Origin: Hyalangium ruber
Lineage (GTDB): Bacteria; Myxococcota; Myxococcia; Myxococcales; Myxococcaceae
Assembly (NCBI RefSeq): GCF_034259325.1
Contig: NZ_JAXIVS010000002.1
Span: 1 to 64,000 of the forward strand
Direction of reading: 5' to 3'
DNA length: 64,000 bases
The notes beneath the pieces were generated by a model. The model searched no databases and was not told where the DNA came from. It saw nothing but the letters and a program-made list of their open reading frames with translations. The position numbers were made by a program, and so were the translations under genes. Each line of letters starts with the position of its first letter. Positions within the stretch are counted from its first letter, which is position 1. This document shows, in pieces, positions 1 through 64,000 of this stretch.

Positions 1-676
1 CCCAGCTCGTTGAATACAGGAGGCGCCGGGCATGCCGTGAACGCTGTCTCATCGTCCAGTTGGCACTCGTAACTCACATTCGGCGCCTCGTTCGAGCTGA
101 ACACGAACGTGGCGCTGTCGGAGGAAATGTGCCCCACCGGCCCTGTCACGGTCGTGGTTGGCAACAGCGTGTCCACGGTCCAAGAGTGTTCAGCCGGAGA
201 GGCATCCACGTTGTTCGCCCGGTCCTTGGCACGCACCTTCAGCACATGCAGCCCCTCGCCCAGCTCGTTGAATACAGGAGGCGCCGGGCATGCCGTGAAC
301 GCTGTCTCATCGTCCAGTTGGCACTCGTAACTCACATTCGGCGCCTCGTTCGAGCTGAACACGAACGTGGCGCTGTCGGAGGAAACGTGCCCCACCGGCC
401 CTGTCACGGTGGTGGTTGGCAACAGCGTGTCCACGGTCCAAGAGTGTTCAGCCGGAGAGGCATCCACGTTGTTCGCCCGGTCCTTGGCGCGAACCTTCAG
501 CACATGCAGCCCCTGGCTCAGCCCGCTGAACGAAGAAGCCGGGCAAGCCGTGAACGCTGTCTCATCGTCCAGCTGGCACTCGTAGCTCACATTCGGCGCC
601 TCGTTCGAGCTGAACACGAACGTGGCGCTGGTCGAGGAAACGTGCCCCACAGGCCCTGTCACGGTAGTGGTCGGCG
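1..676 (-). repeat. Tandem 258-bp coding repeats (86 aa each)
   Basis: The string CCCAGCTCGTTGAATACAGG starts at 1 and again at 259, and AGCACATGCA occurs at 241 and 499, giving an exact 258-bp period. At least two full copies and part of a third are visible and the array runs off the left edge. The first two copies are almost identical at the DNA level, while the innermost copy (517-676) has diverged more. This implies recent duplication or gene conversion and possible copy-number variation of the surface protein. Confidence 0.9.
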
Positions 677-2504
677 GCGTCCCATCCACAGTGAACGTCA
701 CCACGGGAGCAGGAACGCGATACCGGTTTTCGACGGCTTCGGCCAGAATGCTGTAACTGCCGTCGGCCAGGTCACTTGTAAGAGTATGGGTCCAGTCACC
801 TCCCTGCTTCACGGTAGTTCCAGGCGATACCTGGCCTTGAGCATTTTTGACGGTAACCACGATACTGACAGCAGCTCGTTGCTCGACCGTACCTCTCACC
901 TCTGGACGTCTCCCACTGACGAACTGGCCCTCGGCAGGCATGCTGATCGTGGGGCTCGTCGGAGGCTCAGGCTCAGGCTCATTATTGGAAGGCCCCGCAG
1001 ATGAGACATGGAACCTATTGCTTTGCACCCCTTGAAACTCCGCGGCCACCCAAAGCTGCGGCAGCCCTTCAAACCCTCTATCGAGTTCGAACGCATAAGC
1101 CCCGGAAGCGTTGACCCCCACCCTGCCAAGTTCCAGGCCCTCTCTGTAAACAACCACATCGACATTCAAGGGAGCTGTTCCTTGAACGAAGAACCTCTGG
1201 CTATCTGAATCCCGCACCAGGAGCGCCTCGGCAGGAGGCGACGGCACGGAGAATCCACCGGCCAGTCGCGTGAAGGTGCCTGCGGTGCTTGGACACTGGC
1301 TCATGAAGCTGGCCTGGAATAGCACCTGCCCTCCTCCCCCCGCCCCACCCTCTCCCGCCTGCATTCCCCAGGCGGACGCAGCGCCTCCTCCCTGACCTCC
1401 CCTTGCGGAGACACCGCCGCACTCAGCTGCTCCCACTACCCGCAGGTAGATGCTCCCACCCGCGCCGCCTCCACCACCTCCTCCCAAGATGCTGGTCTCT
1501 CCAGCCTCGCCATCCGCCGTCACGGAGCCCTCCCCCTCGATACGGCTCCCGCGAATGAAGACCACCCCACCGCCAGCTCCCGCCACCAAGCTCGTGCCGC
1601 CACCTTCTCCATGGCCGATTCCGCCTCCGCCGCCCAGGGTCAAGCGGTTGATCATCGAGTGAAGAAGCCGTGCGCCTCCCAGCCCGCCGCCGTCGCTCGT
1701 TCCACCCCACGCAGCGGAGGAATCCCCTCCCCGCTGTCCTGGCTCGCCATTTCCTCCTCCACCGCCTCCCGCCATCGGGCACACGCCCCCGCCTCCACCA
1801 TTGGAGGCGTTCTCCCAGCCAGCTTCCAGGGGTCCGTAGCTCAGGACGGCGATGCCCTCACCTCGCGTCCCCGCAGGTCTCATCGCCAAAGGCACGCTGG
1901 CGCAGCCCATGAAGGCGGACTGGCTTCCTCCGGCGATGCCTCCTCTGAATCCAGCTCCACTCGCGCTGATATCTCCTTCGTTTCGAATGGTGCCGCTGGC
2001 CAGGAACGCAAGCACTCCTCCCTTGCTGCCGTCCCACGAAGCAGCAACGAGGCTGTTCCCAGGGCGCACGGTCACATCGGTATACTCCGGCACCCGGATG
2101 ACCTGAGTTACAGAGGCCGCATAGGGGTGGAGTAGAGGCTCCACGAGGCTCATTCCCTGGCTATCGGTGGAGTTCACCCGGGCCAACTCCCAACGGCCTA
2201 CGGGATCACGACTCAAGTCGATCGGCTCCGAGGTTCCTCTCCGCGGCTCTGGCACGATGCCTGTCGTCTGCAGCACCATCACCAGATCTCCCGCCGCGAA
2301 TCCCTCCGTCGACGAGACCTGCAGAACGGTGTCACCTGGAGCGATCGGCCCCGTCACCAACACATAGCGATTGACGATTGTTCGTGGTGACTTGACAGTG
2401 AGCGCTCCGTCACGTCCTGTCCCCAAGCCGAACGTATCGGGGCCGGCAAAGGCTGTGGTCGCGCCGAGCACCAGCGCCAACAACATCTTCCATCTCGTTC
2501 TCAT
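1..2504 (-). CDS. Large secreted Ig-like repeat protein, AgmC-like (3' end beyond window)
   Basis: An uninterrupted minus-strand frame runs from an ATG at 2504 to the left edge, so the C-terminus is missing. The ATG at 2504 is preceded by GGGGAG at a 7-nt spacing; an in-frame ATG at 2510 lies too close to that site. The first 20 or so residues (MRTRWKMLLALVLGATTAFA) form a signal peptide. Then come a region of about 200 residues, a Gly-rich stretch typical of large secreted beta proteins (roughly 190-400), an EPEPEPP linker, and Ig-like modules, of which the last are 86-residue near-identical repeats with a conserved Cys pair and an SSNEAPNVSYECQLD signature. Similar myxobacterial proteins are, from memory, often labelled adventurous gliding motility protein AgmC; that role is inference. 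It lies 34 bp downstream of an OmpA/TSP3 gene on the same strand, so the two probably form an operon for an exported surface structure. Confidence 0.8.
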   Translation of the reverse strand, partial: MRTRWKMLLALVLGATTAFAGPDTFGLGTGRDGALTVKSPRTIVNRYVLVTGPIAPGDTVLQVSSTEGFAAGDLVMVLQTTGIVPEPRRGTSEPIDLSRDPVGRWELARVNSTDSQGMSLVEPLLHPYAASVTQVIRVPEYTDVTVRPGNSLVAASWDGSKGGVLAFLASGTIRNEGDISASGAGFRGGIAGGSQSAFMGCASVPLAMRPAGTRGEGIAVLSYGPLEAGWENASNGGGGGVCPMAGGGGGGNGEPGQRGGDSSAAWGGTSDGGGLGGARLLHSMINRLTLGGGGGIGHGEGGGTSLVAGAGGGVVFIRGSRIEGEGSVTADGEAGETSILGGGGGGGAGGSIYLRVVGAAECGGVSARGGQGGGAASAWGMQAGEGGAGGGGQVLFQASFMSQCPSTAGTFTRLAGGFSVPSPPAEALLVRDSDSQRFFVQGTAPLNVDVVVYREGLELGRVGVNASGAYAFELDRGFEGLPQLWVAAEFQGVQSNRFHVSSAGPSNNEPEPEPPTSPTISMPAEGQFVSGRRPEVRGTVEQRAAVSIVVTVKNAQGQVSPGTTVKQGGDWTHTLTSDLADGSYSILAEAVENRYRVPAPVVTFTVDGTPPTTTVTGPVGHVSSTSATFVFSSNEAPNVSYECQLDDETAFTACPASSFSGLSQGLHVLKVRAKDRANNVDASPAEHSWTVDTLLPTTTVTGPVGHVSSDSATFVFSSNEAPNVSYECQLDDETAFTACPAPPVFNELGEGLHVLKVRAKDRANNVDASPAEHSWTVDTLLPTTTVTGPVGHISSDSATFVFSSNEAPNVSYECQLDDETAFTACPAPPVFNEL

Positions 2505-2538
2505 GGACATACTCCCCTGAGGCTTGTGTTGTCCGCCC

Positions 2539-4332
2539 TCACTGGGACGAGACGATGGTGAATTCGATACGACGGTTGTTCTCACGGCCGATGGACGTGG
2601 CGTTGCTGTCGATGGGCCTCTCTTGACCGTAGCCCTTGGCTTGGAGTCGCTCGGGCTCGACGCCTCGCTGGAGGAGGTACTGGCGAACGGACTCCGCTCT
2701 GGCTTGTGACGTGCGCAAGTTGTCGAGCGGGTTGCCTCGATCGTCGGTGTGGGCTCCCACGACGATGAGGGTGAGTTCCGGGTGCTCGACGATCACCTTC
2801 GCCACCCAGTTCAGCACGGCGAATGAGCGCTCATCGATTCGAGCCTGGCCTGGGAAGAAGTAGACCTTGCTCGATAGCTCGACCTTCTTGCGCGTGAGCG
2901 ACACGAGCGGCACTTCGTGCGCGGGACAACCGCGGTTGTCGGCAGGTCCCGGCTCCTTGGCGCAGGTGTCCGCTACGTTAGGAATGTTGTCCCGATCCTG
3001 GTCCGACTCTGGACACCCCTGACGCTCGGGAGGCCCAAACAAATCCGGGCACTGGTCTACGTCGTCCTCGACTTCATCCTTGTCACGGTCCTTGAGCGGA
3101 CAACCGCGCGACAGCTCCGGGCCTGGATCAGAGGGGCAGACGTCCCGCGCATCCTCGATACCGTCCTTGTCTTGATCCGGCATCGGGCAACCCTGCCAGG
3201 CTCCCACGCCCATCTCGCTCGGGCATGCATCCAGCTTGTCCTCGATGCCATCGCCGTCGGAGTCCTTTACCGGGCAGCCCTGCCGTTCGGGGGTTCCTAC
3301 CTCATCCACACAGGCATCCACCCCGTTGAGGACTTCATCACCGTCTTCATCCAGATCCGGGCACTCCTCCACCGTGTGCTCGAGTTCCGGAGCGCAGTTC
3401 ACCGCTGACTCTCCCGCCAACCTCGGAGGAATCACCCTGCCGAACGCGGCCCCCACCAGGACGCGGAACAGCGGCGTTCCCGGCCCCGAACCTCCCCCCA
3501 CTCCTCCCAGCGCGAATACCTCCATGGAAGGGTTCACCAGATAGCGGGGCCCGAACAGCAGTTCCGCGGAGCCCGCCTGCTTCACCAAAGGAACAACCCC
3601 GCGAACATCGAGCTCCCAACGCAGCCGCTGGCCCACCATCGCCAGCCCGAGCCCGACGTGGAGTTCGTTGCCAATCTCCTCCCGAGTGAGATCCCGATCC
3701 GTGTACGAATCGATCGAGGGGCGGACCAACACCCGCGTATCCAGCGCCAACCGGAACCAGCCAAACCTCCGCCCCGCCATCAGGCGCGGCGCATAGCGGA
3801 GCCCCTCATCCCGAGCGAACCCCGGAGCGCTGCCAATCGGCGGCCCGACTCCCAGCTCTAGCGCCATATCTCCCCAGGAGCCCCGCTGCTGGGACAGCAA
3901 TCTCAATCGAGCGCTTGCAAGGGGGGTCGCCAGGCCATAGGAGGCGGGCCGCGCGATCCCTTCCCCACTCAGATCCGTGCCTTTCTGGAATGCAACCATG
4001 GGCACCTGCGCCCCCAGCTCGAGCCAGGAGAACGGAGCATACGCAGCCGCCACGTGCATCGTCGCTCGGCTACCCACAATGGCTTGCACCTGGCCTGCGC
4101 GGGAGAACACCAGTGGATCATGCTGATAGTGCCCCACCACGGAGAACCGAAAGTCTCCCGCGGGCATCAGCTCTCCCGTCCCCAGCACCAAGGAGCCCGC
4201 GGCACCAGGATTCAGATCCAACCGCTCCAATTCAAAGCCGGGAATCTTCGAGGGCTCCTGCGCCGCGGCCACGAACGAAATGAGCGTCAGCGCAATTCCA
4301 CATGCGCTATTCGCAAGCCTGCTTCGCCTCAT
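2539..4332 (-). CDS. OmpA-family outer membrane protein with thrombospondin type-3 repeats
   Basis: 597 residues. A signal peptide (cleavage near SFVAAAQ, residues 1-24) is followed by a beta-rich region of about 300 residues that probably forms the barrel. Next are about five Asp-rich calcium-binding thrombospondin type-3 repeats (roughly 325-465, pattern DxDxDGxxD...CP...GCP), then a C-terminal OmpA peptidoglycan-binding domain (about 480-595) with the NLRTSQARAESVRQYL helix and the NNRRIEFTI end. It should tether the outer membrane to peptidoglycan, with the Ca-binding stalk as a spacer. It is transcribed ahead of the Ig-repeat gene and may be its export or anchoring partner (inference). 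It is divergent from the type VI operon across a gap of about 250 bp. Confidence 0.85.
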   Translation of the reverse strand: MRRSRLANSACGIALTLISFVAAAQEPSKIPGFELERLDLNPGAAGSLVLGTGELMPAGDFRFSVVGHYQHDPLVFSRAGQVQAIVGSRATMHVAAAYAPFSWLELGAQVPMVAFQKGTDLSGEGIARPASYGLATPLASARLRLLSQQRGSWGDMALELGVGPPIGSAPGFARDEGLRYAPRLMAGRRFGWFRLALDTRVLVRPSIDSYTDRDLTREEIGNELHVGLGLAMVGQRLRWELDVRGVVPLVKQAGSAELLFGPRYLVNPSMEVFALGGVGGGSGPGTPLFRVLVGAAFGRVIPPRLAGESAVNCAPELEHTVEECPDLDEDGDEVLNGVDACVDEVGTPERQGCPVKDSDGDGIEDKLDACPSEMGVGAWQGCPMPDQDKDGIEDARDVCPSDPGPELSRGCPLKDRDKDEVEDDVDQCPDLFGPPERQGCPESDQDRDNIPNVADTCAKEPGPADNRGCPAHEVPLVSLTRKKVELSSKVYFFPGQARIDERSFAVLNWVAKVIVEHPELTLIVVGAHTDDRGNPLDNLRTSQARAESVRQYLLQRGVEPERLQAKGYGQERPIDSNATSIGRENNRRIEFTIVSSQ

Positions 4333-4580
4333 GCATCTGCCCAGCCTTCCGAGTCTGGATCCCCCGTGCCAGGCGCGATTCCTCGCGAGCGTCAGGCTGA
4401 ACCGGGATGATCTGAACGATCAATGCCATCCATACGACAGACCGGAGCCGGAAAACCGTACCACTTTGGTAGCATATACGCCCCCGCTTTTCTGACGCAT
4501 TGAACCTCGTCAGAAACCAGACGAACACGAATCACTCCCGTGCTTCGCATGGTTCTTCCATTTCCTGTCGTCCGGGGCGC

Positions 4581-5174
4581 ATGGGTTCAACTCTCTTTTA
4601 TTCCACGCGAGTCACACCGCATCCAGTCCGAAAAGGGACTGGGCTGCGTTGGTGGATCTCTGCCTGCTCGCTGCTCACCCTGCCAGCCTGCGCGATGAAG
4701 ACCGCAGCGGCCTGCGACAAGCCGCCCCCCTTTCACGCCCACCTCGAAGCCGCGGAGCGTGTCAACCCAGACGCCCTGGGCCGCCCTCTTCCCACGGTGG
4801 TGCAGTTCCTCCAGCTCAAGGACAGCATCAAGCTGGAGCGCGCCGGCTTCCAGAAGCTCTGGGCCGAGCCCAAGTCCATCCTTGGCGAGGATCTGCTGGA
4901 GTCGGCGGAGTTCATCGTCGCTCCGGGGCAGACCCTCGAGCACTGGGTCCAGCGAGCTCCCAAGGCACGGTACGTAGTGGCCATTGGCCTCTTCCGCCAG
5001 CCCCTCGGCTACGCGTGGCGCACCGTCGCCGAGCTGCCTCCCGTGCCCGAGAACCAGTGCGCGGAGGAACCCCTTGGCAGTCGTGGCCCTCCCGACAGCA
5101 GTGACGTGCAGCTGCGCTTCAAGCTGCAGGGCTACCAGATCGATCTCTTGCGCCGTTCGAGGAGGACGCAGTGA
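4581..5174 (+). CDS. tssJ: T6SS outer-membrane lipoprotein TssJ
   Basis: First gene of the type VI secretion operon. The frame opens at 4500, but the ATG at 4581 is the likelier start because it places a lipoprotein signal with lipobox TLPAC about 35 residues in (Cys37). The mature part is a small beta domain of about 185 residues including the VVAIGLFRQP segment typical of TssJ/SciN, which anchors the TssLM membrane complex to the outer membrane. The stop overlaps the tssK start by 4 bp, implying translational coupling. No strong Shine-Dalgarno is visible at 4581, so the exact start is uncertain. Family assignment rests on position before tssK, the lipobox and the motif. Confidence 0.82.
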   Translation: MGSTLFYSTRVTPHPVRKGTGLRWWISACSLLTLPACAMKTAAACDKPPPFHAHLEAAERVNPDALGRPLPTVVQFLQLKDSIKLERAGFQKLWAEPKSILGEDLLESAEFIVAPGQTLEHWVQRAPKARYVVAIGLFRQPLGYAWRTVAELPPVPENQCAEEPLGSRGPPDSSDVQLRFKLQGYQIDLLRRSRRTQ

Positions 5175-6538
5175 AGGCTCCGCAGCGCATCATCTGGTCC
5201 GAGGGGATGTTCATGAGTCCCCATCACATGCAGCAGCTGGACCTGTATCACGAGTCCCTGCTGGAAACCCGTTTGGGCTCCGTGTCGCTTCACCCCTGGG
5301 GCGTGGTGTCCATGCAGTTCGACATGGAGGCCCTGCGCGCCGGGCAGGTTCACTTGCTGGAGTTCTTCGGCATCCTTCCGGACGGGCTGGCGGTGGCCTT
5401 CGATGCCGGCCAGGAGGAATCGCCCGCGGCTCGACCCGTGGAAGGGCACTTCCGGCCCACGCAACAAGTCCTCGAGCTGTACCTGGGCATTCCCAAGGAA
5501 CGCAGCGATGTAGAGAGCTACGGCGCGGCAGGCAAGGTCGGCAGCAGCCCTCGCTTCTCACCTCGGAGCCGCTCCGTGGGGGACCTGCATGCCTCCACCT
5601 CCATCGTCCAGATCGCCTTCGCGCAGCGCAACATGAAGCTCCTGTTCGGCCACGAGCCCCGGGACGACTTCGAGGCGATCAAGATCGCCGAGCTCGCGCG
5701 CGACAAGTCCGGCAGCCTGGTGTTGGTCGAGGGCTACATCCCTCCGTGCCTGCGCGTCAGCGCCTCTCCGTTCATCATGACCGAGCTGCGCTCGCTGCTG
5801 CGGTTGATCGTCTCCAAGCAGCGGCAGCTCGCCTCGCGCCGGCGACACCGCGATGCCTCCTCGCTCGAGTACACCGCCTCGGACGTCACGCTGTTCCTGG
5901 AGCTGCATGCCCTCAATGGCATCGTCCCGTTCCTCTCTCATGTCATCGAGGCGGGCAATATGCGCCCTCATGACCTCTACCTGATGCTGAGCCGCTTCGC
6001 GGGGCAGCTCTGCACCTTCTCCGCGGACGCTGACCCGGCGCTACTGCCGCCCTTCCAGTTCACCAACCTGCGGGCCACCTTCGAGGAGATGTTCCGGCGC
6101 CTGATCGAGCTGATGCATTCCGTCGCGCTGGAGCAGTGCCTCACCGTGCCGATGGAACGGGGGCAGGACGGGCTCTACCGCGCGAAGCTGGAGGACGAGC
6201 GCTTCGAGCGCTGCGGCCAGTTCCTCCTCATGGTGCGAAGCGAGCTCCCCGAACAACTCGTCGCCGATCAGCTCCCCAAGCTTTCGAAGCTTGGGAGTGG
6301 CTCGGAGATCCAGGGCCTTGTCCAGGCCGCCGCGCCAGGAGTGCCGCTGCAGGTCACCTACCGGCCGCCGCCCGAGGTGCCCGTGCGCCCTGGCGCTTCC
6401 TACTTCTCGCTCTCGGTCCAGGACGGCGGCTGGCGAACGGTGATGCGCGAGCGCTCCGTCGCGCTCTTCCTGCCCCACATCTTCAACTCCCAACACACCT
6501 CCATCGAGCTGCTCGCCGTGCCCACGGTTGGCCGCTGA
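5171..6538 (+). CDS. tssK: T6SS baseplate subunit TssK
   Basis: 455 residues, near the usual TssK length. The N-terminus (KAPQRIIWSEGMFMSPHHMQ) is diagnostic: TssK proteins open with a W-x-EGmfl-pqHfQ block forming the shoulder domain. TssK trimers connect the baseplate wedge to the TssLM membrane complex. Translation starts at a GTG that overlaps the tssJ stop (GTGA), and tssL follows after 32 bp. The central and C-terminal parts show the expected alternating helical and beta pattern, and no frame disruption is visible. Confidence 0.95.
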   Translation: MKAPQRIIWSEGMFMSPHHMQQLDLYHESLLETRLGSVSLHPWGVVSMQFDMEALRAGQVHLLEFFGILPDGLAVAFDAGQEESPAARPVEGHFRPTQQVLELYLGIPKERSDVESYGAAGKVGSSPRFSPRSRSVGDLHASTSIVQIAFAQRNMKLLFGHEPRDDFEAIKIAELARDKSGSLVLVEGYIPPCLRVSASPFIMTELRSLLRLIVSKQRQLASRRRHRDASSLEYTASDVTLFLELHALNGIVPFLSHVIEAGNMRPHDLYLMLSRFAGQLCTFSADADPALLPPFQFTNLRATFEEMFRRLIELMHSVALEQCLTVPMERGQDGLYRAKLEDERFERCGQFLLMVRSELPEQLVADQLPKLSKLGSGSEIQGLVQAAAPGVPLQVTYRPPPEVPVRPGASYFSLSVQDGGWRTVMRERSVALFLPHIFNSQHTSIELLAVPTVGR

Positions 6539-6570
6539 CCCCCTCTCTCGCAACGCCCCCTCAAGAGCCC

Positions 6571-7263
6571 ATGGACCGAGTCAACGAGGCCACCAAGGAC
6601 TGCTTCGATGCAGTCATCCAACTCCGCCAGGCGGAAGCGTCCTCCATTCCTCCCCCCGAGGTGCTGAACCACCGCCTCCGGGGAGTCATTGATGAGGTGC
6701 TCCGGAGAGCCGCCGTCCTCGGCTTCAGCCACCAGGATGCGCAGGACATCGGCTACGCCCTCGTCTCGCTCCTGGATGAGCTGGTGCTCAGCAAGCCCGA
6801 GCACTACCGGCAGTTCTGGATGAGCAACCTGTTGCAGCTCCACTACTTCAACGAGACCGCAGCCGGCGACAGCTTCTTCAACCGCCTCAGCACGGTTCGC
6901 AAGGATCCACACCGCGCCGAGGTGCTCCGCGTCTACTACCTCTGCATGCTGTTCGGCTTCCAAGGCCGCTATCGGATCCGTGGCGGCGAGCTGGAGCTGA
7001 TGACCCTCGTCGATGCCGTCCAGAAGGACCTGGAGCGCGCCCAGCCCTTTGATTTCGACATGCTCGCGCCGCATGGCGAGCGGCCCTCGGAGAACCTCGC
7101 GCTGGCAAAGCGCCGCCTGTCACTCACCTCCGCCGCACTGGCGGCGGTCGTCCTAGCGCTCCTCTTCTACGGAGGCCTCGTCCTCGGCCTCGATCGCACC
7201 ACCTCCACCATGGTCCACGACATCGAACTCCACCTGGCCACCATCACGAAGGAGGGACCGTGA
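6571..7263 (+). CDS. tssL: T6SS inner-membrane protein TssL (DotU/IcmH family)
   Basis: 230 residues. The frame is open further upstream, but the ATG at 6571 gives the canonical DotU start. The cytoplasmic helical domain includes ALVSLLDELVL and a GRYRIRGGELEL motif (DotU proteins carry G(F/Y)xGrYr). One transmembrane helix near the C-terminus (about 187-208, LAAVVLALLFYGG) fits the tail-anchored topology of TssL. No OmpA-like peptidoglycan-binding extension is present, so anchoring must come from another subunit. The stop overlaps the tssM start (GTGATG at 7260). Confidence 0.95.
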   Translation: MDRVNEATKDCFDAVIQLRQAEASSIPPPEVLNHRLRGVIDEVLRRAAVLGFSHQDAQDIGYALVSLLDELVLSKPEHYRQFWMSNLLQLHYFNETAAGDSFFNRLSTVRKDPHRAEVLRVYYLCMLFGFQGRYRIRGGELELMTLVDAVQKDLERAQPFDFDMLAPHGERPSENLALAKRRLSLTSAALAAVVLALLFYGGLVLGLDRTTSTMVHDIELHLATITKEGP

Positions 7264-10200
7264 TGCTGCTCTATGTCCTTGCAGCACTGATGATTGGGTT
7301 GATCTGGGCTGGCACCTTCAAGTTCCAGCTCCCCCTGTCGATGGGACTGGCAGCCACAGGGGTCATGGTGCTCCTGACCGTGCTGGTGACACTCATCCGC
7401 AGGCGACGGGCCAAAGCCAAGAAGAAGCCAGAGCCGTCCGCGGAGAAGCCTCCTGCCTCGGAACCATCCAAGGCCCTCAGGCCCGCCCTGCTCCCGGAGG
7501 TCCAGGCCATGCAGGCCGAGTTCTCCCGAGCCGTTTCCGCGCTCAAGTCCTCCAAGCTGTCTCGCGGAGGACGGGATGCCGTCGGAGCGCTGCCCTGGTA
7601 CCTCGTTATTGGCCCGCCGGACTCAGGCAAGAGCACCGCCCTTCGTAACTCCGGGCTGAAGTTCCCCTACCTGTCCAACCGCGGCGGAGCCGGCCGGAGC
7701 GTGGGGGGAACACGCCACTGCGACTGGTGGCTGAGCAACGAGGCTGTCTTCCTGGATGCCGCGGGCCGCTACATCTCGAGCGACGAGGATCGGGAGGAGT
7801 GGCTCGCCTTCCTGGATACCCTGAGCAAGCACCGACCCCAACGGCCCCTCAACGGTCTGGTCGTCGCGGTGAGCGTGTCGGAGTTGATGGGAGTCGATCC
7901 CCAAGCGGCCGGCGAGCTGGGGCAGCGCCTTCGTGAGCGCATCGATGAGATGACGGCTCGCCTGCGTGTCGTGGTGCCCATCTATGTGATGGTCACCAAG
8001 TGTGACCTGCTCCACGGATTCGTGGAGATGTTCTCCGACCTGCCCCGATCCGAGCGCGGGCAGATCTGGGGCTTCACCGTGCCACTGACCGCACAGCCCG
8101 AGGCGCCCACAGAGCTGCTGCTCAAGCGCTTCGATGAGATGACGTCCATCCTAGAGCAACGCTCCACCCGCCGGCTTGGCCAGGAGCGCCGGCTCGAGAC
8201 GCGCGAGCGCATCTACCAGTTCCCCCAGCGCTTCGATGGAATCCGCAAGAACCTCGCCGAGTTCATCCAGCCGCTGTTCCTGGAGAACGTCTTCCAGGAC
8301 ACGCCCGTGATGCGTGGCGTCTACTTCACCAGCGGCACCCAGGAGCTGCGATCCTCGGAGCGTCCGACACTCTCCTCTGCTGAGTCGCTCCTTAGCCAGG
8401 CACGCCCCTCCCCTGCCGAGACCGCAGCCGAGGGCCGGAGCTTCTTTATCTGGGACGTGCTCACCAAGATCATGTTCCAGGACCAGAAGCTCGCTGTCCG
8501 CTCCTCCATGGAGGAGATCCGCCAGCGGAAGCGGCGCTATGTCCTGGTGGGAGCCTGCATGGCCATCACGGCCTCGCTGCTGGTGCTCCCCACCGTGTCC
8601 TTCTTCAAGAACCGGGAACTGCTCCGCCAGGTGCGCGACACCATCGTCTCGGTGAAGCTGGATGCCAATGATGACATCAGCCGCATCCAGGAGCTGGAGC
8701 CGCTGCAACAGCACCTCGCGACGCTCCACTGGCACCGGGTGGATGGCGTCCCGTTGTGGCTGCGCATGGGCCTCTACAAGGGGGATCGGCTCTTCCCGCT
8801 GGCTCAGACGTTCTACAACGGTCAGCTCAAGGGCATTCTCCTCGGTCGCCAGCACGAGCGCATCAAGCAGAACCTGGAGCTGTTCTCCCAGCACCAGGAC
8901 CGACCGGACTGGAAGCCCAGCAACGAGTCCTACGGCAAGCATTTCGAAAATCTGAAGATGTACCTGCTCGTCACCCATCCACGCTCCCCGCGGGAACCTG
9001 CCCTCGACGAACTTCACCAGGCCTGGCTCGTCAAGCAGATGGTCAAGCATTGGGAGGACATCCGAGGGCAGGGCAATGATGCACATCTCGAGCAGCTCAT
9101 CACCCGCCACGCGCAGACCTATATCGCCATGCTTGCAGCGGAGCCCGAGCAGCTCGCCTTTCCTCGGGATGAGCGGGTGGCGATCTCCGCACGCCGTGCC
9201 CTCAACAGGGTTCCGCTCGCCACCCTGGAACTCGAGCGCATCGTCGAACAGGCCAATCGCGACTACGCAGACAAGACGCTGAGCGACATCGTCGGCGCGG
9301 TCCCCGCGATGAGGGCGACCAAGAAGGTGCGCGGGGCCTACACGGAGCCGGCTTGGACCGGATGGATCCGAGCTCGCATGGACTCAGCCTTTCAAGGCTC
9401 CGAGTCCTGGGTCCTCAACCGTGATTCCCAGGAGAACGAAGAGAGCAACCGCGCCGAGCTGCGTACTCAATATTACCGACAGTACATCCAGGAATGGACG
9501 GACTTCCTCCACTCCATTCGGGTCGAAGAGCCCGTTGACATGGATCAGACCGAGCGTCTGCTCGAGAGCCTTGTCCGAGGCAAGCCGACCCCTCTGGGCA
9601 AACTCTTCCGCGCGCTGGGACACAATGTCAATTTCGAGGAGAGCAAGCCCAAGAACGAAGGGACACTGTCCAATCTGATCTCTCGCGCCTTGGACAAGGG
9701 CACAGCAGCGCCTCAACCCAGCAAGCTCATCGACCGCGCGTCCGCAACAGGCGAGCTCGAGCTGACACCTCAAGATGTAAGGCGACACTTTGCCCCTCTC
9801 CTCCTCTTCAGCACGCAGAAGTTCCCCACCCCTGATGGAGACGAGGAGCTGACGCAGCTCGACTCCTATCAGGACCAGCTCATGCTGGTGCTGAACACCT
9901 TGCTGGAGGTCCGCGACAAGCCCAATGAGGCGGGCCTGCTCATCGAGAAGATCGCCTCCAGCAGAAAGAACGTCGAACTCCTGATCAAGAGCCAGGAGGG
10001 TGGACAGGCGCTCTTCGAGCAACTTCTCCTGCCTCCCCTCAAGCAGGTGCGCACGGTCATCTTCCGGGATGTGTCGGCCAAGAAGAGCCAGCAGTGGTGC
10101 GACGACGTGTTCAGCCCTTTCATGACGCTGATGGCCAACCGCTATCCGTTCGACAAGAGCTCGTTGCTGGACACGCCGCTTCCGGAACTTTCACAGTTTC

Positions 10201-10901
10201 TCCATCCTTCGAATGGTGTCGTGAAGAAGTTCATCCAGGCGCAGCTCTCCGAGGAGGTCATCCCCAATGGGAGGCGCTGGCAGTTCAGCGCGCCCTCGCT
10301 CAGCGGTATGTACAAGGAAGAGCTGCTCACCTACCTGGAGCGCGTCAATGCCCTGGCCACGACGCTCTTCCCGGGCGATACGCAGGACCCACTCGTGCGC
10401 TTCACCGTGCGCCTGAGGCCGGGAGCGTCGGAAGACTCCGGCCCCTCGGACATCGCCTCCATCACCCTGACCGTGGATGGGTCCGAGGAGCTCTACCGGA
10501 ACGGGCCGGATGACCGCTGGCGGCCTCTGAGCTGGCCAGGTCCCGCAGGCAAGCTCGGTGCTCACCTGCGCGTCGTCAGCACCTCCGGGAACATCGCCGA
10601 CCTTGATGCTCCTGGTGAGTGGGGCCTCTTCCGGTTGCTGGAGCGTGCCAAGAAGATCGAGCCCAGTGCGGATGGGCGCTTCTTCACGGCGACCTGGGAG
10701 ATCCCCGACCTGAATAACGCGCAGATCGCCATCGACATCCGTCCCGAGCGCCTCGCCAACCCCTTCTTCGGCACTTCAGGCAACAACACCTCGAGGCTGT
10801 TCCAGATCTTCCGCGACCCGCAGTTGAAACCGCCCGCGGGGATTGCCCAGGTCGCCAAGGACTGCTCCCCCGCCGTCCTCTCCGCGAAAGCCCAGCCCTA
10901 A
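7260..10901 (+). CDS. tssM: T6SS inner-membrane protein TssM (IcmF family)
   Basis: 1213 residues, the expected size for TssM. Two transmembrane helices lie near 4-17 and 28-46, a cytoplasmic GTPase-like domain carries an intact Walker A (GPPDSGKST, 118-126), and a third helix near 430-447 leads into the large periplasmic part. The ImcF-related region and the C-terminal domain (TLTVDGSEELYRNGPDDRWR) follow. TssM joins TssL in the inner membrane and contacts TssJ. GTG at 7260 or ATG at 7263 can serve as start, and both overlap the tssL stop. A 129-bp gap to tssB contains a GACACGTGTC palindrome at 10958-10967. Confidence 0.95.
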   Translation: MMLLYVLAALMIGLIWAGTFKFQLPLSMGLAATGVMVLLTVLVTLIRRRRAKAKKKPEPSAEKPPASEPSKALRPALLPEVQAMQAEFSRAVSALKSSKLSRGGRDAVGALPWYLVIGPPDSGKSTALRNSGLKFPYLSNRGGAGRSVGGTRHCDWWLSNEAVFLDAAGRYISSDEDREEWLAFLDTLSKHRPQRPLNGLVVAVSVSELMGVDPQAAGELGQRLRERIDEMTARLRVVVPIYVMVTKCDLLHGFVEMFSDLPRSERGQIWGFTVPLTAQPEAPTELLLKRFDEMTSILEQRSTRRLGQERRLETRERIYQFPQRFDGIRKNLAEFIQPLFLENVFQDTPVMRGVYFTSGTQELRSSERPTLSSAESLLSQARPSPAETAAEGRSFFIWDVLTKIMFQDQKLAVRSSMEEIRQRKRRYVLVGACMAITASLLVLPTVSFFKNRELLRQVRDTIVSVKLDANDDISRIQELEPLQQHLATLHWHRVDGVPLWLRMGLYKGDRLFPLAQTFYNGQLKGILLGRQHERIKQNLELFSQHQDRPDWKPSNESYGKHFENLKMYLLVTHPRSPREPALDELHQAWLVKQMVKHWEDIRGQGNDAHLEQLITRHAQTYIAMLAAEPEQLAFPRDERVAISARRALNRVPLATLELERIVEQANRDYADKTLSDIVGAVPAMRATKKVRGAYTEPAWTGWIRARMDSAFQGSESWVLNRDSQENEESNRAELRTQYYRQYIQEWTDFLHSIRVEEPVDMDQTERLLESLVRGKPTPLGKLFRALGHNVNFEESKPKNEGTLSNLISRALDKGTAAPQPSKLIDRASATGELELTPQDVRRHFAPLLLFSTQKFPTPDGDEELTQLDSYQDQLMLVLNTLLEVRDKPNEAGLLIEKIASSRKNVELLIKSQEGGQALFEQLLLPPLKQVRTVIFRDVSAKKSQQWCDDVFSPFMTLMANRYPFDKSSLLDTPLPELSQFLHPSNGVVKKFIQAQLSEEVIPNGRRWQFSAPSLSGMYKEELLTYLERVNALATTLFPGDTQDPLVRFTVRLRPGASEDSGPSDIASITLTVDGSEELYRNGPDDRWRPLSWPGPAGKLGAHLRVVSTSGNIADLDAPGEWGLFRLLERAKKIEPSADGRFFTATWEIPDLNNAQIAIDIRPERLANPFFGTSGNNTSRLFQIFRDPQLKPPAGIAQVAKDCSPAVLSAKAQP

Positions 10902-10957
10902 AGGCTTTCTCTCAGAGCCCGAAGTCTCAGAACAGGCACGTCCGCCGCGCCTGACAG

Positions 10958-10967
10958 GACACGTGTC
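10958..10967. promoter_or_regulatory. Perfect 10-bp palindrome between tssM and tssB
   Basis: GACACGTGTC lies in the 129-bp gap separating the membrane-complex genes from the sheath genes. It could be an operator for an internal promoter or chance; no clear -35/-10 pair is seen beside it. Confidence 0.25.
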
Positions 10968-11030
10968 TGCCTTTTCCAACCGCTGTCGTTCGCAGTGCCC
11001 ACCGCAACACCCACAAAGGACCGGTCGCAG

Positions 11031-11540
11031 ATGAGCAAGGAAAGTTCTGTTGCACCCAAGGAGCGCGTCAACATCGTCTACCAATCCGCCACGGGCAACG
11101 CTCAGGAGCAGGTCGAACTCCCCCTGAAGCTCCTCATGCTCGGGGACTTCACGGGCCAGAAGGATGAGCGGCCGGTCGAGGATCGCGCCCCCATCAACGT
11201 CGACAAGGACAACTTCAACGACGTGATGGCCCAGCAGAACCTGCAGGTGACGCTGTCCGTGTCCGACAAGCTCTCCCAGGAGCAGGGCAGCTCGCTGCCC
11301 GTGACGCTGCAGTTCCGCAGCCTCGCCGACTTCACCCCCGAGAACATCGTCAACCAGGTGCCGGAGCTCGACACGCTGCTGAAGCTGCGCGGCGCCCTCA
11401 ACGCCCTCAAGGGCCCCCTGGGCAACATCCCCGCCTTCCGCCGCCGGCTCCAGGACCTGCTCAACAGCGCCGACAGCCGCGAGAAGTTGATGAAGGAGCT
11501 GGGCATGAAGCCCGACGAGGTCGCCGCCCCGAAGCAGTAA
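11031..11540 (+). CDS. tssB: T6SS contractile sheath small subunit TssB
   Basis: 169 residues. The ATG at 11031 is preferred over an upstream in-frame GTG at 10995 because AAAGGA lies 10 nt before it. The sequence has the TssB/VipA signature: ERVNIVYQSATG near the N-terminus, the block PLKLLMLGDFTG, and the C-terminal FRRRLQDLL helix. TssB pairs with TssC to build the contractile sheath around the Hcp tube. tssC starts 22 bp downstream. Confidence 0.96.
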   Translation: MSKESSVAPKERVNIVYQSATGNAQEQVELPLKLLMLGDFTGQKDERPVEDRAPINVDKDNFNDVMAQQNLQVTLSVSDKLSQEQGSSLPVTLQFRSLADFTPENIVNQVPELDTLLKLRGALNALKGPLGNIPAFRRRLQDLLNSADSREKLMKELGMKPDEVAAPKQ

Positions 11541-11562
11541 CCCTCCGAGGAGTCCACCCACC

Positions 11563-13050
11563 ATGAACACCGACACGAACCTGCTGAAGAACGATTCCGC
11601 GGCGAAGGTCGAGGCCGATGCCTCGCTGCTCGACACCATCCTGGCCGAGGCCAAGCTCAAGCCTCGCGATGAGGGCTATGACGTCGCTCGGCGCGGCGTG
11701 CAGGCCTTCATCACCGAGATGCTGGCGCCCAACCGCGCCCAGGAGCGCATCGACCAGGCGCTCGTGGATGCGATGATCTCCGAGCTCGACCGGCGCATGA
11801 GCGACCAGGTCAACGAGATCCTCCACCACCCCACCTTCCAGTCCATGGAGTCGCGCTGGCGCGGCCTGAAGTTCCTCATCGACAAGGTGGACTTCCGCGA
11901 GAACATCCGCGTGGAGATGCTCAACGTCTCCAAGGAGGACCTGCTCAAGGACTTCGAGGACGCGCCGGAGACGGTCAAGTCGGGCCTCTACAAGGTCATC
12001 TACTCCAACGAGTACGGCGTCTTCGGCGGCAAGCCCTACGGGATGATCTGCGGCGACTACGACTTCGGCCCCGGCCCCCAGGACATGGAGCTGCTGACCA
12101 AGTGCGCCGCGGTGGCCTCCATGGCCCACGCGCCCTTCATCTCCAACGCCGGCCCTGAGTTCTTCGGAGAGAAGAGCTTCCTCAACCTGCCGAACCTCAA
12201 GGACCTCAAGTCGCTGTTCGAGGGGCCGCAGTACGCCCGCTGGCAGTCGTTCCGCGACAGCGAGGACGCACGCTACGTGGGCCTGTGCGTGCCGCGCTTC
12301 CTGCTGCGCCTGCCGTACGGCGAGGGGACCGTGCCGGTGAAGGCTTTCAACTTCACCGAGGAGGTGGTCGGCCACCACGACCGCTATCTGTGGGGCTACG
12401 CCTCCACGGCCCTGGCTACCCGCGTGGCCTCCTCGTTCGCCAAGTTCCGCTGGAGTCCCAACATCATCGGTCCCCAGTCCGGCGGCGCGGTGGAGAACAT
12501 GCCCCTGCACCAGTACGAAGCCATGGGCGAGATCCAGACCAAGACCCCCACGGAGATCCTCCTCACCGAGCGGCGCGAGTACGAGCTGAGCGAGGAGGGC
12601 TTCATCGGTCTGGTGTTCCGCAAGTCCGCCGACAACGCGGCCTTCTTCTCGGCCAACTCCACGCAGCGCCCCAAGCTCTTCGGCAACACCCCCGAGGGCA
12701 AGGCGGCCGAGGTCAACTACCGGCTGGGCACCCAGCTGCCGTACATGTTCATCACCACCCGGCTGGCGCACTACATCAAGGTGCTGCAGCGCGAGCAGAT
12801 CGGCAGCTGGAAGGAGCGTTCGGACCTCGAGCGCGAGCTGAACAACTGGCTGAGCCAGTACGTGGCCGACATGGATGATCCGGCTCCCGCCGTGCGCTCG
12901 CGCCGGCCGCTGCGCAAGGCGCGTGTCTCGGTCGAGGACGTGGAAGGCCAGCCCGGCTGGTACCGGTGCAGCATCCAGGTCCGCCCCCACTTCAAGTACA
13001 TGGGTGCCTCCTTCACCCTGTCGCTCGTCGGCAAGCTCGACAAGCAGTGA
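11563..13050 (+). CDS. tssC: T6SS contractile sheath large subunit TssC
   Basis: 495 residues, the normal TssC/VipB length. Recognisable blocks include HHPTFQSMESRWRGLKFL, GVFGGKPYGMICGDY, WQSFRDSEDARYVGL, and the C-terminal handshake region RPLRKARVSVEDVEGQPGWY. Codon use is strongly biased, as expected for a highly expressed structural protein. A small GCAA-loop hairpin (CGCTCC at 13055-13060 with GGAGCG at 13065-13070) follows the stop and may separate sheath from Hcp expression. Confidence 0.97.
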   Translation: MNTDTNLLKNDSAAKVEADASLLDTILAEAKLKPRDEGYDVARRGVQAFITEMLAPNRAQERIDQALVDAMISELDRRMSDQVNEILHHPTFQSMESRWRGLKFLIDKVDFRENIRVEMLNVSKEDLLKDFEDAPETVKSGLYKVIYSNEYGVFGGKPYGMICGDYDFGPGPQDMELLTKCAAVASMAHAPFISNAGPEFFGEKSFLNLPNLKDLKSLFEGPQYARWQSFRDSEDARYVGLCVPRFLLRLPYGEGTVPVKAFNFTEEVVGHHDRYLWGYASTALATRVASSFAKFRWSPNIIGPQSGGAVENMPLHQYEAMGEIQTKTPTEILLTERREYELSEEGFIGLVFRKSADNAAFFSANSTQRPKLFGNTPEGKAAEVNYRLGTQLPYMFITTRLAHYIKVLQREQIGSWKERSDLERELNNWLSQYVADMDDPAPAVRSRRPLRKARVSVEDVEGQPGWYRCSIQVRPHFKYMGASFTLSLVGKLDKQ

Positions 13051-13054
13051 GCCT

Positions 13055-13116
13055 CGCTCCGCAAGGAGCGGGAGAGGACTGGCCGTCGCAGGCACCGGGC
13101 GGCCGGTGAAGTCCTC
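13055..13116 (+). promoter_or_regulatory. Structured leader between tssC and hcp
   Basis: The 131-bp tssC-hcp gap contains a GNRA-loop hairpin (13055-13070: CGCTCC, GCAA, GGAGCG). A longer stem follows, GAGGACT at 13074-13080 paired with AGTCCTC at 13110-13116, enclosing GGCCG (13081-13085) with CGGCC (13100-13104). No T-run follows, so a stabilising or processing structure is likelier than a terminator. Confidence 0.4.
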
Positions 13117-13181
13117 CTCAACCCCGGCCCCGGCAACGGAGCCGGTTCACCCCAACACCCCGCAGTCCCCACGAGGCAGAC

Positions 13182-13673
13182 ATGGCCGAGACAGTACACC
13201 TCTATCTGAAGGCGAATGGCACGGAGATCAAGGGCGATAGCACCCAGGTGAGCCTGGGTCGCGAAGGCTCCATCGAGTGCGTCTACTACGAGCAGGGCGT
13301 CATCACCGCGCGCGAGCGGGGCTCGGGCCTGGCGACGGGCCGGCGCCAGTACGAGCCGCTGCTCATCCGCAAGCGCATCGACAAGTCCACGCCGCTGCTG
13401 ATGAAGGCGCTCACCGAGAACCAGGTCATCGACGCCACCTTCAAGTTCTTCCGCCCCAACCCCACCGGCGATGGGACGACCGAGCAGTTCTACACCGTCA
13501 ACATCAAGCAGGGCCGCATCAACAGCATCAAGCAGCTCGTGCCCAACACCATCGTCCCGGCCTCCGCCTTCGAGCCGCCGCTCGAGGAGGTCGCCATCGT
13601 GTTCCACACCATCGACTGGACCTACACCAACGGTGGCGTGCAGCACGCGGACAGCTGGTCCGAGCAGAAGTAA
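13182..13673 (+). CDS. hcp: T6SS tube protein Hcp (TssD)
   Basis: 163 residues, typical for Hcp, with the family pattern: N-terminal MAETVHLYLKANG, a central RRQYEPLLIRKRIDKSTP block (Hcp proteins carry a conserved xHxPlxixKxiDkstP motif) and the C-terminal FHTIDWTYTNGG. Hcp hexamers stack into the expelled inner tube and also act as effector chaperones. The gene is set apart from tssC by a structured 131-bp gap and from tssE by a strong hairpin at 13687-13719, suggesting that its transcript is stabilised or processed separately for high output. Confidence 0.97.
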   Translation: MAETVHLYLKANGTEIKGDSTQVSLGREGSIECVYYEQGVITARERGSGLATGRRQYEPLLIRKRIDKSTPLLMKALTENQVIDATFKFFRPNPTGDGTTEQFYTVNIKQGRINSIKQLVPNTIVPASAFEPPLEEVAIVFHTIDWTYTNGGVQHADSWSEQK

Positions 13674-13686
13674 CAGCTCGCATTCA

Positions 13687-13719
13687 GGGGGGCGCCCGAT
13701 CCGGCAAAGGGCGCCCCCC
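13687..13719 (+). promoter_or_regulatory. Strong intercistronic hairpin after hcp
   Basis: Perfect 11-bp stem: GGGGGGCGCCC (13687-13697), 11-nt loop, GGGCGCCCCCC (13709-13719). It begins 13 bp after the hcp stop. GGAGG of the tssE ribosome-binding site follows at once and there is no T-run. A partial attenuator or 3' stabiliser giving Hcp excess over TssE fits best. Confidence 0.7.
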
Positions 13720-13735
13720 TGGAGGTTCATTCATC

Positions 13736-14131
13736 ATGGCGAACCGCGGCCTCTTCTCACGGCTCCAAAGTGGCGATGTGCATGCCTCACGCCGGGTTGA
13801 TCCCGTCGAGGAGGTCACCCAGCACCTGCGCGTGCTGTTCAACACCCGGAAGGGAGAGTCCGCGGCCGCGCCCGACTTTGGGATCATGGACTTCAACGAC
13901 ATCATCCACACCTTTCCCGCCGCGATCGATCGCATGCAGCAGTCGCTGCGGCATGCCATCCAGGACTACGAGCCACGCCTGAAGAACGTCGCCGTCGTCC
14001 ACGTTCCCGACGAAACGGACCCCACCAGCCTGCGCTTCGAGATCTCCGCGAACTTGTTGGCGCGCGGCACGCGGCGCCCCATCCGCTTCCACACCCGGTT
14101 GGGCAGAAACAACCAGGTCGAGCTGTGGTGA
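13736..14131 (+). CDS. tssE: T6SS baseplate subunit TssE (gp25-like)
   Basis: 131 residues. ATG at 13736 follows GGAGG at good spacing; the longer upstream frame crosses hcp and is not coding. The sequence shows the gp25-like pattern: EVTQHLRVLFNTRKGESAAA near residues 20-40 (the conserved L-N(T/S)R-G motif), then FGIMDFNDI and a C-terminal beta segment. TssE is a baseplate wedge protein that caps the sheath end with TssF, TssG and TssK. tssF follows 22 bp downstream. Confidence 0.93.
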   Translation: MANRGLFSRLQSGDVHASRRVDPVEEVTQHLRVLFNTRKGESAAAPDFGIMDFNDIIHTFPAAIDRMQQSLRHAIQDYEPRLKNVAVVHVPDETDPTSLRFEISANLLARGTRRPIRFHTRLGRNNQVELW

Positions 14132-14153
14132 GCCGGCCAGCCAAGGACATTTC

Positions 14154-15896
14154 ATGTTCAGCAAGTACTTCTTGAGCGAACTGGCCTACCTCCGCGAGAT
14201 GGGCAGGGCATTCGGCCTGGCCAACCCCGGCGTCGCGGGCATGCTGGTGGAGCGCGGCGCGGACCCCGACGTCGAGCGGTTGCTCGAGGGCTTCGCCTTC
14301 CTGACGGCGCGCATCCGTGAGCGGGTGGATGACGACGTCCCGGAGATGATTCACGTCCTGACCGAGCTGCTGCTGCCGCACTACCTGCGGCCAGTCCCCG
14401 CCAGCACCGTCATCGAGTTCACTCCTCAGGTCCGCGCGCTGCGCGGCCGTTCCACCATCCCCGCGGGGGTGGAGATCGCCGCGCGCCCGCTGGATGGCAC
14501 CTCGTGTGTCTTCCGCACCACCTCGGACGTGGAGCTGCTGCCGCTCACCCTGGATGAGGCCCTGCTCGACAAGTCCTCCGCCACCGCGCCCGTGCTGCGG
14601 CTCTTCTTCCAGGCTCACGAGCAGATCTACTCGGAGATCTTCCGGCCCGCGGGCCTGCGGCTGTTCATCCATGCCGAGATGGCCACCAGCGCCCTCATGC
14701 TCTTGTGGCTGCTGCGCTACTGCCGCGGCGTCGAGGTCCGCAACGAGAATGGCCGGTCCGTGCAGCTTCCGGCCAGCGCCGTCCATTCCCTCGGGTTCGA
14801 CCGCAACTTCCGGCTCCTGCCCTGGCCCCGCGCCTCCGAGGGGTACCGTCAGCTCCAGGAGTACTTCACCCTGCCCGAGAAGTTCTTCTTCTTCGAGGTG
14901 CGAGGGCTGGATGCAGCCAAGGCCATCGCGGAGAGCCGCTTCGAGCTGGCCTTCCACTTCGAGCGCCCCCCCCCGTTGGAGGCCCGCGTCGGCCAGGAGA
15001 TGTTCCGCCTCCACTGCGCGCCGGCCATCAACCTGTTCTCCACGCCTGCTCACCCGCTCCGCCACTCCGTGATGTCCCAGGACCACATCCTTCGCGCCGA
15101 TGGCATCGATGCAAGGCACATGGAGGTCTTCTCGGTGGACTCGGTGACGGGCCTTCGCATGGGGGTGAACGAGCGGCGCACCTACCGTCCCTTCTTCGAG
15201 TTCGCTCACGCAGCGGGCGACACCGCCGAGCCCACCTTCTATCGCCTGCGACGGGCAGCCTCGCCCATCGACGACGGCATCGACACGCACCTCTCCCTGG
15301 AGACGCCCCGGGATGTGACGCCTTCGATCGCCGACGAGACGCTCTCCATCCAGCTCACATGCACCAACCGCTCATTGCCAACGCGGCTGCAGGTGGGTGA
15401 TGTCCACCTGCCCACCGTCACCTCTCCCACCAACGCCCGCTTCCGGAACATCTCTCCGGTGAGCCGGCCCGCTCGTGCGCCCCTGGGGACCGAGCTGCAT
15501 TGGCGGCTGCTCTCGCACCTGGCCATCAACCAGCAGTCGCTGGGCGGGGGAGAAGTGCTGCGACGCCTCTTGGAGCTCTACAACTTCAAGGCGCTCACGG
15601 ATGACCTGGCCGCACGCGCTACCCGGCTGCGCATCAACTCCATCCGCTCCGTGGAGGTGCAGGCAGGGATCCGCTTTCTCGATGGGACTCCGCTGCGTGG
15701 CAACCGCATCACCGTGGCGCTCGACGAGACGAACTTCCTGGGCGGCGGCGACGCGTTCCTCTTCGGCTGCATCCTCGATGAGTTGTTCGCTTCGAACGTG
15801 ACCCTCAATTCCTTCAACGAGCTGGGCATTCGCCTCCAGCCCTCTCAGATGGAGTACTCGTGGCTGCCGCGGAACGGTTCCCAGTTGACCTTGTAG
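14154..15896 (+). CDS. tssF: T6SS baseplate subunit TssF
   Basis: 580 residues. The opening MFSKYFLSELAYLREMGRAF matches the invariant TssF start (yY..EL..LRe.g..FA...P), followed by DPDVERLLEGFAFLTARI and LLLPHYLRPVPA. Two TssF and one TssG build each baseplate wedge. The 3' end overlaps tssG by 37 bp, consistent with coupled synthesis of a fixed-stoichiometry complex. No disruption is seen. Confidence 0.96.
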   Translation: MFSKYFLSELAYLREMGRAFGLANPGVAGMLVERGADPDVERLLEGFAFLTARIRERVDDDVPEMIHVLTELLLPHYLRPVPASTVIEFTPQVRALRGRSTIPAGVEIAARPLDGTSCVFRTTSDVELLPLTLDEALLDKSSATAPVLRLFFQAHEQIYSEIFRPAGLRLFIHAEMATSALMLLWLLRYCRGVEVRNENGRSVQLPASAVHSLGFDRNFRLLPWPRASEGYRQLQEYFTLPEKFFFFEVRGLDAAKAIAESRFELAFHFERPPPLEARVGQEMFRLHCAPAINLFSTPAHPLRHSVMSQDHILRADGIDARHMEVFSVDSVTGLRMGVNERRTYRPFFEFAHAAGDTAEPTFYRLRRAASPIDDGIDTHLSLETPRDVTPSIADETLSIQLTCTNRSLPTRLQVGDVHLPTVTSPTNARFRNISPVSRPARAPLGTELHWRLLSHLAINQQSLGGGEVLRRLLELYNFKALTDDLAARATRLRINSIRSVEVQAGIRFLDGTPLRGNRITVALDETNFLGGGDAFLFGCILDELFASNVTLNSFNELGIRLQPSQMEYSWLPRNGSQLTL

Positions 15897-16903
15897 AAGT
15901 GACGAAGGTCATCCGCTCCGCCTCCCAGCGGCCTGGGTTCTTCCCACTCGTGGCCTTCCTCGAACGGCTCACGGCGGATGCGGTGCGCGTGGGTGAGCTG
16001 GGGCCCGTGAGCGAGGAGCGGATCCGCTTCCGGCATGACCCCGATATGGGCTTCTCCTCGAGCGATGTCAGCTCGCTCATGCTTCGAGAGGTGGCCTTCC
16101 GCCCCGACGATCCTGATGCCCGGCGACCGCTGTTCGAGGTCACCACCACCTTCCTGGGACTCACCGGCTCGGCGTCTCCACTGCCGCTCTACATGGCGGA
16201 GGAGGTGGCTCAGGAAGATCCGTACAACGCGCCCCTGCGCGAGTTCCTGGACTTGTTCCACCACCGCCTCCTGTCGCTGCTGTACCGCATCGACTGCCGC
16301 TACCGCGTCACGCGAGAGCTGACGTCGACCTGCACCGATCAGTGGTCTCGGCGAATCCTCGCCCTCGCGGGCTTCGATACCTACGAGCGGGCATGGCCGG
16401 GCATCCTGCCTCCCTGGCGCCTGCTGCGCATCGCGCCCCTGTTGATCAGCCGCGTCCGCACAGCCGAGCGGCTGGAGATGGCATTGCAGGATGTGCTGGC
16501 AGAGGAGTTGGGGGGAGCGCGCGTCAACGTCAGGCAGTTCGTGGGCCGATGGGTGGATATCGATGCCCGCACACAACTGGGGCGCGCCCACCACCAACTG
16601 GGCCGCAACATGCTGCTGGGCAGCAGGGCTTTCGATCGGATGGGGCGGTTCCAGGTTGAGATCGGTCCCCTCGCACCCCAGGCCTACCGGCGCCTCATGG
16701 CGGACGGGGACTTGTACCCACTGGCCCGTGAGGTCGTCTCCCTCTTCGCCCGGGATCCGCTCGAGTACACGTTCGAGCTGTTCCTCTCCGAGAGTGTCAC
16801 CCACACCTTCAAGCTCTCCAGTGGTTGGCCGTCTCAACTCGGGAGGGACACGTGGCTCGGCACGAATCGCCAGAACCGTCTGACCATCCAGGGAGCCGCA
16901 TGA
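15860..16903 (+). CDS. tssG: T6SS baseplate subunit TssG
   Basis: 347 residues, with the TssG hallmarks: FPLVAFLERL near the N-terminus, RIRFRHDPDMGFSSSDV, and TTTFLGLTGSASPLPLYMAE (the FxGLxGxxSPLPxxxxE motif), followed by FLDLFHHRLLSLLYR. TssG bridges TssF dimers in the baseplate wedge. The start lies inside the end of tssF (37-bp overlap) and the stop lies just before the accessory lipoprotein gene, so it belongs to the same operon. Confidence 0.96.
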   Translation: MAAAERFPVDLVEVTKVIRSASQRPGFFPLVAFLERLTADAVRVGELGPVSEERIRFRHDPDMGFSSSDVSSLMLREVAFRPDDPDARRPLFEVTTTFLGLTGSASPLPLYMAEEVAQEDPYNAPLREFLDLFHHRLLSLLYRIDCRYRVTRELTSTCTDQWSRRILALAGFDTYERAWPGILPPWRLLRIAPLLISRVRTAERLEMALQDVLAEELGGARVNVRQFVGRWVDIDARTQLGRAHHQLGRNMLLGSRAFDRMGRFQVEIGPLAPQAYRRLMADGDLYPLAREVVSLFARDPLEYTFELFLSESVTHTFKLSSGWPSQLGRDTWLGTNRQNRLTIQGAA

Positions 16904-16938
16904 GTCCACGCTCTCGTTTCTTTCCCGTCGAGGATCCC

Positions 16939-17934
16939 ATGAGTCGCTTGTCACTTCCCGCCCTCGCGGGCCTTTGCCTCCTGCTCGTCGCCTGCGCTAC
17001 CTCCCCCCAGCCCTCCCCACTCTGCACCGCGGAGGCAACCATGGACGCCCGTGTCGTCCCCACTCCGGAGGACTGGTTCGCCTTGCTGCTGCACGGCTTC
17101 GATCGTGAGCAGGGCCTGGCACCACGCCCCTCCCTGGACTGCTCGGGCTCGCCCGTGGTGTGGCAGGAGCCGCAGGGCGAGGAGTGCCGTGAGGCCGGCC
17201 CCGAGCCCAAGCCCCTTCCCCCGGAGAAGTTGACCGAGGAAGACCTGGTGCTGGAGACGGTGCGCGCGGACACACGGCTCGTCTGGGTGGTCGCGCGGCG
17301 CTTCGACAATGGAGAAGGGCTGGGACCTGTCGGGCTCGTGGAACGGACCCCGCAGGGCTTCGTCGTCCGGGCGTTGGGGAGCCTGCGGGCCTACCCCCGC
17401 CAGTCCCGACTTCGCCTGGAGCAGGCCGGGAGCACCACGGTTCTCGTGGCCGAGGGAGAGGTCTGCACGGACGAAGCCCCCGCTGTCTGCCGGCGGATGG
17501 CGCGTGTCCTTCCCCTTCGGCAGGGACGTTTCTTCTCGGAGGCAGTGGTGAGTAGCGAAGGGGCCTGCCTGGGCCCGGCGTGGTTCCCGCTGAGCCGAGA
17601 GCAGGTCCTGCTGCTTCCAGGCGGACTGCAGCGCAAGGTCGAGTTCACCTCGACGCTGGCTGTGAAACCAGAGGGCATCGTGCTCGACGAGCAGGTGGTG
17701 ATGCACGAGCTGGATCCCAATCAGGCCTCCATGCCTCCCCTGCTGTATCGCCGAGCGCAGGCCCAGCGTGTCCTCGCGGTCAAGGACGCCCGGCTGGTGG
17801 GGACGAGCCCCTCACTGTGGGTCAGGTTGATGGAGCCGGAGCTGCTAGCAGGCGCCAAGGTGCTGGCACCTCCCCAAACCCACACCGTGGAGCTGGCCCC
17901 CCAAGCGCCGAAAACCGCCCAGGACACGCCATAG
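16939..17934 (+). CDS. T6SS-linked lipoprotein of unknown function
   Basis: 331 residues. An ATG at 16900 overlaps the tssG stop, but the ATG at 16939 has GAGGA about 6 nt upstream and gives a clean lipoprotein signal (LCLLLVAC, Cys19). The mature protein contains several Cys in the first third and mixed beta segments such as TRLVWVVARRF. I do not recognise a domain. It ends the tss transcript and is presumably made with the apparatus. It may be a second outer-membrane or periplasmic component, an accessory to TssJ, or an unrelated cargo gene. Confidence 0.75.
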   Translation: MSRLSLPALAGLCLLLVACATSPQPSPLCTAEATMDARVVPTPEDWFALLLHGFDREQGLAPRPSLDCSGSPVVWQEPQGEECREAGPEPKPLPPEKLTEEDLVLETVRADTRLVWVVARRFDNGEGLGPVGLVERTPQGFVVRALGSLRAYPRQSRLRLEQAGSTTVLVAEGEVCTDEAPAVCRRMARVLPLRQGRFFSEAVVSSEGACLGPAWFPLSREQVLLLPGGLQRKVEFTSTLAVKPEGIVLDEQVVMHELDPNQASMPPLLYRRAQAQRVLAVKDARLVGTSPSLWVRLMEPELLAGAKVLAPPQTHTVELAPQAPKTAQDTP

Positions 17935-17949
17935 CCAGGAGGCTCTCCC

Positions 17950-18669
17950 ATGGACGACTCCGACGACATGCTCAGCATCTCGGTCATGGGCCGTGGAAAT
18001 GCGGTTGCCTACGGACCGACGCGTGAACAAAAGCCGGAGGAGCACACCGTACCGCTGCTCATCCTCGGCGCGACGGGACGAACCGGGCGCTATCTGGTTG
18101 AGCAGGCGCTCTCGGCAGGCCACACCGTCACAGCTTTGGTGCGCGACCCGCATTCCCTGGACATCCGTCACCCCCGGCTCCACATCCTGCAGGGTGATGC
18201 CCTGAGTCCGGAAACAGTGGACAAGGCAATGCTGGGCCAGCGGACGGTGCTGTCTGCACTGGGATTTTCGGGACGAAGAGCAGGTGAGGCCTTAGCGAAG
18301 GCCACGGAGAACATCGTGGCAGCTATGCAAAAGTATCGCGTCCACCGACTCATCTGTCTGGCTCCTCCTCCCACCAAGGAGGGCTGGGCGCGACGAGGGC
18401 TCCTCGGAAAGCTCCTCGCTCCCTTCCTGCAGAAGAATGCTCCTCCAGACTGGGAGCGGCAGTTGGACTCCCTTCGTGGAAGCCCGCTCGAGTGGGTGCT
18501 GGTCCGACCCACCCAGCTCACGGATGAGCCCGCGCGTGGGGCTTACCAAGTGTCTGTCGGCTGGGCCGAGGTGCCCGAGGGAATTTCCCGTGCGGACGTG
18601 GCCACGTTCATGCTCGAGCAGCTCCGGAGCCGACGCTATGTGCGGCTCTCACCCGTCCTGGGCGGCTGA
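17950..18669 (+). CDS. NAD(P)H-binding atypical SDR/NmrA-like protein
   Basis: 239 residues starting at an ATG with AGGAGG upstream. A Rossmann fold is clear: LLILGATGRTGRYLVEQAL (about residues 36-54) is the GxxGxxG dinucleotide site, followed by TALVRDP, VLSALGF and a late VLVRPTQLTDEP segment typical of atypical short-chain dehydrogenases. There is no YxxxK catalytic pair in the usual place, so it may be a redox sensor or an unusual reductase. It has an N-terminal extension of about 35 residues. It follows the T6SS lipoprotein by 15 bp and could be co-transcribed. Its 3' end overlaps the convergent kinase gene by 21 bp. Confidence 0.75.
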   Translation: MDDSDDMLSISVMGRGNAVAYGPTREQKPEEHTVPLLILGATGRTGRYLVEQALSAGHTVTALVRDPHSLDIRHPRLHILQGDALSPETVDKAMLGQRTVLSALGFSGRRAGEALAKATENIVAAMQKYRVHRLICLAPPPTKEGWARRGLLGKLLAPFLQKNAPPDWERQLDSLRGSPLEWVLVRPTQLTDEPARGAYQVSVGWAEVPEGISRADVATFMLEQLRSRRYVRLSPVLGG

Positions 18670-19830
18670 GGTCCTTCCACCACCCTCTCGAGTGGAAGCA
18701 GGCATCGAAGCGTAGCGCGGCAGGTTCATCCAGAAGCGCGTGCCGTCCGAATCGGTGGAGGTGACTCGCAGCGTGCCGCTGTGGGCGCGGACGATCTCGT
18801 GGGTGATGTAGAGCCCCAGTCCCAGTCCCGCTCGCTCCTGGCCCCGGACGCCCTCCCGACCCCGTACGAACGGATCGAAGATGTGCGGCAGCCGCTCCAC
18901 CGGGATGGGCGAGCCGAGGTTGTGGACCTGCACGCTGATCCCCTCCCCTTCATCCCGCGCCACCACCTGCACCGGGCTGTTCTCCGGCGAGTACTGCACC
19001 GCGTTGCCCACCAGGTTGGACGCCGCCTGCGCAATCCGGTCCGCGTCCCAGTCCCCCCACCCGTTGCCGGACAAGCTCAACTCGAAGCTCCGTTGCGGGT
19101 GCGCCACCTCCAGCTCCTCCACCACCTGTCGCAGCACGTCATGCACGTTCATCCGTGCCCGGCTCACCGGGTAGCCCCCGCCCAGCCGCGCCCGGGTGAA
19201 GTCCAGCAGGTCGTTGATCATCCGCGCCATCCGGTCCGCGGAGATGGAGATGCGGTTGACCGCCTTGCGCTGAGGCTCGGTCAGCCCTCCATAACGCAAC
19301 AACAACCCCGCGTTGCCCGCGATGGCCTGCAAGGGATTGCGCAGGTCATGCCCGAGGATGCCCACGAACTGCTCGCGGAAGACCGCTGTCTGCCGTTGGG
19401 ACTCCTCGCGCTTGAGCCCCTCTTCCACCCGCTTGCGCTCGATGGCGTAGCGCAGCGCGCGCACCAGCAGCGGCCCCGTCACCTGTCCCTTCACCAGGTA
19501 GTCCTGAGCCCCCTGATGCACCGCCTGCACCGCCAGCCGCTCGTCGTCCGTTCCCGTCAGCACCACCAGCGGCACCACCGGTACCGCTTGCAAGAGCCGG
19601 GAGATGTTGCTCAGCCCATGCCCGTCCGGCAGCGACAGGTCCAACAACACCGCGTCCGGTGGCGCCTCGCGCACCGCCCGCTCCGCCTCCGCCATGCGCG
19701 CCACGTGCAGCACCTCGAAGCGCGCGGAGGACACCTCCTTCAATTCCTCCTGGATGAGGCGGGCATCGCCGGGGTTGTCCTCCACCAGCAGCAGCCGCAT
19801 CGGGCGTTCTTGGAAGGTCATCGCGGTCAT
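18649..19830 (-). CDS. Receiver-histidine kinase hybrid
   Basis: 393 residues. N-terminal receiver domain (11-130) with phospho-acceptor Asp64 in LLDLSLPDG and acidic pair ED 17-18, then a linker, a HisKA dimerisation domain with the H box [12 protein letters not shown], and a HATPase_c domain with the N box ([10 protein letters not shown]) and G boxes ([13 protein letters not shown]). No membrane segment or sensor domain, so it is a cytoplasmic kinase whose activity is probably set by phosphorylation of its own receiver. The start overlaps the stop of the upstream response regulator (ATGA). Confidence 0.9.
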
Positions 19831-20276
19831 GGCGCCGGCGGCAGTCGCACCACCGAGAGCCAGAAGTCGTCAATCGAGCGGACCACGGAAATGAACTGCT
19901 CCAGGTCCACCGGCTTGGTGATGTAGCAGTTGGCGTGCAAGTCGTACGTGCGGAGGATGTCCTCCTCCGCCTTCGACGTCGTCAGGACTACCACGGGGAT
20001 GCGCCGCAGCACCGCATCCTCTTTGATCTCCGCCAGCACCTCGCGCCCGTCCTTCCGAGGCAGGTTCAGGTCCAGCAAGATGAGATCCGGGCGCGTCGAG
20101 TGGGCGAAGCTCCCCTCTTTTCGCAGGAAGGCCAGCGCCTCCACCCCGTCCTTCGCCACGGACAGGTTGTTGCGCACCTTGCCCTCCTTGAGGGCCTCGA
20201 TGGTCAACCGCACGTCGCCCGGGTTGTCCTCCACCAGGAGGATCTCGATCGGCCGACCAAACTCTGCGCTCGTCAT
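19827..20276 (-). CDS. Single-domain response regulator (Rcp1-like)
   Basis: 149 residues, one receiver domain with no output domain. Acidic pair around ED 16-17, phospho-acceptor Asp69 in [13 protein letters not shown], Thr and Lys switch residues in [11 protein letters not shown] and [13 protein letters not shown]. The extended loop and C-terminal helix resemble the regulator partnered with phytochrome-type kinases. It sits between two kinases with 4-bp overlaps at each end, so it probably shuttles phosphate from the PAS/GAF kinase to another protein. Confidence 0.92.
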
Positions 20277-22915
20277 GAATGGATGTCCTGAGACGGGGCC
20301 GCCGCGGCGGGGACGGCCGGCAAGGTGAACCAGAACGTAGAGCCTCCTCCAGGCCGCGACTCCACGCCAATACGTCCTCCATGGCGCTCGACGATCTTCT
20401 TGCAGATGGCCAGCCCGATGCCCGTGCCCGGGTACTCCTCACGGCCATGCAAGCGCTGGAAGATGATGAAGATGCGGTCGAAGTACTGTGGATCGATGCC
20501 CAGTCCGTTGTCCCGCACCGTGAAGCGCCACCACTCCGGCCCCTGGGGCTCGGCCGACACCTCCACCCGTGGGGCCGCCTCCCCATGGAACTTCAGCGCG
20601 TTTCCCAGCAGGTTCTGGAACAGCTGGGCCAGCTGCGTCTCGTCCGCGCGCACCCGAGGCAGCGGCCCGGCCTGGACCTCGCCCCGCGTCTCCTCGAGCA
20701 TCGTCCGCAGATTCTCCACCGCGCGCGTCAGCGCCTGGGCCGAATCACAGGGGCTGGGCTCGCGGCCCCGCGTCCCCACACGTGAGTAGGTCAGCAGATC
20801 CTGGATGAGCCGCTGCATCCGGTTCACCCCGTCCACCGCATAGCCGATGAACTCATCCGCATCCGTGTCCAGCTTGCCCCGGTAGCGCCGCCCCAGCAGT
20901 TGGGTGTAGCTGGCCACCATGCGCAGCGGCTCCTGCAAGTCATGCGAGGCCACGTAGGCGAACTGCTGCAGCTCCTCGTTGGAACGCGCCAGCTCCTGGG
21001 CATGCCGCCGAAGGGACTCCTCGGCACGGCGACGCTCGAGGCCCTGAGTGATGATCTCCGCCACCGCGGCGAGCGCATCCAGCGTCTCCTGCTCGAGTGG
21101 GCGGGTGCCAGCGATGGCAAAGACCCCCACCAGCTGCTCGCCCAGCACCAGCGGATAGCCAGCGAAGGACACCAGCCCCTCCCGGCGGGCCCACGCCGCC
21201 TCATCACCCCACGGCTCCTGGAGCCCCTCGGGGTTGAGGAGCGACTGGCGCTTCTGGGCAATCTGGCCAATCACCGACTGGCCCACGGAGAAGCGGGCAT
21301 GTTCCCCATCCACCCGTGTGTCCCGTCCAGCGCTCGCCCGCAGGTGCAGCTTCGCGGTCTCCCGGTCCACCGTCCACACCCGCGACAGCTCCACGCCCAG
21401 GTGCCGCACCACCGCCTCGCACGCCGTCTGGAGCATCTGCTCCTGCGTTCCCTGCTGCGCGAGCGCCGCGCTCACATCCGCGCGAAGGGCCGCATGGCGC
21501 CGGGCACTCTGCTCGGCCTGAAGGTGCCGGGCCGTGACCTCGGCCTGGCGCTGCGCGGTGATGTCGGTGTTGAGACCCACCCACTCGCGCACGCTGCCAT
21601 CGGCGTTGAGCACGGGCACTCCCCGCGCCACGGTGATGCTGTAGCGCCCGTCCGGCCGGCGCAGGCGGTACTCCACCTCGTAAATGCCCTGCTTCGCCAC
21701 GGCCTCCCGCCACGCGCGCGCCGCACGCTCCCGGTCCTCCGGGTGGATGGCCTCGAGCCAACCGGCACCTTGCCACTCCTCGACGCTCTGTCCGGTGAAG
21801 GAGCGCCACGAGGGCGAGTCCTCGACAATGGTCCCCTCCGGGCGAGTCACCCAGACGGCCAGGGAGGTAGCGGTGACGAGCGAGCGGAAGCGCTCCTCGG
21901 CATGCACCGCCTCGCGGTAGAGCCGGGCATGGTCCGCCGCCAGGGCCGCGCGGGTGGCCAGCTGCTCGGCCAGGGTGAAGTCCTCCTGGGTGAAGCGCCG
22001 GTGGGACTCGGCGTTGACGAGCGTCAGCGCGCCCAGCGTGCGCCCCCGCGCGTTGAGTGGCAGCACCATCGCCGAGCGCAGCCCGAGTTCGCGGGAGATG
22101 CGCAGGTGCTCCTCATCCTGGACGCTCGCCACCAGCAGCTCGTCCGGGACATCCGGGATGTACACCGGGGTACCGGTGCGGATGACTTGGAGCAAGCCCT
22201 GGGGCTCCTCCTGGCGAGGCGGGTAACGCTGGCGCAACTCACGGGCGTAGCGCACCTTCGCCGGGTCCACATGGGCAACTTCCACCTGGCGCGTGGTGCC
22301 ATCCTCGTTGGCCATCTCGATGGAGCACCAGTCCGCCAGGCGCGGCACCACCAGCCGCGTGAGCGCCGCCAGCGTGGCTTCGTAGTCCAGCGACGCGGAG
22401 GCCAGCAGCGAGCCGGCCTCGGCCAGGAAGCGCGTGGATTCCGCCGCGCGCTTCTGGTCATCGATGTCCGTGCAGGTACCGAACCACCTGACGATGCGCC
22501 CGCTGGCATCGCGCACCGGGTGAGCGCGTCCCAGGAACCAGCGGTAGACGCCGTCATGCCTGCGGCAGCGGTACTCCGTCTCGTACAGTTCGCCCGTGCG
22601 CAGCGAGTGGTGCCAGCGCCGCAGCGTCTCCGGCATGTCATCCGGGTGGAAGGGGTTCTGCCAGCCCTCGCCCTGGGACTGGTCGCGCGAGGTGCCCGTG
22701 TACTCGTACCAGCGCTGGTTGTAGTAGTCGTGGTAGCCGTCCGGACGTGTGGTCCACACGAGCTGGGGAATGGCCTCCGCGACCTCTCGGAAGGCGTCAC
22801 TCATGGGGCTGCCGGGCAGGGCCTCGCCTCGCGGGCTCGGGGCAGCATCCGTCTCTGGCGGTCGCGACTCGTAGGTGTGCATGCGGGAGGGCTCGACGGT
22901 AACAGCGCAGCCCAC
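20273..22915 (-). CDS. PAS-GAF-PAS-GAF sensor histidine kinase
   Basis: 880 residues from the first possible start (GTG at 22915, AAAGGG upstream); ATGs at 22882 and 22804 are alternatives without better sites. Order: PAS fold (about 40-165, with [19 protein letters not shown]), GAF (about 170-345), second PAS (about 350-475, with [17 protein letters not shown]), second GAF (about 490-640), HisKA with the H box [13 protein letters not shown], and HATPase_c ([23 protein letters not shown]). No transmembrane helices, so it senses a cytoplasmic signal. First gene of the kinase-regulator-kinase operon. The ligand is unknown: no phytochrome chromophore Cys is evident. Confidence 0.9.
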
Positions 22916-23040
22916 GCCCGCCCTTTCAGCCCTGAGTGGCCTTTCCTCCAGCCGACAGTCCCCCGGATGCCTCCAGGCCCGTGGGGGGAGGGGGTAAGCG
23001 AGCCCCTGGCAGCGGCCTCCTGGAGCGGCATACTGGCTGA

Positions 23041-24843
23041 ATGACTTCCAGCGCCAACCCGCTCCTGTCCGACCGCGACGTCGACTTCCAGCTCTACGAG
23101 GTGCTGGACGCGGCGCGCCTCTGCACCCTACCCGCCTTCGCCGAGCACTCGCGCGAGACGTTCGAGCTGGTGCTGGGCAACGTCCGCCGCTTCTCCCGCG
23201 AGGTGCTCTTTCCCACCTACCGGATGATGGACGCCGAGCCCCCGAGCTTCCGGGACGGCCGCGTCCACGTCCACCCGCTCATGCGAACGCTCTACCCACA
23301 AATGGTGGAGCTGGGACTGCTGACGGCCACCCGGCCCCCAGAGGTCGGCGGACAGCGGCTGCCCCTCACCGTGGCCTCGCTGGCCAACGCCTACCTCATG
23401 GCGGCCAACCTCAGCGCCTACGGCTACGTGGGGCTGACGATTGGCGCGGCACACCTGCTGGAGGTGTTCGGCACCCCCTGGCTGCGCGAGCAGTTCATGG
23501 AGCGCCTGTACCGGGGCGAGTGGACGGGCACCATGGCCCTCACCGAGCCGCAGGCGGGCAGCAGCCTCGCGGACGTGAAGACGCGCGCCACGCCCGCGCC
23601 CGATGGCTCCTACCGGCTCTCGGGCTCGAAGATCTTCATCAGCGGCGCGGACCAGGACTTCACCGAGAACGTGGTCCACCTCACCCTGGCCCGCATCGAC
23701 GGGGCGCCTCCCGGCACTCGCGGCATCTCCCTGTTCGCGGTGCCCTCGCGCCGGCCCGAGGGCGGCCGGCTGGTGGACAACGACGTCCAGGTGGCGGGCG
23801 TCATCCACAAGATCGGCTGGCGGGGCCTGCCCAGCCTCATCCTCAACTACGGCGAGTCGGGCGACTGCCGGGGCTGGCTCGTGGGGCAGGAGCACCGGGG
23901 GCTCGCCTGCATGTTCCAGATGATGAACGAGGCGCGCATCATGGTGGGCCTCAACGGCGTGTCGACCGCCTCGGTCGCGTACCACGAGGCGCTCGCCTAC
24001 GCGCGCGGCCGTCCCCAGGGCCGCCCCGCCGGCGCCAAGGACGCCACCCAGCCGCAGGCCCCCATCATCGAACACGCGGACGTGCGGCGGATGCTGCTGC
24101 GCCAGAAGGCCATCGTGGAGGGAGGCCTGTCGCTGCTGGCGGCCGCCTCGTGGCAGGCGGACCTCGCCTCGCACGCGCCCCAGGAGGAGACACGAAAGCG
24201 CGCGGGGCTGCTGTTGGACCTGCTCACGCCGGTGGCCAAGACGTTCCCCGCCGAGAAGGGCTACGAGGCCAACGCGCTCGCGCTGCAGATACACGGAGGG
24301 TATGGGTACTCGAGCGAGTACCTGCCCGAGGCCTGGCTGCGAGACCAGAAGCTCAACAGCCTCCACGAGGGCACCACGGGCATTCAGGGGCTGGACCTGC
24401 TGGGGCGCAAGGTGGTGGCGGCCGGAGGCGAGGCCCTGCGCGCCTTCTCGGAGGAGGTGGCCGCCACGGTGACCCGAGCGCGGCACGCGGGCGTGGAGGC
24501 GGACTGGTGCGAGGCGATGGAGGGTGCCGTGGGGGCGGTGGGCGAGCTGACGATGGCCCTGGGCGCCATGGGAATGGCGGGTGAGGTGGAACAAATGCTG
24601 CGCCACAGCGCCGACTACATGGAGCTGTTCTCCATCGTCGCGGTGGCGTGGCGCTGGCTGGCCCAGGCAGCGGCGGCCCGAGAGGGGCTCTCCCGGGGAG
24701 GCGAGGGGCGCGACTTCTACGAGGGCAAGCTGTGCGCGGCGCAGTACTGGTTCGCCACCGAGGTGCCGCGCGTGCCGCACCTGGTGGAGCTGTGCCGCTC
24801 GGGAGAGGACTCCTACACCCGCATGCGTGCGGATTGGTTCTGA
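23041..24843 (+). CDS. Acyl-CoA dehydrogenase family protein
   Basis: 600 residues, in the long acyl-CoA dehydrogenase group with an extra C-terminal domain. Visible blocks: [15 protein letters not shown] (FAD-binding region), [16 protein letters not shown], the mid-domain [30 protein letters not shown], and [17 protein letters not shown], which holds the likely catalytic Glu around residue 443. It would oxidise an acyl-CoA thioester at the alpha-beta bond, passing electrons to ETF. The C-terminal 140 residues form the helical domain seen in this subfamily. It is divergent from the kinase operon and 46 bp ahead of the next gene. Confidence 0.9.
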
Positions 24844-24889
24844 ATGACCCCGTGTTCTCCCCCGGAACGCTGGGTATGATGGAGGCTCC

Positions 24890-25699
24890 GTGCCCGTTTC
24901 CTTCCACCTCTGCCAGCCCGGGCGGGGTGCCTCCTGTGGTGCCTGCTGCGGGCTCTACAATTTTCGAGACCACTCTCGCGCCGCGCTGACCGAGCGGTTG
25001 GCCGAGCAGACCGCTCGACTGCGCGCAGTCCCCAAGGAAGCGGGGGCCTACCGTGCCGCCGCCCGCGAGCTGACCGAGTCTCGCCGTGAAGCTCCGCTCT
25101 TCCCCGCAGTGCGAGTGTGCCCCCTGCTCGGGTTCATCGACGCGGAGCAGCGGCAGGTAGGGTGCCTGGGCCACCCGAAGGTGACCGGCGGAGTCGATCT
25201 GCGCGACTGCGGCGTCTACCGGGCCTCCATCTGCGAGACGTTCACCTGCCCTTCCTTTGGATGGCTCGATGATGCCCAGGCCCGGCTCGTCCAGGCCGCC
25301 TGCCCCGACTGGTACCTCTACGGCCTCGTCATCACCGACGTGGAGTTCGTGCGCGGCTGTCTGCGCCTCATCGAGCGGGAGCTGGGCGGCCCGGCGCGGC
25401 CGGAGGCGATGGTGGCTCGGCCGGCGGTGCTGGATGCCGTGCGGCGCCTCTTCGCCCTGAAGGAGACGGCGGCGGACCGGAGCCCCTACGCCGCCGTGTT
25501 CGGCCGCTTCACCCCCGACACCGAGGGCGAGCCCGTCTCCCGCACCATCAACTACGCGCGGCTGGGCGTGCGCTCGGCGCCCGAGGACGACGTGGTGCTG
25601 TGCCTCGGCTACGTCTCGGATGACGCCAACCGGCTCATCGCGGCCCGCGAGCGGGTGCGCCTCCATGTCCGCGCCGTGACGCGCGCACTCATGGACTGA
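24890..25699 (+). CDS. Cys-rich protein, possible zinc/iron-chelating (YkgJ-like) domain
   Basis: 269 residues from a GTG preceded by GGAGG. The N-terminus has clustered Cys (C..GASCGACCGLYNF), followed by VCPLLGF, GCLGHP, DCGVY and ICETFTCPSFG. This CxxCC...C...C spacing resembles YkgJ-type zinc/iron-chelating proteins, but I cannot confirm the family. The second half is helical without known motifs. The stop is 3 bp before the next gene's GTG, implying co-transcription. Function unknown. Confidence 0.7.
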   Translation: MPVSFHLCQPGRGASCGACCGLYNFRDHSRAALTERLAEQTARLRAVPKEAGAYRAAARELTESRREAPLFPAVRVCPLLGFIDAEQRQVGCLGHPKVTGGVDLRDCGVYRASICETFTCPSFGWLDDAQARLVQAACPDWYLYGLVITDVEFVRGCLRLIERELGGPARPEAMVARPAVLDAVRRLFALKETAADRSPYAAVFGRFTPDTEGEPVSRTINYARLGVRSAPEDDVVLCLGYVSDDANRLIAARERVRLHVRAVTRALMD

Positions 25700-25702
25700 G
25701 CC

Positions 25703-26725
25703 GTGGACAACCTCACCCATGGGTTGCTGGGCCTCGCCGTGGGCGCGCTGCGCCGGCCTGACACACCGGGCGCGCCGCTGTCCGCCACCGACAAGGCCGT
25801 GCTGCTCGGGTGTGCCCTGGCCGCCGAGCTGCCCGACCTGGACAACCTGCTGCCCGCCGAGAACTCCGTCGTGCATGCGCTCCAGGCCCACCGGGGCCTC
25901 TCGCACGCCCTGGTGTTCACCCCCGTCATCGCCCTGGCCGCCACCGCCGTGGCGCGGCTCGTCTTCCGCTCGGCCCGCACCGGACCCGTGCTGCTCTACA
26001 GCCTGCTCTCGGTGAACCTGGCGCACCTGCTCGCCGACCTGTGGACGGGCTGGGGCACGCGCGTGCTGCTGCCCTTCTCGGACCGGCGCTGGACGCTGGA
26101 CTGGACGATGGTGGTGGACCCCTGGGTCACCCTGCCGCTGCTCGCGGGCGCGCTCTGGGCCTGGCGCCGGCGGACGGTGTGGCGGCGCGCGCTGCTCACG
26201 GGGCTGGCCCTCTCCGCGGCCTACCTGGGCCTGCGCGTGGCGCTCCAGGCGACCCTGAGCCAGCGGGTGCGCGAGGCCTGGCCCGCGGTGGAGCGGGTGC
26301 AGGTGTTCCCCGCCCTGCTGTCGCTCACCACCTGGCGCTACGTGGCCATCCTCCCCGGCGAGTATGGGGTGGGCACCGTGTCCCTGGGCGAAGCGCCACG
26401 CGAGGAGCGCCGCTGGCCCCAGCCCACGGCGAACGCACTGCCCGAGTCAGCGCGGGGACTCTCCACCGTGCGCGAGGCGCTTGCCTGGGCGCGCTTCCCC
26501 CTGGTGTCCACTGCCCCACGGCCCGAGGGAAGCACCGAGATCCGCATCGGTGACCTGCGCTACCACCTGCGGGGGGAGCCAACCCTCCAGTTCGTCCTGG
26601 TGCTGAACCCAGAGGGTACACTTCGCGACGCTCGCCTCGATCGGGGTGGAAGCGCCGGGGACTTGCTACGGCGCTGGCGCACCCCAGAGCCGGCACCTTT
26701 CTCGCCACCCGCCGAGAACCGCTGA
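25703..26725 (+). CDS. Membrane-bound metal-dependent hydrolase, YdjM/DUF457 family
   Basis: 340 residues from a GTG. The N-terminal MDNLTHGLLGLAVG and the segments AAELPDLDNLL and HRGLSHALVF carry the conserved His/Asp of this family (THxxxG, PDxD, HRGxxHS/A). Several transmembrane helices follow (about 80-100, 115-130, 150-185). A soluble C-terminal domain of about 130 residues is longer than in YdjM of enteric bacteria. The substrate is unknown. It forms a tight pair with the Cys-rich gene upstream. Confidence 0.82.
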   Translation: MDNLTHGLLGLAVGALRRPDTPGAPLSATDKAVLLGCALAAELPDLDNLLPAENSVVHALQAHRGLSHALVFTPVIALAATAVARLVFRSARTGPVLLYSLLSVNLAHLLADLWTGWGTRVLLPFSDRRWTLDWTMVVDPWVTLPLLAGALWAWRRRTVWRRALLTGLALSAAYLGLRVALQATLSQRVREAWPAVERVQVFPALLSLTTWRYVAILPGEYGVGTVSLGEAPREERRWPQPTANALPESARGLSTVREALAWARFPLVSTAPRPEGSTEIRIGDLRYHLRGEPTLQFVLVLNPEGTLRDARLDRGGSAGDLLRRWRTPEPAPFSPPAENR

Positions 26726-26883
26726 GCCCTTCGCTTCAGTAGCCGACACCCGACTCGTCCCCAAAGCCGCTCCGTGTCCGCTTCTGGAAGGAGTTCCCCT
26801 CCCTCTTCCCCCTACCTGCCCGGGCGCGCGGATTGCACAGAGCAGCGGGCAGGAACCAATTTTCCCACATGGGGAGGCTGCAG

Positions 26884-27576
26884 ATGGGGCGTCGTTGGGC
26901 GTGGATGGGAATGGTGGGGGTGTGCGCGCTGCTGTCGGGCTGCAAGGAGCGCGAGCAACAGGAGCAACCGGCCGCGCCCGTCGCCGCGCGGGCACCGGCA
27001 CCGGCACGACCGAACGTGGGCACCGCACCCGAGCGGACGACCGCGGCGCCTCCGGCGGGTACCCCGGCACAGCCGCAGATGACTCCCGCGCAGCCGATGG
27101 CCCAGACGCCGGCGGCCGCCCCGCGCGGCACGGGCAGCACTACGAGCCCGGGCACGGCCCCCGGAGCACCGAACGCTCCCATGGTGGTGACCGAGATGGG
27201 AGCGCCTGAGCAAGCGCCCGAGGGCCGGGTGATGATCGGCTTCGAGGCGGTGCAGGCGCGCGAGGACGAGGCCTGGCACGAGGGCGCGGCGAAGGCGGCC
27301 CGCGCGGCGCAGCAGAACGACTCGGTGCCCCTGGAGAAGGTGGTCATCGCCACCGGCACGGTGGATGGCCGGGTGAGCCGCGTGGACAAGGGCACGGTCC
27401 ACGTGCGGGACGGCGAGGGCAACGTGTACCAGCTGCGCATCGACAAGAAGAGCCGGAGCCTGCGCCAGGGACAGGCACTGCCGCTGCGGCAGCTCGAGGA
27501 GGGCACCCCGGTGCGCGCCTCCTTTGATCTCGTCGGCGAAGACAGCTACGCGCGCGACATCGAGGTCCGCCGCTAA
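26884..27576 (+). CDS. Lipoprotein with Pro/Ala-rich linker and OB-like C-terminal domain
   Basis: 230 residues. The ATG at 26884 follows GGGGAGG at 6-nt spacing and places Cys20 in a lipobox (ALLSGC). Residues 25-115 are a low-complexity Pro/Ala/Thr linker that could cross peptidoglycan. The C-terminal 80 residues contain TGTVDGRVSRVDKGTVHVRD and a RIDKKSRSLRQG segment that looks like a small beta-barrel module. Not assigned to a named family. It is isolated by 158 bp upstream and ends at a convergent terminator. Confidence 0.75.
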   Translation: MGRRWAWMGMVGVCALLSGCKEREQQEQPAAPVAARAPAPARPNVGTAPERTTAAPPAGTPAQPQMTPAQPMAQTPAAAPRGTGSTTSPGTAPGAPNAPMVVTEMGAPEQAPEGRVMIGFEAVQAREDEAWHEGAAKAARAAQQNDSVPLEKVVIATGTVDGRVSRVDKGTVHVRDGEGNVYQLRIDKKSRSLRQGQALPLRQLEEGTPVRASFDLVGEDSYARDIEVRR

Positions 27577-27590
27577 CGCCCACAAAAGGC

Positions 27591-27621
27591 GACGCCCGGG
27601 AGAACAAGGCCCCCGGGCGTC
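27591..27621 (-). terminator. Intrinsic terminator between convergent genes
   Basis: Perfect 10-bp stem GACGCCCGGG (27591-27600) and CCCGGGCGTC (27612-27621). On the minus strand it is followed by GCCTTTTGTG, so it best terminates the metalloprotease transcript and may also stop the plus-strand lipoprotein transcript. Confidence 0.7.
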
Positions 27622-27651
27622 TCACTTCCACTCAGCGTATCGAGCGAAGGG

Positions 27652-29892
27652 CTAGTACGTGCCCTTCATCGTCACGCCCGTGTATGCGGAGTAACCGCGC
27701 GTGCAGGCGTACCAGGTCCCCGCGAACGGGGCGCTGAGGGTACACGTCTCGTTGTTGCCATCGAGGTACGGCCGGCAGTTGTAGCTGGTGGTCGTCGGGG
27801 GGGCGTTGTACCGGACATAGAGGTCCGCATCACCCGTGCCACCGGCCTGGTTGAAGACCACGGAGCTCTTTCCGGCCGGGACCTGGAGCGTCCAGCAGGT
27901 CATCGCGGAAGCGGCGCCGTTGTAAGCGGCCGTGGCCACGCCGTTGGTCAGCTGATTGCCGGTGCTGCCGGTGTAGGTACCCTTCAGGCTGGCGCCCGAG
28001 AAGGTCGAGTAGGCATTCACCTTCACGTACCAGGTGCCCGCGGCCGGGTTGCTGTGCGTGCAGGTCTCGTTGTTGCCCGAGTCGTACGGACGGCAGTCGT
28101 AGCTGGTGGCGGTCGGCGCCGAGCCATACCTCACGAACATATCGCCATCACCCGTGCCACCGCTCAGCGCGAACACCAGGCTGCTCTGGCCCGCGGGGAC
28201 CGTCAGCGTGTAGGTGCAGGACCACTCGCCGGCGTTCCCCTGCACACCCGTCACCGCCACGCCGTTGGAGAGGACGATGTCCGTGGAGCAGGAAGGCGGA
28301 GGCGTCGTGCCGCCACCCACGCCCACGGCCTCCCAGGCCGCCGCCGTGGAGGCCTTCTCCGCGGCGCCGTAGTGCTGCTCGGCCTTCTGCTCCGTACACG
28401 TCCTGGCCGCGGCGAAGTTGCTGCTCGTGGTCATGCAGTTGGCGTTGGCCTCGTAGAAGATCTTCCCCGCCTTCTGGATGGTGATGCCCGTCACGTTGAC
28501 GTTCGTCTTGCCGCGCGGGTGCGTGCCGCCCGTGGACAGCAGCTTGAAGGCCAGGTTGGCGATGCCCGAGTTCCAATGCACGCCGCCGTTGTCCGAGGAG
28601 CCCATGTAGCGCTCGGGGTAGTAGTCCTTCGAGGAGCCGTCCTGCGTGGGGTTGCCCATGTAGCGCAGGGCGTCGCCCTCGGTGCCCGGCGTCCACACGT
28701 CATCGCCGATCATCCACACCGAGGCCGGGGTCGCCCAGTTCAGCGTCCATGACTCGCAGTAGGCGGCGAAGATGTCGCTCATGCCCTCGTTGAGCGCGCC
28801 CGACTCGTAGGAGTAGATGAGGTTGGACTCGTACTCCGTCACCGCGTGGGTCAGCTCATGCACCGTCACGTCCAGCGACTTGCCGAGCGGAGCCGAGTCC
28901 ACCCCGTCGCTGTCGCCGTACACCATCTGGCTGCCGTTCCAGTAGGCGTTGGTGTAGCTGGTGCTGTAGTGGACCGTGCTCTTCAGCTGCGCGCCCGCGT
29001 TGTTGTACGAGTCACGGCCGAAGTTCTGGAAGTAGCACTGGTAGGTGGTGCCCAGGTGGCCGTAGTTGTCGTCCACGTGGGTGTCACCGGTGGCCGCGCC
29101 GCCCTCGGAGCGCTTGAGCGCGCCCGGCAGGCTGGAGCCGTTGTTGGCGCTGTACACCGCGCGGTTGATGACATGCTTGATCTTCGGAGCGCGCAGGGCG
29201 ATCGAGCCGTTGGTGGCGTTCACGTAGACCAGGTCCTCGACGTCCTGGCCGTCACGCATCCCCGTCACGCGCACCTCGTGCGCCAACACGAGCCCACCGT
29301 TGGAGCCGCGCACGTAGACCCGGCGGCCGGTGCGCTCGGATCGAACCTGTGTGTCCGCGCCCTTGGCGGCCACCTCGGCCGTCTCGAGGGCGATGGAGGC
29401 CTGTGAGGCCACCTGCGCGCCCAGCGCCACGTCATACGCGGAGCTGTTGGCCGCGTAGACGACGCCCTCGGGGTTCACCATGAGGAGCAGCTCGGAGCCG
29501 ATCACCTGCAGGCCGTTGCGCGTCTGGCCATAGCGCAGGTACGTGTGGCCCCGCTCATCCTTGGAGGCCCGCTTGAAGACCAGGTCCTCGGCGCGCAGGC
29601 GGAACACCGGGGCGATGTCGCGCAGCGCCGCGTCCGCGTCCGCCGCCACCCGCCCCGCCGACACGCGGCCCAGGTTGCCCTTGATGAAGGCCGGAGTGAC
29701 CTGATCCGCCTGCGTGGCCAGCACGCTGGCGCTGCTCAGCGCGCTCAGCGCCGTCTGGATGTCCGCACCGTTCTTCTCCCCGGTGACGGCCAGGGTGTCC
29801 TCGGCGCCAGTTGGGTCCGTGGTGCCACACGCAGCGAAGGTCAGACCGAGCCACGCCGCGCAGAACGTCTTCAGGATCTTGTTGCTCAACAT
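27652..29892 (-). CDS. Secreted M4-family (thermolysin-like) metalloprotease with two PPC domains
   Basis: 746 residues from ATG 29892, which gives a signal sequence with a possible lipobox (TFAAC, Cys22). A propeptide (about 60-235, FTP/PepSY type) precedes the M4 catalytic domain: HELTH with zinc ligands His345 and His349, catalytic Glu346, third ligand Glu369 in ALNEGMSDIF, and the GVHWNSGIANLAF block with the second catalytic His. The C-terminus has two prepeptidase-like domains (about 560-655 and 660-746) with paired Cys, which are usually removed after export. Likely a nutrient or predation protease. The AT-rich upstream region holds two dyads. Confidence 0.95.
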   Translation of the reverse strand: MLSNKILKTFCAAWLGLTFAACGTTDPTGAEDTLAVTGEKNGADIQTALSALSSASVLATQADQVTPAFIKGNLGRVSAGRVAADADAALRDIAPVFRLRAEDLVFKRASKDERGHTYLRYGQTRNGLQVIGSELLLMVNPEGVVYAANSSAYDVALGAQVASQASIALETAEVAAKGADTQVRSERTGRRVYVRGSNGGLVLAHEVRVTGMRDGQDVEDLVYVNATNGSIALRAPKIKHVINRAVYSANNGSSLPGALKRSEGGAATGDTHVDDNYGHLGTTYQCYFQNFGRDSYNNAGAQLKSTVHYSTSYTNAYWNGSQMVYGDSDGVDSAPLGKSLDVTVHELTHAVTEYESNLIYSYESGALNEGMSDIFAAYCESWTLNWATPASVWMIGDDVWTPGTEGDALRYMGNPTQDGSSKDYYPERYMGSSDNGGVHWNSGIANLAFKLLSTGGTHPRGKTNVNVTGITIQKAGKIFYEANANCMTTSSNFAAARTCTEQKAEQHYGAAEKASTAAAWEAVGVGGGTTPPPSCSTDIVLSNGVAVTGVQGNAGEWSCTYTLTVPAGQSSLVFALSGGTGDGDMFVRYGSAPTATSYDCRPYDSGNNETCTHSNPAAGTWYVKVNAYSTFSGASLKGTYTGSTGNQLTNGVATAAYNGAASAMTCWTLQVPAGKSSVVFNQAGGTGDADLYVRYNAPPTTTSYNCRPYLDGNNETCTLSAPFAGTWYACTRGYSAYTGVTMKGTY

Positions 29893-29962
29893 GCACCCCC
29901 CGGGGGATTGACGGGAGATACGTGACACGGGTGTATTCATGAGAGCAACTGATTTTTGTATT

Positions 29963-30027
29963 AAGTGATTTATCTCACTTTGACCAAGAATTGGATAAAA
30001 GACGTATTTATCGGTTATCGCTGATAA
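29963..30027. promoter_or_regulatory. AT-rich divergent control region with two dyads
   Basis: In the region between the metalloprotease and the DUF1615 gene, AAGTGA (29963-29968) and TCACTT (29975-29980) form an inverted repeat with a 6-bp spacer. TTATC-GCT-GATAA lies at 30015-30027. The region is markedly AT-rich against its surroundings. These are candidate operators for divergent promoters; no convincing -35/-10 pair could be fixed. Confidence 0.45.
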
Positions 30028-30126
30028 GACGGGTTGTGTTCTCCGGAATTCCCGAACGCTGACGGGCTGTTAGGGGACGGGACGATCTGGCCGCGCGGAA
30101 CCGTCCACCCCTGTCCGGTGTCTCAC

Positions 30127-31317
30127 ATGACGTTTCCATCCAAACTGAAGCGTGGGTTGTTCCTGGCCGGGGCCCTGCTGGCGCTGACGACGTGTTCGCG
30201 CGGGGTCCGAGGCCCGGATACCCAGACTCCTCCGCCGCCTCGCCTCACCCCGGCGGAGGTGGCGCGGCTCATTCCCTCCCATGTGGAGGACCGGCAGGGC
30301 TGGGCGAAGGACGTGCTGGCGGCGCTGGAGGAGCAGCGCGTGTACCCGTCCGTGGAGCCGGTGTGCCAGGTGCTCGCCGTCATCGAGCAGGAGTCCGGCT
30401 TCCAGGCCAACCCGGTGGTGAAGGACTTGCCGCGCATCGTGCGCAAGCGCCTGGACACCTATGCCGAGAAGCTGGGCGTGGTGGGCCGCAAAGCACTGCA
30501 GGCGCTGCTGGAGCACCGCGCTCCGGGCGAGTCGCGCTCCTTCGGGGCCCGCCTCAAGGCGGTGCGCACGGAGCGGGACCTGGATCGGCTCTTCCGGGAG
30601 ATTTTGAAGGCCTACGAGGAGCAGTACCCCGCGGTGTACACGGCGGCGGATCTCGCCAGCGAGCTGGCCCGCTCGAAGGGGCTCGCGGACCTCAACCCCA
30701 TCACCACCGCGGGCTCCATGCAGGTGAGCGTGCGCTATGCGGTGGAGCAGTCGGACGAGGACCGCCCCGAGGCGGAGGTGCGCGAGGAGCTGTACACGCG
30801 CGCGGGCGGAGTGCGCCACGGCACGTCGCGACTGCTGGGCTACACGGCCCACTACGCACAGCCCCTCCATCGCTTCGCGGACTACAACGCGGGCTTCTAT
30901 GCCTCGCGCAACGCGGCGCTGCAGGCGCAGGTGAGCCACCTCACCGGCCTGCCCCTGGCGCTGGATGGGGACCTGCTCCTTTATAATGATGAGGGAGAGC
31001 CCCGGGACGAGGACAGCCGCACCTTGAAGGCGCTGCTGGCCTTCCGCACCCGCCACGCCCCGAAGGTGAGCGAGCGCCAGGTGCGCCGCGACGCGCGCAA
31101 GGAGAAGCAGGGCGACTTCGAGGAGACGGAGACGTGGCGCGCCATCAAGCAGGCCTATGAGCGCTCCACGGGCAAGACTCCCGAGTACTCACGGCTGCCG
31201 GAGGTGGCCATCCGCAGCCCGAAGATGAGCCAGGACCGCACCACCGCGTGGTTCGCGCGCTCCGTGGACCGGCGCTTCCAGCGGTGCCTGGGTCAGCACC
31301 GCGCGCCGGCGAAGTAG
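30127..31317 (+). CDS. DUF1615 family lipoprotein (lytic-transglycosylase-like)
   Basis: 396 residues from ATG 30127, chosen because it gives a lipoprotein signal (LLALTTC, Cys23); the frame is open further upstream to 30034. The conserved segment VCQVLAVIEQESGFQANP carries a Glu in a context like soluble lytic transglycosylases, followed by TTAGSMQVSV and FADYNAGFYASRNAALQ, also lysozyme-fold-like. This matches the DUF1615 family of proteobacterial lipoproteins. Peptidoglycan cleavage is plausible but unproven. It is divergent from the metalloprotease. Confidence 0.82.
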   Translation: MTFPSKLKRGLFLAGALLALTTCSRGVRGPDTQTPPPPRLTPAEVARLIPSHVEDRQGWAKDVLAALEEQRVYPSVEPVCQVLAVIEQESGFQANPVVKDLPRIVRKRLDTYAEKLGVVGRKALQALLEHRAPGESRSFGARLKAVRTERDLDRLFREILKAYEEQYPAVYTAADLASELARSKGLADLNPITTAGSMQVSVRYAVEQSDEDRPEAEVREELYTRAGGVRHGTSRLLGYTAHYAQPLHRFADYNAGFYASRNAALQAQVSHLTGLPLALDGDLLLYNDEGEPRDEDSRTLKALLAFRTRHAPKVSERQVRRDARKEKQGDFEETETWRAIKQAYERSTGKTPEYSRLPEVAIRSPKMSQDRTTAWFARSVDRRFQRCLGQHRAPAK

Positions 31318-31323
31318 CCCAGG

Positions 31324-32778
31324 TCAGCGCTTCGCCGCCGGGGCCGGAGCGAAGCTCTTGTCGGAGAGCTTCATCTCCGTCACGGGACCGTAGCGGCGCG
31401 CGGCCTCGCGGATGGCGGAGGCCTTGCCGATGAGGACGAAGGTCAGGTCCTCGGGCGCCGGCAGCGTGCGCTGGATGACGCCTCGCACGCGCTCACGGGT
31501 GGCGCCCGTCACCGCGTCGGCGAAGCCGTCCACGTCGCTGGCATCCAGCCCGTAGAAGGCCAGCTCCGCCAGCTTCGAGGCGAGCTGTCCGCTCGTCTCC
31601 AGCGTGGGCGGGAACTGGCCCAGGACGTAGGCCTTGGCCGAGGCCAGCATCTGCTCATCCATGCCCTCGTCACGGTAGCGGGTGAGCACCTCCAGCGTCA
31701 GGTCGATGGCCTTCCCGGTGGACTCCGTCTTCGTATACGAGGAGAACACCACCGCGCCCGGCTGCGTGTCCCTCATCACCACCGAGTTGGCGCCGTAGCT
31801 CAGGCCGGATTTGATCCGCAGCTCCGTGTTGAGCAGCGAGGTGAAGCGCCCGCCCAGCACCGTGTTGGCCAGCGCCACGTCCACGCGGCTCGGGTCATTG
31901 CGCGCGATGCCCGTGTTGCCGATCCAGAAGTACGTCTGGGTGGCGTCCGGCTTGTCCACCAGCAGCACCCGCCGGCCCTTCGCCCGAGGCGTGGGAGGCG
32001 CCACGGGCGCGGGAGCTCCCGCCTTGGCCCAGCCGCCCAGCGCCGCCTCCAGCCGACTGGCGAGCTGCTTCGTGTCGAAGTCTCCCACCACCGCGAGGAT
32101 GAGCCGATCCCCACCCAGCTGCGCCTTCGCGTACGCCTGCACGTCCTCCCGCGTGAGGGTGGGCAGGGAGGCCTCGCTGCCGCTCACCGGCCGCCCGTAC
32201 GGGTGGCCCGCGAAGTGGAAGGCGTGGAAGTACGTGCCAATCAAGCTGCGCGGATCTCCATCCTTCGCGGCGGCAATCACGGCCACCATCCGGTCGCGCA
32301 GCTTGGTGAACTCGTCACGCTCGAAGCGTGGCCGCATCAGCATGTCCGACAGGAGCTCCACCATCAGCGCGGTGTCCCGGGCCATGAACTGCCCGTCCAC
32401 CAGCAGCGCCTCGCGCGTGGGGGTGATGCTGAGCAGGCCGCCCACGCTGTCCACTGCCTCGGCGAACTGCTGGGCATTGCGCACGCCGGCGCCCTTCATC
32501 AACAGCTCCCCGGTCAGCGCGGACAGGCCCTCCTTGCCCTGGGGATCTCCCCCGCCCCCGCCGCGCACCCAGGCGCTGAAGGAGATGAGTGGCACCTCGC
32601 GCTTCTCCACCAGGATGAGCCGCACCCCGTTCTTCAGCTCGAGCACCTTCGCCTTCGGCAGATGCACTCCCCGCGAGGCCGCGCCCTTCGCCGGCTCCGC
32701 GGGCTTGGGGGCCTGTGCCCCCGCCACGCTCGCCACCAGCAGCAGCGCCAACACCCCCTGTCGCCTCCCCGCGCTCAT
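31324..32778 (-). CDS. M16 peptidase family protein, inactive-type subunit
   Basis: 484 residues with a signal peptide (VASVAGAQA). The M16 fold is evident ([43 protein letters not shown]), but the position of the zinc motif HxxEH reads [12 protein letters not shown], so both His ligands are missing and this subunit should not be catalytic. It starts inside the stop of the active M16 gene (4-bp ATGA overlap). Such pairs form heterodimers in which the inactive partner helps bind substrate. Predicted periplasmic. Confidence 0.9.
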
Positions 32779-34160
32779 TGCCCCGCCTCCTTCCGCTGCC
32801 CCTCCGGGGCCTGCTCTTCGTCCGTGGGAATCAACATCCCCACCGTGCGCCGGTTCGCGTTGAAGATGCGCGTGGCGACCTTTCGCACCTGCTCCCGCGT
32901 CACATGCTCATACCGAGCGGGGGCATCGAAGAGCTTGCGCCAGTCTCCCTGGAACACCTCGTAGCTGCCCAGGAGCTGGGCCCGCTGACTGTTGGTCTCC
33001 AGGCCCCGCCAAAACTCGGCCACGGTGATGTTCTTCGCCTTGCGCAGCTCCGCGTCGGTGACGCCCTGGGCGCGCACCTTGGCCAGCTCCTCCTCGAAGA
33101 GCTTCTCCACCTTGGCCAGCTCTCCTCCCGGCGGAAGGTCCGCGAGCAGCCAGACCAGGGACGGATCGAAGCCCTGGCCAAAGTGGCTGTTCACCCCGAT
33201 GGCGACCTGCTCCTCCTCCACCAACCGCCGGTGGAGCCGCGAGGACTCTCCCTCCGCCAGCACACGCAGCAGCAGCTCCAACGCCGGCATGTCCGGATCC
33301 TTCGCGTTCATGCCCTGCCAGGCCATCTGCAGCAGCGGAGACTGGGCCAGCCGCCGCACCACGATGCGCCGCTCTCCCTGCTGCTCGGGCTCCTGGGTTC
33401 GCACCGGCTCGGGCGCGGGCTGCGAAGGGATGGGTCCCAGGTGCTTCTCCGCCAGCGCGAATATCTCCGCGGGCGTCACCGCGCCCACCACCACCAGCGT
33501 GGCGTTGTTGGGCGCGTAGTACGTCTTGAAGAAGCGCTGCAGGTCCTCCATCCGCCAGGACTCGATGTCCGAGGGCCAGCCGATGACGGGAAACTGGTAC
33601 GGGTGCGCCACGAAGGCGGTGGCCTGCATCTGCTCCATCAACGCCCCCGAGTTGTCGTTGTCCACCGCCGAGCGGCGCTCCGAGTACACCACGCCGCGCT
33701 CGCTCTCGATGACCTTCGGGTCGAAGGCGAGGTTCGCCAGCCGGTCCGCCTCCAGGTCGAAGATGGTCTCCAGCGCCGAGCGCGGAAACCAGTCCATGTA
33801 CACGGTGACGTCCTCGGAGGTGTAGGCGTTGTTGCTGCCTCCGGCGGCCTCCATGACGGCATCGAACTGCCCCGGGCCGTACTTCTTCGCGCCGTTGAAC
33901 ATCATGTGCTCGAAGAAGTGCGACAGGCCGGTGATGCCCGGGCGCTCATTGCGACTACCCACCCGGAACCAGTTGAAGAGGGCCACGTTGGGGATGTCGT
34001 GGTCCGGCCAGACGATGATCTTCAGGCCGTTCTTCAGCGTGCGCGCCTCGATGCCCGCGCTGAGCCGAGACGCGTCCCCCGAGCCTGTCCGGCCCTGCGC
34101 TCCAGCGACCGAACCCACCACGAGCCCCAAGGCCACCAGGCGCCAATACCGACCACGCAT
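32775..34160 (-). CDS. M16 zinc metallopeptidase, active-type subunit
   Basis: 461 residues with a signal peptide ([13 protein letters not shown]). Full zinc motif HFFEH (His81, Glu84, His85), with the third ligand Glu161 76 residues later in [12 protein letters not shown], as in mitochondrial processing peptidase and pitrilysin relatives. The C-terminal half repeats the fold. Paired by a 4-bp overlap with the inactive-type gene downstream. Likely a periplasmic peptidase of small proteins or peptides. Confidence 0.93.
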
Positions 34161-34243
34161 CCGCCCCTCCTCCTTCGTTCGCGAGCGCGCTCAACCCGCT
34201 CGGCGCCCGCATATTCCATGGGAACGGGCCGGCTGTCCCGGAC

Positions 34244-35887
34244 TCATGTCCCGGAGGAGAGCAGAACCTGGGAGGGTGTCGTGTCCGACCGCCGGGACTC
34301 GGGCCGCTGGATGAAGCCGCGCAGCTCCTCCCGGAGCACCTCGAGGCCCGGCCCCCGCGCAGCGCCATAGATGTAGCGGTCGGGCCGCACCACCACGGCA
34401 TCGGCCTGGTGCCGGGAGAACCACTCCCCGAGCTTGCCCTCCACGTCCACCACGTCCCCCTGCCGCGCCTCGCGAGCCCGCTCGGAGGGGAGCACGCGCA
34501 GGCACACCCCCTCGAGCTCCTGGGCCAGCGCCTCGGCCGACTGCCGCACCGGCTCGGCCACCTCGTCCCGCACCAGCACCGCGAAGCGACTGCCGAGCAC
34601 CTCGTCCAGTCGCACCCGGCTTCCTCCCGCCAGCCCCACCCACGGCTGAGGGAGGTATGAGCCCTCGGCGGAGGAGTCCTTGCGCCGCCGGCCGCCGGCC
34701 ACGAAGCCCTGGTCCAGCACCATCTTGGGCTTGAACTCGTAGCTGCGCAGCATCCGCCGGGTGCGCGGGATGCGGAACAGCAGCTGGAGCAGCCCGTTGC
34801 GCAGCGCGGCCAGGAACCGGTTGCGGGACAAGAACACCCGCCCCATCAACACGGTCGCCTTGATCATGTTCTCCGCGTGGGGGCGGCGCTCGCGCTCGTA
34901 GGTGTCCAGCAGCGCGTCTCCCGCCACGCCCCGCAGGGCCAGGGCCAGCTTCCAGCTGAGGTTGATCGCATCCCGGATGCCGGAGCACAGCCCCTGGCCC
35001 ATGAAGGGCGGCATCAGGTGGGCTGCATCCCCGAGCAGGAACACGCGCCGGTCGCGCCAGCGCTCGGCCACCTTGCTTTGAAAGGTGAAGACGGAGGCGC
35101 GCTGGAGCGTCAGTTGCCGCGGATCGATGTAGTGGGCGATGAGCTGCTGGACGACCTCCATCTGCTCCACCGTCTCGGCGCGCTCGGTCTCCTTGACCAG
35201 GAAGTCCATGCGCACCTCGTTGTTCACCCCTCGGGTGACGAAGCCAGGCCTCACCGGGTCACAGACGTAGTAGGTGAAGTTCGGCTCGGAGGTCGGCGTC
35301 GTGCCGGAGATGGCGATCCACGGCTCGCCGTAGGAGGTGCCCTTCATCTCCACCTGCATCTGTCGCCGCACGGTGCTGTGCGAGCCGTCGCAGCCCAGCA
35401 GGTAGCGGGAGCGCACCTCGCGCACCCTCCCCGTGCGCCGGTCCTTGAGCTGGACGGTGACGAAGTCCGGCCCCTGGGTGAAGGCCACCAGCTCGTGGCC
35501 CATTCTCAGCTCTACGTGCGGGAAGCGCCGCAACCCCTGGCGCAGCACCGTCTCCAACTGGGGCTGGCTGAAGAAGGCCAGCGGCGGGTGGCCTACTCCG
35601 AAGTCGAGCTCCCCGATGGGCACCGAGCCAAGCACCCGCTTGGAGCCGTCCACATAGTCCATGGCCTGGCAGGGCCACAGCTCCACCGCGTACTCCCCGA
35701 CGAGGCCCGCGGCCTGGAAGTTGCGCTGCGCTTCGTCATCACACGAGAACGCTCGCGGCTGGCTGAACAGGGAGATGTCCTGTTCGATGACCAGGGTGCG
35801 AACTCCTTGCAGCCCCAGGTAGTTGGCCGCCATCGCGCCCACCGGGCCGCAACCCACCACGATGACATCGACGGCTTCAGAGGACAT
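34244..35887 (-). CDS. FAD-dependent aromatic hydroxylase, MhpA-like
   Basis: 547 residues. FAD-binding GxGxxG in VDVIVVGCGPVGAMAANYLG (residues 7-26), the DG motif (LLGCDGSHSTVRR) and the second FAD motif FLLGDAAHLMPPFMGQGLCSG, all typical of class A flavoprotein monooxygenases. Overall length and C-terminal domain resemble 3-(3-hydroxyphenyl)propionate hydroxylases. It uses NAD(P)H and O2 to hydroxylate a phenolic ring, and could equally be a tailoring enzyme. No pathway partners are adjacent; the M16 pair starts 83 bp downstream on the same strand. Confidence 0.85.
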   Translation of the reverse strand: MSSEAVDVIVVGCGPVGAMAANYLGLQGVRTLVIEQDISLFSQPRAFSCDDEAQRNFQAAGLVGEYAVELWPCQAMDYVDGSKRVLGSVPIGELDFGVGHPPLAFFSQPQLETVLRQGLRRFPHVELRMGHELVAFTQGPDFVTVQLKDRRTGRVREVRSRYLLGCDGSHSTVRRQMQVEMKGTSYGEPWIAISGTTPTSEPNFTYYVCDPVRPGFVTRGVNNEVRMDFLVKETERAETVEQMEVVQQLIAHYIDPRQLTLQRASVFTFQSKVAERWRDRRVFLLGDAAHLMPPFMGQGLCSGIRDAINLSWKLALALRGVAGDALLDTYERERRPHAENMIKATVLMGRVFLSRNRFLAALRNGLLQLLFRIPRTRRMLRSYEFKPKMVLDQGFVAGGRRRKDSSAEGSYLPQPWVGLAGGSRVRLDEVLGSRFAVLVRDEVAEPVRQSAEALAQELEGVCLRVLPSERAREARQGDVVDVEGKLGEWFSRHQADAVVVRPDRYIYGAARGPGLEVLREELRGFIQRPESRRSDTTPSQVLLSSGT

Positions 35888-36013
35888 CTCGGCTTTCCCG
35901 GAGAAGAGCCCGTCATATGGACTACCTGAAGAGTGTATCGGAAGGCGATAGGGATCCAGGGCTGGTGTGCGGTGGGTGAAGGTCTCTTCTGGAGGGCTTC
36001 CAGGCAGGCGCGG

Positions 36014-39000
36014 CTACTCCTCCTGGGAAGCCGGGGCCTCGGCGGTGAAGCGCAGCAGGTCCAGGAGCTGCTCGGGGCTGAGCGCGGCGGCCCCCTGGGC
36101 CTCCGACAGCAGGCTCGCGGCCAGCTCTCGCTTCTCGGCGTGCAGCGCGATGATGGCCTCCTCCACGGTGCCCTCGGCCACCAGCCGCGACACCGTGACG
36201 GGCCGCGTCTGACCGATGCGGTGCGCCCGATCCGTGGCCTGGTCCTCCACGGCCGGGTTCCACCACGGGTCCAGGTGGATGACGTGGTCGGCCGCGGTGA
36301 GGTTCAGGCCCGTGCCGCCCGCCTTGAGCGAGATGAGGAATACCTCTCCCTCGCCACGCTGGAACGCCTCCACCCGCGCCTGGCGCTCATCGGGAGGCGT
36401 CTTCCCGTCGAGGTACTGCAGCGTCACGCCCCGCGCCTCCAGCGCCTGGCGCGCCAGACCCAGCAGTTGGACGAACTGACTGAAGATGAGCGCCCGGCTC
36501 CCCTCGGCGCGCAACTCCTCCACCAGCTCCAGCAGGCGCTCCAGCTTCGAGGAGGGCAGCCCCGAGTCCGGAGCTCCCAGCTGGGGGTGGCAGGCCAGCT
36601 GCCGCAGCCGGGTGAGGGCCGCCAACAGCTCGAAGCGCTGGCCCTCGCTCACCCCCGCACCCACGCGCGCCAGCACTGCGAGCCGCACGCTCTCGTACAA
36701 CCGGCGCTCGCCTTCCGAGAGGGTGATGGGGACGATCGTCTCGATGCGCGGGGGCAGCTCTCGCGCCACCTCGGCCTTGGTGCGCCGCAGGAGGAAGGGG
36801 CGAAGCACCCGCGAGAGCGCGGCGCGGGCGGCGGGGTCCTTCTGGCGCTCGATGGGCGTGGCGAAGCGTGTGCGGAAAGCCTCGCGACTGCCGAGCAGCC
36901 CCGGGAAGACGATGCGGAAGAGGCTCCACAGCTCCGAGAGACGGTTCTCCACCGGCGTGCCAGTGAGGGCCACCCGCGCCTCGGCCTGAACCTCGCGCAG
37001 CGCGCGCGCCCGCACCGTGTCCGGGTTCTTCGCGGCCTGGGCCTCGTCCACCACGAGGGTGGCGAAGCTAACGGCGGAGAAGCGCTCGATGTCGCGCACC
37101 AGCAGCCCGTAGCTGACGAGCAGCACGTCCCCCGCCTTCAGCCGGGCGAGCAGCTGCTCCCGATCGGCCTCGCGATAGGACTTCACCCGCAGCTCGGGGG
37201 CGAAGCGCGCCGCCTCGCGCGCCCAGTTGGAGCACACGGAGGTGGGAGCCACCACCAGCGCCGGGCCCTTCTTCGCGCGCTGCAGCAACAGGGCCAGCGT
37301 CTGCAGCGTCTTGCCCAGCCCCATGTCATCAGCCAGGCACCCGCCTCCTCCCCATTCGGCGAGCCGCGCCATCCACTGGAAGCCCTCGCGCTGGTAGTCG
37401 CGCAGCTCCGCCTTCAGCCCCTCGGGTAGGGGAAACTCGCGCGCCTGGGCTTTGCGGATCCGCGTGGCGAGCCGGCGCCAGTCGGGTGGGGCATGCACCT
37501 CCACGCCCGCCTCGCTCAACGCGTCCAACACGGGCGCCGCCGCGGTACACACCTCCAGCCCTTCTCGCGTCGGGTGCGCCAGGTCCGCCAGGGGCGTGAG
37601 CCGCTCGCGCAGCGCCTCGGTGAGCCGCAGCCAACGGCCATGCCCCAACGGCACGTAGCGGCGACGGCGGCGCAGGGCCTCCAACACCACCGCCAGGTCC
37701 ACCTTCTCCCCGTCCACCTCCACGCCGCCTTCCACGCCAAACCAGTCCCGCTGGCGTCGCACCTCCACCCGTAGTCCGCGCGCATCCACGGCGCTGGAGA
37801 CCTTCCAGGGCTGCTCCTCCCACTCCACTCGCAGGAGCGGCCCTCGCAGCGGCTCCAGGCGCTCCAACATGTCCAGCGCCGCCTCCGCGGCCTCCAGCGT
37901 GAAGTGCGACAGCGAGTCGCTCGCCGGCACGCCGAGGCGCTCCCGCAACGTCTGGGCCTCGGCGCGCTCGGCCTCCACGTCACGCCGCACCACCACCCGC
38001 TCGCCGGCGCGCGTTCCCCGTACCTCCGCGCTTCCCTCGCCCACGGGCAGCGGCGGAGCCTCTGGCAGGGGACGGACGAGGAGCGTCCCTTCCAGCCCCT
38101 CCTCCCCTACTGCCCGAAGGCGCAGCAGCAAGCCCGGCTCGGCGGGCAGGGCGCGCGCCTCCAGCGACTCGGGAAGGGACACGGGGTAGGCGGTCTCCAG
38201 GCTCGCCAGCGTGCCCAGCAGTGCCGGGCGCACGTTGCCCGGCAACCGGCTCCCGTACTCCTGCAGCGTGGTGAGCACGGGGCGCGCCCCGGGAAGAATG
38301 GAGACCAAGGTCAGGCGCGGCAGCTCCGGCTCGAACAGGAGCCAGGGAAGGGGCGCCTCGCTCCCTCCCGACGGAGGCAGCAGCTCCCCGGGCCGGAAGG
38401 GCACGCCCTCGATGGCCGGGTGGACCGTGAGCCCCTGCTCGCTCTCGCCGAACGCGAAGCCCAGCGGAGCCTCGCGCACTTGCAGCGGGACATCCGGCCG
38501 AGACGCCCCGAAGAGCCGCGGGCTGTGCATGAGCAGGCGCAATGCTCGTAGCAACAGCGCATACCCATCGCTGGAGAGGGGCAGTCGGGAGATGAGTTCA
38601 CACAGCTCGAGGGCTTCCAACTCGCGGGGCTCCGAGAGCGCGGCGCGGGCCTCCTCGCGGTCCCTCCAGCTCACCGGGCTTCCCTTGCTGGAGAGCCCTC
38701 CCCGCTTCAGCACCCGGTGGAGGTAGGGGCGCAACCGGGGCTGTCGGCCCTCGAGCCCCTCCAGTCGAAAAGTGAGGCGACAGGCGCTCGCGGGCCGCTC
38801 CTGCGCATGGGCCTGCGTGGCGGCCTTGTCAAAGGCAGCGAGGATCTCCCGGCTGGGGACCACGAAGAGCAGCTCGGCGAGCCGTGCGTTGCGAGGTGCC
38901 TCCCGCGGGTCCGCCAGCATGTCGAGCAGCGCATCGAGCGCGGCCAGGGCATGCACACAGCGCGCGGGCCCTTTCGGGGTACACCAGCAGGAGAGCCCCT

Positions 39001-39937
39001 CCTGCTCATCGAGCAGCGCGAACGCGTCCACCACCACGCGCACCTTCAGCGAGCCGCCCCAGCCATCCCCCGCAGCGAAGGCGTCTGAGCTGCCGGGCTC
39101 TTCGACGAAGAGGCGCACCGGCCGCTCGTGGAGGGTGATGACCGGTCTGCCGGGCAGGAGCCGCGGCACGGCATGCTCCCGCACGCGGAGGCGGGCACGC
39201 TCCAGGGCTTCCTTCCAAAGCCCCAGGCGCGCGTCCGCGGGAGGTGAGCGAGGCGCGGAGACCCGCTCCTGCTCGAGCTCGAGTCCCCGGCGCACCCGTT
39301 CGGCCTCCGCGCCCAGCCACGCCCACGCGGCCTCCTCCAACTGGGTCTGCGTCGCGGCACCGCGGGCCTGGCGGCGCAGGTTCAACGTTCCATCCAGCGG
39401 CGCCGTGACGGGCAGGTGCGCCAGCGCGTAGAGCCCCATGAGCCCGGGGACTCCCTCGGACAGGAACGGTCCGACCACGGACAGGGGCATGCGCCGAGCA
39501 TGGGTCAGGTGGTGCGCCTCCAACCACGCCTGGAGCGCCTGCGGCGTCCGGGGCCGCTCGGTGGGCGGTGGGGGAATGGAGCGGTCCGAGACAGCCCCGC
39601 CGCTTTCGAGGAACGCGAGCCCGAGCGCGACGGCGTGCTTGCAGATGCCGCGCTCGTGGAAGGTCGGACACTGGCAATCGCAGGAGAAGCCCTCCGCGTC
39701 GGCCGAGATGACGACGGTGTAGGGACGGCCATGGCGGTTGAGCACCTGGCCCTGCAGCGTATCGGGCAACGCATCGAAGGAGGTGACGCGGTGTTGCTCC
39801 AGGCACGCCTGCCCCACCTTGAACATCTGAGGCCCGGCTGCTTCTCGCAGCGCCTCGCGGGTGAGCCATCGTCGCAATGGGACCAGGGCCTCCACGGAGG
39901 CCCCCTGGGAAGAAGATCGGATCTGTCGGGACGTCAT
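36014..39937 (-). CDS. SWIM zinc-finger SNF2-family ATPase
   Basis: About 1307 residues from ATG 39937 (GAGGGG 11 nt upstream); a GTG at 39961 would add 8. An N-terminal SWIM zinc finger (CDCQCPTFHERGICKH) precedes a long central region, and the SNF2 motor fills the last 480 residues: Walker A in DDMGLGKTLQTL, Walker B VVDEAQAAKNP, and the helicase C-domain SLKAGGTGLNLTAADHVIHLD with RAHRIGQTRPV. Such proteins translocate on duplex DNA and are linked to repair or chromatin remodelling. It is 30 bp downstream of a gene of unknown function that may be its partner. Confidence 0.93.
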   Translation of the reverse strand: MTSRQIRSSSQGASVEALVPLRRWLTREALREAAGPQMFKVGQACLEQHRVTSFDALPDTLQGQVLNRHGRPYTVVISADAEGFSCDCQCPTFHERGICKHAVALGLAFLESGGAVSDRSIPPPPTERPRTPQALQAWLEAHHLTHARRMPLSVVGPFLSEGVPGLMGLYALAHLPVTAPLDGTLNLRRQARGAATQTQLEEAAWAWLGAEAERVRRGLELEQERVSAPRSPPADARLGLWKEALERARLRVREHAVPRLLPGRPVITLHERPVRLFVEEPGSSDAFAAGDGWGGSLKVRVVVDAFALLDEQEGLSCWCTPKGPARCVHALAALDALLDMLADPREAPRNARLAELLFVVPSREILAAFDKAATQAHAQERPASACRLTFRLEGLEGRQPRLRPYLHRVLKRGGLSSKGSPVSWRDREEARAALSEPRELEALELCELISRLPLSSDGYALLLRALRLLMHSPRLFGASRPDVPLQVREAPLGFAFGESEQGLTVHPAIEGVPFRPGELLPPSGGSEAPLPWLLFEPELPRLTLVSILPGARPVLTTLQEYGSRLPGNVRPALLGTLASLETAYPVSLPESLEARALPAEPGLLLRLRAVGEEGLEGTLLVRPLPEAPPLPVGEGSAEVRGTRAGERVVVRRDVEAERAEAQTLRERLGVPASDSLSHFTLEAAEAALDMLERLEPLRGPLLRVEWEEQPWKVSSAVDARGLRVEVRRQRDWFGVEGGVEVDGEKVDLAVVLEALRRRRRYVPLGHGRWLRLTEALRERLTPLADLAHPTREGLEVCTAAAPVLDALSEAGVEVHAPPDWRRLATRIRKAQAREFPLPEGLKAELRDYQREGFQWMARLAEWGGGGCLADDMGLGKTLQTLALLLQRAKKGPALVVAPTSVCSNWAREAARFAPELRVKSYREADREQLLARLKAGDVLLVSYGLLVRDIERFSAVSFATLVVDEAQAAKNPDTVRARALREVQAEARVALTGTPVENRLSELWSLFRIVFPGLLGSREAFRTRFATPIERQKDPAARAALSRVLRPFLLRRTKAEVARELPPRIETIVPITLSEGERRLYESVRLAVLARVGAGVSEGQRFELLAALTRLRQLACHPQLGAPDSGLPSSKLERLLELVEELRAEGSRALIFSQFVQLLGLARQALEARGVTLQYLDGKTPPDERQARVEAFQRGEGEVFLISLKAGGTGLNLTAADHVIHLDPWWNPAVEDQATDRAHRIGQTRPVTVSRLVAEGTVEEAIIALHAEKRELAASLLSEAQGAAALSPEQLLDLLRFTAEAPASQEE

Positions 39938-39967
39938 GATTCGGGACACCCCTCGCAGCACGGCAGC

Positions 39968-40519
39968 TCATGGGTGGAAGAACTCCCCGAGCACGAGACG
40001 GTGGTAGTTCGTGCTGTCGAGGCGGGAGGCAAAGGTCTTCGCCGAGTGGCGCAACCGGTCGGCCACGGCCTCGAACTCCGCGCGGCTCACCTCGCGCAAG
40101 GAGAGGTAGAGCCGCGCGGCGGCCTGGAGGTAGGAGAAGAGCGGGTTGGGATCGACGCTGTCGGGCCGCCGGGTCAGGAGCCGATAGAGCCGCTCGAACT
40201 CCTTGTCACGCTCGGGGCGGCCCGTCGCATCGCAGTACTCGGCGGCGGTGGCCTCCAATAGGAGGAAGAAGGGCTCGTACTCCGGCGGCGGTGCCACCGA
40301 GAGGTCCGGCGGGAGCGCCGAGCCCTTCCAGAGCTGGGAGATGGACTGGAGCGGGACCCACACCACCTGCTCCTCCTCGTCCCGCACCGGCACGGGAAGC
40401 TCGCCTTCCAGCGGCACCACCTTGCGTTGCTCTCCGAGCACGGTGGGCACTCGGAGCAGTTCCGGATGCCTGGGATCCATGCCTGCTTTCTCCAGCGCTG
40501 CGATGACGTTCGGGTCCAT
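39968..40519 (-). CDS. Conserved hypothetical, partner of the SNF2 ATPase
   Basis: 183 residues from ATG 40519; a TTG at 40531 is the only upstream alternative. No motif is recognised. The sequence is acidic in the N-terminal half with a WVPLQSISQLW segment and helical at the C-terminus (NPLFSYLQAAARLYLSLREVSRAEFEAVADRL). It directly precedes the SNF2 gene (30-bp gap) and is probably co-transcribed. Codon usage is like that of its neighbours. Confidence 0.75.
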   Translation of the reverse strand: MDPNVIAALEKAGMDPRHPELLRVPTVLGEQRKVVPLEGELPVPVRDEEEQVVWVPLQSISQLWKGSALPPDLSVAPPPEYEPFFLLLEATAAEYCDATGRPERDKEFERLYRLLTRRPDSVDPNPLFSYLQAAARLYLSLREVSRAEFEAVADRLRHSAKTFASRLDSTNYHRLVLGEFFHP

Positions 40520-40652
40520 GACCTGCCCCAATAGGTCGGGTCTCTGCCATCCAACCTAATACCTCGGGTCGCCCTCGGCTAGCACTTGTATGCAGACCAG
40601 GCAGGCGGGGGCCCTGGACACATGCATCGGAGGGGCTTCCAGCGAGGGCGCG

Positions 40653-41891
40653 CTACCTGGGCTTCGAACCCCTGGCGCTGCTCACGTCGGACGCCGAACT
40701 CCTGTCCGGGGCGGTCACGCGCTCACCCAGCGTGTAGAAGCGGAAGCCCCCTCCCCCCTTCCAGCCTACTGACTCCGAGATACCGCCCTGCTCACCGGCC
40801 ACCACTTTCTCCAGACGCGGGAGACAGTGCGTCCGCGCGTGCTCGCCCAGTTCGACGCCAATCCAACGGCGGCCCATCTTGTGCGCCACCGCGGCTGTCG
40901 TCCCCGAGCCGAGAAAGGAGTCGAGGACCAGATCTCCCGGCTCGGTGGCGATGTGGAGGATTCGCTCGATCAACCGTTCAGGCTTCGGCGTGATGAAGAT
41001 CTCCTCATCCCGACCGAAGAGCGCTTTGATCTCCGCCTTCGCCTCGGCGTTGTGCCCCGCCTCCTCGTGGCTCCAGATCGTCCCCGGCACCACGCCCGCC
41101 TTCACCTCGGTGAGGAAGGTCTTCTTGCGCGGCGCATTCTTCCCATCCGCCCCCCACCAGATCCGCTTCTCCGCGTCGAGCGCCCGGAAGTTCTCCTCGG
41201 ACACGGTCCAGTATCTGCCCGGCGGCGGTGAGAAACTCTTCCCCGTGGGCCCCACCACCGAATAGCTCCCCTTGCTGTAGAAATTGCGCGCATGCACCGC
41301 GCTATCGATCCAGGGCCCCCGCGGATCAGCGTCCGGGTTCTTGAAGGCTCGGTTCTGCTTCTCTCCGCGAGGCAGCAGGTTGGCGGCCCATGAAGCCTGG
41401 GAGCGCGCGTAGACCAGGACGAAGTCGTGCATCTCCGAGAAGTTCTTCGCCGTGTTCTTGAGCGTGTACACCTTCTCCCAGCAGATGGACGTCACGAAGT
41501 TCTCCCGCCCGAACACCTCGTCCATCAGCACCTTGGCGTAGTGCGCCTCGTTGTCATCCAGCGTCACCCAGAGGCTCCCGTCCTCGCGGAGCAACTCCCT
41601 CAAGAGCACCAAGCGCGGGTACATCATCGACAGCCACTGCGCATGCTCGAGCTTGTCATCGTAGAGTTCGAAGCCGGACTGCGTGTTGTACGGCGGGTCG
41701 ATGCAGATGCACCGCACCTGGCCCCGGTGGGACGGCACCAGCGCCTTCAGCGCGGCGAGGTTGTCGCCCTGGATGAGGAGGTTCTCTGCCCCCCCTTCAC
41801 CGTGAGCGGACTGGAACTCGAGCAGGTGGTGTGGCACCCGCGAGGCGGCCTCCACGGCTTGCGCCTTGTTCACCCAGTCCAGGAAGGGCAT
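40653..41891 (-). CDS. DNA methyltransferase, beta-type (N6-adenine or N4-cytosine)
   Basis: 412 residues. Catalytic motif IV DPPYN (Asp65) lies near the N-terminus and the AdoMet motif I FLGSGTTAAVAHKMGRRWIG near the C-terminus; this order defines the beta class, common in type III Mod and orphan enzymes. The central region (about 130-290, with WWGADGKNAPRKKTF) is the target-recognition part. No restriction endonuclease gene is adjacent, so it looks like an orphan or a member of an undefined system with the two downstream genes. Its start is 70 bp from the distal att repeat of the island, outside the element. Confidence 0.92.
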   Translation of the reverse strand: MPFLDWVNKAQAVEAASRVPHHLLEFQSAHGEGGAENLLIQGDNLAALKALVPSHRGQVRCICIDPPYNTQSGFELYDDKLEHAQWLSMMYPRLVLLRELLREDGSLWVTLDDNEAHYAKVLMDEVFGRENFVTSICWEKVYTLKNTAKNFSEMHDFVLVYARSQASWAANLLPRGEKQNRAFKNPDADPRGPWIDSAVHARNFYSKGSYSVVGPTGKSFSPPPGRYWTVSEENFRALDAEKRIWWGADGKNAPRKKTFLTEVKAGVVPGTIWSHEEAGHNAEAKAEIKALFGRDEEIFITPKPERLIERILHIATEPGDLVLDSFLGSGTTAAVAHKMGRRWIGVELGEHARTHCLPRLEKVVAGEQGGISESVGWKGGGGFRFYTLGERVTAPDRSSASDVSSARGSKPR

Positions 41892-41906
41892 GTGTCCTCG
41901 GCGGGC

Positions 41907-41942
41907 AAAAGAGAAAGGGCGCTGGACCGGAGTCCAACGCCC
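41907..41942 (-). terminator. Displaced copy of the tRNA-Phe terminator
   Basis: Minus-strand hairpin with an 11-bp stem and TCCG loop (41917-41942) followed by a T-rich tail (41907-41916). It parallels the terminator of the intact tRNA at 49507-49542 and flanks the partial tRNA copy, so it is the original downstream flank separated by integration. Confidence 0.75.
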
Positions 41943-41960
41943 TGAATTCTCTCAACTTTT

Positions 41961-42006
41961 GTGCCCAGGGGCGGAATCGAACCACCGACACGGGGATTTT
42001 CAGTCC
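41961..42006 (-). repeat. Distal attachment-site copy (3' part of tRNA-Phe)
   Basis: 46 bp identical to 49563-49608, covering the tRNA-Phe anticodon arm through the 3' end. Beyond 42006 the sequence departs from tRNA, so this is not a functional tRNA. It marks the end of the integrated element far from the integrase. Confidence 0.93.
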
Positions 42007-42112
42007 GCCCAAGCGCCTGGCTGCCCTCCATTCCTCCTCTGGAGAGGGGGTTGGAACGGTCGAAAAGGGGCGATGTGGTTGCCCGTAATTTGCCCACGGC
42101 CGTAGGTGCTCC

Positions 42113-42292
42113 TTACGGCTTCTGGACGAGGAGCCAGTTGCAGAGCCTCCGCAGCAACTCCTCCTTCGCCGACTCGAAGTCCACCTTTGCTTCCTCTCGC
42201 TTATTGTACGAGGGATCGAGCAGGTTCTTCTTCGCTTGGGTCTCAAGGTACTTCTGCGCAGCATCACGAAGTTCAGCAGGAATATCGGCCAT
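42113..42292 (-). CDS. Small hypothetical protein of the island
   Basis: 59 residues from ATG 42292, which has GGAGG five nt upstream; the frame opens earlier at 42331 but without a ribosome-binding site. The sequence MADIPAELRDAAQKYLETQ is largely helical and charged, with a predicted amphipathic helix near DFESAKEELLRRLCNWL. It lies 42 bp after the HTH gene on the same strand and is probably co-transcribed. No family is recognised; a small regulator or partner of the HTH protein is possible. Confidence 0.6.
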   Translation of the reverse strand: MADIPAELRDAAQKYLETQAKKNLLDPSYNKREEAKVDFESAKEELLRRLCNWLLVQKP

Positions 42293-42334
42293 GTGGACCT
42301 CCGTCGTGGAACTTGAGTGCCATGAGGGCACTGG

Positions 42335-42733
42335 TCAGAACTTCAACTTGCGGATCTCTGCCCCGGGCGACTCCGAGTGGCTGAACGTGGACGCCTTCGA
42401 AGCCCTGCGGGTTTTGGAGCGCTGCGGCCCGGCGGTGGGAAGGCCCTCATTGATGACGCGCTCGACTTCCTCCCGGGGGATCCGCACGCGCCCATCGATC
42501 TCGACGGTCTTGATCTGGCCGGTGGCGATGAACTTCTCCAAGGTCGTCGCTCTGTCCACCCCCAAGAGATGGGCAGCCGCCTTCTTCGACAGCAACTCGG
42601 CGCCTGCCTTGCGCTGCCGCCGAGTTGGGACCGTAGCCACGGTGAGGGTCGGAATGACCAGGGAACTCGCTCCTTCTCTGAGCCGCGCCAGTAGGAGCCT
42701 GTTCACCTCCACCGCGCGCTCGTCGGCATCCAT
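42335..42733 (-). CDS. Excisionase-like helix-turn-helix protein
   Basis: 132 residues from ATG 42733. The middle (about 47-95, LLSKKAAAHLLGVDRATTLE and IDGRVRIPREEVERVIN) fits the excisionase/MerR-type HTH_17 fold, with the wing VEIDGRVRIPREEV. This is what recombination directionality factors in integrative elements look like. Open coding sequence continues in frame upstream to 42937, with a CxxC...CxxC zinc ribbon but no start codon, so the true protein is probably longer (see the 42734-43017 entry). Confidence 0.75.
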   Translation of the reverse strand: MDADERAVEVNRLLLARLREGASSLVIPTLTVATVPTRRQRKAGAELLSKKAAAHLLGVDRATTLEKFIATGQIKTVEIDGRVRIPREEVERVINEGLPTAGPQRSKTRRASKASTFSHSESPGAEIRKLKF

Positions 42734-43017
42734 GACCTCACGGCATCGGACACAGGGCAGGTCCAGTTCCTCCTCCCTCGGGGGACGGTACGTCCAGTCG
42801 AAGTTCCGGCAGCACTTCCGGCACGCCCAAGCCTTGGGCTGGTCGTACCAATCATCCGGACATCCGGAACCGAAAGGGACTTCCAGCCCGGAGGGGGCAG
42901 AGGAGGAGGCGCCCAGGTAGGACGATGCTTGAGCCGCTCACCTGCCGCCTTCGACTCGGCGCTCGGGGCATCCGTCATTGCTGGGGCACGGGGCGGTCTG
43001 GGGTCCTTCTCGTCCAT
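42734..43017 (-). pseudogene. Probable frame-shifted 5' part of the HTH gene (zinc ribbon)
   Basis: From ATG 43017 (AAGGA 4 nt upstream) a Pro-rich N-terminus is read (MDEKDPRPPRAPAMTDAPS), then the frame becomes nonsense-like. In the -1 frame, open between a TGA at 42938-42940 and the HTH ATG, the sequence encodes WACRKCCRNFDWTY...LPCVRCREVM, a zinc ribbon with Cys pairs near 42812-42823 and 42743-42754, continuous with the HTH protein. A single indel would join the parts into a protein of about 227 residues. No classical slippery heptamer is in register, so mutation or sequence error is likelier than programmed frameshifting. Confidence 0.5.
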
Positions 43018-43053
43018 AGGGTCCTTCTCCTCTAACAGGTGAGGACCCTCCAC

Positions 43054-43662
43054 TTGAAGGATTCAGGAGCCGCTCACACGCCTGCCCGCGCTGATGGCAG
43101 ACGAGGTCTACCTCCAAGCCACACCACGGACCTTGGCACACCGATCCACGTGGAGTTACCCTGAGGCCGTGCTCTGATGGAAACACCTCCTTCCGCCTTC
43201 TCCGAGCAACGCCGGTGCGACCAACCGTTGGTCAATGGGTGCGGACGCGGCGGGGGGTGGGATGAAACCCGAGCTGGTGCGCTCCACGATGGGGCAATGG
43301 GCGCGGGCCACCTGAAGTCAGGAGCACACTGATGCGGTGAACCCTCCGCGTGAACAAGGCCGGGCAGCTCTCGCTCGTGAAGGTTGAAGGAGAGCAAGGA
43401 CAACGTCGCCTCCACGTCACGGAGGGTGCGTCCCTGGTTCCCCCTTGTGGGGGATGCGCAAGACTCTTCGGCCGTTGCCGAATCCTGGTCGGCAGGGGGA
43501 CCTTGCTGGTCGTAGGCGTGGGGCGGTCCTGAGAAAACCGCCAAGGTTCAAGTGGACAAGGTCACCGTAGGTGGAGCGGGTTTGGGTCCAGACCAGTTTC
43601 GCGCCCTGAAGAGATCCTCATCGTGAGCCGATGGGTTCGCGATGCGAAGCTCCTTCTATAAG
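43054..43662. other. Island segment with no convincing gene
   Basis: Several short frames are open on both strands (the longest on minus, 43074-43544), but they lack ribosome-binding sites and recognisable domains, and their composition is low-complexity Pro/Ser/Arg. It could hold promoters for the divergent HTH and HNH transcripts. Confidence 0.4.
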
Positions 43663-43750
43663 ACGGGGCTCGCTGCGCGTGTATCCAAGTGACGGGACTC
43701 CGGCCGCTTCGCGGCCTTCTTCCACGTCACCCGCACGACGCGAGCCCCGT
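43663..43750 (+). other. 88-nt nested inverted repeat (structured RNA or DNA site)
   Basis: Outer stem ACGGGGCTCGC (43663-43673) with GCGAGCCCCGT (43740-43750), 11 bp perfect. Inside lie CGTG (43678-43681) with CACG (43734-43737), GTGACG (43689-43694) with CGTCAC (43725-43730), and a terminal GGCCGC-TTC-GCGGCC hairpin (43702-43716). The four stems share one axis. It ends 19 bp before the HNH gene and has no T-run, so it is not a simple terminator. Confidence 0.65.
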
Positions 43751-43769
43751 ACCCGCTCAGGTGCCCCGC

Positions 43770-44618
43770 ATGAGACCTCCGAGAAAGAAGCCCCTCGTCT
43801 TCGAGGGCATCAAGCTGGACGAGAGGATGGCCCTCGCCATCATCTCCGAGGGCTGCTACTTCGATCTGTGGCCTGAGCACGATGAGGACTACCCGTGGGT
43901 CTTCACCGTGAAGGATCACCGTCCCGTCTACCCGCTCCATGTCTACGTGTGGCTCAGGAACCATGGCCCTCTGCTTCCAGGCCACGTCATCCACCACCGG
44001 GATCACAACAAGCTCAACGCCCAACTCTCGAACCTGGAGGCGATCCACCGCAGTGACCACGCCAAGCGCCACCGCGAGGAGCGGCAGAAGTTCTCGCCTC
44101 GAAAGCGCGAGGACTACGGGGGCCTCTACCGGCCCCATGCCCCTGAGCCGGTACGCGAGCTGACGCTCTCCGAGATGATGCGGTTGCTGCGCCGAGGGAA
44201 GTTGTCGCGCCCACCGTCTCCGTCGTCTCGCCCGCCTGTTGAAGAGGAAGAATTCCGTGAGGCCGAGAAGAAGCTCAAAGCCGCCCTGCACGATCTCATG
44301 GAAGAGGTCGATCACCTCGACAGTGGGCAGCCCATCCCCCGAGTCACCACACGGCGCAGGGGCAACGACATCAAACTGGGGCTAGGCAAGAAAGCCGAGC
44401 GTCGGGGCTGCACACCAGCCGAGGCCGCCCTGGTACGTGCGCTGGTGAAGCACGAGCGGGCCGAGAGCCCTGACGAGGCCGTCGCCGCCGAGTTGGATCT
44501 ACCTCTCGGCGTAGTGAAGAAGATGAAGATGCGGCCTTCTGTGGATTTGGCCATCACTCGTTGGCGCTGCTATCAGCGTCTCCCTCCACCCGGTTTCCGA
44601 AAGAAGAAGGAGGATTGA
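43770..44618 (+). CDS. HNH endonuclease
   Basis: 282 residues from ATG 43770. A GTG at 43689 is also in frame, but it lies inside the strong inverted repeat and is rejected. Residues 69-101 carry the HNH core: GHVIHHRDHNKLNAQLSNLE, with His75/His76, Asn80 and Asn88 of the HNH_3 type found in phage and homing nucleases. A lysine-rich helical region follows, then a C-terminal KAERRGCTPAEAALVRALVK segment that may bind DNA. First gene of a three-gene plus-strand cluster. Confidence 0.82.
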   Translation: MRPPRKKPLVFEGIKLDERMALAIISEGCYFDLWPEHDEDYPWVFTVKDHRPVYPLHVYVWLRNHGPLLPGHVIHHRDHNKLNAQLSNLEAIHRSDHAKRHREERQKFSPRKREDYGGLYRPHAPEPVRELTLSEMMRLLRRGKLSRPPSPSSRPPVEEEEFREAEKKLKAALHDLMEEVDHLDSGQPIPRVTTRRRGNDIKLGLGKKAERRGCTPAEAALVRALVKHERAESPDEAVAAELDLPLGVVKKMKMRPSVDLAITRWRCYQRLPPPGFRKKKED

Positions 44619-44990
44619 ATGCCGCCAGTCAACCTCGATTACCTCTACGAAATCCTTCGCGACATTGCCTCGAAGCAGGACATCTGGAGCTACTCGGATC
44701 TCTCGGCGGAATACAACAAACGGTTCCGTGTCTATCACCCACCCCACGGGTCATGGGATGTACCCCTTCTCCAGATCAATACGAGAACGCACGCGGCTCG
44801 ACTGCCCGCGCTCTCAGCGGTGATCACCTATGAGCCGAGCGCAGCCTCGAATTACGGCCCCCCGGGAAAGGGATTCTGGGGCACCCCCGGTGTGCCGCCA
44901 AGGCCCGCCCGGGCTGATGACCGTGAAGACGAATGGCTCAAGATCCTCAACCAAGTGCATGCGGCTACCTGGCCGCCCCAGTTACCTTGA
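44619..44990 (+). CDS. Hypothetical protein following the HNH gene
   Basis: 123 residues; the ATG abuts the HNH stop, so translation is probably coupled. The sequence MPPVNLDYLYEILRDIASKQ has a helical start, and the segment YSDLSAEYNKRFRVYHPPHGSW resembles the small domains in which a plasmid or phage protein binds a partner, but no family is assigned. The C-terminal half is Pro/Gly-rich and overlaps the next frame. Confidence 0.6.
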   Translation: MPPVNLDYLYEILRDIASKQDIWSYSDLSAEYNKRFRVYHPPHGSWDVPLLQINTRTHAARLPALSAVITYEPSAASNYGPPGKGFWGTPGVPPRPARADDREDEWLKILNQVHAATWPPQLP

Positions 44991-45028
44991 TCCTTCCCAC
45001 AGAGTGCGGGGAGCCGGAGAATCTCCTC

Positions 45029-45904
45029 ATGGATCCCTCCGTGCATGCCGCTCTCAATAACGCCACTGAAGCCCTTGACGCAGCCAGGAAGAGGGGAGGC
45101 CCGAGAATCACCGAGGGCAAGAGCCGCAGCGCGATGAATGCCCTGCGTCACGGGCTGAGTGCCCGTCACCTGCTGTTGCCCGGTGAAGATGCCGTCGGAT
45201 ACGAGGCACTCATGGATTCGTGGTTCGTCACGCTCACGCCCACGACGATGCCTGAGGCCGCGATCGTCGCGCAACTCGGGGACCAGAGCTGGAAGTTGGA
45301 GCGCCTATCCAGGCTGGAGAACAACCGCCTGTGTGCTCGCCTGGAAGAGGAGCTGGAGAAGACCGAGAACTTCCAGCTCGTAGTCCACACGCGGCGTGCC
45401 CTGGAGGCGATATCCAGCCTTGCAGAGACCGTGGACGCGATCCGCGTGCCCTGGACAGAGCCGGAGATGACGGAAGCATTCCTGCGCGGCGTGGAGGGCA
45501 CCCTGGCCATGCTGCGCGAGGTACCAGAGCTGCCTGAGGCCATCATCCAGTCCCTGGCCACTGCGCTCGATCAGGTTCGGGACACTCGCAAGGACGGTCG
45601 CTTGGACCGGATCGCCTACGAGCACCTGGGGAACATGGCCAAGCTGGTCCGAGGATCGCTCACCGAGAAGCTGGCCCGCGAGGAGGCCGCCTTGGAGCCT
45701 GTACGTGAACGGCTGGCTGCCGAGGTGCTGCTGCTGGAAGACGGGGACCTCAAGAAGCTGGAGCGTCATCGCCGACTGCTGGAGACCTCCATGCAGCGGC
45801 AACTGGACTTGCTCTCTCAGGTACGCGCCCGGGTCGTCACCGCCAGCCCCGAGATTCAGGCCGAGGCCAAGGAGCTGCGAGTGAAGCTCCGACTGGTGAA
45901 GTAG
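45029..45904 (+). CDS. Conserved hypothetical with NALRHGLSA motif
   Basis: 291 residues from ATG 45029 (GGAGA about 9 nt upstream); the frame opens at 44933. The N-terminal part ITEGKSRSAMNALRHGLSAR followed by LPGEDAVGYEALMDSW is a recurrent pattern in bacterial hypothetical proteins. The remainder is almost entirely helical with long charged heptad-like stretches (RLEEELEKTENF; EKLAREEAALEPVRERLAAEV), suggesting a coiled coil. Function unknown. It is last in the HNH cluster. Confidence 0.65.
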   Translation: MDPSVHAALNNATEALDAARKRGGPRITEGKSRSAMNALRHGLSARHLLLPGEDAVGYEALMDSWFVTLTPTTMPEAAIVAQLGDQSWKLERLSRLENNRLCARLEEELEKTENFQLVVHTRRALEAISSLAETVDAIRVPWTEPEMTEAFLRGVEGTLAMLREVPELPEAIIQSLATALDQVRDTRKDGRLDRIAYEHLGNMAKLVRGSLTEKLAREEAALEPVRERLAAEVLLLEDGDLKKLERHRRLLETSMQRQLDLLSQVRARVVTASPEIQAEAKELRVKLRLVK

Positions 45905-46317
45905 CTCCCCCCACGGATCCTCCCGGGTTCGTTCTGGCAGCCCTTTCGGGCCAGCTCACGGTCCTCGCCCATTGCTAGGGCTATCGGATCTGGACGCTGC
46001 CCCCACCCACAGAGGTACAGGGGTTTCCTCGCCGCAGGTCCCTTTTTCAGGGGCCTGGCCCCCTTCATGGATCCCGGATGTTGGGGGTGGACTCGAAATT
46101 TTGGGGCCCACTTGGAGGGGAGACATCTTCGGCCCTGGACGACCTACGGACATGCCATCCTGATGACTTTACCCTGTGTTCGCCCTCTCGCTCCTCGCGC
46201 ACGAGGGGTCACGGCCTCCGGGGACTTCTTCCTCTCGGGGCCCACCTGCGGAGCTCCACGACCACTTCCGCAACAGACCTTGTGCTCCGGACTGCACGCC
46301 CGAGGTTCCGCCATGAG
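45905..46317. other. Non-coding stretch in the island
   Basis: About 410 bp between the plus-strand HNH cluster and the terminator of the minus-strand small gene. A short CTGG...CCAG hairpin with CCC-TTTC-GGG inside lies just after the 45904 stop and may end transcription weakly. No gene or RNA family is recognised. Confidence 0.4.
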
Positions 46318-46363
46318 AGATAATAAACAGGACGCGGAGCCCAGATCCGCTGATCGCGTCCTG
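46318..46363 (-). terminator. Intrinsic terminator of the 46405-46854 gene
   Basis: CAGGACGCG (46328-46336) pairs with CGCGTCCTG (46355-46363) over an 18-nt loop. On the minus strand the stem is followed by TTTATTATCT, a clear T-rich tail. It begins about 40 bp after the stop of the minus-strand gene. Confidence 0.75.
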
Positions 46364-46404
46364 CCTCCCTCCATGCCCAGTGAACGTTCCCGGTGGGGGA
46401 TGGC

Positions 46405-46854
46405 TCAGCTCTTCGGCTCCGTGGTAGGCGGCTGATCGTCACCTTCCCCGGGTTGATCGGGTGAAGCCTCTGGCGGCGGGTCAGCCCTCCTGGTCGTGCC
46501 CTGCACGGGGAACGGCGAAGCTTTCCTCCGCGTCGAGGGCTCCTCTTCCTCTCCTGGCTCGCTCCACGAACGGAGCACCAGGTCGTGCTCCTCATCCTCG
46601 GCCTGGATGGGGGACACGTCGTTGTGCAGAGCCCACAACAGCAGCGGATCCTCCTCCCCACTCAGCACGCGTTCGACTTGATGGAGCCGCAGTTCCACCA
46701 GGACCAGGATGGCCGAAATGGTGAGCGGGGCTTGAAGCTCGCGCTTCCGATCCTCCAGGCCGCCTGTCGCCAACTCATCCGCGAGGAAGCGAGCCCCCTC
46801 GACGGCGTTCCTGATCTCCGCCATCTCCGCACTCAAGCTGATGGCCTTGTGCAT
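46405..46854 (-). CDS. Small helical hypothetical protein
   Basis: 149 residues from ATG 46854, with AGGAGG 9 nt upstream; the frame opens at 46941 without a site. The first 75 residues are helical (ISLSAEMAEIRNAVEGARFL; APLTISAILVLVELRLHQVE). The C-terminal half is acidic, Pro-rich and likely disordered (EPGEEEEPSTRRK). A clean terminator follows. No family recognised; a phage-like accessory or regulatory protein is possible. Confidence 0.6.
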   Translation of the reverse strand: MHKAISLSAEMAEIRNAVEGARFLADELATGGLEDRKRELQAPLTISAILVLVELRLHQVERVLSGEEDPLLLWALHNDVSPIQAEDEEHDLVLRSWSEPGEEEEPSTRRKASPFPVQGTTRRADPPPEASPDQPGEGDDQPPTTEPKS

Positions 46855-46960
46855 CGTGCAGCTCCTCCTGGGGTGAGTGGTGGCCGCACCTCGACAATGC
46901 GGCCTTCTCCAATGGAGAGAGGAGCCCCGCCTCATCCGCAACGAGACTCGTCCCCGGGCA

Positions 46961-47074
46961 CTACGGCCCGTGCCTCACCCGCTCCCGAAGATGCTCGGCC
47001 AGCGCGAAGACGACGGCCGCCACCATCTTTCGGAGGAGTGTCGAGGCCAACAGCTTCCTCACGGCGCTCAGCAT
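46961..47074 (-). CDS. Possible 37-residue microprotein
   Basis: A short frame with AAGGGGG about 8 nt before ATG 47074 encodes MLSAVRKLLASTLLRKMVAA followed by VVFALAEHLRERVRHGP. It is an amphipathic helix with a central hydrophobic stretch and basic ends, a composition seen in membrane-active or toxin-like small proteins. It lies upstream of the 46405-46854 gene on the same strand. Could be chance. Confidence 0.3.
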   Translation of the reverse strand: MLSAVRKLLASTLLRKMVAAVVFALAEHLRERVRHGP

Positions 47075-47405
47075 GGCGCTCACCCCCTTCCCGCCCGACT
47101 GATCACGCCTCGCCCGCACCATCGCAGGTGCGGGGACGAAGCCCCCTCCGCAGTCCTTATGCCGCCAGCAGACGGAGAATTTCCACAGGGTCCGTAGTGA
47201 GGCAGATGCGAACGAGGTAAGCGGTGAATCGCGTACGGAAGATGCTGTCCGGCACTACACTTGAGGCGAAGTGGGCGGGACAGTTGCTTACCTGTAGTCA
47301 AGTGCCCTTTTGGCTGCTCCCTCTGGATCAATCGTCGTTAGGAGGGGAACTGAAGCTTGTAGGGTAAGCAGGAGAGTACGTACGTTGACGGCACCGCCCG
47401 ACGCG

Positions 47406-47434
47406 TTGACATCCGTAACGCATCTGATTACCTT
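47406..47434 (+). promoter_or_regulatory. Candidate promoter for the DUF3800 gene
   Basis: TTGACA (47406-47411), a 17-bp spacer, and TACCTT (47429-47434, weak -10). GCGTT/AACGC inverted arms overlap the -35 (47403-47421), and TACGTACG occurs on both sides. The leader to the GTG at 47507 is about 65 nt. Apart from the perfect -35 this is a modest match. Confidence 0.4.
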
Positions 47435-47506
47435 ACGTACGCAGTTTGCGGTTGGGAGGGCTGCCTTCTTTCGCGGTCCATAATCCCGGCCGCCTTTTTT
47501 TTTGCC

Positions 47507-48319
47507 GTGATCCTCCTCTACATCGACGAAAGCGGGAGTCTCGACAACCCAGCTGACCACTTCGCGGTCGGCGGAATGGCCGTTCACGAGTCGGACGTCG
47601 AAGCCATGCGCCTGGAGGTCGAGCGGATCGTCCAGAAGCACCTCGATCCCCATCTGCAGAAGGTCGAGCTCCACGCTCAACCGATGCGCTCAGGAAAGGG
47701 AGAGTGGCGCAGCATCCCCAAGGAGGTGCGGACAAAGCTGCTTGAGTCCTTGTCGCAGCTACTGGGCACCTTTAAACCGCCTTCGGGTCACCGGTACGGC
47801 CTTTTCTCCGTCATCAAGGCGCCCGCGGCTGTTGCCCACGCGGACCCGCTGGAACGGACCTTCGAGGAGCTTCTCCTCAGGTTCCACGAGATGCTCGTGC
47901 GCCCCAAGGGCCCCGAGGAATTCGGAATCGTCGTGGCGGACAAGGCCAAGTACGAGTCGATCCTTCAGCCTGTCGTAAGGCGGTGGCGCGAAAGTGGCAC
48001 CCGCTTTGCGCCCCTCACCAAGTTGGTCGAGGTGCCCCTGTTCGTCGACAGTCGCGCCACGAGGTTGATCCAGCTCGCCGACTTCGTAGCCCATGCCGTT
48101 TACCGGAAGTACCAGGCAGCTGACGGTACGTACCTGGAGCCTATGCTCCCTCGATTTGACGCTACTGGGGGCAAGATGCACGGTCTCGTACATCTCACGA
48201 AGGATCACCTGACCTGCACGTGCCTGCCTTGCCAGAGCAGGACTACGCAGAGGAAGGCCAAGGCCCCGAAGGCCAAGGCCCCGAAGACCAAGATTCCGAA
48301 GGTAGTCGGCGTAAAGTGA
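47507..48319 (+). CDS. DUF3800 domain protein
   Basis: 270 residues from GTG 47507. The start ILLYIDESGSLDNPADHFAV is the DUF3800 signature, with the catalytic-looking Asp-Glu pair of an RNase H-like fold; later blocks VADKAKYE and SRATRLIQLADFVAHAVYR (conserved D near the C-terminus) also fit. DUF3800 proteins are widespread on mobile elements and in defence neighbourhoods; a nuclease role is inferred. The C-terminus has a Lys/Ala/Pro repeat (KAKAPKAKAPKTK). A run of nine T ends 3 nt before the start and there is no Shine-Dalgarno. Confidence 0.85.
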   Translation: MILLYIDESGSLDNPADHFAVGGMAVHESDVEAMRLEVERIVQKHLDPHLQKVELHAQPMRSGKGEWRSIPKEVRTKLLESLSQLLGTFKPPSGHRYGLFSVIKAPAAVAHADPLERTFEELLLRFHEMLVRPKGPEEFGIVVADKAKYESILQPVVRRWRESGTRFAPLTKLVEVPLFVDSRATRLIQLADFVAHAVYRKYQAADGTYLEPMLPRFDATGGKMHGLVHLTKDHLTCTCLPCQSRTTQRKAKAPKAKAPKTKIPKVVGVK

Positions 48320-48383
48320 CGTACGCAAAGAGGCAGTCCCGTGAAGGGCTCGCCTAGAGCGATGCCCGCTTGGGAACGACTCC

Positions 48384-49436
48384 TCAGCGTAGGGTGGGGA
48401 TCTTCGCTGGGACGGCGTGCGTCGCGTAGAAGCGCCTCGTTGTGCTCGGGCTCTTGTGGTTGAGGAAGGCTGCAACCGAAGCTGGATCGGCTCCCTTCTC
48501 GATTGCCCAGGTAGCAACCGAATGGCGGAACCTCCCGGGGGTGAACGACGGGATGCCCGCAGCCTTACAGGCCGAGATGACCGCCATACCGTACTTCTCG
48601 CGGCCGAAGGTGCCCCGCTCCAGTAGCCGCTTCCCGGCCTCGAGGACTTCGGCGGACACGGCGGTGCGCAGCGGCTCGCCGCTCTTCGTCTGAGGACACA
48701 CCAGCACGCCCGAGACTCCCTCGGCATCGCCCCGGTACGGCTCCACGCTCCCCTCCTTGGCGAAGCGGATCAGCTCGGTGACGTGCCATCCGGTCCCGGC
48801 CTGCACGTCCATCCCATCGCGCCAGTGGGGCGCGAGATGCTCGCGGGCCAAGAGGTAGTGCTCCCGGGGGATCACCTTCACGCGCTTCCACTGCTCGGGC
48901 CTCGCCTGGGGCACCACCAGCGTCTGGAACGTCGGATCCTCGTTCACGGTGAGCAGGTGCTTCTCCTTCCGCAGCCAGGAGTAGACGCTCTTGAGGACCG
49001 CAATCCGGTGGGGACCGTTCCCGGCGCCCTTCAGCGCTGGCTTGATGTGATCCACGAGGCTGACCTTCCGCAGGTCGAGCCCCTTGAGCTGGTCCGCCCA
49101 CCACGCGAGGTACCGCTGCTGCTTCTCCAGCCACTCGCGGGAGTTCTTCTTCACATCCCGGTTCCAGATCAGGAACTCTTCGGCCAGGGGCGCGTCGAGG
49201 TAGATGGGCGCTTCATGCGGAGCCCCAGCCGGGTTGTACCCCTCGGGATCGGCCTCGAACCGCTTGAGCTGCTCCATCGCGGCCCGCGCGTTCCCGGCCC
49301 GGGTGCTGACCTTGTAGCTCTTCCCGTTGATCATCCGCCGGATGACGTAGACCTTCCGGCCCTTCGCATCCGTGCGGACGAAGCCGCCTTCCCACGTCTC
49401 CACGTAGTCCTGGCTCTTGCCCTTGGACTCGCCCAT
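48384..49436 (-). CDS. Site-specific tyrosine recombinase (integrase)
   Basis: 350 residues. The core-binding domain (about 85-165) is followed by the catalytic domain: Lys251 (TKSGEP), Arg304 and His305 (GRFRHSV), His327 (FLNHKS) and nucleophile Tyr337 (RRFYATH). The first catalytic Arg, normally in TGLR-x-x-EL, is replaced: the site reads TGWHVTEL (His218), and the box II His is Gly301. It sits directly beside the intact tRNA-Phe and should catalyse integration and excision at the 46-bp repeat. Confidence 0.93.
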   Translation of the reverse strand: MGESKGKSQDYVETWEGGFVRTDAKGRKVYVIRRMINGKSYKVSTRAGNARAAMEQLKRFEADPEGYNPAGAPHEAPIYLDAPLAEEFLIWNRDVKKNSREWLEKQQRYLAWWADQLKGLDLRKVSLVDHIKPALKGAGNGPHRIAVLKSVYSWLRKEKHLLTVNEDPTFQTLVVPQARPEQWKRVKVIPREHYLLAREHLAPHWRDGMDVQAGTGWHVTELIRFAKEGSVEPYRGDAEGVSGVLVCPQTKSGEPLRTAVSAEVLEAGKRLLERGTFGREKYGMAVISACKAAGIPSFTPGRFRHSVATWAIEKGADPASVAAFLNHKSPSTTRRFYATHAVPAKIPTLR

Positions 49437-49506
49437 CAGCTCGCGACCTCCCTCATGGGGAAACGTGCGGGAGGTTGCCCGTATTTTGCCCGTGGCGCAC
49501 TGCGGG

Positions 49507-49542
49507 CAAAAAAGAAGGGCGTCAGACCGAAGTCCAACGCCC
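49507..49542 (-). terminator. tRNA-Phe terminator (UUCG loop)
   Basis: On the minus strand an 11-bp stem capped by TTCG (49517-49542) is followed by TTCTTTTTTG (49507-49516). It starts 21 nt after the tRNA 3' end. It differs from the copy at 41907-41942 by changes that keep base pairing. Confidence 0.88.
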
Positions 49543-49562
49543 TGAAATCTCTACAGTTTTCT

Positions 49563-49608
49563 GTGCCCAGGGGCGGAATCGAACCACCGACACGGGGATT
49601 TTCAGTCC
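49563..49608 (-). repeat. Attachment-site copy within intact tRNA-Phe
   Basis: 46 bp identical to 41961-42006, spanning the tRNA from the anticodon stem to its 3' end plus one flanking base. The tRNA is complete here, as expected when the element replaces the 3' half it invades. Confidence 0.93.
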
Positions 49609-49636
49609 CCTGCTCTACCGACTGAGCTACCTGGGC
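49564..49636 (-). tRNA. tRNA-Phe (anticodon GAA)
   Basis: 73-nt gene. Acceptor arms GCCCAGG and CCTGGGC pair fully, D arm GCTC/GAGC, anticodon stem GGGGA/TCCCC with loop CTGAAAA (anticodon GAA), T arm GGTGG/CCGCC with TTCGATT, discriminator A. CCA is not encoded. Transcribed from a recognisable promoter at 49659-49687 and terminated at 49507-49542. Its 3' half is the insertion site of the island. Confidence 0.97.
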
Positions 49637-49658
49637 GTTGCCGCTGCGAGACAGCGCC

Positions 49659-49687
49659 GATTTACGGGGACTCCCCCCTCCCGTCAA
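49659..49687 (-). promoter_or_regulatory. tRNA-Phe promoter
   Basis: On the minus strand TTGACG (49687-49682), a 17-bp GC-rich spacer, and TAAATC (49664-49659). The predicted start is about 15 nt upstream of the tRNA 5' end. Confidence 0.6.
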
Positions 49688-49859
49688 GCGCGTTCTGAGC
49701 CCCACCTGCTCACGCCCGCCCACCAGCCGACCTTCCCTCCAGGCCATTTACGCCTCCATCCCGTGACCGATGGCGCTCCTACTGGGTCATCCAATTGTAC
49801 GGAAAATCCTTTGTTTTTTTGTGAATCGAAGAGGCTACCTGCCCTTACCTGAGGTCCGC

Positions 49860-50756
49860 GTGAGCTGGCTCAACTACCACCATCTCCTCTATTTCTGGAC
49901 CGTTGCCCGCGCGGGCACCATCGCCAAGGCCGGCGAAGAGCTCCACCTCGCCCAGCCCACCATCAGCAGTCAGATCAAGCTCCTCGAGGAGTCGCTCGGC
50001 CACAAGCTCTTCGAGCGTCAGGGCCGCAAGCTCGTCCTCACCGACGTCGGCCGCACCGTCATGCGCTACGCCGATGAGATCTTCCGCCTCGGCAATGAGC
50101 TCAAGAACGTCGTCGGCGGCCTCCCCCCCGGCCAGCAGCTCCGACTCCAGGTCGGCATCGCCGACGTCGTCCCCAAAATCGTCGCCGAACGCCTGCTCCA
50201 ACCCGCCCTCGATGTCGGTCCCCTGCGCCTGGTGTGTCGCGAGGGCCCCCTGCCCCAGCTCCTGGCCTCGCTCGCCCTCCATGAGCTCGACGTCGTCCTC
50301 GCCGATGCCCCCGGCTCCGAGCCCGTCAGCGTGCGCGCCTTCAACCACCTGCTCGGCAAGTGTGGCGTGTCCTTCTTCGCCTCCTCCTCCTTCCAGCACC
50401 TCAAGAAGGACTTCCCCCGCTCCCTGGATGGAGCCCCCATGCTCCTTCCTTCCGAGTCCAGCTCCGTCCGGCACGCGCTCGACCTCTGGTTCGAGGCCCA
50501 GGAGATCCGCCCCAACGTCGTCGGGGACTTCGACGACAGCGCCCTCATCAAGGCCTTCGGCCAGCGCGGGCTCGGCGTCTTCGCCATGCCCTCCGTCATC
50601 GAGGACGAGGTCGTCCGCCAGTTCGAGGTCTCCCTCCTCGGTCGCACCGAGGAGATCGAATCCTGCTTCTACGCCATCACCGTCGAGCGCCGCCTGCGCC
50701 ACCCCGCCGTCGTCGCCATCGCCGAGGCTGCTCGCTCCAGCCTCTTCACACGCTGA
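49860..50756 (+). CDS. LysR-family regulator, NhaR-like
   Basis: 298 residues from GTG 49860 (GAGG 5 nt upstream), which gives the typical NhaR opening VSWLNYHHLLYFWTVARAGT; the frame is open further upstream but without a site. The winged HTH (about 3-60) contains AGEELHLAQPTISSQIKLLE, and a periplasmic-binding-like effector domain follows (about 90-295). NhaR controls sodium/proton antiport in enteric bacteria, but no antiporter is adjacent, so the target is unknown. It converges on the amidohydrolase gene (12-bp gap). Confidence 0.9.
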   Translation: MSWLNYHHLLYFWTVARAGTIAKAGEELHLAQPTISSQIKLLEESLGHKLFERQGRKLVLTDVGRTVMRYADEIFRLGNELKNVVGGLPPGQQLRLQVGIADVVPKIVAERLLQPALDVGPLRLVCREGPLPQLLASLALHELDVVLADAPGSEPVSVRAFNHLLGKCGVSFFASSSFQHLKKDFPRSLDGAPMLLPSESSSVRHALDLWFEAQEIRPNVVGDFDDSALIKAFGQRGLGVFAMPSVIEDEVVRQFEVSLLGRTEEIESCFYAITVERRLRHPAVVAIAEAARSSLFTR

Positions 50757-50768
50757 GTCCGGCGCACC

Positions 50769-52355
50769 TCAGGACCGGAAGACCTCGGCGCCCGCCACCA
50801 CCGTGGCCACCACCCGCGCGTCCACCAGCTCCGCCGCCGGGCCCTCCACCGGATCCACCGACAGCGCCACGAAGTCCGCGTCCATGCCCGGCGCCAGCCG
50901 GCCGCGCCGGTCCTCTTTAAAGGAAGCCCACGCCGGCCCCACCGTGAAGCCCTCCAGCGCCTCCTCGGCCGTGAGCCGCTCGTGGGGCATCCAGCCTCCC
51001 TCGGGCCGGCCCGCCGCGTCCTGCCGCGTGCGCGCCGCGTACAGCCCCGCCAGCACGTCCGGGTTCTCGATGGGGAAGTCGCTGCCCAGCGCCAGCTGTG
51101 CTCCCGCCTCCTTCAGGCTGCGCCACGCATAGGCGCCCTCCAGTCGCTCCCGGCCCAGCCGCGCCTCCGCCCAGCCCATGTCGCTCGTCGCGTGCGTGGG
51201 CTGCACGCTCGCTACCAGCCCCGCCGCCCCCAGCCGGCGGATGTCCTCCTTCCGGAGGATCTGCGCGTGCTCCACCCGGTGGCGCAGGTGGCGCGTCCCC
51301 GTCTCCTCCGCGCACTGGAGCAGTACGTCCAGCACCAGCGTGTTCGCCCGATCCCCGATGGCGTGGATGCACACCTGGAACCCTCTCCGCATGAAGGCCC
51401 GCGCCCGCGCCTCCAGCTCCTCGGGCGACAGCAGCAACAGCCCGTACTGCCCGGCCTCGTCGCTGTAGGGCTCGTGCAGCGCCGCCCCACGGGAGCCCAA
51501 GGCCCCGTCCGCCAGCAGCTTCACCGACTTCATCCCCAGCATCCGCCCCTCGTAGGGGCCCTGCTCCAGGTACGCGTGCCGCTCCTCGCCCTGGCCCGCC
51601 GCCATCGCGTACACGCGCAGCGGCAGGTGCCCTGCCTCCTCCCACTCCCGCAACTTCCGGAAGGCCGCCAGTTCCATTCCCGCGTCGTGGACCCCCGTCA
51701 GCCCCACCTGGGCACAGCGCTCCAGCGCCGCCCGCAGCCGCGCCTCGAGCTGTGCCTGTGTGGGCTCGGGCACCGCCGCCGTCACCAGGTCCATCGCGTT
51801 GTCGATGAGCACGCCCGTGGCTTCCCCCGCCGCGTCCCGGACGATGCGCCCGCCCGCCGGGTCTGGCGTGTCCCGGCCAATCCCCGCGCGCCGCAGCGCC
51901 TCGCCGTTCACCCAATACGCGTGGTGGTCCACCCGCATGAGGCACACCGGCGTGGTGGGGAAACGCGCGTCCAGCTCCTTCCGGCCGGGGAACGCCCGCG
52001 TCGGCCACGCGTTCTGGTCCCACCCCTTGCCCAGGAGCCAGTCGCCCTGGAAGCTGGTGCGCGGCGCTTCCGCCAGCCGATGCACCGCCTCCTCCAGCGA
52101 GGCAGCGCCCTCCAGCCGCGCCGTCGTCAGCGTACGCCCCAGCCCGCTGATATGGGCGTGGGCGTCCACCAACCCCGGCACCACGGTGGCGGCGCCCAGG
52201 TCCACCTCGCGAACCCCGGGGCCGGCCACCGCGCGTACCTCCTCGCGGGAGCCCACCGCCAGCACCGTGTCGCCTCGCACCGCCAGGGCCTGGGCCACCG
52301 GCCGTGCCGCATCCAAGGTCCGGATGCGCTTCGCTACATAGAGGGTCGTCTTCAC
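50769..52355 (-). CDS. Amidohydrolase, YtcJ-like
   Basis: 528 residues from GTG 52355; a longer open frame upstream crosses the glycosyltransferase and is not coding. The metal-dependent hydrolase fold is clear: PGLVDAHAHISG (HxH), KLLADGALGSRGA, HAIGDRANTLV, HRVEHAQIL and the late GSDFPIENPD Asp, ending with MDADFVALSVDP. It belongs to the group that deacylates or hydrolyses amides and imines; the substrate is unknown. A small lipoprotein gene precedes it by 13 bp. Confidence 0.9.
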   Translation of the reverse strand: MKTTLYVAKRIRTLDAARPVAQALAVRGDTVLAVGSREEVRAVAGPGVREVDLGAATVVPGLVDAHAHISGLGRTLTTARLEGAASLEEAVHRLAEAPRTSFQGDWLLGKGWDQNAWPTRAFPGRKELDARFPTTPVCLMRVDHHAYWVNGEALRRAGIGRDTPDPAGGRIVRDAAGEATGVLIDNAMDLVTAAVPEPTQAQLEARLRAALERCAQVGLTGVHDAGMELAAFRKLREWEEAGHLPLRVYAMAAGQGEERHAYLEQGPYEGRMLGMKSVKLLADGALGSRGAALHEPYSDEAGQYGLLLLSPEELEARARAFMRRGFQVCIHAIGDRANTLVLDVLLQCAEETGTRHLRHRVEHAQILRKEDIRRLGAAGLVASVQPTHATSDMGWAEARLGRERLEGAYAWRSLKEAGAQLALGSDFPIENPDVLAGLYAARTRQDAAGRPEGGWMPHERLTAEEALEGFTVGPAWASFKEDRRGRLAPGMDADFVALSVDPVEGPAAELVDARVVATVVAGAEVFRS

Positions 52356-52368
52356 CCTCGGGAGATTC

Positions 52369-52563
52369 CTACCCTCCCGTCCCCGCGTCCATCGGCGCGG
52401 TGAGCGGCCCCGCGGGCCCCGGCGGCTCGGCGGGCACCGTCTGCACGGGCTCCGTGCCCACGCTGTCGATGGGCATCTGGTTCTCCGTCCCCTCCGGCTG
52501 CGTCGTCCGACAAGCAAAGGCGACGGCGGCCAGCACGGCTGCTGCAAGTACAACGCGGCGCAT
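52369..52563 (-). CDS. Small lipoprotein
   Basis: 64 residues from ATG 52563, preceded by GGGAGGAG. The lipobox is AVAFAC (Cys18). The mature part is only 46 residues, Pro/Glu/Thr-rich and probably disordered. It is co-transcribed with the amidohydrolase. The ATG lies about 200 bp from the divergent glycosyltransferase start. Function unknown. Confidence 0.65.
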   Translation of the reverse strand: MRRVVLAAAVLAAVAFACRTTQPEGTENQMPIDSVGTEPVQTVPAEPPGPAGPLTAPMDAGTGG

Positions 52564-52769
52564 AGCTCCTCCCACTGGGTTCCCGTCGACCCTAGGGAGC
52601 GCCCCCCAGCATGGCAACGCGCCAGGGGAGCTTCCGTTCTCCATTGGATGAGCGCCCGCCCCACCAGGCCTCCGCCCCTCGGGCTCCCCTCCCGGCTTGC
52701 GCTCCACCCCAGGTGAAGCCGCGCCGCTCCATGGACACCTTCTTCCTGGCCGCCTCCTTGGAGGGACCC

Positions 52770-54062
52770 ATGCTGGACCTCGTCGATATTGGCAAGCGCT
52801 CGCTCTCCGCCTACCGCGGTATCGCTCCCGATGAGCAGCTCGATGAGATCCTCCATCTCGCCGAGCGCCTGCGCGGCGCGCGCTGCCTCCACCTCAATGC
52901 CACCCCCTACGGCGGCGGCGTCTCGGAGATCCTCCGCTCGGGCGTCCCCCTGCTCAACGACCTGGGGCTGGTGGCCGAGTGGCAGATCATCCGCGGCGAC
53001 GATGCCTTCTTTCAAATCACCAAGCGCCTCCACAATGCCCTCCAGGGCGCGCCGGGCGGGTTCTCCGAGTCGGACAAGGCCACCTACCTCGCCCACTCCC
53101 AGCTCAACGCCTCCCACCTCTCGGACGACTACGACTTCATCACCGTGCATGACCCGCAGCCCGCCGCCCTGCCCATGCTCCGGGGCCGCCGGGGCGCACG
53201 GTGGCTCTGGCGCTGCCACATCGACACCTCGCACCCCAACCCCGAGGCCTGGGAGTTCATCCGCCCCTTCCTGCCCGCCTATGACGCCGCCATCTTCACC
53301 ATGGCGGAGTTCATCCCGCCCCACTTCCCCCTGAGCCGGGTCAGCATCCATCCGCCGGCCATCGATCCGCTCAGCCCCAAGAACCTCCCGCTCCCCGAGG
53401 ACCTCGCGCGCCACGTCCTGGAGTGGACCGGCGTGCGCCTGAGCCGCCCCCTCGTCACCCAGATCAGCCGCTTCGACCCCTGGAAGGACCCGCTCGGCGT
53501 CATCGCCGCCTACCGCCGCGTGCGGGCGCATGTCCCGGAATTGCAACTGGCCCTGGTGGGCTCGCTCGCGCTGGATGACCCCGAGGGCTGGGACATCTAC
53601 CGGGAGATCCGCGACGCCACCGCCGGTGACAACCTCATCCACATCTTCACCAACCTCGTGGGCGTGGGGAACATCGAGGTCAACGCCTTCCAGTCCCTGT
53701 CCAACGTCGTCATCCAGAAGTCCATCCGTGAGGGCTTTGGCCTCGTCGTCTCCGAGGCGCTGTGGAAGGGCACCCCCGTCGTCGCCGGGCGCGCGGGCGG
53801 CATTCCCCTGCAGATGCCCGAGGGCACTGGCGGCCTCCTCGTGGACGGCGTGGAGGAGTGCGCCAAGGCAGTGCTGCACCTGCTGCAGCGTCCAGATGAA
53901 GCCCACCACCTCGGAGAGCGGGGCCGGGAACACGTGCGCCAGCACTTCCTCGTGACCCGCATGCTGCGCGACCACCTGCGGTTGCTGGACGCGCTGGCCC
54001 ACGAGAAGCCCCTCGAGCCCCGAAGCCTGGCCCTGACCTCCCAGCCGAGCGCCGCCCCATGA
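52770..54062 (+). CDS. treT: Trehalose synthase-type glycosyltransferase (GT4, TreT-like)
   Basis: 430 residues from ATG 52770 (GGAGG 5 nt upstream); the frame opens at 52611 but that start lacks a site. The GT-B fold shows [18 protein letters not shown] (acceptor domain), [29 protein letters not shown], then the donor domain [16 protein letters not shown], the [20 protein letters not shown] block and [15 protein letters not shown]. This pattern is that of TreT, which joins NDP-glucose to glucose to make trehalose, relevant to osmotic and spore protection. It overlaps the NfeD gene by 4 bp. Confidence 0.88.
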
Positions 54063-55450
54063 GCGCCCGGGCCACAGGGCTTCGGCTCCCTGGGCGCGGC
54101 CCTCCCTCCCTGGCCCTCTGTCGAAGGGTCTTCGTGCTCCTGCTGACCCTGGTGCTGCTGGGCACCGGAGGGCTTGCCGCGGCTCCCCCCGCCTCTCCTG
54201 TCGTGTCCCGCTGCACGCTCGAAGGAGTAGTGGATGCCGGCTCTGGCGCCTACCTGGCCGAGTGCGTGCGCCGCGCGGAGGAGGCCGGACACGCCGCGCT
54301 CCTCGTCCGGCTGGACACGCCCGGGGGCTCGCTGGAGTCCACCCGCGCCATCGTCCGCGCCTTCCTCGCCTCGCGCGTGCCCGTACTGGTGTGGGTGGGT
54401 CCCTCGGGGGCTCGGGCCGGGAGCGCGGGCGTCTTCCTCACCCTCGCCTCCCACGTGGCCGCCATGGCCCCTGGCACCAACATCGGCGCGGCCCACCCTG
54501 TCGTCGGTCCCGGCGGGGAGGACCCCGAGCAGGCCGGCGGCAAGGAGATGGCCCGCAAGGTGGAGAACGACACCATCGCCTTCGCCGAGAGCATCGCCCG
54601 TCAGCGCGGCCGCAACGCCGAATGGGCCGCCACCGCCGTGCGCGAGAGCGCCAGCGTACCCGCCGACCGCGCCGTGGAGCTGCGCGTCGTAGAGCATGTG
54701 GCCGCCACCGAAGAGGCGTTCCTCGCCTGGGCCGACGGTCGGAGCGTCGAGACCGTGGATGGCCCCGAGAAGCTCACCACCCGTGACGCCCAGGTGGTGG
54801 AGCTGGCGCCGAGCACCTCCCAGCGGGTGCTCCACGCGCTCGCCCACCCCGCCGTCGTCTACCTGCTCTTCCTGCTGGCCACCCTGGGCCTCGTGGTGGA
54901 GCTGACGCACCCGGGCCTCTTCGCCCCCGGCCTCGTGGGACTGGTGGCCCTCGTCCTCGCGCTGCTGGCCTCCTCCGCGCTGCCCGTGCGCGCGGGCGCC
55001 ATCGTCCTGCTCTTCCTCGGCGCCGCGCTGCTCATCGCCGAGCTGTTCGTCACCAGCGGCCTGCTCGGCGCCGCAGGAGCCCTGCTGCTCGTCCTGGGCG
55101 GCGTGCTGCTCGTGGACCGGTTCGATCCGGACTGGTTCATCGACCCCTCCGCCCGCGTCGAGGTGCCGCTGCGGCTCGTGCTCCCCACCTCCCTGGTGGT
55201 CGCCGGCTTCGCCGTGTTCATCGCCTTCCGCGGCGCCCAGGCGCGCACCCTGCCCCAGCGCGCCGGAGACGTGGGGCTCCTGGGCGAGCAGGGCACCGCG
55301 CTCGGCCCCCTCACCACCGAAGGCGGCGAGGTGTTCGTCCATGGCGAGCGCTGGAAGGCCGTCTCCCCCCAGCCCATCCCCCGAGGCGCCTCCGTGGTGG
55401 TGCGCCGCGTGGAGGGTCTGACCCTGTACGTCGACGAGGTGAAGCCATGA
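54059..55450 (+). CDS. NfeD-family membrane serine protease (long form)
   Basis: 463 residues. N-terminal hydrophobic signal (about 22-44), then a ClpP-like protease domain with nucleophile Ser122 in [10 protein letters not shown] and the likely general-base Lys at 162 or 167 ([10 protein letters not shown]). Four to five transmembrane helices follow (about 255-390), then a soluble OB-fold domain (about 400-463). The long form cleaves a C-terminal hydrophobic region of the slipin partner, which is the next gene (4-bp overlap). It also overlaps treT upstream, so all three are co-translated. Confidence 0.92.
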
Positions 55451-56202
55451 GTGACTTGCTGGGAGCCTTCGGCCTGCTCATCCCCCTGGGCCTGCTCTTC
55501 ATCCTCTTCATCTCGGGGGTGCGCATCGTCAACGAGTACCAGGCCGGCGTCGTCTTCCGGCTCGGCCGCTACGTGGGCCTCAAGCGCGCCGGCTTCCGCT
55601 GGCTCATCCCCTTCGTCGAGCGCATGGTCATCATCGATATGCGCACCGTCGCCCGGGACGTGCCCGCGCAGGACGTCATCACCCGGGACAACGTCAGCGT
55701 GAAGGTGAGCGCCGTCGTCTACTTCCGCGTCATCCAAGCCGACAAGGCCGTGCTCCAGGTGGAGGACTACCTCTACGCCACCAGCCAGCTGGCGCAGACC
55801 ACCCTGCGCGCCATCCTCGGTCAGGTGGAGCTCGACGAGCTGCTCTCCCAGCGCGACCGCGTCAACCGCGACATCCAGAAGGTGCTCGACGCCCACACCG
55901 ACCCCTGGGGCATCAAGGTCTCCAACGTGGAGGTGAAGAACGTCGACCTGCCGACGGAGATGCAGCGCGCCATCGCCCGCCAGGCCGAGGCCGAGCGCGA
56001 GCGCCGCGCCAAGGTCATCGCCGCCGAGGGCGAGCACCAGGCCGCCGAGAAGCTCGCCCAGGCCGCCGACGTGCTCAGCCGCAACCCCTCCACCCTCCAG
56101 CTGCGCTACCTGCAGACCCTGGTGGAGATGACCAGCAGCGGCAACCAGACCATCATCCCCATTCCCCTGGAGCTCTTGCGGTCGCTCGGCGTGGGACGGT
56201 GA
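55447..56202 (+). CDS. Slipin/stomatin-like SPFH protein
   Basis: 251 residues. An N-terminal membrane hairpin (about 8-24) precedes the SPFH domain: [75 protein letters not shown] and [20 protein letters not shown] charged coiled-coil ([20 protein letters not shown]) and an oligomerising tail follow. It scaffolds membrane microdomains and is the classical partner and substrate of NfeD. Overlaps the NfeD stop by 4 bp. Confidence 0.95.
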
Positions 56203-56224
56203 GCGACTCGGGGATCAGGCCCCC

Positions 56225-56719
56225 TCACCCCAGCCCGCCGCCGGGAGGAGCCGGGCGCACCTCGAAGAGCTCCCGCTTCTCCAGCGCGATGGCCCGCCGG
56301 CCCCAGCGCAGCGAGGCCATCGCATAGACGGAGACGCAGCCGAGCAGCACCACCCCCAAGAGGAAAGTCAGCACCGGCGCCACCTCGGGGACCGAGAAGC
56401 GCCGCTGCACCAGGTACAGCAGCGACGTCAGCACGAACGACAGCATCGCCGCGTAGTCCAGCATCAGCGCCATCGCCAGCAGCCCATGCCGTCGGTCGAG
56501 GATGGCCACCTCCTCCCGCAGCATGCTCCGCCACGGGTGGCCCTCCGGCAGCGAGCGCCACTCGCGCATCATGTCCCGCATGCGCGCCGTCATCCGCGCC
56601 ACCTGGTTGTCCAACCCCGTCGCCAGAATGCCGCACCCGGACACCATCACCGCCGGCGTCACCGCCGCGCCGATGACCCGGATGGAGGAGAGGTCCAGCC
56701 CAACCGTGCTCGAGTCCAT
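56225..56719 (-). CDS. DUF2721 family membrane protein
   Basis: 164 residues from ATG 56719 with AAGGAG upstream; open sequence further upstream is antisense to the VIT-VWA gene and not coding. The segments VIGAAVTPAVMVSGCGILATGLDN and RHGLLAMALMLDYAAMLSFVLTS (read in parts) fit DUF2721, with three predicted transmembrane helices and a basic cytoplasmic stretch (RMTARMRDMMREW). Function unknown in this family. It converges on the slipin gene and is divergent from the MerR gene across about 100 bp. Confidence 0.82.
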   Translation of the reverse strand: MDSSTVGLDLSSIRVIGAAVTPAVMVSGCGILATGLDNQVARMTARMRDMMREWRSLPEGHPWRSMLREEVAILDRRHGLLAMALMLDYAAMLSFVLTSLLYLVQRRFSVPEVAPVLTFLLGVVLLGCVSVYAMASLRWGRRAIALEKRELFEVRPAPPGGGLG

Positions 56720-56781
56720 GGCTCCTTCTCTCCCACCTCGACCTCCACCGCAAGCCAACCCGCCAGTGGCAAATTCCCACC

Positions 56782-56820
56782 AACTGTCTTCTTGACAGTT
56801 AAAGTGTCGAGTCTTATTGT
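56782..56820 (+). promoter_or_regulatory. Promoter and palindromic operator of the MerR gene
   Basis: TTGACA (56792-56797), 17-bp spacer, TATTGT (56815-56820). A perfect inverted repeat AACTGTC-TTCTT-GACAGTT (56782-56800) covers the -35. The predicted RNA start near 56827 is at the beginning of the coding region, implying a leaderless message. Confidence 0.7.
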
Positions 56821-56821
56821 C

Positions 56822-57328
56822 ATGTTCGTGAGCCCGACCAAGACACAGACCGAGTGGAAGCTGGCGGAGCTCGCCGCCGCGGTGGGCGTGTCGCCGCGCA
56901 CGGTGCGCTACTACGTCCAGCGGGGGCTGCTCTCCGCCCCACCCTTCAAAGGACCGGACACGGTGTATGGCGAGGAGCACCTGCTGCGCCTCAAGGCCAT
57001 CCGTGTGCTTCAGGCCCGCTTCCTGCCGCTGGACGCCATCCAGGGGGAGCTGGAGCGCCTGAGCCCCGAGGAGCTGCGCAAGCTGGCGGAGGCCGCGCTG
57101 CCCCCCGCCTCCCTGCCCCCGCCTCCCGCGGCGCCGGAACCGATCAAGACCTCCCAGTTGTCCACGCCGGGCCCCATGCCGGCGAGCAGGCAGACGGCGG
57201 TGGCAGGCTATCGCCGGTGGGAGCTGGCGCCGGGGCTGGAGCTGCACCTGGCGGACTCGGCGGACGAAAAGACCCGCGCGCTCGCGGACCGCGTGCGCGC
57301 CCTCATCGAGCAGTCGGAAGAAAGGTAG
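56822..57328 (+). CDS. MerR-family regulator of the VIT-VWA gene
   Basis: 168 residues from ATG 56822 (or 166 from GTG 56828). The N-terminal winged helix reads WKLAELAAAVGVSPRTVRYY VQRGLL (in two parts), as in MerR proteins, followed by a coupling helix with LLRLKAIRVLQARFLPLDAI. A Pro-rich linker and a C-terminal domain of about 50 residues (ELAPGLELHLADSADEKTRA) form an unknown effector part. No ribosome-binding site is visible, in line with a leaderless start. It precedes the VIT-VWA gene by 6 bp and probably controls both. Confidence 0.9.
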   Translation: MFVSPTKTQTEWKLAELAAAVGVSPRTVRYYVQRGLLSAPPFKGPDTVYGEEHLLRLKAIRVLQARFLPLDAIQGELERLSPEELRKLAEAALPPASLPPPPAAPEPIKTSQLSTPGPMPASRQTAVAGYRRWELAPGLELHLADSADEKTRALADRVRALIEQSEER

Positions 57329-57334
57329 AGCCAA

Positions 57335-59956
57335 ATGAAGACCGAGCATGCAGGCCACGAGAAGTGCGGGCTGTTCACGCGCGAGGGCGCGCAGGTTCCC
57401 CTTCAGGGCGTGGAGGTGACGGGTGAGCTTCTCGGCGGGCACGCGCGGGTGCGCGTCCGCCAGCGCTACCTCAACGCCGAGCGCCGCCCGGTGGAGGCCG
57501 TCTACATCTTCCCGCTGCCCTCGGATGGGACGCTCACCGCCTTCTCCATGGAGTGCAACGGCCGCAAGGTGCAGGGCGTGGTGAAGGAGCGCGAGGAGGC
57601 CTTCCGCACGTACGACGACGCCATCACCGCCGGCCACGGCGCCGCGCTGCTGGACCAGGAGCGCCCCAACGTCTTCACCGCCCAGGTCGGCAACCTGCTG
57701 CCCGGCGAGGAGACGCTGGTGGAGGTGGAGTTCCTCCAGGCCATCCAGGTGGAGGAAGGCAGCGTGCGGTGGATGCTGCCCACGCTGGTGGCTCCCCGCT
57801 ACATCCCCGGTGGCACGCAGGGGGACCGCACCGGCCACGGCGTCGCCGATCCCACCAACCGGGTGCCGGACGCCGACCGCATCACGCCTCCCATTGGCAA
57901 CGTGGCCTACGGCCTGAAGATGGACCTGCTGGTGGACCTGGGCCGCGCGGTGGTGGTGGAGAGCCCCTCACACTCGCTCACCCAGGAGAAGGACGGGCAC
58001 CGCGTGCGCGTGAAGTTCGCCAAGGGCGAGGTGGCCCTGGACCGCGACTTCGTGCTCACCGTGCGCAGCGAGGACCCGAGCGCCTCGCTCACCACGCTCG
58101 TCACCCACCGCCAGGGTGAGTACCCGGGCGCCTTCGCCCTCACCGTGGTGCCGGACCTGCTGGGGCTCGCCGGCGGGCCCAAGCGCCAGGAGGTGGTGTT
58201 CGTGGTGGACACCTCCGGCTCCATGGACGGAGAGAGCCTGCCCCAGGCCCAGGGCGCGCTGCGGCTGTGCCTGCGCCACCTGCGCGAGGGCGACCGCTTC
58301 AACATCATCGCCTTCGAGAACAGCTACCGGACCTTCTCTCCCGAGCCCGTCGTCTTCACCCAGAAGACGCTGGAGCAGGCGGACCGCTGGGTGGCCGCGC
58401 TCCGGGCCTCGGGCGGCACCGAGCTGCTCCAGCCCATGGTGGCCGCCGTGGGCGGCGTGCCGGACGGAGTGGTGGTGCTGCTCACCGACGGCCAGGTGGG
58501 CAATGAGGCCGAGATTCTTCGCGCGGTGCTCACCGCCCGGAAGTCGACGCGCGTGTACTCGTTCGGCATCGGCACCAACGTGAGCGACGCGCTGCTCAAG
58601 GACATGGCGCGGCAGACGGGCGGCGCGGTGGAGTTCATCCACCCCGGCGAGCGCATCGACGACACGGTGGTGGCGCAGTTCTCCCGCGCGCTCGCCCCGC
58701 GCGTCACCGACCTGGAGGTCCGCTTCGAGGGCGTGGAGGGCAGTGAGCTGGCGCCCGCGGAGCTGCCGCCGCTGGTGGACGCCGTACCCTGGACGGTGTT
58801 CGGCCGCTACACCACGCCCGGCAAGGGCAAGGTGACGCTCAAGGGCCGCTCGGGTCAGGAGCCCTTCTTGATTACCCTGCCGGTGGACTTCCCCGCCGCG
58901 TCCGACCGTCCCGCCGTGGAGAAGCTGTGGGCCGCCGAGCGCATCCGCTCGTGGGAGAGCGCCGAGCTCGATGGCCGCCGCGCCCAGCGCATGAAGGAGC
59001 GCATCGTCCAGCTCGCCGTGGCGAATCAAATCGTCACGAAGTACACCTCCTTCGTCGTGGTGGAGGAGCGCACCGGGGAGCGTCGCGCCTCGGGCCAGCC
59101 GGACACGCGCGTCGTCCCCGTCAACGCGCCCGCGGGCTGGGCCATGTTCGGCAACGCGAAGAAGGACGAGGCGGCGAAGATCGGCGGCCTGCCCCTCGCG
59201 CAGCCGTTCATGGACGTGGATGATGACGAGGCGGAGCGCGGCATCTCGGCGCCTCCTCGCAAGAAGCTGGCGAAGTCGGTCGCCAGGCCCGCGCCGGCTC
59301 CCGCTGGGGGTCGCGGGGCTCCGCTTCCGCCTCCCGCCGCGGCGCCCATGGCCTCCATGGCGCCCATCGCGGCGGCCCCCGAGCCCATGGCCCGGGAGTC
59401 CGCCCGCGCCCAGAGCGCGCCGGGTACCCCCGCGAAGGCCAAGGGGGGCTTGCTGAGCCGCGTCATCGATAGCTTCTCCCAGGGTCGTGCCGAGTCCTTG
59501 GACATGGAGGAAGCCGCCCCGGCGGAGGCCCCCATCGAACAGTTCGAGGAGGCGAAGGAGCAGGCTCGCGACGGCTTCGACGTGAACGCCCTGCTCTCGC
59601 GCCAGCTCGCCAGCGGCCTGTGGGATGGGACGGGCGCGGGCCCCGAGCCGGTGCGCCAGGCGCGCGCCACCGCGCTCGCGCTGCTGGAGCTGCTGCGCCA
59701 GGGCATCACCAGCAACCACGCGCTGCACGGCACCCAGGTGAAGAAGGCGGTGGATGCGCTGCTCGCGCTCGCCACCCAGCTCACCGGCGCGCCCGAGGTG
59801 GCGGAGCTGGCCCTGGGCGTGGCGTGGCTGGTGGCCGCTGGCCCGCGCACGCGCAGCCGCATCGTCCAGGCGGCCCAGCCCCTGGCGGGCCTCAGCGCCT
59901 GCATCGGCAACGAGGTGGCGCTGCGTCAGCACGTGGACTCGCTCGCCACGCGGTGA
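57335..59956 (+). CDS. VIT and von Willebrand A domain protein
   Basis: 873 residues. The N-terminal VIT domain (about 10-140; RQRYLNAERRPVEAVYIFPL, EEAFRTYDDAI) precedes a VWA domain (about 285-460) with an intact MIDAS (VVDTSGSMDGES, Asp near 291) and a later TDGQVGNE. A linker rich in Ala/Pro (about 640-720) leads to a helical C-terminus. No signal peptide or transmembrane helix is evident, so it is probably cytoplasmic, unlike the animal inter-alpha-trypsin inhibitors that share this order. Its role is unknown. Controlled with the MerR gene. Confidence 0.92.
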   Translation: MKTEHAGHEKCGLFTREGAQVPLQGVEVTGELLGGHARVRVRQRYLNAERRPVEAVYIFPLPSDGTLTAFSMECNGRKVQGVVKEREEAFRTYDDAITAGHGAALLDQERPNVFTAQVGNLLPGEETLVEVEFLQAIQVEEGSVRWMLPTLVAPRYIPGGTQGDRTGHGVADPTNRVPDADRITPPIGNVAYGLKMDLLVDLGRAVVVESPSHSLTQEKDGHRVRVKFAKGEVALDRDFVLTVRSEDPSASLTTLVTHRQGEYPGAFALTVVPDLLGLAGGPKRQEVVFVVDTSGSMDGESLPQAQGALRLCLRHLREGDRFNIIAFENSYRTFSPEPVVFTQKTLEQADRWVAALRASGGTELLQPMVAAVGGVPDGVVVLLTDGQVGNEAEILRAVLTARKSTRVYSFGIGTNVSDALLKDMARQTGGAVEFIHPGERIDDTVVAQFSRALAPRVTDLEVRFEGVEGSELAPAELPPLVDAVPWTVFGRYTTPGKGKVTLKGRSGQEPFLITLPVDFPAASDRPAVEKLWAAERIRSWESAELDGRRAQRMKERIVQLAVANQIVTKYTSFVVVEERTGERRASGQPDTRVVPVNAPAGWAMFGNAKKDEAAKIGGLPLAQPFMDVDDDEAERGISAPPRKKLAKSVARPAPAPAGGRGAPLPPPAAAPMASMAPIAAAPEPMARESARAQSAPGTPAKAKGGLLSRVIDSFSQGRAESLDMEEAAPAEAPIEQFEEAKEQARDGFDVNALLSRQLASGLWDGTGAGPEPVRQARATALALLELLRQGITSNHALHGTQVKKAVDALLALATQLTGAPEVAELALGVAWLVAAGPRTRSRIVQAAQPLAGLSACIGNEVALRQHVDSLATR

Positions 59957-60023
59957 GCGTTCACCCCTGACGCGCTGGGCCTCGGGGCGGTAGGGTGGCC
60001 TTCCCTCCCGTCCCGAGGCTTCC

Positions 60024-60653
60024 ATGCCCCCTGAGTCCACCGCTCTCGCCCCGCTCCTCCAGCACCGCGCGCTGCGCGTGCGGCAGACGAAGGAGTGGGC
60101 GGAGATCCTCACCGGCTTCGAGGGCCGCAACCGCTACCAGGTGGTGGGGGATAACGGGCAGCCGCTGTTCTTCGCGGGCGAGGTGGGCAGCGGCGTGGGC
60201 CTGTTCCTGGTGCGCAGCTTCTTCAAGGCCAAGCGCCCCTTCACCATGGAGCTGAAGACGCCCACGGGCGTCACCGCGCTGAGGCTCCGCCGGCCACTGC
60301 GCCTCCTCTTCTCCCATATGAAGGTGGAGGACGGCGAGGGCCGCCTGCTGGGCAGCATCCAGCAGCGCTTCGCCTTCTTCTCCCGCATCTATGAGGTCCG
60401 CGGCCCCTCCGGCGAGGTGCTCGGCCGGCTGCGGGGGCCGCTGTTCAGCCCGTGGACGTTCATCCTGGAGGAGAACGGCAAGGACGTGGGCCGCATCCAG
60501 AAGCGCTGGGGTGGCCTGGGCAAGGAGATGTTCTCGGAGGCCGACAACTTCGGCGTCGTCTTCGAGAAGGAGCAGGACGCGCGGCTGCGCACGCTGGCGG
60601 TGGCCGCCACCTTCCTCATCGACTTCGTCCACTTCGAGAACTACGGCGTCTGA
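60024..60653 (+). CDS. Phospholipid scramblase-like protein
   Basis: 209 residues from ATG 60024 (GAGG upstream). The twelve-stranded tubby-like fold of scramblases is suggested by YQVVGDNGQPLFFAGEVG, LFLVRSFFKAKRPFTMEL, the RPLRLLFSHMKVEDGEG strand pair and the C-terminal hydrophobic helix ARLRTLAVAATFLIDFVHFE. Bacterial members are uncharacterised. A role in lipid flipping is not established. It ends 8 bp before ureD but is probably a separate unit read through into it. Confidence 0.83.
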   Translation: MPPESTALAPLLQHRALRVRQTKEWAEILTGFEGRNRYQVVGDNGQPLFFAGEVGSGVGLFLVRSFFKAKRPFTMELKTPTGVTALRLRRPLRLLFSHMKVEDGEGRLLGSIQQRFAFFSRIYEVRGPSGEVLGRLRGPLFSPWTFILEENGKDVGRIQKRWGGLGKEMFSEADNFGVVFEKEQDARLRTLAVAATFLIDFVHFENYGV

Positions 60654-60661
60654 GCGAAACC

Positions 60662-61498
60662 ATGGAGGCGCTCGCGCACCGGGAAGTCCCCTCGCAGCAC
60701 ACGCCGGGCCGAGGCCTGCTCGCCCTGGAGCAGGGCCGACACGGCACCGTGGTTCGCGCCGCGCGCGCCAACAGCCCCCTCAAGCTCCTGCTGCCACGCA
60801 ACCACGGCCGAGGGGCCTGGGCCTATATGGCCAGCTTCGGTGGCGGGCTCGTGGACGGAGACTCGGTCCACCTCGAGGTGGACGTGGGCGCGCGGGCCAC
60901 GGGCCTGCTCTCCACCCAGTCCGCCACCAAGGTGTACCGCTCGCCTCGCGGCTGCCGACAGACGCTCCACGCCCGCGTGGGAGAAGAAGCGCTGCTCGTG
61001 CTGCTGCCCGACCCCGTGGCCTGCTTCGCGAACGCGCGCTACGACCAGGAGACCTCCGTCACGCTCGCCCCCGGCGCCTCGCTCGTGCTGCTCGACGCCT
61101 TCACCTGCGGGCGCGCCGCTCGCGGGGAGCGCTGGGCCTTCTCGCGCTACACCGCCCGCACCCTCATCGAGCGCCAGGGAGTTCCCCTCCTGCTCGACGC
61201 CGTTCGCCTCGACCCCGGCGAAGGAGACCTGCCGCACCGCATGGGCCGCTTCGAGGCCCTGGGCATGCTCGCGGTGTTCGGCCCGCAGACCGCCGCCCTC
61301 CGCGAGGCCCTGCTGGCTCCCCCCGCGCCCCTGCGGCGCCGGGCCTCCCTCGTTGAAGCCGCCAGCCCCCTGGGAGAGGACGGCGCCCTGCTGCGCGTGG
61401 CCGCTACCTCCGTGGAGGAGGCCACCCTCGCCCTGCGTGAGCGCCTGCGCTCCCTGCCCGCACTGTTGGGAGATGACCCCTTGGCACGGAAGTGGTGA
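60662..61498 (+). CDS. ureD: Urease accessory protein UreD
   Basis: 278 residues from ATG 60662. Family signs: YMASFGGGLVDGDSVHLEVD near residue 60, STQSATKVYRSPRG, and LPDPVACFANARYDQETSV, all conserved in UreD/UreH. UreD forms a complex with UreF and UreG that delivers nickel and CO2 to the urease active site. It opens the urease operon (ureD-ureAB-ureC-ureF). The gap to the structural gene is 54 bp. Confidence 0.95.
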   Translation: MEALAHREVPSQHTPGRGLLALEQGRHGTVVRAARANSPLKLLLPRNHGRGAWAYMASFGGGLVDGDSVHLEVDVGARATGLLSTQSATKVYRSPRGCRQTLHARVGEEALLVLLPDPVACFANARYDQETSVTLAPGASLVLLDAFTCGRAARGERWAFSRYTARTLIERQGVPLLLDAVRLDPGEGDLPHRMGRFEALGMLAVFGPQTAALREALLAPPAPLRRRASLVEAASPLGEDGALLRVAATSVEEATLALRERLRSLPALLGDDPLARKW

Positions 61499-61552
61499 CA
61501 CCGACGGCGCGGTGCGTCACCATGGATTCTCAAATCCTGGGAGACCCCCTCC

Positions 61553-62227
61553 ATGCACCTGCTCCCGCGTGAGCTGGACAAGCTCGTGCTGCACAACGCC
61601 GGGTTCCTCGCGCAGAAACGCCTGGCGCGCGGCCTGCGCCTCAACTACCCCGAGGCCGTCGCCCTGCTCTCCACGCAGTTGCTCGAGCTCATCCGGGATG
61701 GGCGCTCCGTGGCCGAGCTGATGGACGTGGGCCGCCGGATGCTCGGCCGGGCCCAGGTGCTCCCGGGCGTGCCGGACCTGCTCGCCGAGGTGCAGGTGGA
61801 GGGCACCTTCCCGGACGGCACCAAGCTGGTCACCGTCCACCACCCCATCTCCCTGGAGCAGGGAGACCTCGCGCTGGCGCTCTACGGCAGCTTCCTGCCC
61901 GTGCCCGCGGCGTCGGCCTTCCCCGCGCCCACCGAGTCGGTGCCCGCTCCCGGCGAGGTGCTCACCCAGGCCGGAGAGATCGCCCTCAACCCAGGCCGCC
62001 CCCGCCTCTCCCTTCCGGTGGAGAACCGGGGAGACCGCCCCATCCAGGTGGGCAGCCACTACCCCTTCGAGCACACCAACCGCGCGCTCGAGTTCGACCG
62101 CGCCCGCGCCGCCGGCATGCGGCTGGACATCCCCTCGGGCACCGCCGTGCGCTTCGAGCCGGGCGACCGCAAGACGGTGACGCTCGTGCCCGTCGCGCCC
62201 ACTCCGTCTGCAGGAGGCACGCCGTGA
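61553..62227 (+). CDS. ureAB: Fused urease gamma-beta subunit
   Basis: 224 residues joining the gamma subunit (about 1-100; [37 protein letters not shown]) and beta subunit (about 125-224; [43 protein letters not shown]). In most bacteria these are separate; Helicobacter UreA is the known fusion. The linker (about 100-125) is Pro/Ala-rich. The stop overlaps the ureC GTG by 4 bp, so subunit output is coupled. Confidence 0.95.
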
Positions 62228-63939
62228 GTCGCACCCTCGATAGACGCCACTACGCGGACATGTACGGCCCCACCACCGGGGACCGGGTGCGCCTGGGCGA
62301 CACGGGCCTCATCGCCGAGGTGGAGCGCGACTTCACCTCCTATGGAGATGAGTGCAAGTTCGGCGGCGGCAAGGTGCTGCGTGACCGCATGGGGCAGATG
62401 GAGGGCATCGGCGACGCCGAGGCGCTCGACTGCGTCATCACCAACGCCCTCATCGTCGACGTCACCGGCATCTACAAGGCGGACATCGGCATCAAACACG
62501 GCCGCATCGTCGGCATCGGCAAGGCCGGCAACCCGCGCATCATGCCCGGCGTGACTCCCGGCATGCTCGTGGGCGTCACCACCGAAGTCATCGCCGCCGA
62601 AGGGCACCTCGTCACGGCGGGCGGCATCGACACGCACATCCACTACATCTGTCCGCAGCAGGCCGAGGAGGCCATCGCCTCGGGCGTCACCACCTTCGTG
62701 GGAGGAGGCACGGGGCCGGCCACCGGCACCAACGCCACCACCTGCACGCCGGGCGCGCGCCACATCGAACTGATGCTCCAGGCCACGGACACGCTCCCCC
62801 TCAACATCGGCCTCACCGGCAAGGGCAACACCTCGCACCCGGCGGGGCTGGTGGAGCAGATCCGCGCGGGCGCGGTGGGCCTGAAGCTGCACGAGGACTG
62901 GGGCACCACGCCTCCCGCCATCGACTGCTGCCTGGGCGTGGCCGAGGCCGAGGACGTGCAGGTCACCATCCACACCGACACGCTGAACGAGTCGGGCTTC
63001 GTGGATGACTCCATCGCGGCGTTCCAGGGCCGCACCATCCACACGTACCACTCGGAGGGCGCGGGCGGCGGCCACGCGCCGGACATCATCCGCGTGTGCG
63101 GCGAGCCCAACGTCATCCCCAGCTCGACCAACCCCACGCGCCCGTACACGGTGAACACGCTGGATGAGCACCTGGACATGCTCATGGTGTGTCACCACCT
63201 GGACCGGGGGATTCCCGAGGACGTGGCCTTCGCCGAGAGCCGCATCCGCGGGGAGACCATCGCCGCGGAGGACATCCTCCACGACATGGGAGCCATCAGC
63301 ATCATCTCCAGCGACAGCCAGGCGATGGGCCGGGTGGGCGAGGTGATTACGCGCACGTGGCAGACGGCGCACAAGATGCGCGAGCAGCGAGGCCGGCTCT
63401 CCGATGAGCGCGGTGACAACGACAACTTCCGCATCCGCCGTTACGTGGCCAAGTACACGCTCAACCCGGCCATCGCGCACGGCTTCAGCCACGAGGTGGG
63501 CTCGGTGGAGGTGGGCAAGCTGGCGGACCTGGTGGTCTGGCGCCCGGCCTTCTTCGGCGCCAAGCCGGAGCTGGTAGTGAAGGGCGGCTTCATCGCCTGG
63601 GCACAGATGGGCGACCCCAACGCCTCCATCCCCACGCCGCAGCCGCAGCGCATGCGGCCCATGTTCGGCGCCATGGGCCGAGCCGTGGGCGCCACCAGCC
63701 TGGCCTTCGTGTCGCGCCGCTCCCTGGAGGAGGGCCGCGTGAACACCCTCGGCCTGCACAAGCAGCTCAGCGCGGTGCGCCGCTGCCGGGGCATCGGCAA
63801 GCGCGACATGCGCCTCAACGACGCGCTGCCGCGCATCACCGTCGACCCCGAGACGTACGAGGTGCGCGCCGACGGAGAGCTCCTCCGCTGCGAGCCCGCC
63901 ACCCACGTGCCCCTGGCCCGCCTCTACAGCCTCTTCTGA
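62224..63939 (+). CDS. ureC: Urease alpha subunit UreC (catalytic)
   Basis: 571 residues, standard length. All nickel ligands are present at the Klebsiella positions plus four: His138, His140, carbamylated Lys221, His250, His276 and Asp364, with the flap Cys323 and catalytic His324 (MVCHHLD). It hydrolyses urea to ammonia and carbamate. The GTG start overlaps the ureAB stop. ureF follows 9 bp downstream. Confidence 0.98.
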
Positions 63940-63948
63940 GCCGAGCGC

Positions 63949-64000
63949 ATGTCCCACCGCTGGCGCATCCTGCAGCTCGCCGACTCGGCCTTCCCCACCG
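63949..64000 (+). CDS. ureF: Urease accessory protein UreF (5' part only)
   Basis: The first 17 residues, MSHRWRILQLADSAFPT, match the conserved UreF N-terminus (LxLLQLADSAFPTGGF). The frame continues past the right edge. UreF acts with UreD and UreG in nickel insertion. Assigned from this short match and its place after ureC. Confidence 0.85.
   Translation, partial: MSHRWRILQLADSAFPT

Follow-up and report, generated by a model that had tools for sequence, protein, structure and literature searches.

What is the role of an 88-nt nested inverted repeat lying directly before the gene of a small mobile nuclease, and does it act as RNA or as DNA? The repeat occupies positions 43663–43750 on the plus strand of the window, the 64,000-nucleotide stretch of the 10.8 Mb Hyalangium ruber genome that was analysed, within an island of about 7.6 kb. 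The island is bordered by a partial tRNA-Phe copy (41957–42006) and a tRNA gene (49563–49636), the two tRNA copies being 98% identical over 50 nt. The repeat is followed by the HNH gene (43770–44618, plus strand), whose 282-aa product has HNH_3 as its only Pfam match above threshold and a conserved C-terminal region predicted to be helical. Further along the same strand are a partner ORF (45029–45904; 291 aa, all-helical in its predicted structure), and a DUF3800 gene (47507–48319), and annotation of the island places an HTH_17/excisionase-like gene (42335–42733) and a tyrosine integrase (48384–49436) on the minus strand. The island further holds a 123-aa ORF and, on the minus strand, a 178-aa ORF (46405–46941) that has no family match; it shares 84–85% identity with its counterparts in three related islands and 65%, over part of its length, with that of a fourth.

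The minimum free energy of the 88 nt is −53.0 kcal/mol versus a mean of −33.6 for shuffled sequences (z = −6.4, with none of 200 shuffles as stable). The fold reproduces the perfect 11-bp outer stem and 6-bp tip hairpin, without a T-tail, that the first-pass annotation had described: the arms of the outer stem P1 (43663–43673 and 43740–43750) enclose two inner stems of 5 bp and 9 bp, the latter containing one bulged base, and the tip hairpin with its UUC loop (43702–43716). That annotation had also called the repeat the strongest secondary structure of the island, 19 bp before the HNH start, and both statements hold. It tops the 3826 88-nt windows per strand for stability on both strands (2-nt steps across 41901–49640), with −53.0 and −59.3 kcal/mol on the two strands and −47.6 and −45.4 for the next separate windows, and 19 nt separate its 3′ end from the ATG at 43770. 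A dispersed repeat was rejected because the hairpin is present as one copy in its own genome by both DNA and covariance-model searches; other DNA matches there span 19–46 nt at E values of 0.17 or more, and the next covariance-model match has E 0.32. Membership of a known Rfam family was likewise rejected, since no curated covariance model matches the hairpin, either in the window or in related loci.

The hairpin is conserved. A protein search found HNH homologues in 13 of 193 genomes, its own included, and a profile search gave 24 of 195 genomes of the phylum, 11 of which match only over a small region about the HNH domain. In all 12 HNH copies that possess the 5′ part of the gene, a perfect inverted repeat lies shortly before the start codon; its arms are 11–17 bp long and stand 47–67 nt apart, with inner stems nested between them. 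Repeats of this type (arms of at least 11, spacer 20–80) number 22 in the 231,571 bases of the 12 loci; 12 are the HNH hairpins and 10 lie elsewhere. Orientation and position are fixed: in 11 loci the hairpin is on the gene's strand 7–46 nt before the ATG, and in G096 the distance is 38 nt by coordinates. By protein identity the loci represent eight lineages, namely the window, G008, five close relatives (G014, G050, G113, G121 and G131), G018, G017, G093, G085 and G096. The G085 and G096 hairpins were recognised by place and arms alone, being missed by R1, a covariance model built from eight hairpins, the window's among them, and the G008 hairpin scores weakly with R1 (E 0.008). In the 11 loci other than G096, windows as stable as the hairpin number 0–6 per locus in nine and are more numerous in G018 (60 of 1493) and G085 (37 of 1494). 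The apex CGCU(T/G)CGCG is common to the window hairpin, G093 and the five close relatives. In G014 the HNH gene is split over two contigs (L095, L096), with the hairpin and the 5′ piece on one of them; the sequence ahead of the downstream piece is unrelated and may stem from insertion of a mobile element. In G139 (L024/L101), the remaining one of the 13 genomes, only a C-terminal piece of the HNH gene is present; it adjoins a tRNA-like sequence, from which an unrelated strong hairpin separates it.

Comparison of the arms reveals compensatory change. Alignment A9 was made with MAFFT from sequence only and contains 10 hairpins (G085 and G096 left out); the structure tested on it had been predicted on the eight-row alignment A5. 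On A9, 85.2% of pairing cells are able to pair, versus 77.6% in shuffles and 45–52% when the structure is slid along the alignment. Changes on both sides are found in 12 of 31 pairs, versus 5.3 in shuffles (0 of 500 with as many) and no more than 8 when the structure is slid; the shuffle control leaves relatedness in, and the slid control handles it better. One of five covariation measures, the occurrence of further pair types, is weak, with 19 of 500 shuffles as high. Both-side changes number 11 of 31 pairs on A5 and 15 of 28 on A11, an alignment that was itself fitted to the structure model. For the outer-stem arm the window has CGGGGCTCGC, the close group CGGGGACCTGG(G/T)CG, G018 CGGGGAAATGGTCGG, G017 CGGGGAACTGGTCG and G085 GGCGGGAAGGACC; pairing of this stem is kept across 11 sequences except for one G-T in G121 and one T-C in G014. 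The arms differ by lineage yet still pair, and the covariation check proposed at the outset for homologous HNH loci gave the compensatory pattern that would support a functional structured RNA.

The hairpin is also linked to the HNH gene in the data searched. Over 195 genomes R1 gave nine matches at E ≤ 0.01, eight of them its own source sequences and the ninth, G014, a new one that precedes the 5′ part of a split HNH gene. A second model, R2, built from nine hairpins that again include the window's, recovered these nine, all at E < 1e-8, with nothing else below E 0.02 among the 22 candidates scored per genome; it also matched the opposite strand of these nine, and G008 was not found in the genome-wide scans. 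Sixteen weak R2 matches (E 0.02–1) fall outside HNH hairpins, and the three inspected have outer stems of 6–7 bp and lie inside long open frames. Among 41 further loci R1 detects the hairpin at E ≤ 0.01 in eight, all with the HNH gene; four more HNH-linked loci have no R1 match: in L104 and L128 the stretch ends short of the hairpin, and the other two, G085 and G096, are diverged. R1 found no hairpin at 18 partner-ORF loci that have no HNH gene by profile search, in stretches reaching at most 1.5 kb upstream, nor at 11 loci with the HNH domain only. When DNA of 14 of these 18 partner-only loci was compared with five HNH-bearing islands, shared sequence, if any, started mainly around the start of the partner, so that hairpin and HNH gene look like one exchangeable cassette. 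Within the data searched, these model matches indicate that the hairpin travels with the HNH gene and not with the partner ORF or other neighbours. Beyond these genomes, two scans of viral contigs gave 23 and 2 loci matching the short stretch around the HNH domain, and two further viral-contig scans, a single-protein search of a genome-contig collection and a search of plasmids gave no HNH match; a phage search returned three records over 18% of the query.

The first-pass annotation had offered three roles for the repeat: a non-coding RNA, a cis-regulator or the target site of the nuclease. Position favours the second without forcing a choice against the other two. Location on the same strand, 7–46 nt before the ATG, together with a nested fold containing asymmetric loops, fits a message leader, and the nested stems, asymmetric internal loops and partly shared apex make the element more like an RNA than a dimer operator. 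We therefore favour, with confidence evenly divided between acceptance and doubt, a structured leader in the 5′ untranslated region of the HNH mRNA that acts in cis on the HNH gene; its transcription, action as RNA and regulatory effect are presumed. Such a leader would most likely set how much nuclease is made, either by affecting message stability or by giving the HNH protein, or some other factor, a place to bind beside the ribosome site. Sequestration of that site was rejected as a general mechanism: it lies 3′ of the hairpin, and its predicted openness (16 to 3 nt before the ATG) changes by less than 0.1 in eight of 11 loci and falls in G018 (0.67 to 0.25), G014 (0.48 to 0.28) and G121 (0.79 to 0.62). 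Extending the folded sequence by 60 coding nt leaves the hairpin in the best fold of nine of 11 loci, G113 and G014 being the exceptions. Directly abutting the 5′ arm is TATAAG (43657–43662, plus strand), a −10-like hexamer that is suggestive only; a TATA-like hexamer with at most two mismatches adjoins the arm in seven of 12 loci but in three of eight lineages, and a start at this hexamer would fall inside the 5′ arm.

Precedents for a leader of this kind exist in T4-like phages, where, according to two reports, stable hairpins before homing endonuclease genes limit translation (PMC2988022, PMC3014915). The HNH hairpin shares with the I-TevI, mobE, segB and seg43 leaders, as these reports present them, a very stable hairpin immediately upstream of a mobile nuclease gene (PMC2988022, PMC3014915). 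In the same reports the ribosome site is sequestered, or implicated as such, for I-TevI, mobE and segB, whereas at the HNH hairpin it is mostly free, and sequestration in the stem is not a general trait of the 11 loci. The hairpin of seg43 of Aeromonas phage 25 is described as leaving the ribosome site free, with no role assigned to it (PMC2988022); the HNH hairpin likewise leaves the site free in most loci. A further trait of the T4-type leaders is a proximal promoter from which transcripts lacking part of the hairpin arise; of this the TATA-like hexamers in seven of 12 loci are at most suggestive. Unlike the phage leaders as portrayed there, the HNH hairpin belongs to a whole family of genes on chromosomal islands, across which it is conserved.

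Pairing itself is neutral as to strand and nucleic acid, G-U pairs showing no enrichment on the sense strand. In 11 hairpins they amount to 19 of 354 pairs in the sense and 17 of 355 in the antisense orientation, with nearly equal summed energies; typed cells of the P1 and P4 arms contain 2 G-T and 0 A-C among 211, too few to count. Consensus folds of the sense and antisense strands reach −11.6 and −11.4 on A9, −29.6 and −22.5 on A5, and −38.4 and −36.5 on A11, an alignment already fitted to the sense structure. Equal folding of the two strands, equal G-U counts, and outer arms that are perfect or nearly so would also suit a DNA element. In that case the inverted repeat would be used as a hairpin or cruciform, whether cut by the nuclease, bound by a protein, or employed in packaging or transfer, and its place would reflect linkage of nuclease and site. 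HNH proteins cut DNA, and integron attC-type sites keep structure while their sequence drifts, both of which count for such an element. However, arms 47–67 nt apart with nested inner stems are unlike the usual dimer sites, and the fixed orientation close to a start codon also speaks against it. Because the strand-neutral G-U counts weigh against RNA, confidence in the message leader is held at an even balance, and a DNA element is kept as rather unlikely but deserving of weight.

One form of DNA element, a cos site for phage packaging accompanied by a terminase-like partner, was rejected. In related islands the partner ORF follows the HNH gene on its strand, in some cases after intervening ORFs, and the partner family occurs in 35 of 195 genomes of the phylum. 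The window's member has no Pfam, NCBIfam or PHROG match, other members have weak PHROG matches (E 0.021 or more), and the structure model (pLDDT 79.2) has no fold match in PDB or BFVD at E ≤ 0.001, terminase-like folds included, so that a cos-type module is unsupported. The partner profile matches an interferon chain among PDB sequences at E 0.0008 and one more sequence at 0.11, which we read as helical chance similarity.

IscB/IsrB nucleases use an upstream RNA, and HEARO or omega RNA sits upstream of the HNH-containing IsrB-IscB protein, a model for a separate small RNA that would bind the HNH protein as cofactor or guide. Linkage with the nuclease gene and structure kept more than sequence between lineages accord with such an RNA, but the protein is only 282 aa long with HNH_3 as its sole Pfam domain, and unlike the IscB-IsrB systems it has no RuvC match in Pfam and its hairpin no Rfam match; we regard a separate RNA as improbable. 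The HNH profile has no sequence match in PDB, the structure model (pLDDT 51.7) and its fold search were uninformative, and a defence library gave only weak homing-endonuclease matches (E 0.004 and 0.03). A bolder form, in which a small stand-alone HNH nuclease outside the IscB/Cas9 lineage is loaded with an 88-nt RNA made from the leader of its own gene, and this RNA directs or licenses cutting, appears to us a long shot; if true, it would represent a ribonucleoprotein of myxobacterial tRNA-inserted islands.

A transcription barrier or terminator insulating the HNH operon from upstream transcription is very improbable: the very stable GC-rich stem does lie between divergently oriented genes in related loci where such genes are visible, but no T-run follows the hairpin in 11 loci and the inner stems covary too. 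An intrinsic terminator in particular was rejected by the missing T-run at the window hairpin and ten further loci.

The hairpin is thus a conserved structured element that Rfam does not list and that is tied to one mobile nuclease family. It makes a compact test case for the question of why the small nucleases of mobile elements bear structured leaders, whether for control of a dangerous enzyme or as part of an RNA-protein partnership. One paper reportedly described the DUF3800 and int-alpA RNA motifs; our literature search found no description of the HNH hairpin, which that paper may mention. Some islands with the hairpin carry these other orphan motifs, DUF3800-VI here and int-alpA in five related islands. 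The DUF3800-VI RNA (RF02915, 38.2 bits; 47449–47492, plus strand) is a second structured element directly before a mobile-element gene in the same island, but it precedes a different gene, DUF3800, and the HNH hairpin does not match its model. DUF3800 proteins have an RNaseH-like fold and are associated with putative ncRNAs, according to one report (PMC10910872). The int-alpA RNA (RF02996) is another structured RNA found in islands of this type and, unlike the HNH hairpin, lies on the opposite strand before divergent genes. An Rfam search found none in the window. In the five related islands that carry it, it lies upstream of the hairpin, once above the Rfam gathering score (L022 2777–2839, equivalent to L097 9630–9692) and four times 2.6–4.1 bits below it (L017, L018, L020, L021). 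Outside the island, positions 62377–62671 on the minus strand of the window match the Rfam family 5_ureB_sRNA with 115.9 bits.
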